NCBI GenBank assembly: GCA_011524975.1 | Contig: WTJD01000212.1 | Location: 1 to 34,231, forward strand | From: Lysobacterales bacterium | Lineage (GTDB): Bacteria > Pseudomonadota > Gammaproteobacteria > Xanthomonadales > SZUA-36 | DNA: 34,231 nucleotides | Direction: 5' to 3' | Shown: positions 1 to 34,231 of the stretch, in pieces | Position numbering within the stretch: position 1 is the first letter of the stretch | How the letters are laid out: each line of letters begins with the position of its first letter | Made by a program: the position numbers and the translations under genes | Notes under the pieces: model-generated | Database searches by the model: none | Told to the model about the DNA's origin: nothing | The model's input: only the letters and a program-made list of their open reading frames with translations

Positions 1-408
1 GTGGGGGCGGTGGCGCTTGACGGACGGGGCAACCTGGCCGCGGGGACCTCGACGGGCGGAATGACCAACAAGCGCTTCGGGCGCGTGGGCGACTCACCCA
101 TTATCGGTGCCGGAACCTATGCTTCGAATGACAGCTGCGCGGTCAGCGCCACCGGACACGGTGAGTTCTTCATTCGCCACGTCGTCGCCTTCAACATTTG
201 CAACCGGGTGAAGAGCGGCGCCAGCGTCACCGAAGCCGGGGACACGGTGATCAACGGCATCCTGCGGGACGTCGGCGGCGAGGGCGGTGTCATCATCATG
301 GGCCCGGACGGCGACATCGCCATGCCATTCAATACCAGGGGCATGTACCGCGCCAGCATCAACGCCGAAGGGGAATTATTCGTTGGGATTTACGGGAACG
401 AGCCGTAA
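1..408 (+). CDS. Isoaspartyl peptidase/L-asparaginase (Ntn-hydrolase family), C-terminal part, truncated by window start
   Basis: Reads VGAVALDGRGNLAAGTSTGGMTNKRFGRVGDSPIIGAGTYA, typical of the beta subunit of plant-type asparaginases. The catalytic Thr would lie just upstream of base 1. Confidence 0.9.
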   Translation: MGAVALDGRGNLAAGTSTGGMTNKRFGRVGDSPIIGAGTYASNDSCAVSATGHGEFFIRHVVAFNICNRVKSGASVTEAGDTVINGILRDVGGEGGVIIMGPDGDIAMPFNTRGMYRASINAEGELFVGIYGNEP

Positions 409-513
409 AGCGCAGACCTGAAGACTCCAACACCGGTAAAAGGCATTGCCCTGGCGGCTACTCACACCCCGCCCGCACGCTCAATGGAGGCCGCGAGCCG
501 GGCCTGGCGCGCA

Positions 514-1353
514 TCATGGCTGCGGAAAAACCCGCTCCAGCAACTGCTCGGTGGCCTGCGACCGGTTGAGGGTATAGAAGTGCAGGCCAGGTGCGCCATC
601 GCGCAATAATTGCTCGCACAGACGGGCCACCACATCCAGCCCGAAGGACCGGATAGACGCAAGGTCATCGCCCCAGGCCTCCAGGCGCTGCATGATCCAG
701 CGAGGAATTTCAGCACCGCAGGTCTGTGAGAAGCGCGCCAACTGCCGGTAGTTGGTGATCGGCATGATCCCCGGCCTGATCGGAATACGGATCCCGGCCA
801 CGCGGCAGTCCTCGACAAATCGATAATAGCTGTCCGCATTGTAAAAATACTGGGTAATGGCGCCGTCGGCGCCCGCATCCACCTTTTGCCTGAAATACCT
901 CAGGTCGAGCTCAGGCGTGGCGGACTCAGGATGGAATTCAGGATAGCAACCGACCTCGATCGTGAAGGTGTCACCGTAGTGTGCGCGCACGAAGGAAACC
1001 AGGTCATCGGCATGTCGAAAATCTCCCGGCTGCGCCTGCCCGTCCGGCCAGTCACCTCGGAGCAGCACCAGGCGGCTGACACCGGCGCGTTTGTACTCCT
1101 CGAGAAAGTGGCGCAGTCGCTGTCGGCTGCCGACCATGCAGGAAATATGGGGTGCGACATCGACACCGGAATCCCGGGACAGTCTGAGCACGGCCTCGTG
1201 TGTGGCCGTGAGACGGGAACCGCCGGCCCCGAAGGTCACCGAAAAGTACTCGGGCTCAAACCGTACCAATCGATGCCAGGTGGCATCCAGTAATCGGTTT
1301 TGCTCCTCGTTCCGGGGCGGAAAAAACTCGAAAGAAATGGGCGTATGGCTCAC
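514..1353 (-). CDS. metF: Methylenetetrahydrofolate reductase
   Basis: VSHTPISFEFFPPRNEEQNRLLDATWHRL..., YFSVTFGAGGS, GADGAITQYFYNADSYYRF. Likely GTG start at 1353, inside the longer ORF 514..1410. Confidence 0.92.
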   Translation of the reverse strand: MSHTPISFEFFPPRNEEQNRLLDATWHRLVRFEPEYFSVTFGAGGSRLTATHEAVLRLSRDSGVDVAPHISCMVGSRQRLRHFLEEYKRAGVSRLVLLRGDWPDGQAQPGDFRHADDLVSFVRAHYGDTFTIEVGCYPEFHPESATPELDLRYFRQKVDAGADGAITQYFYNADSYYRFVEDCRVAGIRIPIRPGIMPITNYRQLARFSQTCGAEIPRWIMQRLEAWGDDLASIRSFGLDVVARLCEQLLRDGAPGLHFYTLNRSQATEQLLERVFPQP

Positions 1354-1408
1354 AGATTCCTGCCGCTTTGATACACGAGCGCGCGGCCCGGGCGGGGCGC
1401 GCTTTTCC

Positions 1409-1436
1409 AAAAAATGACGCCCGATCTCTCGGGCGT
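1409..1436 (-). terminator. Rho-independent terminator between ahcY and metF
   Basis: On the minus strand: ACGCCCGA-GAGA-TCGGGCGT (8-bp perfect stem) followed by CATTTTTT. Confidence 0.8.
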
Positions 1437-1474
1437 CCGTTCATAGCCTGTTGGTTCCTGTCGGCCTCTGCGAA

Positions 1475-2905
1475 TCAGTACCGGTAATGCTCTGGCTTGT
1501 AGGGGCCTTGCGCGTCGACACCGATATAATCCGCCTGATCCCGCCTGAGATCGGTCAGGTGGGCGCCGATACGGTCCAGATGCAGCCGCGCCACCTTCTC
1601 GTCCAGGTGCTTGGGCAGCACGTAAACCTGGTGCTCATAGCGCTCGCCATGACAAAACAGCTCAATCTGAGCCAGGACCTGGTTGGTGAACGAGTTGGAC
1701 ATCACGAAGCTCGGATGACCCGTTGCGCATCCCAGGTTGACGAGGCGGCCCTCGGCCAACAGGATGATGCGCTTGCCGTCCGGAAAGATGACGTGATCCA
1801 CCTGCGGCTTGATGTTTTCCCAGTCATACTGCTTCAGGCTGGCCACATCGATCTCATTGTCGAAATGGCCGATGTTGCACACGATGGCCTGGTGCTTCAT
1901 GTTTCGCATGTGGTCGTGCGTGATCACATGATAGTTACCCGTGGCGGTCACGAATATATCCGCCTCCGCGGCCGCTTCGTCCAGCGTCACAACCCGGTAA
2001 CCTTCCATCGCCGCCTGCAGCGCGCAGATCGGGTCAATCTCGGTCACCCAGACCGTGGCGCCCAGACCCCGCAATGACTGGGCACAGCCCTTGCCGACGT
2101 CACCATAACCGGCCACAACCGCGATCTTGCCCGCGATCATCACGTCCGTCGCGCGCTTGATGCCATCGACCAGCGACTCACGGCAACCGTAAAGGTTGTC
2201 GAATTTGGATTTCGTCACCGAGTCATTCACGTTGATGGCCGGAAACGGCAGCGTGCCTTCTTTGGCCATCTGATACAGGCGCTTCACGCCGGTGGTGGTC
2301 TCTTCGGTGACACCCTGGATGGCGGCCAATGCCTTGGAGTACCAACCGGGACGGGTATCCAGCCGCTTGCGAATGGAGTTGAACAGGGCAACCTCTTCCT
2401 CACTGCCCGGGTTGTCCAGTACGCTGGGGTCGGTCTCGGCCTGTGAGCCCAGGTAGAGCAGCAGGGTGGCGTCACCGCCGTCGTCCAGAATCATGTTGGC
2501 GAAGGTCTGCTGACCGTTCTCATCCGTCCACTCGAAAATGCGGTGCGTGAAATCCCAGTACTCGTCCAGGGTCTCGCCCTTGAAGGCGAACACCGGTGTA
2601 CCCGCCGCTGCGATCGCGGCGGCAGCATGATCCTGCGTGGAATAGATATTGCAGGAAGCCCAGCGCACGTCAGCGCCCAGCGCTTCCAGCGACTCGATCA
2701 GGACCGCCGTCTGGATGGTCATGTGCAGGCTGCCGGCAATCCGTGCGCCCTTCAAGGGCTGTTCATCGGCATACTCAGCCCGGATATCCATCAAGCCCGG
2801 CATTTCCGTCTCGGCGATGGCGATCTCACGGCGACCGAACTCGGCCTGCGAAATATCCGCCACGTGATAGGCGGGTTGCTTCAGTTGTTCAATAGCAGCA
2901 CTCAT
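1475..2905 (-). CDS. ahcY: S-adenosyl-L-homocysteine hydrolase
   Basis: [39 protein letters not shown]..., [18 protein letters not shown]-binding motif, C-terminal [10 protein letters not shown]. Confidence 0.98.
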
Positions 2906-2927
2906 TGTGATAACTCCTGTTTTACAA

Positions 2928-3010
2928 CGAGCGCAGTTGGTTCAAGTCACCCGCGCGCCGAGCCTGGCCTGGCCGCTTCAACAGCCGGGTCGCAGCGCTC
3001 CTCGGCGCTT
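2928..3010 (-). promoter_or_regulatory. SAH riboswitch upstream of ahcY
   Basis: Minus strand: GCGCCGAGGAGCGCTGCGACC...GGCCAGGCTCGGCGC...TGCGCTCG. P1 pairs GCGCCGAG (3008-3001) with CTCGGCGC (2962-2955). The conserved GAGCGCUGC and CCAGGCUCGG are present, with a downstream GCGCTC (2934-2929) able to form the pseudoknot. RBS CAGGAG and the ahcY ATG follow. Confidence 0.92.
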
Positions 3011-3020
3011 GGGTAGTTAT

Positions 3021-4187
3021 TCAGTCCATGCCAGCCGCGGACTTCAGGTCGTCTACGCGGTCAAGCTTCTCCCAGCTCACGCCAAGATCTTCGCGGCCCA
3101 TGTGGCCGTAGGCCGACAACGGCCGGTAGATCGGGCGGATCAGATCCAGTGAGTGAATGATGCTGTACGGACGCAGGTCAAATTCCTGCCTCACGATCTG
3201 CTCGATGGTTCGCACGGGAATCTTTTCGGTCCCGAAGGTATCGATACTGATGGACGTCGGCTCCGCCACGCCGATCGCGTAACTCACCTGTACTTCCGCC
3301 CGATCCGCCAGGCCCGCCGCCACGATATTCTTGGCCACGTGACGGGTCGCGTAAGCGGCCGAGCGGTCCACCTTCGAGGGGTCTTTGCCGGAGAACGCGC
3401 CGCCGCCGTGGCGCGCCATACCGCCGTAGGTGTCCACAATGATCTTGCGTCCCGTCAAACCCGCGTCTCCCACGGGCCCGCCGATTTCAAAAGCGCCGGT
3501 CGGATTGATGTGGTACTTGGTGTTGCCGTTCAGCCACCCTGCCGGCAGCACGGGCTTGATGATTTCCTCCATCACCAGCTCGCGCAGCTGCTCCTGGGAA
3601 GAGTCCGGGCTGTGCTGCGTTGAGAGCACGACGGCATCAATACCCGCCGGACGCCCGTCCTCGTAGCGGAACGTGACCTGGCTCTTGGCGTCCGGGCGCA
3701 AATGACGACGACCGTCATCGGTGCCCACGCGAACCTCATTCTGGCGTTTCATCAGCTCATGCGCATAGTAAATGGGCGCTGGCATCAGAACGTCGGTTTC
3801 GTTGGTGGCATAACCGAACATCAGCCCCTGGTCGCCCGCGCCCTGGTCCTCAGGCCGCTCGCGGCTGACGCCACGATCGATGTTTTCCGACTGTTTGCCG
3901 ATGATGTTGATGACCCCGCAGGTATGCCCGTCGTAGCCGACATCGGAACTGGTGTAGCCAATATCACAAATGACTTTGCGAATGAGGTCTTCCAGGTCAA
4001 CCCACGCTGAAGTCGTGATCTCCCCGCCAACGATCGCGACGCCCGTCTTGACAAAAGTTTCACAGGCCACGCGCGCGTGTTTGTCTTCCGCGATCAACGC
4101 ATCCAGCACGGCATCCGAAACCTGGTCCGCCAGCTTGTCAGGGTGGCCGGCCGCAACCGACTCTGATGTAAACAGGTAATCACTCAT
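3021..4187 (-). CDS. metK: S-adenosylmethionine synthetase
   Basis: [30 protein letters not shown]..., [27 protein letters not shown]. Confidence 0.98.
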
Positions 4188-4208
4188 TTCAGGAAGATCT
4201 CCAAGGTT

Positions 4209-4240
4209 ATATATCTTTCTATAAAGATTAAGCGATATAT
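4209..4240 (-). promoter_or_regulatory. Operator-like inverted repeat at the metK start site
   Basis: ATATATC-N18-GATATAT (4209-4215/4234-4240) with a nested perfect ATCTTT-N4-AAAGAT (4213-4228), abutting the predicted -10 and +1. Confidence 0.5.
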
Positions 4241-4267
4241 TGTACTTTGCCGCGTTCGGCGGAGCAA
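4239..4267 (-). promoter_or_regulatory. Predicted sigma70 promoter of metK
   Basis: Minus strand TTGCTC (4267-4262), 17-nt spacer, TACAAT (4244-4239), upstream of the metK RBS GGAG and ATG at 4187. Confidence 0.65.
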
Positions 4268-4414
4268 ATCGGGCATCCGGGCACGCATTCGAAGGCCGAG
4301 GGGGCCCGCTCCATTGGTACTCCAGTGCCCTTTTAGCTTAAAGTTTGCCCTTTGGCATAAATTCTGCCGGTAAAAACCACCCATAACCACTTGAATGAGA
4401 CGGACTGACAGAGC

Positions 4415-5920
4415 ATGAATCACACCATTTCCCAAGCGCTGCTGCGCAATTTCCTCGGTTACTCAGCTGACTGGTACAAATTGACGATCGTTGTGTTTCT
4501 CGTTCTCAATCCGATTTTCCTGCACGTGCTGGGTCCGTTTGTGACGGGCTGGCTACTGGTCCTGGAGTTCATTTTCTGCCTGGCGATGGCGCTGAAATGC
4601 TATCCGCTGCAGCCTGGCGGGCTACTCGCCCTGGAGGCGGTCATCCTGGGGATGACCAGCCCGGAGACGGTGTATCACGAAGCGGAAGCCAACTTCTCGG
4701 TCATCCTGCTGTTGATTTTCATGGTGGCGGGTATTTTCTTCCTCAAGGACATGCTGATGGCCATGTTCGCGAAGATTTTCATCCGTATCCGGTCAAAAAT
4801 ACTGTTGTCCGTGATGTTTTCCTTCAGCGCCGCCGTGCTCTCTGCGTTCCTCGACGCGCTCACCGTCACCGTGGTCATCATCACCGTTATTTCCGGGTTT
4901 TATGGCATTTACCACAAGGTCACCTCGGGCAAGGGCTTTGACGACGATCATGATCAGGCTGATGACTCCGGCATCGGGCAAGAAACGAGAGAAGACCTGG
5001 ATAATTTCCGGGCCTACCTGCGCAATATCCTCATGCACGGGGCCGTTGGAACCGCCCTGGGCGGCGTGATGACCCTGGTTGGCGAGCCGCAAAACCTGCT
5101 GATCGGCCAGATTGCCGGATGGGAATTCATGGAATTTTTCTATCGGATGGCTCCGGTCAGCCTGCCGGTTTTTGCGGCCGGATTACTGACCTGTGTCGTG
5201 GTGGAGAAGCTGGGCATCCTGGGTTACGGCGCGCAAATGCCCGAGGCCGCGCGGCGCATTCTCGAGGAGTATGACCGGATCGAGCAGGAGAGGCGGACGC
5301 CGAAACAAAAAGCGAAAATTGTCGCGCAGGCCCTGGTAGCCGTCTTCCTGGTGATTGCGCTCGCCTTTCACTGGGCGGAAGTGGGCCTGATTGGCCTCGC
5401 CGTGATCGTGCTCGCCACCAGCTTGTCGGGCATCACCGAAGAGCACCGGCTGGGACATGCATTCGCCGAGGCGCTGCCATTCACCGCCCTGCTGGTCGTG
5501 TTTTTCGCGATTGTCGGCGTCATTCATGACCAACACCTCTTTAGCCCCGTGCTGCACTGGGCCTTGTCGTTCAGCGAAGACGCGCAAATCCCGATCTTTT
5601 TCCTGGTGAACGGGGTGCTCTCAGCCATATCGGATAACGTCTTCGTAGCAACGGTTTACATCAACGAGGTCTGGGGCGCTTTCCAGGCTGGGGAAATCAC
5701 CCGGGAACATTTTGATCTGCTGACCATCGCGATCAACACCGGAACCAATATCCCCTCGGTAGCGACCCCCAATGGTCAGGCGGCATTCCTGTTCCTGCTG
5801 ACCTCGGCACTGGCGCCGCTGGTGCGACTCGGTTACGGGCGCATGGTGATGCTCGCCCTGCCCTACACCATCGTCATGACCACCACCGGCCTGTTGGCCT
5901 GTATCTTCTTCCTGCGGTAG
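4415..5920 (+). CDS. nhaB: Na+/H+ antiporter NhaB
   Basis: Multi-TM protein; [106 protein letters not shown]. Confidence 0.93.
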
Positions 5921-5963
5921 TGCGCTCAGCCCTCGCTGATTGCCGCTGAACGGACATGATGGG

Positions 5964-5987
5964 CGCCCGGCAATGGCCGGGCGTTTT
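5964..5987 (+). terminator. Rho-independent terminator after nhaB
   Basis: CGCCCGGC-AATG-GCCGGGCG followed by TTTTC. Confidence 0.8.
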
Positions 5988-6015
5988 CATGGTGCTGGAG
6001 TGATTTTTATTTCAC

Positions 6016-6435
6016 TCACCACTCGCCCTGGTTGGGCATGCTGGCCCAGGGCTCGCGCTGTGGCAGCGCCTCGCCTTGTTGCAGTAACTCGATGGAGATG
6101 CCGTCGGGGGACCGCACGAACGCCATGCGGCCGTCGCGTGGCGGGCGCCGGATGACCACGCCGTTGTCACGCAAGCGTTCACAAACCGCGTAAATATCCT
6201 CGACCTCGTAAGCCAGGTGGCCAAAGTTTCTTCCACCGCCAAGCGCCTCCGGATCCCAGTTATGCGTCAATTCCACCTGCGCGTCTTCATTACCGGGCGC
6301 GGCCAGAAACACCAGTGTGAACCGGCCACCGGTACTGTCCCTTCGGCGGATTTCACGTAAACCCAAATGGTTGCAATAAAATTCCAGTGACTCGTCGAGG
6401 TCGGTGACGCGGACCATCGTATGCAGGTATTTCAT
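6016..6435 (-). CDS. gloA: Lactoylglutathione lyase (glyoxalase I)
   Basis: MKYLHTMVRVTDLDESLEFYCNHLGLREIRRRDSTGGRFTLVFLAAPGNE...ELTHNWDPE...GRNFGHLAYEVEDIY. Confidence 0.95.
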   Translation of the reverse strand: MKYLHTMVRVTDLDESLEFYCNHLGLREIRRRDSTGGRFTLVFLAAPGNEDAQVELTHNWDPEALGGGRNFGHLAYEVEDIYAVCERLRDNGVVIRRPPRDGRMAFVRSPDGISIELLQQGEALPQREPWASMPNQGEW

Positions 6436-6488
6436 TTATGCGCTCCAGGCCATATGCTCACCCCAGTTTACCTTCACGGATCCAGAAC

Positions 6489-6944
6489 ATGAGTAAATCG
6501 ACCGATGGAAAGCGCATGGCGCTGTTCAGAGAGGCGGCCGTCTTCCAACTCAAACTCGCGGCGGACGGCTTCCGCGATCTGATCCTCGTTCCCGTCTCCC
6601 TGATTGCCGCTTTGGTCGGTCTTATGAGAGGCGGCGGCTATCCCGAAAAAGAGTTTCGGGATGTGATCGAACTGGGGCGGCGAACGGAGCGCTGGATCAA
6701 CCTCTTCGGCACTCACGAACCGGAAACAGGCCAGGAGCCCACGCTGGATCAACTGCTGGAGCGGGCCGAGACCGTGGTGCGGGATCAGGCCAAAAAAGGC
6801 GGTATCACTGAAAACGCGACCCACGCGATCGAGCGCGCGCTGGACGCTGTTCAACGCGCCGCAGCAAAAGCGCCCACACCGGCTGAACCCGGGGAAAACG
6901 CCAGGAAGGTAGAAAAAGCAGAACCGGACAGGGAATCAGTATGA
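6489..6944 (+). CDS. Hypothetical protein, possibly with a short hydrophobic segment near the N terminus
   Basis: ORF with ATG at 6489 (MSKSTDGKRMALFREAAVFQLKLAADGFRDLILVPVSLIAALVGLMRGGGYPEKEFRDVIELG...). No family recognised. Confidence 0.65.
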   Translation: MSKSTDGKRMALFREAAVFQLKLAADGFRDLILVPVSLIAALVGLMRGGGYPEKEFRDVIELGRRTERWINLFGTHEPETGQEPTLDQLLERAETVVRDQAKKGGITENATHAIERALDAVQRAAAKAPTPAEPGENARKVEKAEPDRESV

Positions 6945-7370
6945 GCCGGCGATATAACCGCTGAGCTGCTGCACTTCGAACTGCTTTTCTTCGAGCAGGT
7001 TTTTGACCAGGTCGCCAATGGAGACGATGCCCAGCAACTCTCCTTCATCCACGACAGGCAGATGGCGGCAACGGCACCGGGTCATGGTTTCCATGCACTG
7101 TTCCGTGGAATCGCTGGGCGCGGCCGTGATGACCGGTGACGACATCACCTCTCGCACGGGCGTGTCGCCCGAGGAGCGCGCGTTTAAAGCGATTTTCTGC
7201 AAGTAGTCCCGCTCGGTAAAAATGCCCGCCACGCTGTCGCCTTTCTTGACCAGCACCGCACCCACATTGACCTCCGCCATCAGGCTGATAGCGTCAAGCA
7301 CGGTTGCCGTCTCCTCGACGGACAGCACCATCGACCCCTTGTTTTCAATGATAGAGGAAATTGCAGTCAT
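6936..7370 (-). CDS. CBS-domain protein (tandem CBS pair)
   Basis: VLDAISLMAEVNVGAVLVKKGDSVAGIFTERDYLQKI...PVREVMSSPVITAAPSDSTEQCMETMTRCRCRHLPVVDEGELLGIVSIGDLVK. Confidence 0.93.
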   Translation of the reverse strand: MTAISSIIENKGSMVLSVEETATVLDAISLMAEVNVGAVLVKKGDSVAGIFTERDYLQKIALNARSSGDTPVREVMSSPVITAAPSDSTEQCMETMTRCRCRHLPVVDEGELLGIVSIGDLVKNLLEEKQFEVQQLSGYIAGSY

Positions 7371-7441
7371 CCCTATCGCTCCCCGTTTTCCAAACTCCCC
7401 CTAAGTCTAGACGGCGGCCAGCTTATTACAAGCTGCCTCGC

Positions 7442-7735
7442 TCACGGGTCCCTTCGGCTTTCGACCACCGTGTACTCTGCTTCCAGCGCGTCGCCGTCAG
7501 CGGAACGCACCCCGGCTTGTGCTGTAAACGCGCTCACGCCCTCTTTTTTCAGCTTACGGCGGATCCATGCCAGGCGAAGCCAGACCACGATGCCCGCCAG
7601 CAGACCCAGGCTCAGCGCCACCACCAAGGCCACCATGCCCAGCATGAAAGAGCCGATCAGGACCAACAATCCCGCCAGGGCCATGAGCACCCTGGTGAAC
7701 GGATTGGAGGGGGGCGGGCTGATATACAATGGCAT
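7442..7735 (-). CDS. Small hypothetical membrane protein
   Basis: MPLYISPPPSNPFTRVLMALAGLLVLIGSFMLGMVALVVALSLGLLAGIVVWLRLAW...; two predicted TM helices with a basic/acidic tail. Confidence 0.6.
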   Translation of the reverse strand: MPLYISPPPSNPFTRVLMALAGLLVLIGSFMLGMVALVVALSLGLLAGIVVWLRLAWIRRKLKKEGVSAFTAQAGVRSADGDALEAEYTVVESRRDP

Positions 7736-7795
7736 TCAACTAAATTCCGGCAGGTATGTGTCTGTACAACATGCGGCCAGCACCGGGGAGTGTCA

Positions 7796-8134
7796 ATGTC
7801 TCGCAAATTATGTCGGCTTGTCGATGTACCCCCCGACTCGGGCCTGGGCCTGCGTATCGAAGGCCCCGGGGGCAGCCGCCACATCGTTCTTTTCAAGACG
7901 CCCGCCGGCATCCGGGCCTACCAGGACGTGTGCCCGCACCAGGGTCGCGGCCTTGCTTTCGCACCCGGTGAATACCTCCTCGATGATCGCGGCAACCTGA
8001 TCTGCCCCCATCATGGGGCCAGCTTTGACCTCACCTCAGGGGCCTGTTTTTCGGGACCCTGCGAGGGCGACCGCCTGAGCGCCATTGAAACCCGGATCGA
8101 AAAGGGGTGGGTATACCTCGAAGCGTCTGATTAG
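7796..8134 (+). CDS. Rieske [2Fe-2S] domain protein
   Basis: Starts MSRKLCRLVDVPPDSG (ATG 7796). Rieske motifs CPHQGRG...CPHHGASFDLTSG. Confidence 0.9.
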   Translation: MSRKLCRLVDVPPDSGLGLRIEGPGGSRHIVLFKTPAGIRAYQDVCPHQGRGLAFAPGEYLLDDRGNLICPHHGASFDLTSGACFSGPCEGDRLSAIETRIEKGWVYLEASD

Positions 8135-8222
8135 CGGTTCCGCGCTCAGAAAGCCCGGTTGACCAGGTTCATCGCCGCGCCTGCTGCCTTTGATGCCGGT
8201 GGGCCTCAGAGATGGGCCAGGT

Positions 8223-8939
8223 TCAAGATGGATGCTGCCCGGGCGAGCGCTCGAACAGCAGGTCGCGGGTTTCATGTCCCAGCCGCGTGCCGCGCCGTTC
8301 AAATCGTGTCATCGGACGCCACGCGGGTCTGTCGCAAAAGTCTCCGGTCGGTGAAAGATTGGTAAAGCCGGAATGCTCCGACAACACGGCCAACATGTGC
8401 TCGGCATAGGGCACCCAGTCCGTGGCCAGATGCAAAACGCCGCCGCCCGCCACCTTGCGCGCAAGCAGGTCAACAAAATCCGGTTGCACCAGTCGCCGCT
8501 TGTGGTGCCTTTTCTTCGGCCAGGGATCAGGAAACCAGATCCTGACGCCACTGAGACTGGCATCCGGTACGCGCGCCTGCAACCACTCTACGGCATCGAC
8601 CGCCACAACCCTGACATTGTCAATTGAATCCGCGTCAAGCAAGCGCAGCAAATGACCAACACCTGGCTGATGCACCTCCACGCCGATAAAATTTTTGTCC
8701 GGCTCAGCCTGGGCCAGTGCCGCCAGCGCCTCGCCATTGCCGAATCCGATTTCCAGGATCAACGGGGCTGCGCGTCCGAAAACGGCATCCGGGTCCAGGC
8801 GCACCGAGGGATCGACGCCGTAACGCGGCCACCCCTCGGACAGCGCCTGCTTCTGGGCGGTCGTCAGCCTGCCCTGCCGCAGCACATAGCTGCGAATAGG
8901 CCGCAGACCTTTCGCCCCTGGTCGACTGTCGGATGCCAT
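8223..8939 (-). CDS. trmB: tRNA (guanine-N7-)-methyltransferase
   Basis: IRSYVLRQGRLTTAQKQALSEGWPRYGV, LILEIGFGNGEALAALAQAEPDKNFIGVEVHQPGVGHLL, IWFPDPWPKKRHHKRRLVQPDF. Start inferred at MASDSRPG. Confidence 0.95.
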   Translation of the reverse strand: MASDSRPGAKGLRPIRSYVLRQGRLTTAQKQALSEGWPRYGVDPSVRLDPDAVFGRAAPLILEIGFGNGEALAALAQAEPDKNFIGVEVHQPGVGHLLRLLDADSIDNVRVVAVDAVEWLQARVPDASLSGVRIWFPDPWPKKRHHKRRLVQPDFVDLLARKVAGGGVLHLATDWVPYAEHMLAVLSEHSGFTNLSPTGDFCDRPAWRPMTRFERRGTRLGHETRDLLFERSPGQHPS

Positions 8940-8949
8940 GCCTCGCGCC

Positions 8950-9402
8950 TCAACCCATCTGTCTGGGGCGGGATTGTAACCAGTTTTCGAGGATGATCTT
9001 TGCGGCAAACGCGTCTTTTAAAACCGCGTCCCTGCGCCGGCGGGCACCAGCCGCTCGCATGGCGACAAAAGCTTCTTCCGCCGCCCTCGAGGTAAGCCGC
9101 TCATCCTGGAGAAACACGTGCAGGCCCGTTTTATCGCTCAACGTATCCGCGAATCGACGGGCATTCCGTGACATGTCGGTATCGAGGCCCTCCGAATCCA
9201 GCGGCAGCCCCACCACCATGGCCACGGGCCGCCATTCTGAAACCAGCTGTTGGATTCGCCGCCAGGCCTCGTCACCCGTGTTGCTCACCGTTTCCAGCGG
9301 ATTGGCGGTACCCGTTTGGGTCTGTCCAACGGCGACCCCGATGCGAGCAAGGCCAAAATCAAATGCCAGCAAGGTGCCTCGCGGGGCTTGCGCCTCAGGC
9401 AT
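8950..9402 (-). CDS. ruvX: Putative Holliday junction resolvase YqgF/RuvX
   Basis: GTLLAFDFGLARIGVAVGQTQTGTANPLETV, VVGLPLDSEGLDTDMSRNARRFADTL, LQDERLTSRAAEEA. Start uncertain (9402, 9417 or 9438). Confidence 0.92.
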   Translation of the reverse strand: MPEAQAPRGTLLAFDFGLARIGVAVGQTQTGTANPLETVSNTGDEAWRRIQQLVSEWRPVAMVVGLPLDSEGLDTDMSRNARRFADTLSDKTGLHVFLQDERLTSRAAEEAFVAMRAAGARRRRDAVLKDAFAAKIILENWLQSRPRQMG

Positions 9403-9976
9403 GACCGCCAACGCCATGCAGGTGTTCGACACCCACACCGAGGCGCGAGACGGCTTTTTCCCAGCGATCCTTCAAGGGCAAATCGAAGACGATGCCGCTG
9501 TCGACCGGAACGGACAGCCAGGCGTTTTCCCGCATTTCGGACTCCAGCTGGCCGTCGCCCCAGCCGGCATATCCAAGGGCAACCACGAATCGGCTGGGGC
9601 CTGCTCCGCGGGCAATCGCCGCCAGGATATCCCGTGATGTCGTGACCATGATTTCATCACTGATGGCCAGGCTGGATTCGAACCCCTCCAGCGGCGTGTG
9701 GACCACAAACCCACGGTCGTGACTGACAGGGCCGCCCTCCAGCACGGGCGTGTCCTTCACCGCCGTATCTTCACAGCTGATATCCAGCTGCTCGAGAATT
9801 TCGCCCAGCGTGAACTGGGACCTGCGGTTGAGCGTAATACCGATGGCGCCTTCTTCGCTGTGCTGACAAACGAGCGTGACCGTGCGGGCAAAATTCGGGT
9901 CCATCATGGCCGGCATGGCAATCAGCAACTGCCGATCCAGGTAACCGTCAAGGGTCTTGGAGTTGTCTGCGTTCAT
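9395..9976 (-). CDS. algH: YqgE/AlgH family protein
   Basis: LDRQLLIAMPAMMDPNFARTVTLVCQHSEEGAIGITLNRRSQFTLGEILEQL, VLEGGPVSHDRGFVVHT, ALGYAGWGDGQLESEMRENAWL. Confidence 0.95.
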   Translation of the reverse strand: MNADNSKTLDGYLDRQLLIAMPAMMDPNFARTVTLVCQHSEEGAIGITLNRRSQFTLGEILEQLDISCEDTAVKDTPVLEGGPVSHDRGFVVHTPLEGFESSLAISDEIMVTTSRDILAAIARGAGPSRFVVALGYAGWGDGQLESEMRENAWLSVPVDSGIVFDLPLKDRWEKAVSRLGVGVEHLHGVGGHA

Positions 9977-10039
9977 ACCCAGAATCTGGATGCTGACACA
10001 ACGCAAGTCAAGTTGGTGGGTCAAGCCACCCGGGCACAT

Positions 10040-10891
10040 TCACTCGAATCGGTGGCCGGTGGAGAATTTCCAGGTGCGTGTGATGTGGAGCACGTCGACC
10101 TTGGAGCGAATGTCAGGAGGGAGCGGAGCAAAAGGTGAGGCCAGGAGGACGATACTCAGGGCGGCCTCGTCCAGCTCCGGCATCCCGGAACTGCGGCGGA
10201 TATCAATGCTCTCGACGCTGCCGTCAGGGTTGATACCAACGGTTATGAGAAGATCCCCGACCAGTCGCCGGCGCCTTATCTCTGTCGGGTAATTCAGGTT
10301 GCCCACGCGCTCAACCTTGCTGACCCATGCCTGCATGTAGCTGGCGAACTCGTATTCCCGGGTGTTGGCGGAGATAAAACGTCGTCGTTTCAGACGCGAC
10401 TCGAACGCCCGCTCCCGCTCCAGCCGGGCCTGGAGCTCAGCGATTTCCATCCGCTGCCTCATCAACTCGGCCACGCTGGGCAGTTCAACCGGCGGCTGCT
10501 CGATATCGGTTTCATCGGGGACCACTTGCTGCGCACCATCGGTGACCAACTGCTCCCGGGTGTCTGGCGTTTGCTCCGCCGCGAGCGGCTCCGCCGTTGC
10601 AGGCATCAAGCCGGCGCCCTCGCTGGGCACCACGCTGGAAATCTCCTGGGTGGGGCGCTCGGCGTCCACCGCGTCTCCGCCTCCTTTCTGATTCGCCTGC
10701 GCCAGAAAGTCGATGTCCTCGGGCGCTTCTTCCGAGCTGAAATTAACCAGGACGACATCCAGCGAGTCTTCCGCCTCGTCCAGCGCTCCAATCTCCAGGA
10801 TGAAACCCAAACCGAGCACCAGGGCCGCGTGAATCCCCATAGCGAGGACCAGGCTGACGGCCAGGCGATCATTGATACCGGAGTGCCGCAC
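10040..10891 (-). CDS. TonB family energy transducer (TonB C-terminal domain)
   Basis: N-terminal TM segment, acidic/Gln-rich middle, C-terminal YMQAWVSKVERVGNLNYPTEIRRRRLVGDLLITVGINPDGSVESIDIRRSSGMPELDEAAL. Confidence 0.9.
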   Translation of the reverse strand: MRHSGINDRLAVSLVLAMGIHAALVLGLGFILEIGALDEAEDSLDVVLVNFSSEEAPEDIDFLAQANQKGGGDAVDAERPTQEISSVVPSEGAGLMPATAEPLAAEQTPDTREQLVTDGAQQVVPDETDIEQPPVELPSVAELMRQRMEIAELQARLERERAFESRLKRRRFISANTREYEFASYMQAWVSKVERVGNLNYPTEIRRRRLVGDLLITVGINPDGSVESIDIRRSSGMPELDEAALSIVLLASPFAPLPPDIRSKVDVLHITRTWKFSTGHRFE

Positions 10892-11889
10892 TACCGCTGA
10901 CCCAGCCTCCCTTCAGCCACATCGAACAATTGCCCGGCGATATTGAGCCCGTACTCGGCGTCGAGTTCCCGGATACAGGTCGGGCTGGTCACGTTGACCT
11001 CCGAGAGCCAGTCACCAATGACATCGAGGCCCGCGAAAAGGATGCCGCGCCGGTTGAGCTCCGGAGCCACCTGGCTGACGATCCACCGGTCGCGCTCACT
11101 CAGCGGCACACCCTTACCTGTGCCGCCCTTGGCCAGATTGCCCCGAAAATCGCCCGGCCCCGGGTAGCGCGCCAGTGCGTAGGGCACAGGTTCCCCGCCG
11201 ACCAACAAGATGCGTTTGTCGCCCTCGCTGATCTCGGGGATATAGCGCTGCACCATCACCAGCTGCTCATCTTGCGGGGTCATGCTCTCCAGGATGACAT
11301 TCAGGTTGGGATCATCCGGCCTGAGCTGGTAAATCGACTCGCCCCCCATGCCATCGAGCGGTTTGACAACACTCAGACCGTGCTCTTCGACAAAACGCCT
11401 GATGCGGCTGGCCGCTCGGGTGATGACCACCGGCACGCAACATTGCGGGAACAGGCTGATGAAGAACTTTTCGTTGGCATCGCGCAAGCTCTGAGGCCGA
11501 TTGATGACCAGGGCGCCCTCTCGCTCAGCCAGGTCCAGGATGTAAGTCAAATAGACATAGTCCATGTCAAAAGGCGGATCGCGACGCATCAGTATGATGT
11601 CCAGGTCGCCCAGGGGACGCCGCTCTGGCTGTCCCAGCCGATACCAGTCAGCCGCGTCGTCTTCGACCTCGATGGCGCGCATACTGGCCACGGGCACGCC
11701 ATCTTCCACCATCAGATCGCCCGGCTCCATGTACAGCAGCTCATGCTGCCGACGCTGCGATTCCAGCATCATGGCAAAAGTCGAATCCTTTTTGATATCA
11801 ATGCCGGAGACCGGGTCCATGACCACGCCTGTTTTCAGCGGCTGGCCGGAATCATGCTTGCCCATGGTCTGCTCCATCAAAAGTCTCAT
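10891..11889 (-). CDS. gshB: Glutathione synthetase
   Basis: GVVMDPVSGIDIKKDSTFAMMLESQRRQHELLYMEPGDL, LMRRDPPFDMDYVYLTYILDLAE, VVKPLDGMGGESIYQL. True start may be an internal Met. Confidence 0.96.
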   Translation of the reverse strand: MRLLMEQTMGKHDSGQPLKTGVVMDPVSGIDIKKDSTFAMMLESQRRQHELLYMEPGDLMVEDGVPVASMRAIEVEDDAADWYRLGQPERRPLGDLDIILMRRDPPFDMDYVYLTYILDLAEREGALVINRPQSLRDANEKFFISLFPQCCVPVVITRAASRIRRFVEEHGLSVVKPLDGMGGESIYQLRPDDPNLNVILESMTPQDEQLVMVQRYIPEISEGDKRILLVGGEPVPYALARYPGPGDFRGNLAKGGTGKGVPLSERDRWIVSQVAPELNRRGILFAGLDVIGDWLSEVNVTSPTCIRELDAEYGLNIAGQLFDVAEGRLGQR

Positions 11890-12100
11890 TATCCTGTCCC
11901 CCGCGTTCGGGTTCCAGAGTTGTCAGCGTCCACGCGTCGGGGTCAGGCACGCCCAGATGAACATTTAAGTAATGATGCCGCGGGATCTGGTATCCCTTTC
12001 AACCTCACGGTAGACTGGCTTTCGACAAACGGCTCATCTCGTTTTTGAGCCTGATTGTGCCGGGGGAAAGGATTTCTACACCAGCATACAGGGAAGAAAA

Positions 12101-12511
12101 ATGAACGAAACCAAGAGCGAATCAACCGCCCATCCACACACGGACGACGATCGGTGCATACTGCTGGTTGACGACAGCGCGACGATAAGAAGGTCTGCTG
12201 AATCAATGCTGACCAATGAAGGCTTCAACGTGGTCACCGCAGAGAACGGCTTTGAAGCACTGTCCAAAATTGCCCGTCACAAACCAGACCTGGTGTTTGT
12301 CGACATCATGATGCCCCGGCTTGACGGCTATCAGACCACGGCCATCATCAAGAACAACGAAGACTATCGCTCAACCCCCGTGGTCATGTTGACCAGCAAG
12401 GACGGGCTGTTCGACAAGGCCAGAGGGCGCGTGGTGGGGTCAGATCACTACCTGACCAAACCTTTCACCCGGGAAGAACTGCTGGCAGCCATCCAGCAGA
12501 ACGTCAACTGA
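12101..12511 (+). CDS. pilG: PilG-like response regulator (twitching-motility Chp system)
   Basis: CILLVDDSATIRRSAESMLTNEGFNVVTAENGFEAL...DLVFVDIMMPRLDGYQTTAIIKNN...PVVMLTSKDGLFDKARGRVVGSDHYLTKPF. Next to gshB, as in known gshB-pilG loci. Confidence 0.92.
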   Translation: MNETKSESTAHPHTDDDRCILLVDDSATIRRSAESMLTNEGFNVVTAENGFEALSKIARHKPDLVFVDIMMPRLDGYQTTAIIKNNEDYRSTPVVMLTSKDGLFDKARGRVVGSDHYLTKPFTREELLAAIQQNVN

Positions 12512-12576
12512 GTGAGGCAACGGTTCAATAAACCGCCGGGATGGGTGGATGCGTGGGCGTCCAGAAAGTGGGCAAC

Positions 12577-13110
12577 ATGAATCCGGCGTTTGCCAAACTG
12601 CTCGAGTACCAGGAAAAGGCCGCCACATTTGAGCCCGGCAAAGGCGGCAGTTCCCAGGCCATGGGCGAGATCACCGGCGTCATTTTTACGCTGGGAGACC
12701 ATCACCTCACCTGCAGTGTAGAGCAGGTCCACGAGTTTTTGCCTCTGCCGGCATACACCCCTGTTCCAGGCACCAAGACCTGGATTCTCGGGCTGGCGAA
12801 TGTCAGGGGCGACCTGGTGACCATTGTGGATCTGGGCTGGTTCTTGCTGGGAGCCCGCACAAAGGTGACGGTGCGATCCCGCCTGCTGCTCGCCAGCCTC
12901 AGGGGCCGCCCCGTAGGCCTGCTGGTGGACGAGGTTTTCGGGCAACGAAACTTTGTCGAAACCGACGCGCACCCGGCGGGCCTGGGATCTTCCTCCCCGC
13001 TGCATGGTTACGTCATGAGACAGCTCAGAGCAGGGTCTGAGAGCTGGCAGGAACTCGATCTCGACATCCTCTTTACCACCGCGGACTTCCTCAATGGCGC
13101 AGCCATGTGA
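12577..13110 (+). CDS. pilI: CheW-domain protein PilI
   Basis: NPAFAKLLEYQEKAATF...VIFTLGDHHLTCSVEQVHEFLPLPAYTPVPGTKTWILGLANVRGDLVTIVDLGWFL. Start could also be 12541. Confidence 0.87.
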   Translation: MNPAFAKLLEYQEKAATFEPGKGGSSQAMGEITGVIFTLGDHHLTCSVEQVHEFLPLPAYTPVPGTKTWILGLANVRGDLVTIVDLGWFLLGARTKVTVRSRLLLASLRGRPVGLLVDEVFGQRNFVETDAHPAGLGSSSPLHGYVMRQLRAGSESWQELDLDILFTTADFLNGAAM

Positions 13111-13128
13111 ACCCTTCCAGGCAAAATC

Positions 13129-15183
13129 ATGAATAAACCGGAAAGCACCACCCAACCCCGCAAGACGCTGAGCCTGTTCGCGCTGACCGGGCTGCTGATG
13201 ATCAGCCTCGCGTTTGTTGGCGCTAATTTCTACCTGTTGGCCAGTACGTCGCAGCATGAGCAGGGATGGGTGCGCCTCGCCAACGAGGTTCAGGTCTCAT
13301 CCCAGCAGCTTTCCAAATCCGCCGGCGAAGCCGCCGTGGGTAACATGCTGGCTTTCACGGAACTGAGAGAAAGTCACGAACGCATCACCCGCTCCATGCA
13401 GACGCTTGGAAACGGCTCGCCGTTGAGCGGACTTCCGCCCATCGGCGGGCCCATGCGTGAATATTACGATCAGCTGAACATGACCTGGCGCCGGCTGGAC
13501 CAAAACACCCAGCGCATCGTCGAGCGAGAACCCCTCGTGGCCGCGCTGACTGAGGCAGCCTCGGCTTTCTCGCAGTCTGTGCCCGCATTCGCGCGGGAGG
13601 CGGAGACCGCGGTAGAAGCGCTGATTTCCAGCGGCGCTCCCGCGCGGCAGGTGGCCGCGGCCAGCGAACAGCCCACCCATGCAGAACGGATGCTGCGCCA
13701 GGTCGCTGACATCCGCAGGGGCGGGGCCGGCGCCATCGAGGCAGCCAAGATGCTGGAGGGTGAAATGCAGGCCCTCAACGAATCCCTGCGCGCCCTGTTG
13801 AGAGGCAACAGCTCGATGGGCATCCAGCGCGTAACCGATTCGCGGGCCCAGCGCGCGCTCAATCGAATGTCCACCAGTTACGAACAATCCGGCGAGCAAC
13901 TGCAAACCATCCTGGACTCATCCACCGCCTTGTTCGAGGTGCGAGGCGCGGCCGATGCGATTTTCCAGGAAAGCGGCATTGTCTACCGCAAGTCCGGGGA
14001 TTTGGCCTCATCCATCACCCAATGGCCGGAATCACGGCAATGGCCGTCCCTGCGCAACGGGCTCATCGGCATGGCGTTTTTGTTTGTTGTCGTTGCGCTG
14101 CTGGTGCGATCCGCCATTTTCTCGGAACGGCACAGGGCGGCCGAGGCGACACAGCGGGATCGCCAGAACCGGAATGCCATCGACCAACTGCTGACCGAAC
14201 TCGGCTCCCTTGCCGAAGGAGACCTGACGGTTGAAGCCACAGTCAACCAAGAGGTCACCAGCGACATCGCGGAATCCGTCAATTACGCTGTCTATCGGCT
14301 GAGAGAGATTGTCACCGGCATCAACCAGACAGCACACGCGGTTTCCAGCAACGCCGAGTCGACCCGAACGGCGGCCGCAGAACTGGCAGAGGCGGCCGCG
14401 CAACAGGCCGCCCAGGTCGATGAGGCCACCGATGACGTCAACAACATGGCCGAAGCCTTCGATTCCATGGCCACCCGGTCCAGCGATTCCAGCGAGGTTG
14501 CCAAGCAGTCGGTTGACATCGCGCACAGCGGCGCGGAAAAAGTTCGGGAGACCATTGCCGGCATGGATCACATCAGAAACCAGATCCAGGAAACCTCAAA
14601 ACGCATCAAGCGCCTGGGCGAGTCCTCACAGGAAATCGGCACCATCGTCGGCCTGATCAACGGGATCGCGGAGCAGACCAATGTCCTGGCGCTGAACGCT
14701 GCCATACAGGCCGCCTCCGCCGGCGGCGCCGGCAAAGGCTTCGCCATGGTCGCCGATGAAGTCCAGGAATTGGCGGAAAGCGCGACCCAGGCCACGCGCC
14801 GCATCGAGTCGCTGGTCCAAACCATCCAGGCGGATACGGCGGAAGCCGTGCACTCCATGGAAGACACCACTTCAGAGGTCGTGCGCGGCGCCAACCTCGC
14901 AGAAGACGCCGGCCAGGCGCTGCAGAAAATTGAAGCCTCATCGAACGATCTTTCCAAACTGATCCAGGACATCGCCTCTGAAGCGAAATCCCAGACGGAG
15001 TCCACGACCAGGCTGGCCGAGTTGATGCAGGCGGTGCGCGAAGTATCGGTGCACAATTCGAGCACCAGTAAAGACACCGCGCAAACCATAGAGGAACTGG
15101 CCGAACTCGTTTCCCAGCTGGGCGAATCGGTCAGTGATTTCAAGCTGCCAAAGACGAACCGGCGCAAGCCCGACACCGACTGA
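13129..15183 (+). CDS. pilJ: Methyl-accepting chemotaxis protein PilJ
   Basis: Two TM segments, HAMP-like region, and signalling hairpin GLINGIAEQTNVLALNAAIQAASAGGAGKGFAMVADEVQELAE. Position between pilI and chpA. Confidence 0.93.
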   Translation: MNKPESTTQPRKTLSLFALTGLLMISLAFVGANFYLLASTSQHEQGWVRLANEVQVSSQQLSKSAGEAAVGNMLAFTELRESHERITRSMQTLGNGSPLSGLPPIGGPMREYYDQLNMTWRRLDQNTQRIVEREPLVAALTEAASAFSQSVPAFAREAETAVEALISSGAPARQVAAASEQPTHAERMLRQVADIRRGGAGAIEAAKMLEGEMQALNESLRALLRGNSSMGIQRVTDSRAQRALNRMSTSYEQSGEQLQTILDSSTALFEVRGAADAIFQESGIVYRKSGDLASSITQWPESRQWPSLRNGLIGMAFLFVVVALLVRSAIFSERHRAAEATQRDRQNRNAIDQLLTELGSLAEGDLTVEATVNQEVTSDIAESVNYAVYRLREIVTGINQTAHAVSSNAESTRTAAAELAEAAAQQAAQVDEATDDVNNMAEAFDSMATRSSDSSEVAKQSVDIAHSGAEKVRETIAGMDHIRNQIQETSKRIKRLGESSQEIGTIVGLINGIAEQTNVLALNAAIQAASAGGAGKGFAMVADEVQELAESATQATRRIESLVQTIQADTAEAVHSMEDTTSEVVRGANLAEDAGQALQKIEASSNDLSKLIQDIASEAKSQTESTTRLAELMQAVREVSVHNSSTSKDTAQTIEELAELVSQLGESVSDFKLPKTNRRKPDTD

Positions 15184-15231
15184 CGCCATGGGACGCCGCA
15201 TCCACGCCCAATCAGCCCGGGATCTTGATCA

Positions 15232-18200
15232 TTGAGCCGGGCCACGCATAAACCGGTCACCGCCCTGGGTTGGGTCAGGGAAGACATGGACAGGATGCTG
15301 GTCCAGTTGCGGTCTCAGTTCGAACACCTGGCCAGCGTGCCCGGCATTCGCTCTGAAGCGATTTCCGACGCGGTCACCAGGTTGGAAGACCTGGCGCTCA
15401 CCTTTCATGTAATTCGACTCGGCGGCGCGGCACTGCTGGCGGACGAAATGGTCAGCCTCGGCCAGGCCCTGGTAAAAACGGATCGTCCAGACCGAAAAAC
15501 CAAGGGCTTTGAGGCATTGATGAATGCGATCGTCATCCTGCCCTCATACCTTGATCGTCTCCAGGCCGGCCACCACGACCTTCCGCTGTTACTGATGCCG
15601 GCAGTGAATGACATGCGAGCAGTCGTGAAAAAACCCGCTTTACAGGAAGGAGCCCTGTTTGCGCCCAGCCTCGATGTCGAGTTGCCCGAACCGATCTCGG
15701 ATGAAGGCAGCACGGCCAGTGAGGAGTCGCTGCGGGATGCCGCCCAGCGGGTCAAAATCCAGTATGAACAAACCCTGCTGGACTGGCTCAATGAACAAGA
15801 AAACCTCGAGCTTCTCGCCCCCATACAGGCGATCTGCGAGACGCTGCTGCGCCAGCTGCAGAGAACGGACCTGGTCAGAACCTGGTGGATCGCGGGAGAA
15901 ATGCTTCAGGGTGTGATGGACAAACGCATCGCTAACGACACGCATTTGCGCCGGTTGCTGGCTCGTCTTCACCTGAATCTGAAAAGCCTGGGAGAGGAAG
16001 GTGAGGCCGCAGTCAGTGCGGGGTCTGCCGACACACTCAGCCAGTCCATGCTGTATTCAATCGCACTGGCCAAACCAGGCCACCGAGAGCTGGATCGCGT
16101 GCGCAAGCTTTTCAGGCTCAAGGATCAGATGCCTGACCAGCAGCAGCTGCTGCAGGCGCAGGCCACCGTCAGCGGTCAGGACCGGGGCATGTACGAGGCG
16201 CTTGGATCGGCCATCAGCGATGAACTGACGCTCATCAAGGACCTGCTCGACCTGGAGTTGCGTTCCGACCAGGCCGGCTCGGAACATGGCCAGCGGATTT
16301 GCGAGGCTTTGTTGCGTACGCAGGATACGCTGAAGATGCTGGGCATGAGCGACACCTCCGATGAGGTTGCCACGCTGTTGTCCGATTTCGAACAGGCGGC
16401 CGAAGGCGGTGGGGAAACGCGAGAACCCGCCTTGATGGGGGTCGCGGAGCGCCTGCTGGCCGTAGAATCGGCTGTCAGCGCGCACATCGCCAGGCTGGGC
16501 CAGCCCGCGGCCGAGGCCGACCAGGAAACCCTGACCGGCATGCCGTACCACGAGTTCCGCGGCGTTCTGCAACAGCTTCTGAATCAGATACTGCATAACA
16601 TTCACCACTGCCAGGAAACCGTGAAGAAGCGGCTGGAGGGAGACCATCAAGCCGATCCGGAGGATGTCCTGCTGGAGGTAGCTGGCGCGCTGGAACTGAT
16701 GGGAGACAAGGAGGCGACCGACCTGACCCAACAGCTCATCAGCCGCACTCGCTCCTTGCTGGGCCAGGTCTACTCCGAGGAAGCCCTTCCCGCGCAGAAA
16801 CTCGAACACTACACCGACGCGGTGGCCGCGCTCGAGCTTTACCTGGCCGCGCGCCGGGACCAGCAGGATGCCCGGCATTTTGTGGGCGTTCTCCAGGATC
16901 GCCTGGAACAGCTGGCAGCAGAGACGGAAGGCGAGCGGGGTGAGGCGCCTGAAGCCGACCCATCACCGGCCGCGGGAGACCCGGCCTCAGAAATGCCTGC
17001 CGATACACAGGCCATCGAACCGGGGCCGGACGAGCCGGCAGCGGCTGGCGATGATGGCATTTCGGATGACGCGGTGGTGCTCGATGATGAACTGCTCGAA
17101 GTTTTTCTCGAGGAGTACGAGGATGTCTTCGATACGCTGCAGGAATTCCTGCCCCAGTGGGTAACGAGCCCGGACAACGTCAACCTTCTCACCGAGGTGA
17201 GACGCTGTTTTCATACGCTCAAGGGCAGCGGCCGAATGGTCGGGGCTTTCGAATTGGGCGATTTCTGCTGGCATATCGAGGATATGCTCAACGCCCTCAT
17301 TGAATCCCGCATCGCCGCAATGTCCGATGCGGTGCTGACCGTTCGCCTGGCCCAGGCCACTCTACCCGCCCTGAAACAGCGCCTGATGAATCAGTCAACC
17401 GGCGTCACCCATGAAGTGATCGAATTACTGGGCCAGCATGCCAAACAGATCACCGCCGGCAAGGCCCCGGACTGGGCCGGCCTGCATGCACGGCTGCCCG
17501 GATTCCTGGCGGGAATGCTTCCTGAGCAACTGGCCACTGCCCCTGCCCCCGTTGAGATCGCCGAGACCTCAGAGGAGCAGGAGCTGAACGCGACCATGCG
17601 CGAGGAACTGCAGCTGAACCTCGGCAAGGTCGAGTCTTTGCTGGATTCGGTGTCTCTGGATCGAAACACCCTTGCCAGCGAAGACCAGACGCGCGCGGCC
17701 CACTCGATCGCGGGGGTGCTGGCCATGGCGCCACAGGGCCGGGATCTCGAGATCGCCCAGGCGCTGGAGGCCGCGCTCGAAACCCAGCGTGAACGGCTGG
17801 CGCCATTCAACAACGAGGCGCTATGGTCCCTGGGCAGTTGCTTCGCTTTCCTGCAGGCAAGGCTGGAGCAACTGGAAGGCGATACCGATGTTGAATTCCC
17901 CGAAGAGGAGGAGACCGTACTGGCGCAGCTCGCCGCTTTGAAAGACTGGTTCGAACAGGCCGAGCCGATGGAGCGGCCGGTGACGGAAGAGACACCCGAA
18001 CCGGAGCCGCCACAGGAGCAGGAGGCGGCGAGCGAGTCACCGGCGGCTGCAGATGAACAACCCGATGTCGCCGCCAGCACGGAATCTGACGCGGCGGAAA
18101 CCTTTGAACCTGCCGATGACGATGACGACTTCCATGATGAGATCGTCAGCATCTTTCTCGATGAGGCCAGGGAGGTGTTGGGCCGATGCGATTCGCTGCT

Positions 18201-20451
18201 GAACACGTGGCGCGATAACCTGCAAGCGGTGCCGCTGGTGCAGAGCCTGCAGCGGGAAATCCACACGCTCAAAGGCGGCGCCCGCATGGCCGGCCTGGAG
18301 ACACTTGGCGCACTCAGCCACGCCATGGAAGACCTGCTGGAGAGAACCGCCGCACACAAAATCGCACCCACGGAATCATCCGTCCTGGCCCTGGAGCAGG
18401 GGTGCGATCGACTGAATCTCTGGGTCGAACAGATCGCCAGGGGGCAGGTTCCGGACGCGGGTAACGCGCTGGAGCTGTTCCAGCAGCAAGTCAAAGGCAT
18501 CGAGGGCGAAGATGTCGTCATGCCCGACCTGGAGGCCATACAGGCGCCGGCAGAACCCAAGGTCGTTACAGAACTTCCGGAGGTCGATGCCAAGGCACTG
18601 AGCGGGGCTGAAGATACCACTCAGCAACAGATCAAGGTTGATGCGGAACTGCTCGACGATCTCATCAAGTCCGCGGGTGAAATCAATATTTTCCGGGCTC
18701 GCCTGGAGCGCCAGGTTGGCAATCTGAGAGGTAACCTCGGGGAGTTCAATGAGACCATATCCCGTCTGAGGGAACAATTCCGAAAGCTGGAAATGGAAAC
18801 CGAGGCCCAGATCCGCTCGCGCTATCACGAGGTCGATACGGACGACGAATCCTTTGATCCGCTCGAAATGGACCGCTTCTCCTCCATGCAGCAACTCTCG
18901 AGGGGATTGTCCGAATCCGTGACTGACCTGCTCAACCTGGATGAACTGCTCGAGGAGTCGGCGCGCCAGGCAGACACCTTGCTCAATCAGCAATCCCGCG
19001 TCAGCACGGAACTGCAGGAAGGGCTCATGCACACCCGAATGGTGCCCTTTGGGTCCATTGCCCCCAGACTGCGACGCCTGATCAGAACCGCCACGTCCGA
19101 GACGGGCAAGAAGGCCAGGCTCAACCTGCGCATGGCGGGATCAAGCGACCAACTGGACCGAAACGTGCTGGAACACATCACGGCGCCGCTGGAGCATATG
19201 CTGCGCAACGCCATTGTGCACGGACTCGAGGACCCGAAGACTCGAAAAGCAGTTGGAAAACCGGTCACGGGACAAATTGACATCACGGTTGAATCAGAGG
19301 CCACCGAGTTCGTCATCGAAGTTGAAGACGACGGCGCCGGCATCAACCGCGAGGCCATTCGCAAGGTGGCGCTCGAGCGCGGGCTGATCGAGGAAGACGC
19401 AGATCCGCCGCCCGCACAGCTGTTCGAGCTGATTCTCGCCAGCGGATTTACCACTTCCGAGACCGTCACGGGGCTGGCCGGGCGTGGCGTGGGCATGGAT
19501 GTGGTTCGGAGCGAGGTCAATCAGATCGGCGGTTCACTCGAAATTCGCTCCGAGGAAGGCCAGGGAACATGCTTTACCATCCGCATTCCGTTTACGCTCG
19601 CAGTGATGCAGGCCATCGGTGTAATGGCAGGGGAGCAACGTTATTTCATTCCCCTGGCCAGTGTCGCGGGCGTTGCTCGCGTTCCGCCGGACGAGTACCG
19701 TGCGCTGTTGGACCAAGACCGCCCCGCCTACCGGTTTGCCGACGAGGACTATCCCATTCTGGAGCTTGAGCCGCTGCTTGGAGAGCCGGCGCGCCCGCTG
19801 AGCAACGACAACATTTCGCTGCTGATGATCAGGGCGGGAGACCAATATGCGGCTCTCAGGGTGCCGGAGCTTCTGGGCCATCGTGAGGTGGTGATCAAGC
19901 CCGTTGGACCGCAAATCACCAGCGTACCCGGTATTCTTGGCGGAACGGTCACCGGCGACGGGCGCGTTGTTCTGGTACTCGACCCCGGACCCATCATCCG
20001 GCAGGCAACCATGTTGGGCATTCGCCCCGTGATCACGGAACGGCAGACGGAAACCAGATCACTGCGCAAGGTCGCCATGGTCGTGGACGATTCCATCACC
20101 ATGAGGAAGGTCAACTCACGGGTTCTGGAAAGCCAGGGCATCGAGGCCATCACGGCCAAGGATGGCCAGGATGCCGTCGAGCAGCTTCAGAACAGAATCC
20201 CAAACATCATGCTGCTGGACATCGAGATGCCGCGAATGGATGGGTTTCAGCTGGCCGAGTTCATCCGCGGGGACGCTCGCTTGCGCGACATCCCGATCAT
20301 CATGATCACGTCCCGTTCGGGTCAAAAGCACCGCGATCGTGCCATGCAGGCCGGTGCTAATGCCTACCTGACCAAGCCATACCGCGAACCTGAGCTCATT
20401 CAAACCGTCAACCGCCTGCTCTCGCGCAAGGAACCATCCGCAAGTGAATAA
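15232..20451 (+). CDS. chpA: ChpA-type hybrid histidine kinase (multi-Hpt CheA with C-terminal REC)
   Basis: 1739 aa. Hpt motifs FHTLKGSGRM and IHTLKGGARM, HATPase EHMLRNAIVHGLEDP/DDGAGI/GRGVGMDVV, CheW-like domain, REC domain VAMVVDDSITMRKVN...MLLDIEMPRMDGFQ...YLTKPY. TTG start inferred. Confidence 0.95.
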   Translation: MSRATHKPVTALGWVREDMDRMLVQLRSQFEHLASVPGIRSEAISDAVTRLEDLALTFHVIRLGGAALLADEMVSLGQALVKTDRPDRKTKGFEALMNAIVILPSYLDRLQAGHHDLPLLLMPAVNDMRAVVKKPALQEGALFAPSLDVELPEPISDEGSTASEESLRDAAQRVKIQYEQTLLDWLNEQENLELLAPIQAICETLLRQLQRTDLVRTWWIAGEMLQGVMDKRIANDTHLRRLLARLHLNLKSLGEEGEAAVSAGSADTLSQSMLYSIALAKPGHRELDRVRKLFRLKDQMPDQQQLLQAQATVSGQDRGMYEALGSAISDELTLIKDLLDLELRSDQAGSEHGQRICEALLRTQDTLKMLGMSDTSDEVATLLSDFEQAAEGGGETREPALMGVAERLLAVESAVSAHIARLGQPAAEADQETLTGMPYHEFRGVLQQLLNQILHNIHHCQETVKKRLEGDHQADPEDVLLEVAGALELMGDKEATDLTQQLISRTRSLLGQVYSEEALPAQKLEHYTDAVAALELYLAARRDQQDARHFVGVLQDRLEQLAAETEGERGEAPEADPSPAAGDPASEMPADTQAIEPGPDEPAAAGDDGISDDAVVLDDELLEVFLEEYEDVFDTLQEFLPQWVTSPDNVNLLTEVRRCFHTLKGSGRMVGAFELGDFCWHIEDMLNALIESRIAAMSDAVLTVRLAQATLPALKQRLMNQSTGVTHEVIELLGQHAKQITAGKAPDWAGLHARLPGFLAGMLPEQLATAPAPVEIAETSEEQELNATMREELQLNLGKVESLLDSVSLDRNTLASEDQTRAAHSIAGVLAMAPQGRDLEIAQALEAALETQRERLAPFNNEALWSLGSCFAFLQARLEQLEGDTDVEFPEEEETVLAQLAALKDWFEQAEPMERPVTEETPEPEPPQEQEAASESPAAADEQPDVAASTESDAAETFEPADDDDDFHDEIVSIFLDEAREVLGRCDSLLNTWRDNLQAVPLVQSLQREIHTLKGGARMAGLETLGALSHAMEDLLERTAAHKIAPTESSVLALEQGCDRLNLWVEQIARGQVPDAGNALELFQQQVKGIEGEDVVMPDLEAIQAPAEPKVVTELPEVDAKALSGAEDTTQQQIKVDAELLDDLIKSAGEINIFRARLERQVGNLRGNLGEFNETISRLREQFRKLEMETEAQIRSRYHEVDTDDESFDPLEMDRFSSMQQLSRGLSESVTDLLNLDELLEESARQADTLLNQQSRVSTELQEGLMHTRMVPFGSIAPRLRRLIRTATSETGKKARLNLRMAGSSDQLDRNVLEHITAPLEHMLRNAIVHGLEDPKTRKAVGKPVTGQIDITVESEATEFVIEVEDDGAGINREAIRKVALERGLIEEDADPPPAQLFELILASGFTTSETVTGLAGRGVGMDVVRSEVNQIGGSLEIRSEEGQGTCFTIRIPFTLAVMQAIGVMAGEQRYFIPLASVAGVARVPPDEYRALLDQDRPAYRFADEDYPILELEPLLGEPARPLSNDNISLLMIRAGDQYAALRVPELLGHREVVIKPVGPQITSVPGILGGTVTGDGRVVLVLDPGPIIRQATMLGIRPVITERQTETRSLRKVAMVVDDSITMRKVNSRVLESQGIEAITAKDGQDAVEQLQNRIPNIMLLDIEMPRMDGFQLAEFIRGDARLRDIPIIMITSRSGQKHRDRAMQAGANAYLTKPYREPELIQTVNRLLSRKEPSASE

Positions 20452-20911
20452 AGCAGCCTCCAAGTTACGCACGGTCATGGCGCCCTACCGGGGCGGTCAC
20501 CTGCTCTTGCCGGGCAACGTCGTGGCGGAAGTGATTGATTACGCCAAGCCGGTGCCGCAGGAGCACGGCCCGCCCTGGCTGATGGGAGAACTGGAATGGA
20601 ACAGCTGGCAGGTTCCGATCATCAGCTTTGCCATGCTCTCGGAGTCGACCAGCCGTGATCCCGCGGGAGCGGGAAGCAGGATTCTGATCCTCAAAACGCT
20701 GGCCGAGAAGGTCAGCCTTTATTACATCGGCATTTTGATCAATGGTCTGCCAAAGCTGAAAAAGATCACTTCCGATGGCATCGAGAAACTGGACAAGAAA
20801 GAAGATTCCGCCGTGGTTTTCTGCCACGCCCGACTGGGTGAAGACGAGGTCGTGATCCCGTCACTGGATGAACTGACCAAGGCCGTGGCTGCGGCCGTGT
20901 ACGATCAATAG
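20444..20911 (+). CDS. chpC: CheW-like protein (ChpC-like)
   Basis: GTG start overlaps the chpA stop. MAPYRGGHLLLPGNVVAEVIDYAKPVPQEHGPPWLMGELEWNSWQVPIISFAML matches the CheW-fold pattern; position after chpA fits ChpC. Confidence 0.75.
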   Translation: MNKAASKLRTVMAPYRGGHLLLPGNVVAEVIDYAKPVPQEHGPPWLMGELEWNSWQVPIISFAMLSESTSRDPAGAGSRILILKTLAEKVSLYYIGILINGLPKLKKITSDGIEKLDKKEDSAVVFCHARLGEDEVVIPSLDELTKAVAAAVYDQ

Positions 20912-20925
20912 CCTGTCACGCGGCC

Positions 20926-21654
20926 TCAAAAATCGCCCATGATCGCCTGGAGCGCCGCCAAGGCCGCTGGGCCGGCGGTTTCAGTTCGCAACACGCGGGG
21001 GCCAAGGCGCACGCTCTCCACGCCTGCCTGCCGGACCATTTCCGCCTCCTGCTCACTGATTCCGCCCTCCGGACCCACCAGCAGTTCCAGCGCGGGCTGC
21101 GCCAGGACGAGTCCGGATATGGCGGCATCAGCCCCGGGGTCCAGCATGATTCTGCGCACAGGGCTCTGCTCGGATACCCATTCCGCCAGCGTAACGGGCT
21201 GACCCAACCGTGGGACCACGGCGCGACCGCATTGTTCGCAGGCCGAGCGCAGAACACCCTGCCAGTGTGTCATTCGCCGCTCCAGCCGACTGCCCTCCAG
21301 CCGCACTTCGACCCGGCTTGTGAATATGGGCTGGATGGCCGTCACCCCGAGTTCTGTTGATTTCTGCAAGCTGATATCCATACGCTCACCCCGGCTGATG
21401 GCCTGGACGAGCGTAACGCTCAGCGGGGATTCCCTGACCGCTGGCAACCGGGCATTCAGTGCGACCTCGGCAGCTTGCCGAGACAATGACACCAACTGAC
21501 CTGCATAATCGGACCCATCTCCGTTGAACAGCACCAGCGGATCATCGCGACGCAATTTCAGCACGCGCGTCAGGTAGTGGCTGGAACGCTCCTCGAGCGT
21601 GACATTCCGGCCGGGCTCCAGCGGTTGATCGGTGAAAACCCGCGAAATGCGCAT
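20926..21654 (-). CDS. rsmE: 16S rRNA (uracil1498-N3)-methyltransferase
   Basis: MRISRVFTDQPLEPGRNVTLEERSSHYLTRVLKLRRDDPLVLFNGDGSDYAG, LELLVGPEGGISEQEAEMVRQAGVESVRLGPRVLRTETAGPAALAALQ. Confidence 0.96.
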   Translation of the reverse strand: MRISRVFTDQPLEPGRNVTLEERSSHYLTRVLKLRRDDPLVLFNGDGSDYAGQLVSLSRQAAEVALNARLPAVRESPLSVTLVQAISRGERMDISLQKSTELGVTAIQPIFTSRVEVRLEGSRLERRMTHWQGVLRSACEQCGRAVVPRLGQPVTLAEWVSEQSPVRRIMLDPGADAAISGLVLAQPALELLVGPEGGISEQEAEMVRQAGVESVRLGPRVLRTETAGPAALAALQAIMGDF

Positions 21655-21661
21655 GGGTGAT

Positions 21662-23029
21662 TTACGAGACGCGGCCAGAGGTGGCGCGATCGATACCTGC
21701 TATGGCGACCGCTGCCATCTGCCCGATCTCATCCTGGTTAATCACATAAGGGGGCATGAAATAAACCACATTGCCGATCGGCCGCAAGAGAACGCCGTTT
21801 TCAAGTCCGTGCCTGTAAACCACCTGGCCGCGACGCTCGCGCCAGTCATAGGGCTTCAGCTTCTCCCGGTCCGCGACCATTTCCATGGCCAGAATCATTC
21901 CACACTGACGGATCTCACCCACGTGGGGATGCTCATCCAGGTCTGCAACGGCCTCACGCATCCACCGGGCCGTTTGCTGATTTCGCTGCAACCAGGGCTC
22001 ATGTTCGAACACGTCCAGGGTCGCCAGCGCGGCGGCGCATGCCAGGGCATTGCCGGTGTAGCTGTGAGAATGCAGAAAGCCCTTCAGGCTGGTGTAATCG
22101 GCATAGAAGGCCTGGTAGACCTCCTCACGGGTCATGACCGCGGACATGGGCAGATAGCCACCGGTCAGCCCCTTGGACAGACACATGAAGTCGGGTGTGA
22201 TGGCGGCCTGCTCACAGGCAAAGAGCGTGCCGGTGCGACCGAAGCCGACGGCGATTTCATCCGCGATCAGATGCACGCTGTGCTGGTCGCAGAGTTTTCG
22301 CAGCCCCGCGAGGTAACCGGGCGGATACATGCGCATGCCCCCCGCGCACTGGACCAGGGGCTCGACAATGACCGCGCAGATCTGGCCCTGATGACTTCGC
22401 ATCACATGGTCCATCTCCTCCAGGCAGAGCCTGACCCGTTCTTCCCTGGCCGCTTCAGGCACGCCGAAACCATCCGGGGCATCTACCATCAACGGCTCGA
22501 GCAGGAGCGGTTCATAGACTTTTTTGAACAGTCCTGCGTCGCCCACGCTCAGGGTGCCCAGGGTCTCACCGTGATAGCTGTTGCGCAGCGTTACAAATCT
22601 TTTGCGCTCGGACTCACCCTGGTTCATCCAATAGTGAAAACTCATCTTCAACGAGATTTCCACGGCAGAAGAGCCGCTATCGGCATAAAAGACCCGGTCA
22701 AGCCCCGGCGGCGTAATCTCCACGAGGCGCTCGGCCAGTTCCACCGCGCCCGGATGCGTGACCCCTGCCAGTATGACATGCTCCAGTTGGCGGGCCTGCT
22801 CGGCGACGCGCTGACTGATCAGGGGATGGGCGTGGCCAAAGAGGTTGACCCACCAGGAGCTGATGGCGTCGATGTAGCGCCCGCCGTCCATGTCCTCCAG
22901 CCACACGCCCTCACCCTTTCGCACGGGCAGCAGCGGCATGTTTTCATGATCTTTCATCTGCGTCGTCGGGTGCCAGAGCACAGCCAGATCGCGGTCCTGC
23001 AGGGTCTGATTGTCAGAGTTGAAGTTCAC
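21662..23029 (-). CDS. bioA: Adenosylmethionine-8-amino-7-oxononanoate aminotransferase
   Basis: LAVLWHPTTQMKDHENMPLLPVRKGEGVWLEDMDGGRYIDAISSWWVNLFGHAHP, ADEIAVGFGRTGTLFACEQAAITPDFMCLSKGLTGGYLPMSAVM. Confidence 0.97.
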   Translation of the reverse strand: MNFNSDNQTLQDRDLAVLWHPTTQMKDHENMPLLPVRKGEGVWLEDMDGGRYIDAISSWWVNLFGHAHPLISQRVAEQARQLEHVILAGVTHPGAVELAERLVEITPPGLDRVFYADSGSSAVEISLKMSFHYWMNQGESERKRFVTLRNSYHGETLGTLSVGDAGLFKKVYEPLLLEPLMVDAPDGFGVPEAAREERVRLCLEEMDHVMRSHQGQICAVIVEPLVQCAGGMRMYPPGYLAGLRKLCDQHSVHLIADEIAVGFGRTGTLFACEQAAITPDFMCLSKGLTGGYLPMSAVMTREEVYQAFYADYTSLKGFLHSHSYTGNALACAAALATLDVFEHEPWLQRNQQTARWMREAVADLDEHPHVGEIRQCGMILAMEMVADREKLKPYDWRERRGQVVYRHGLENGVLLRPIGNVVYFMPPYVINQDEIGQMAAVAIAGIDRATSGRVS

Positions 23030-23142
23030 TTTCGCGTTCGCCCAGTATTCAACGGTGCAAGCGTGTACAAAGGAGCCGGATCGGCCCAGCGCTCTGGTAT
23101 GATGGGTGCTCTTACTCGACCACGCAAGCTCACAGCAAACAC

Positions 23143-23601
23143 ATGCAATTCCTGGTTGGCCAGCAAGAACGAACGACCCGTCAACTCGTCAACCGCCGCC
23201 TGTTCAACGCGATGCTTTCCGGTCTCGTCGTCGTCGTCATGCTGACAGGCGCCGTCAACGCCCGACTGGCAGACCGCTCGACAGCGGCCTCCGCCCAGGA
23301 GGTCAGACGCGACCTCGCCATGATCATGGCAGCACTGCATCAATATCGGCTGGATAACCGGGTTTATCCATCCATGGCCCAGGGGCTTGAAGCGCTGGTC
23401 ATCCGGCCTGGGAACCTGCCCAAAGCCATCAACTGGCGCGAGGAAGGGTATTTAAAAAATCTGCCATCCGATCCCTGGGGCAACGACTACCAGTACCAGC
23501 AGCGGGTGCCACATGGCCCGTTCGAGGTCTATTCTCTGGGCGCTGACGGCAGGCAGGGCGGCACAGGCGAAGACGCCGATATCAGCCTGATGGCCGGTTG
23601 A
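23143..23601 (+). CDS. GspG-like (T2SS major pseudopilin-related) protein with atypical N terminus
   Basis: QEVRRDLAMIMAALHQYRLDNRVYPSMAQGLEALVIRP...NWREEGYLKNLPSDPWGNDYQYQQRVPHGPFEVYSLGADGRQGGTGEDADI. No canonical G|FTLIE motif. Confidence 0.85.
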   Translation: MQFLVGQQERTTRQLVNRRLFNAMLSGLVVVVMLTGAVNARLADRSTAASAQEVRRDLAMIMAALHQYRLDNRVYPSMAQGLEALVIRPGNLPKAINWREEGYLKNLPSDPWGNDYQYQQRVPHGPFEVYSLGADGRQGGTGEDADISLMAG

Positions 23602-23710
23602 CCCCGGATAGCACTCATGCGCTGGACCGGCACGCCATATTGCAGAACAGACCTGCACAGAGTACATTCTGCGCCCTGGTTCAGCTCCCGAAAACACTCC
23701 GTGACATCGC

Positions 23711-24472
23711 ATGCGTAAACTGTTGATCATATTGGGTATCCTGGCCCTCATCGTGGGCGTCACTGCCTGGCGTCTGCCCGCCGGTCTGCTCCTTGAGCCC
23801 GTGCAGTCGAGGCTGCCGGAGGTGGACTGGTCCGACACCGAGGGAACCGCGTGGAACGGACGCATCGAGGGCTTCGCCTGGAAAGGGCTGCAGCTGGGGA
23901 CCGTGGCCTGGGAGTTCGTCGGGCTCGAAGGGCTGGACAGCGGCATGACCCGCTGGAACGTGCACGGTCAAAGCCCACAATACGAGTTGCGCGCTCAGGT
24001 CGTTCTGACAGCCGATGGCGACGTGAGCGAGGTTTTTGACCTGCGCGGTTATGCGCCCGCTTCCTGGATCGATATCACCGACCGTCTGCCATTGATCTAT
24101 CTCGAAGGCGTGATGCGGTTCGACATCGAACACCTTGTGCTTGAAAACGGGCTGCCACTTAACGGCGAGGGCATCGTGACCTGGACCGAAGCCGCCATCA
24201 CCGGCGGCGCCAGTGAGCGGTTTGGCACCCTGAGACTGGCGCTCACACCCGGCGAGCGTGGCACGAATGAAGGATTCGATTTCAGGCTCAATTCGACCGA
24301 GCCGGCTGATTTGCGCGTGACAGCCACCGGCAACATGCTGCGCAAAAACTACGAAGTCGATCTTCGCCTGGACATTGTCGACGAGCGAGACGACCTCATC
24401 GGATTCATGCAGCAGCTGGGTGGCGAGATCACGCGGGGCAGATACCGCTATCAATGGCAAGGCAGCCTGTGA
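23711..24472 (+). CDS. gspN: Type II secretion system protein N (GspN)
   Basis: MRKLLIILGILALIVGVTAWRLPAGLLLEPVQSRLPEVDWSDTEGTAWNGRIEGFAWKGLQLGTVAWEF; single N-terminal TM followed by a T2SSN-like pattern. Confidence 0.82.
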   Translation: MRKLLIILGILALIVGVTAWRLPAGLLLEPVQSRLPEVDWSDTEGTAWNGRIEGFAWKGLQLGTVAWEFVGLEGLDSGMTRWNVHGQSPQYELRAQVVLTADGDVSEVFDLRGYAPASWIDITDRLPLIYLEGVMRFDIEHLVLENGLPLNGEGIVTWTEAAITGGASERFGTLRLALTPGERGTNEGFDFRLNSTEPADLRVTATGNMLRKNYEVDLRLDIVDERDDLIGFMQQLGGEITRGRYRYQWQGSL

Positions 24473-25245
24473 AGGATCCGGACTACGCCGCTTTCCTGGA
24501 CATCGCGCGCGAGGCAGCGCGTACCGCCCGGAAAAAAATACTCGAGCATTACCAGGGCAGTTTCGAGGTCGAGACCAAGTCCGACCAGACACCCGTCACC
24601 GTTGCTGACCGTGAGGCAGAAACCTGCATTCGGGACATCCTGACCAAAGCGTGTCCTGATCACGCTGTATTCGGCGAGGAATTTGGCGGTAAAGCCGATG
24701 ATGCCGAATATCTCTGGCTGGTGGACCCTATCGACGGCACCAAAAGTTTTGTCCAGGGCTACGGCATGTTTTCCACGCAAATTGCCCTGATGCATCGCGG
24801 CGAAATTGTCGTTGGCGTGTCACACGCGCCCGCTTACGACGAGAGCGCCTGGGCGGTGCGTGGCCAGGGTGCGTGGGTCAACGGCCGTCGCGCCGCCGTC
24901 AGCCAGTGCCCGGAAGTGAGGGGCGCGAGCGTTTCCACGGGCAACATCAGTTCGCTGGCCGCCACGCCCCGTTGGGCCGCCCTGGGGTCGATACTTGCCG
25001 TGGCGGGCAGAACCCGGGGTTACGGCGACTACTATCACTATCACCGGCTCGCGGCGGGACAGCTCGATGCCGTGATCGAATCCGACGTCAACATCCTGGA
25101 CATTGCCGCATTGAGTCTCATCGTGAGCGAGGCGGGTGGCGTTTTTACCGACCTGTCAGGACAGCCGCCCACGCTCGAGACACGCACTGTTCTGGCTGCC
25201 GGGCCTTCGCTGCATGCCGAATTGCTGTCTATGCTCCGGACCTGA
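24469..25245 (+). CDS. hisN: Inositol-monophosphatase-family phosphatase, probably histidinol-phosphatase HisN
   Basis: GEEFGG, LWLVDPIDGTKSFVQGYGMFSTQIAL, GYGDYYHYHRLAAGQLDAVIESDVNILDIAAL. GTG start in a GTGA overlap with the gspN stop. Confidence 0.85.
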   Translation: MKDPDYAAFLDIAREAARTARKKILEHYQGSFEVETKSDQTPVTVADREAETCIRDILTKACPDHAVFGEEFGGKADDAEYLWLVDPIDGTKSFVQGYGMFSTQIALMHRGEIVVGVSHAPAYDESAWAVRGQGAWVNGRRAAVSQCPEVRGASVSTGNISSLAATPRWAALGSILAVAGRTRGYGDYYHYHRLAAGQLDAVIESDVNILDIAALSLIVSEAGGVFTDLSGQPPTLETRTVLAAGPSLHAELLSMLRT

Positions 25246-25249
25246 TCGG

Positions 25250-25807
25250 ATGCCAAAATTACCCAAAATCCATGAACGGCGCGAACTCGATCCCGGCCAA
25301 CTGTTCACCATCGAACAACTCGACCTTGAATTCTCAAACGGCGTCAGGCGTTCCTATGAACGACTGAGGAGCCGCGGGCTTGGAGCGGTCATCGTGGTGC
25401 CCATGAAGGATGACCACACGGTGCTCCTGGTCAAAGAGTATGCCGCCGGATTGCATCATTACGAAATTGGCCTCGTCAAAGGCCGCCTGGAGCATGGAGA
25501 GTCTGTCCTTGAAGCGGCGCAAAGAGAACTTCAGGAAGAGGCGGGGTTTGCCGCACGCAAACTGGAGGAAATCACCTGTTTGAGCCTGGCGCCCGGCTAC
25601 ATGACCCACGTGACGCACGTGGTGCTGGCGCAAGACCTTTATCCCAGCAGGTTGCCGGGTGATGAGCCGGAGCAGCTGGATGTCGTGCCATGGCGGCTGG
25701 ATGAACTTCGACAACTGACGGAACGGGATGACTGCACCGAGGGACGCACCATTGCCGCCCTGTACATGGCCCGCGACCATTTAGCCCACCTGAAAGGAAC
25801 ATCATGA
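25250..25807 (+). CDS. nudE: ADP compounds hydrolase NudE (Nudix)
   Basis: MPKLPKIHERRELDPGQLFTIEQLDLEFSNGVRRSYERL...; Nudix box GRLEHGESVLEAAQRELQEEAGF; position next to cysQ. Confidence 0.92.
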   Translation: MPKLPKIHERRELDPGQLFTIEQLDLEFSNGVRRSYERLRSRGLGAVIVVPMKDDHTVLLVKEYAAGLHHYEIGLVKGRLEHGESVLEAAQRELQEEAGFAARKLEEITCLSLAPGYMTHVTHVVLAQDLYPSRLPGDEPEQLDVVPWRLDELRQLTERDDCTEGRTIAALYMARDHLAHLKGTS

Positions 25808-26604
25808 ACCCAGAGCAACTGATGACCGAGCTGGCGTCCATTGCCCGCGAAGCCGGCCGGGCTATTCTTGACATCTATGACCGCGAATTCGACGTGTCCT
25901 TCAAGGACGATCGCTCTCCGCTGACCGAAGCCGACCTTGCCAGCCACGTGGTTATTCGTGACGCGCTGCTCGCCCTGACGCCCGACATTCCACTGCTGTC
26001 CGAGGAATCAGCATCCATTCCCTGGCAGGAACGATCCCGCTGGCGGGAATACTGGCTGATCGATCCCCTGGACGGCACCAAGGAATTTGTCAATCGCAAT
26101 GGCGAGTTCACGGTCAATATCGCCCTGATCAGGGACCATTACCCAGTGCTGGGGGTGGTTCACGTACCGGTGCAGTCGGTGACCTACGCCGGCGCGGCAG
26201 GCACCTCGTGCACCCGTCAGGATAGTGACGGCAAGCCGCGCGCCGTGCAGGTCCGCGTTCCGCCTGCCCAACCACCGGTACTGATCGGCAGCCGCTCGCA
26301 CGCCAATCCCGACCTGGCCCGAAGACTGTCGGGCATCGGGCCGCATGAACTGGTCAGCATGGGCAGCTCACTGAAGTTTTGCCTGGTGGCTGAGGGCAAG
26401 GCCGACCTTTATCCAAGGTTGGGACCCACCTCCGAATGGGATACCGCCGCCGCGCAGGCGGTGGTGGAGGCGGCCGGGGGCGGCGTGGTCACGCTGCAGG
26501 GCGATCGACTGGCCTACAACACGCGCGAGAGCGTACTCAACCCTGAATTCCTGGTCTTTGGCGATGCCTCGCAGGGCTGGTGCACCAAGGTCGCCGCTAC
26601 CTAA
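25804..26604 (+). CDS. cysQ: 3'(2'),5'-bisphosphate nucleotidase
   Basis: DVSFKDDRSPLTEADLASHVVIRDALLALTPDIPLLSEES, YWLIDPLDGTKEFVNRNGEFTVNIALI, SSLKFCLVAEGKADLYPRLGPTSEWDTAAAQAVVEAAGG. ATGA overlap with nudE. Confidence 0.95.
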   Translation: MNPEQLMTELASIAREAGRAILDIYDREFDVSFKDDRSPLTEADLASHVVIRDALLALTPDIPLLSEESASIPWQERSRWREYWLIDPLDGTKEFVNRNGEFTVNIALIRDHYPVLGVVHVPVQSVTYAGAAGTSCTRQDSDGKPRAVQVRVPPAQPPVLIGSRSHANPDLARRLSGIGPHELVSMGSSLKFCLVAEGKADLYPRLGPTSEWDTAAAQAVVEAAGGGVVTLQGDRLAYNTRESVLNPEFLVFGDASQGWCTKVAAT

Positions 26605-26648
26605 GGCATGCATCATCACCCTGATCGTCAACTTTTTCCCCATCATCC

Positions 26649-26677
26649 TTGACGTTCGGAATTCGGAGTTGTATAAC
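26649..26677 (+). promoter_or_regulatory. Predicted sigma70 promoter in the cysQ-erpA intergenic region
   Basis: TTGACG (26649-26654), exactly 17 nt, TATAAC (26672-26677). Confidence 0.7.
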
Positions 26678-26683
26678 TTGCGC

Positions 26684-26777
26684 AACCTCACTCATGGGGG
26701 TCTTGCCGACAATAACGATAAAAACAGAGAAAAACAGCAATAACAGCTCAACTGGAAGCGGCCTCGGCCGCTTTTTT
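26684..26777 (+). ncRNA. Candidate small RNA (about 95 nt), A-rich, promoter- and terminator-bounded
   Basis: Downstream of TTGACG-N17-TATAAC. Contains AATAACGATAAAAACAGAGAAAAACAGCAATAACAG and ends at GCGGCC-TC-GGCCGC-TTTTTT. No convincing ORF. Confidence 0.5.
26758..26777 (+). terminator. Rho-independent terminator upstream of erpA
   Basis: GCGGCCTCGGCCGC followed by TTTTTT. Confidence 0.82.
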
Positions 26778-26871
26778 GTTGCCTGGAGATCGTCCCGGGC
26801 CCACCCATTGACATTGAAAATCAGCCCCATCGCCGCCATAGTGAGCGTGTCGATAAGAGCGTAGCAAGCCC

Positions 26872-27219
26872 ATGGAACACCCAAACCCTCAAGGAGCCAT
26901 CGTTTTCACCGATGCTGCGGCACGTAAGGCTTTTGAGCTGATCCTGGAAGAGCGCAACCCGGAACTCAAGCTCAGGGTGTACATCCAGGGCGGCGGCTGC
27001 TCAGGCTTCCAGTACGGCTTTTCCTTTGATGAGGTCGCCGAGGAAGGAGATCTCAGCTTTACCAATGAAGGCGTCACGCTCCTGGTCGACCCGCTGAGCT
27101 TCCAGTACCTGGCGGGCGCCGAGGTCGATTACACCGAGAGCCTTCAGGGCGCACAGTTCGTGATTCGCAACCCCAACGCGAGCACCACCTGCGGTTGCGG
27201 GTCTTCGTTTTCCGTTTAG
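26872..27219 (+). CDS. erpA: A-type iron-sulfur carrier ErpA
   Basis: [43 protein letters not shown]...[43 protein letters not shown]; conserved Cys of A-type carriers. Confidence 0.97.
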
Positions 27220-27250
27220 CGCGCGGACGGCGCATCAACGGTCCAAACCA

Positions 27251-28240
27251 TTGATCTTGCACATCGATCAGGTTACACCCTCGCATAACAACCGCTTCAC
27301 CTCGGTCAGGCTCGATCGCCTGGTCGAACGCAGAGACGACGAGCCCTGGGTCACCAACACGCTGGCCGGGGAATCTGCCTGTCTGCTGCCGATGTGGCGT
27401 AGCCGTAACCTGCTCGCCCACACTGAAAGCGGAAACCTCGCCGTTTATCTGAAGCCGGAGGAGTTGCCCGAACGAGACCTGATTCAACCGCCTACCCTTC
27501 TCGGCGCCGACCATAAACGAACCTATTTCACGGTGGCCGTCACCGACCGGCAACGTGACGAAATTCTGCGTCAGCATCCACAGGCCGCATTCACCGACCT
27601 GCGCAGGGCATCCATTGATATGGACGCTAAACATGCCGGCATACTGGCCTACGCCAAGGCATTGCATTACTGGCAGTATCGACACCGGTTCTGCGGCGTC
27701 TGCGGCAGCCCCAATCGCCTGCAGTCTGCCGGTCACCGCCTTGTCTGCGGCAATGATGAATGCGCGCGCCAGTCGTTTCCCAGGATCGACCCGGCCATCA
27801 TCGTGCTGATCACCCATCAGGATGCCTGCATGCTGGGACGCAACCCCAACTGGCCAGCCCGGCGATTCTCCACGCTGGCCGGTTTTGTCGAACCGGGAGA
27901 AAGCCTCGAGGACGCGGTCGTTCGGGAAGTCCATGAGGAGTCCGGACTGAGCCTGTCACAAATTCAATATGTTTCATCACAGCCCTGGCCTTTCCCGGCA
28001 TCATCCATGTGTGGCTTCTACGCGGAATCGACCGATCGCGATTTTCAACTGACAGAGGAACTGGCCGAGGCGCGGTGGTTCACCACGCGCGAATTGCAGG
28101 AAGCGGTGCGCGAACGGGAGGTTTTGTTGTCTCCGCCGGTATCCATCGCTTTCAGGCTGCTCGCCGACTGGTTCAGAACCCAGGGGGGCGGTGACCTGGA
28201 AACACTGTGCCGCTCCTATCGCCATCACCGCCCGGCCTGA
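27251..28240 (+). CDS. nudC: NAD(H) pyrophosphatase / NAD-cap hydrolase NudC
   Basis: Zn ribbon CGVCGSPNRLQSAGHRLVCGNDEC, Nudix box GFVEPGESLEDAVVREVHEESGL, NudC signature SQPWPFPASSMCGF. TTG start. Confidence 0.96.
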   Translation: MILHIDQVTPSHNNRFTSVRLDRLVERRDDEPWVTNTLAGESACLLPMWRSRNLLAHTESGNLAVYLKPEELPERDLIQPPTLLGADHKRTYFTVAVTDRQRDEILRQHPQAAFTDLRRASIDMDAKHAGILAYAKALHYWQYRHRFCGVCGSPNRLQSAGHRLVCGNDECARQSFPRIDPAIIVLITHQDACMLGRNPNWPARRFSTLAGFVEPGESLEDAVVREVHEESGLSLSQIQYVSSQPWPFPASSMCGFYAESTDRDFQLTEELAEARWFTTRELQEAVREREVLLSPPVSIAFRLLADWFRTQGGGDLETLCRSYRHHRPA

Positions 28241-28301
28241 ATGGGGGCGTGTTAGAATCCCGGCAAGGTCTTAAAAGAAAGCGTTGCCCGGAGCTTGCTC
28301 G

Positions 28302-29183
28302 ATGACCATCACTTCGATTCTGATCGCCTTCGCCCTTTGCTATTTCATCAGGGATCTCGGTCGCCTGCACCGGTTTGAATGGATCAAGCCGGTCACCGAT
28401 TGGTGCAACAGCAAATGCTCATCACTGCCCGGCTGGGCCGGCTTGACCGGATTTTTGTTTTACTTCGGCCTGCCCCTGCTGATACTGGGGCTGCTCAATG
28501 CCACCCTGGTCTCCTTTTTCGGTGTTCTGGGCAGCTTTGTGCTGTCTCTCGTGGTGCTTGTCTACACCTTCGGCCCGCATGACCTCGATACCGATATTGA
28601 TGCCATCATTCACGCCGATAACGATGAGAATCAGCGGCAGGCGCTGGCTGACCTTTTGCAGGACAACCAGGCTGATGCATCGGACGCGGGTGAGGCCGCG
28701 GCGATTGAATTTGTGTTTCGGGAGGCGCTGCAGCGCTGGTTCGGAACGATCTTCTGGTTTGCCGTGCTCGGAATTTACGGGGCCGCTTTGTACCGGATCG
28801 CGGACCGCCTGAACGAAGGAGATTTGGAACTCGGCGATGATCTCGCCGAGCTGAGCCGTCGATTGCGGCAGGTGCTCGACTGGCCCGTGGCGCAGCTGAT
28901 GACCCTCTCGCTGGCTATTTCCACGGACTTCGATTCCGTTTACCAGGCCTGGAAACGCTATCACGACGAGCAGGGTCACGGGCTTTTTGAGGGCAACAAC
29001 GGGTTTTTGCTCGCCGCGGCCCGGGAAGTGGTGACCAGCGGGCGCGCCGCCCGCGACGGTTATGCCGACCAGCTGGACGGTTCATTGGGGTGCCTCAAGC
29101 AGGCCATGGACCTGGTCTGGAGAAACCTTGGCGTCTGGCTGACTGTGCTCGCCCTGCTCCTGCTCATCAATGTCATTGCCTGA
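28302..29183 (+). CDS. AmpE/CobD-CbiB superfamily membrane protein
   Basis: MTITSILIAFALCYFIRDLGRLHRFEWIKPVTDWC...VLVYTFGPHDLDTDIDAIIHADN...FVFREALQRWFGTIFWFAVLGIYGAALYRIADRLNE. Confidence 0.8.
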   Translation: MTITSILIAFALCYFIRDLGRLHRFEWIKPVTDWCNSKCSSLPGWAGLTGFLFYFGLPLLILGLLNATLVSFFGVLGSFVLSLVVLVYTFGPHDLDTDIDAIIHADNDENQRQALADLLQDNQADASDAGEAAAIEFVFREALQRWFGTIFWFAVLGIYGAALYRIADRLNEGDLELGDDLAELSRRLRQVLDWPVAQLMTLSLAISTDFDSVYQAWKRYHDEQGHGLFEGNNGFLLAAAREVVTSGRAARDGYADQLDGSLGCLKQAMDLVWRNLGVWLTVLALLLLINVIA

Positions 29184-30093
29184 GTTGCCCGCCCTAGGGC
29201 GACGCCTTTGCTGCGCCGTGATAACCGGGTGGCTCCTTCTGTCACTGGCGATACCCGCTGGCGCCTCCATCGAGTTGCGGCAGGCCGATGGTTCGTCACT
29301 GGTGATCGAACAGCCTGCTGAAAGGATCATCACGCTGTCACCGCACCTGGCGGAGCTGGCTTTCGCCGCCGGCGCCGGTGATCGGCTCCTCGCTACCGTG
29401 GAGTACAGTGACTATCCGGAGTCAGCCGCCCGCCTGCCACGGATCGGAGACGCATTTCGGTTTGACCTGGAACGAATACTGGCTTTGCGGCCCGATCTCG
29501 TCATTGCCTGGGGCTCTGGCAACCCGGCCGCCGCCCTGGCGCGGCTCGAGGACCTTGGACTCAGGGTATGGCGCATCGAGATCCTCAGTCCGGATGATAT
29601 CCCGCGGGCGATTTCCGACATGGCCCGCAGCGCGGGGCTGGGGGAACCGGAAGCCGCATTACGGGCCAAAGAGCGTCTTGCCAGGCTCCGGGAAGGTTTT
29701 TCAGACCGCTCCGCCTGGAGCTACTTTTACCAGGTTTCGCAGCAACCGCTGTTCACGCTGAACGGCAGCCACCTGGTCAGCCAGGGGCTGGCGCTGTGCG
29801 GCGGCCGAAACGTTTTCGCGCAGGAGCCGGTGATTGCGCCACAAGTCTCTTTGGAATCCGTGCTGCAAGCCGACCCGGATGTGCTGATCGCCCCGACCGG
29901 AGCCGGCTTTGATAACCCGCTGGAACATTGGCGCGCCTGGCCGGTTTTGACGGCTGTCAGGCAGCAAAATATGCTGCTGCTGCCCGCGGATGAAATCAGC
30001 CGGGCCACGCCTCGTGCGCTCAATGCACTCCTTCTTGCCTGTGAGCAGGTCGGTGAGATGACTATGAATAAAACCAAGGACTCCCCATCATGA
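29170..30093 (+). CDS. BtuF-like periplasmic cobalamin/metallophore-binding protein
   Basis: Signal peptide CCAVITGWLLLSLAIPAGAS; PAERIITLSPHLAELAFAAGAGDRLLATVEYSDYPESAARLPRIGDAFRFDLERILALRPDLVIAWGSGNP. Overlaps the preceding ORF by 14 nt. Confidence 0.88.
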   Translation: MSLPELPALGRRLCCAVITGWLLLSLAIPAGASIELRQADGSSLVIEQPAERIITLSPHLAELAFAAGAGDRLLATVEYSDYPESAARLPRIGDAFRFDLERILALRPDLVIAWGSGNPAAALARLEDLGLRVWRIEILSPDDIPRAISDMARSAGLGEPEAALRAKERLARLREGFSDRSAWSYFYQVSQQPLFTLNGSHLVSQGLALCGGRNVFAQEPVIAPQVSLESVLQADPDVLIAPTGAGFDNPLEHWRAWPVLTAVRQQNMLLLPADEISRATPRALNALLLACEQVGEMTMNKTKDSPS

Positions 30094-31298
30094 ATTCCAC
30101 ACTGATCGAATCACCCATTGGCGTCATGGCCGCACTGATTGCGGTCGTTGTGTTCTGGTTTTGGCTGGAACGTAAAACACAATGGAAAATTTTCGAGTAT
30201 CTCCCGCCCCTGATTTTTATCTATGCATCACCGGTGTTGCTCTCCAATACGGGCGTCATTCCGTTCAAATCTGACGCCTACGATTTTCTCAGGCATTACG
30301 GATTGCCGATTTTTATCGTTCTCATGCTGATCAAGGTGGACATCGTCAGCGCCGTTCGCATCATGGGCAAAGGGGTTTTTGTGATGCTGATAGGCAGCGT
30401 GGGTGTGGTGCTGGGCGGCACGCTGGCCTACGCGCTGGGACAGCAGCTGAGCCTGGGCGGCTTGTTTCCACTGCCGGAAGACAGCTGGAAGGCATTTGGC
30501 ACCCTGGCCGGCAGCTGGATCGGCGGGACCGGCAACATGACCGCTGCCCACGCGGGGCTCGAGGGCGACGCGATCCACCTGACCATGGCAGCCGCGGCGG
30601 ACCAGATGGTCTACCTGGTCTGGCTGCCCATTCTTCTCGGCAGCAAGGCTTTCGCGGACAAATTCAATCAATGGGCCCGGGTGCCGGCAGGGCGTATTGA
30701 GCAAATGGAAAAAGCCGCGGCGATGCTGCGGCAAGGGGAAGAGGCGCCCAACTTGCTCTCTCTGCTATACCTGGCCCTGGTCGCTCTTGGGCTGACCTGG
30801 ATCGCCCTTGAATTGTCCGACGTGCTGCCTCCGATCGTGGTGGGCGGGGCCACGGTCATCACCGCCAGCACCTGGCTGATTTTGCTGGTCACCACCTTTG
30901 CGCTGGTGGCTTCGGTTACGCCGGCCCGCACATTGCCGGCAGCGCAGCCCATCGCCATGGCGATCATCTACGTCTACGTGGCTCGCGTGGGCGCGACCAT
31001 GGACCTGACCAACGTTGACTGGGCCAACATGGGCGCGTTTGTCATCATGGCTTACATCTGGATCGCCGTGCATGGCCTGTTCATCCTGGCAGGCGCCTGG
31101 CTATTCCGGGTCGATGTGCATACGCTGGCCATTGCCTCGGCGGCCAATATCGGCGGCGCCGTCTCGGCGCCGATCGTGGCTGCCCATCACCGCGAGTCAT
31201 TGGTCCCCGCGTCCATCCTGATGGCATTGATCGGTTACGCGCTCGGAAACTACCTGGCGATTCTCACCGGCAGGCTGGGACAATTGATAGGCAGCTGA
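30090..31298 (+). CDS. DUF819 family multi-pass membrane protein
   Basis: Many TM segments; GSWIGGTGNMTAAHAGLEGD and ASAANIGGAVSAPIVAAHHRESLVPASILMALIGYALGNYLAI are typical of DUF819. ATGA overlap with the BtuF-like gene. Confidence 0.85.
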   Translation: MNSTLIESPIGVMAALIAVVVFWFWLERKTQWKIFEYLPPLIFIYASPVLLSNTGVIPFKSDAYDFLRHYGLPIFIVLMLIKVDIVSAVRIMGKGVFVMLIGSVGVVLGGTLAYALGQQLSLGGLFPLPEDSWKAFGTLAGSWIGGTGNMTAAHAGLEGDAIHLTMAAAADQMVYLVWLPILLGSKAFADKFNQWARVPAGRIEQMEKAAAMLRQGEEAPNLLSLLYLALVALGLTWIALELSDVLPPIVVGGATVITASTWLILLVTTFALVASVTPARTLPAAQPIAMAIIYVYVARVGATMDLTNVDWANMGAFVIMAYIWIAVHGLFILAGAWLFRVDVHTLAIASAANIGGAVSAPIVAAHHRESLVPASILMALIGYALGNYLAILTGRLGQLIGS

Positions 31299-31334
31299 GG
31301 AGACGCAGGCTCGCAACCTGGGCGCTCACCGCGC

Positions 31335-31820
31335 TCAGGGGAGCAGCGTGTTCAGCCCGCCGCCGTTCAGGTTCCACAGGGCCACATTAAGCGCCAGGGC
31401 AAACATCAACCAGGCGATGTAAGGCACCATCAGTAATGCGGCGCTGCGTCGGATGGTCTTGAACAGCAGCGTGACTGCAACGACAAGCACCAGCAGAAAG
31501 GTCAGTTCGAACATGGCTATGCCGGGGCGGTGCAAACCAAAAAACAGCCACGACCAGACGCCATTGAACAGCAGTTGCACCAGCCACAGGGTCACGGCCG
31601 GTATCCGGCGCGGATGATCGCTGTTCCAGACCTGCCAGGCGGCCACCGCCATCATGACGTAAAGCAGCGACCACACCGGCGCGAACAGCCAGCTGGGCGG
31701 GTTCCAGACAGGCTTGGTCAGGCCCGCGTACCACTGGCCGGGCGCAAACCGGCTGCTCCACCAGGAGACCACTATCACAAGGGCGAGGAAAACCAACAGT
31801 GAGCCCCAGCGTTTCATCAT
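31335..31820 (-). CDS. tspO: TspO/MBR family tryptophan-rich protein
   Basis: SSRFAPGQWYAGLTKPVWNPPSWLFAPVWSLLYVMMAVAAWQVW...LFNGVWSWLFFGLHRPGIAM...VPYIAWLMFALALNVALWNLN. Confidence 0.95.
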   Translation of the reverse strand: MMKRWGSLLVFLALVIVVSWWSSRFAPGQWYAGLTKPVWNPPSWLFAPVWSLLYVMMAVAAWQVWNSDHPRRIPAVTLWLVQLLFNGVWSWLFFGLHRPGIAMFELTFLLVLVVAVTLLFKTIRRSAALLMVPYIAWLMFALALNVALWNLNGGGLNTLLP

Positions 31821-31912
31821 GACCTCCTATCGATAGCGGCATCGGCGATTGCGGCCATTATTGAGGCCCGTCATCCCGCGATCAACCATTTGGGTGGATA
31901 ATGGCGCATTGG

Positions 31913-32012
31913 ATTGAATAATTGCTATTAGCTCTCTCTATCGCAACAATAATTTAATTCAATTTTACCTATTACCTGGGTTCATCTATGCTTCGTTCAG
32001 GTAATAAGGCTC
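31913..32012 (+). promoter_or_regulatory. AT-rich promoter region and leader inverted repeat upstream of rubrerythrin
   Basis: ATTGAAT (31913-31919)...ATTCAAT (31957-31963), then ATTACCTG (31971-31978)-N19-CAGGTAAT (31998-32005), ahead of RBS GGAGG and ATG 32036. Confidence 0.5.
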
Positions 32013-32035
32013 ATCACCCCACGGAGGATAGAATC

Positions 32036-32452
32036 ATGTCATTGAAAGGCACCAAGACAGAACAGAATCTCAAGGACGCTTTCGCCGGCGAATCACAAGC
32101 CAACCGCCGCTATCTCTACTTCGCGCAAAAAGCGGACGTCGAGGGCTACAACGACGTGGCAGCCGTCTTCCGCTCCACGGCCGAAGGCGAGACCGGCCAT
32201 GCCCACGGGCACCTCGAATACCTTGAAGAAGCCGGCGACCCCGCCACCGGGCTGCCCATGGGCTCAACGGGTGACAACCTGAAAGCGGCTATCGCAGGCG
32301 AGACGCACGAATACACCGACATGTATCCGGGCATGGCCAGCGCGGCGCGCGACGAAGGCTTCGACGAGATTGCAGACTGGTTTGAGACGTTGGCCAAGGC
32401 CGAGCGCTCTCATGCCAATCGCTTCCAGAAAGCATTGGACGAAATGGACTGA
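32036..32452 (+). CDS. Rubrerythrin family protein (diiron domain only)
   Basis: [63 protein letters not shown]...[43 protein letters not shown]. No C-terminal rubredoxin CxxC pairs. Confidence 0.95.
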
Positions 32453-32481
32453 GGAACACACCCGTCCTGAACGTACTGAAG

Positions 32482-32503
32482 GGGGCGCTGCGGCGCCCCT
32501 TTT
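32482..32503 (+). terminator. Rho-independent terminator between rubrerythrin and the Fe-S oxidoreductase
   Basis: GGGGCGC-TGCG-GCGCCCC-TTTT. Confidence 0.72.
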
Positions 32504-32534
32504 CAGCCCCAGAAGAGGAAAGAGAGAAGCGCAC

Positions 32535-33881
32535 ATGTCCGGACCGATCCGTTCAACCCGCGAGGGAAGTTTGGAGGCACCCACCAGGCACGCCCTGGGT
32601 TGGGAAGATCCTGCGTTCTACGATGAAGCACCACTGATCGAAGAGTTGGAGCGGGTATACGACCTGTGCCACGGATGCCGGCGCTGTGTCTCCCTCTGCG
32701 ACGCGTTTCCGACGCTGTTCGACCTGATAGATGAATCAGAGACGTTCGAGGTCGACGGAGTCGATAAAAAGGATTACTGGAAAGTCGTTGACGAATGCTA
32801 TCTCTGCGACCTGTGCTATCAAACCAAGTGCCCCTATATCCCCCCACACGAATGGAATATCGACTTTCCGCATCTCATGCTGCGGGCCAAGGCGATCCAG
32901 TTCAAGAAAGGCGAGCGTAAGCTCAGTCACAAACTGATCAGCAACACCAAGATAACCGGCACTTTGGGCAGTATCCCGGTCGTCAGCCAGGCCATCAACG
33001 CCGCCAACAGCAGCCCCACCCTGCGAAAGGTGCTGGAAGGCACCCTGGGCATTCATCGCGACGCGCACCTGCCGGAGTACCACACCGACACCATCCGGCG
33101 GCGCAACAAGTCCCGAGCGCCAGCCGACATCGAAGCCAGGGAAGCCGGCCCGACCCGCGGTAAGGTTGCCCTGTTTGCCACCTGCTACTGCAACGTGATC
33201 GCCCCCGATATCGGTGACGACCTGATCAAGGTGTTCGAGCACAACGACATACCGGTTCGCCTGACCGAGAAGGAAGAATGTTGCGGCATGCCCAAGCTGG
33301 AACAGGGCGATCTGCAAACGGTGGACAAATACAAACGCAAAAACGTGCCCGAACTGGTCCGCCTCATCGACGAGGGCTGGGACATCGTCGCCGCGATACC
33401 GTCCTGCGTGCTGATGTTCAAGCAGGAGTTGCCGCTGATGTACCCGGACGATGCCGACCTGCAGAAAATCAAGCAGCACATCTTCGATCCGTTCGAGTAC
33501 CTGATGCATCGGGAAAAAGCCGGTCTGTTGCAAAAGACATTCAAAAACAGCATCGGCAAAGTCGCCTGGCACGTGCCTTGCCACCAGCGGGTTCAAAACA
33601 TCGGGCCCAAAACGAAAGACGTACTCTCACTGGTGCCGGACGCCGACATACAGGTGGTTGAGCGCTGCTCGGGCCACGACGGCACCTATGGCGTGCGCAA
33701 GGAAAGTTACGCTAAATCCCAAAAAATAGCGCGGCCGGTGGTGAACCGCGTCAAGAAAATGGAAGCCGACTACCTGGTGTCGGACTGCCCGATGGCCGCG
33801 ACCCAGATCGCGGACGGGCTGGAATTGAAAAATGGCGAGACCAATCCAATCTCGCTGCTCAGAAAAGCGTACGGGATATAG
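32535..33881 (+). CDS. GlpC/heterodisulfide-reductase-related Fe-S oxidoreductase
   Basis: Ferredoxin-like motifs CHGCRRCVSLCDAFP and CYLCDLCYQTKCPYIPP; CCG-domain motifs CYCNVIAPDIG...EECCGMPKLEQGD and HVPCHQRVQNIGPKT...ERCSGHDGTYGVRKE. ATG at 32535. Confidence 0.9.
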   Translation: MSGPIRSTREGSLEAPTRHALGWEDPAFYDEAPLIEELERVYDLCHGCRRCVSLCDAFPTLFDLIDESETFEVDGVDKKDYWKVVDECYLCDLCYQTKCPYIPPHEWNIDFPHLMLRAKAIQFKKGERKLSHKLISNTKITGTLGSIPVVSQAINAANSSPTLRKVLEGTLGIHRDAHLPEYHTDTIRRRNKSRAPADIEAREAGPTRGKVALFATCYCNVIAPDIGDDLIKVFEHNDIPVRLTEKEECCGMPKLEQGDLQTVDKYKRKNVPELVRLIDEGWDIVAAIPSCVLMFKQELPLMYPDDADLQKIKQHIFDPFEYLMHREKAGLLQKTFKNSIGKVAWHVPCHQRVQNIGPKTKDVLSLVPDADIQVVERCSGHDGTYGVRKESYAKSQKIARPVVNRVKKMEADYLVSDCPMAATQIADGLELKNGETNPISLLRKAYGI

Positions 33882-33926
33882 GAGGGGCAACCTACCCTTT
33901 CAACCAATGGAACAGGACTAATCATC

Positions 33927-34231
33927 ATGATGAACCCACTCACCAGAAGCGACCTGATGACGCTCGAAACCTATGCCGTAGAGCGCGCTGGTTTTCGCGC
34001 GAACGTGATCGAACACAAAAAGGACCGGCGCGTATCGATCGGACCTAACCTCCATCTCTACTTCGAGGACCGCCTTACGATCCAGTACCAGATCCAGGAG
34101 ATGCTGCGCATCGAGAAAATCTTCGAAGCCGACGGCATCCAGGACGAACTGGACGCCTACAACCCGCTGATACCGGACGGCAGCAACCTCAAGTGCACCA
34201 CCATGCTGGAATTCCCGGATGTGGAAGAACG
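33927..34231 (+). CDS. DUF3501 family protein, truncated by window end
   Basis: MMNPLTRSDLMTLETYAVERAGFRANVIEHKKDRRVSIGPNLHLYFEDRLTIQYQIQEMLRIEKIFEADGIQDELDAYNPLIPDGSNLKCTTMLEF; position after rubrerythrin and the GlpC-like gene. Confidence 0.85.
   Translation, partial: MMNPLTRSDLMTLETYAVERAGFRANVIEHKKDRRVSIGPNLHLYFEDRLTIQYQIQEMLRIEKIFEADGIQDELDAYNPLIPDGSNLKCTTMLEFPDVEE

What the first reader, a model, noticed from the sequence alone, without database searches (positions are those of the whole stretch)
26649..26777. Candidate A-rich small RNA between cysQ and erpA
The gap holds a self-contained transcription unit: TTGACG-N17-TATAAC, then about 95 nt, then GCGGCC-TC-GGCCGC-TTTTTT. The body AATAACGATAAAAACAGAGAAAAACAGCAATAACAG is rich in A-R-N-like triplets, resembling known binding sites of the Hfq distal face and the CA motifs of Crc/Hfq-sequestering RNAs such as CrcZ. 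No convincing ORF overlaps it. It could be a free sRNA, possibly an Hfq sponge, or a prematurely terminated erpA leader. Sequence elements are seen; function is inference.
Basis: partly seen in the sequence, partly recalled or inferred. Interest (0 to 1): 0.65.

Follow-up and report, generated by a model that had tools for sequence, protein, structure and literature searches.

The report
Conserved undescribed A-rich small RNA gene
The gap upstream of erpA holds its own small RNA gene, kept with promoter and terminator in most relatives and recognisable beside the same genes in many gammaproteobacterial families, with no Rfam match; it most likely makes a short RNA that binds the RNA chaperone Hfq.

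Summary
At 26649-26777 there is TTGACG-N17-TATAAC, a ~95-nt A-rich body and an intrinsic terminator (7-bp stem, CUCG tetraloop, six T). No such promoter-terminator unit arose in 20,000 shuffles of the gap. A covariance model finds the unit in 30 of 39 genomes of the window's family, and the 29 family members examined keep promoter, spacing and terminator. The RNA body is 86-88% identical to a congener; its flanks are 37-39%. Wider searches find it in many other gammaproteobacterial families, mostly directly upstream of argC-DUF6776-...-erpA. The window's lineage lacks argC and DUF6776 there but kept the RNA. erpA has its own conserved promoter after the terminator in 27 of 30 loci, so an erpA leader is unlikely. 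No reading frame is conserved. The A-tract has strong 3-nt A periodicity (z 7.5, one sequence per family), as expected for Hfq distal-face binding, and the genome encodes a canonical Hfq. A Crc role is not supported: the Crc homologue keeps nuclease residues. No Rfam family matches. Best reading: a new Hfq-binding sRNA family; base-pairing regulator versus Hfq sponge is unresolved, and nothing shows expression.

The parts
26649..26677 (+). sigma-70-type promoter TTGACG-N17-TATAAC
   Evidence: Read directly; TTGAC[G/C]-N16-18-TATAA[A/C] recovered in the window and 29 family members
26684..26778 (+). predicted sRNA, about 95 nt, 5' end AACCUCACUCAUGGGG
   Evidence: Placed 6 nt after the -10, the same in relatives; found by models R1 and R2; not experimentally mapped
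26686..26699 (+). 5' hairpin CCUCA-CUCA-UGGGG; sequence differs between lineages
   Evidence: Fold of the window RNA; relatives fold other 5' stems; mean pairing probability of the 5' part 0.54 versus 0.25 in the A-tract
26697..26707 (+). GGGGTCTTGCC, nearly invariant in about half of the family; candidate seed
   Evidence: Alignments A2 and A4; absent or altered in other lineages
26711..26746 (+). A-rich ARN/NAN-triplet tract, proposed Hfq distal-face site
   Evidence: 3-nt A periodicity; mostly unpaired
26756..26777 (+). intrinsic terminator AAGCGGC-CTCG-GCCGCTT plus T-run; proposed Hfq U-tail
   Evidence: GCGGC..GCCGC nearly invariant in family and class alignments
26814..26842 (+). separate erpA promoter TTGAAA-N17-CATAGT
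   Evidence: Scanner; equivalent TTGA..CATA[G/T]T spacing in 27 of 30 family loci
25804..26604 (+). cysQ, upstream neighbour
   Evidence: ORF; orthologues upstream of the RNA in most family genomes
26872..27219 (+). erpA, downstream neighbour
   Evidence: ORF; orthologues in 60 of 61 genomes searched

Best explanation
This is an independent sRNA gene of a conserved family that I found in no database searched. A sigma-70-type promoter makes a ~95-nt RNA ending at a strong intrinsic terminator (strongly inferred from conservation). The RNA has three modules: a short 5' hairpin that differs between lineages, a single-stranded A-tract in NAN/ARN triplets, and a terminator with a U-tail. I propose that the A-tract binds the distal face of Hfq and the U-tail its proximal face, as in class II Hfq sRNAs such as MgrR (inferred). 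Hfq would then present short lineage-specific segments (GGGGUCUUGCC in part of this family; the stretch just before the terminator elsewhere) to mRNAs in trans (speculative; no target identified). It is not a leader of erpA.
For: Unit not produced by 20,000 shuffles. Conserved in 30 of 39 family genomes with promoter spacing. RNA body 86-88% identical to a congener versus 37-39% for flanks. Same unit in other families, mostly right upstream of argC/DUF6776/erpA, with different first genes downstream. erpA promoter after the terminator in 27/30 loci. No conserved ORF. A-A autocorrelation at lag 3: z 7.5, lag 6: z 5.7, none at lags 2, 4, 5, one sequence per family. Canonical Hfq with the SIYLVNGIKLQGQ distal-face segment identical to E. 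coli Hfq. Class II architecture with a central ARN motif described for MgrR (PMC6239178).
Against: No expression or Hfq-binding data. The triplet tract departs from strict ARN (GAU, CAU, UAG triplets occur). No seed is conserved across families, which would equally fit a sponge. The periodicity test is partly circular because most class members were found with models containing the tract; the five found by synteny alone give z 3.3, a small set. RNA:erpA pairing is no better than shuffled (85 of 300).
Confidence: 0.68

Rival explanations
1. Hfq sponge: the RNA acts mainly by titrating Hfq (or a protein loaded on Hfq) through its A-tract and U-tail, with no mRNA pairing.
For: The elements conserved across families are the A-tract and the terminator, both Hfq-type modules, while 5' sequences differ. 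Many upstream regions are AT-rich, hinting at strong promoters.
Against: Only one tract of about six triplets in ~95 nt, so a very abundant transcript would be needed. Sub-lineages keep near-invariant non-A segments (GGGGUCUUGCC; GUGUGGGGACU; CACCACCA), which suggest pairing functions. Crc partner not supported.
Confidence: 0.22
2. Cis-acting leader/attenuator of the downstream argC/DUF6776/erpA operon, with regulated readthrough at the terminator.
For: The unit nearly always lies upstream of a first gene of this neighbourhood.
Against: erpA has its own conserved promoter after the terminator, and -10-like motifs precede argC in several loci by eye. The first gene changes or is lost while the RNA stays. 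No conserved antiterminator is visible and 5' folds differ.
Confidence: 0.1
3. Small protein gene.
For: The window and one relative have an ATG-started frame (MGVLP...) running past the terminator.
Against: No ribosome-binding site (10-nt 5' leader); most relatives lack the ATG, have stops or shift frame.
Confidence: 0.02

Closest known systems
Class II Hfq-dependent sRNAs of enterobacteria (MgrR; from general knowledge also ChiX, CyaR)
   Same: About 85-100 nt, central single-stranded A-rich ARN tract, intrinsic terminator with U-tail
   Different: No sequence match in Rfam; different locus; no known target; Hfq dependence untested
CrcZ/CrcY (RF01675), Hfq/Crc-sequestering RNAs of Pseudomonas
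   Same: A-rich ARN-type triplets; one homologue (L176) gives a weak sub-threshold CrcZ match (25 bits versus gathering 95)
   Different: 95 nt with one tract versus a 398-position model; sigma-70-type promoter; genome's Crc-type protein keeps nuclease residues
Xanthomonas sRNA asX2 (RF02236)
   Same: Only a weak opposite-strand match over the terminator (21.8 bits versus gathering 70)
   Different: Wrong strand, far below threshold, explained by the GC hairpin

Membership tests
Independent intergenic sRNA gene | Own conserved promoter and terminator bounding a short transcript | tested here: met
Independent intergenic sRNA gene | No conserved coding frame | tested here: met
Independent intergenic sRNA gene | Discrete transcript in cells | not testable with these tools
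   No transcriptome data available here
Class II Hfq sRNA | Single-stranded A-rich ARN tract | tested here: met
   3-nt periodicity and low pairing; strict ARN only partly obeyed
Class II Hfq sRNA | U-tailed intrinsic terminator | tested here: met
Class II Hfq sRNA | Host Hfq with canonical distal face | tested here: met
Class II Hfq sRNA | Physical binding to and dependence on Hfq | not testable with these tools
   Needs CLIP, gel shift or an hfq mutant
CrcZ-type Crc/Hfq sponge | Match to the Rfam CrcZ model at its curated score | tested here: not met
   No match for the window; best relative 25 bits versus 95
CrcZ-type Crc/Hfq sponge | Crc protein (nuclease-dead paralogue) in the genome | tested here: not met
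   The closer xth-family protein L239 keeps GDWN and SDH residues and is nearest to a Neisseria exonuclease
erpA leader / attenuator | Downstream gene depends on readthrough | tested here: inconclusive
   A separate conserved erpA promoter argues against; transcription not measured
Any described Rfam 15 family | Match at gathering score | tested here: not met
   Window; homologous loci showed nothing near a curated score

The most novel reading that the evidence does not exclude
An ancient sRNA family, undescribed in Rfam, spread over many gammaproteobacterial families and tied for long evolutionary times to the argC-DUF6776-bactofilin-erpA neighbourhood, in which the Hfq-binding chassis is kept while the target-pairing segments are exchanged between lineages.
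Probability: 0.4. Interest if true: 0.65.

Novelty: new member of a known kind. Interest (0 to 1): 0.52.

Why it matters
Most non-model gammaproteobacteria have no sRNA catalogue, and sRNAs are usually thought to be shallowly conserved. A syntenic sRNA gene recognisable in many families, beside genes for iron-sulfur cluster delivery (erpA) and arginine synthesis (argC), gives a tractable case to test how the Hfq-binding scaffold and the target seeds of an sRNA evolve separately.

Tried and rejected
Rfam: only sub-threshold matches. Coding frame: not conserved. erpA leader: own promoter. RNA pairing with erpA's start region: no better than shuffled. Crc partner: nuclease-like protein. Covariation for the 5' hairpin: almost none, the terminator being nearly invariant. 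One order-level R1 hit (G132) was an unrelated terminator after a dsbC-like gene; one class-level hit (L262) ends in an unrelated hairpin. Literature on an sRNA upstream of argC or at PA0661 gave nothing relevant in the searched library. Genome-wide target search was not done: the genome could not be loaded as a file and a short seed gives too many chance hits.

Full report
Observation. The gap between cysQ (25804-26604) and erpA (26872-27219) contains TTGACG-N17-TATAAC at 26649-26677, an A-rich body and an intrinsic terminator ending at 26777. The predicted RNA is about 95 nt from 26684 and folds with a short 5' hairpin, an open middle and a 7-bp terminator with a CUCG tetraloop, -22.7 kcal/mol, z -2.0. 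Promoter plus terminator arose in 0 of 20,000 dinucleotide shuffles of the gap.

Conservation in the family. The regions upstream of erpA in relatives show the same unit. A covariance model from 14 sequences (R1) finds it in 30 of 39 same-family genomes in a sample of 300 from the order. The six genomes of genus g12 lack it. In 28 of the 30, one search shows erpA downstream in the fetched stretch (L068 and L072 are short contig stretches); cysQ is upstream in most. The promoter motif with 16-18-nt spacing was recovered in the window and all 29 relatives tested (for L086 the promoter lies further upstream and the body is longer). Against the congener G001 the RNA body and terminator are 86-88% identical, the gap on either side 37-39%.

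Wider distribution. A second model (R2) searched against 274 genomes spread over the class gave 11 hits outside the family. In 8 of these the fetched stretch shows the unit directly upstream of argC, usually followed by a DUF6776-type gene, or upstream of erpA. Independently, looking upstream of argC without the model showed the unit in L213, L215, L223 and L225. A third model (R3) hit 32 of 369 genomes; of 29 non-own loci inspected, 19 have argC directly downstream in the same orientation (counting L265, where it lies about 0.4 kb further down, as an additional, looser case), 2 have erpA, and others show the same divergent neighbours HemJ or ClC. Members outside the family share the TTGAC promoter, an A-tract and the GCGGC..GCCGC terminator but not the 5' sequence. 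E-values are rough because calibration was shortened, and R3 contains some of the loci it then found; the shared neighbourhood is the stronger evidence. Two contig matches by length suggest that the family belongs to or near Lysobacterales: G029:C40 and JAOZKI010000015 (42,695 bp), G031:C45 and JAJFLA010000050 (54,538 bp).

Not a leader, not a gene for a protein. A second promoter, TTGA[A/T]..-CATA[G/T]T, lies just upstream of erpA in 27 of 30 family loci, including loci with a gene between RNA and erpA. The first gene after the RNA varies (erpA, DUF6776, argC; yqaA-like in two other lineages). No reading frame is kept.

Likely mechanism. The A-tract averages 54% A and shows A-A autocorrelation at lags 3 and 6 but not 2, 4 or 5: over 31 sequences z 11.9 and 5.7 (inflated by relatedness), with one per family z 7.5 and 5.7, and in the five members found by synteny z 3.3 and 3.0. 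With no coding frame, a 3-nt repeat fits Hfq's distal face, which takes one A-R-N triplet per subunit (PMC8121710). The tract is predicted to be mostly unpaired. The genome encodes Hfq next to miaA and hflX, almost identical to E. coli Hfq in the Sm core. The arrangement resembles MgrR, a class II sRNA with a central (ARN)5-like tract (PMC6239178). That paper also reports that removing the A-rich sequence did not change MgrR stability, a caution for this inference. Whether the RNA pairs with mRNAs or only titrates Hfq is open. Lineage-specific conserved segments (GGGGUCUUGCC in part of this family; GUGUGGGGACU in g8/g11; CACCACCA before the terminator in f32, f54, f56 and f66) favour pairing; the lack of a universal seed favours titration.

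Known or new. No Rfam 15 family reaches threshold in the window or homologues, and the literature searches found no report, although only open-licence papers were searched. The kind (Hfq-type sRNA) is known; the family appears undescribed. Membership in the class II group is not claimed beyond architecture, since binding is untested.

Shown: sequence elements, conservation, synteny, periodicity, absence of a conserved frame, presence of Hfq. Inferred: transcription start, existence of the transcript, Hfq binding. Speculative: seeds, targets, physiological role.

Noticed in passing
window 2922-3009 (-): SAH riboswitch aptamer (RF01057, 56.6 bits, above gathering score).
   Followed up: no
L257, L259-L261, L264, L266, L268, L269 (families f32, f54, f56, f66): Homologous RNAs carry a CACCACCA-like motif (CATCACCACTAAGC in f32) between A-tract and terminator, a possible lineage-specific seed.
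   Followed up: no
L259 and L250: Similar RNA units outside the argC context lie divergent from lipB-lipA or a ClC channel and upstream of a YqaA-type membrane protein gene, suggesting relocation of the RNA gene.
   Followed up: partly
L239 (own genome G000:C36): A Crc-type ExoIII paralogue that keeps the catalytic residues lost in Pseudomonas Crc; closest to Neisseria exonuclease 2jc5.
   Followed up: partly
window 24454-25245 and 25804-26604: Two inositol-monophosphatase-family genes lie near each other (the second being cysQ) with a NUDIX gene between them.
   Followed up: no
genus g12 (G012, G020, G025, G029, G032, G034): All six genomes of this genus lack the RNA although the family otherwise keeps it, a candidate lineage-specific loss.
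   Followed up: no
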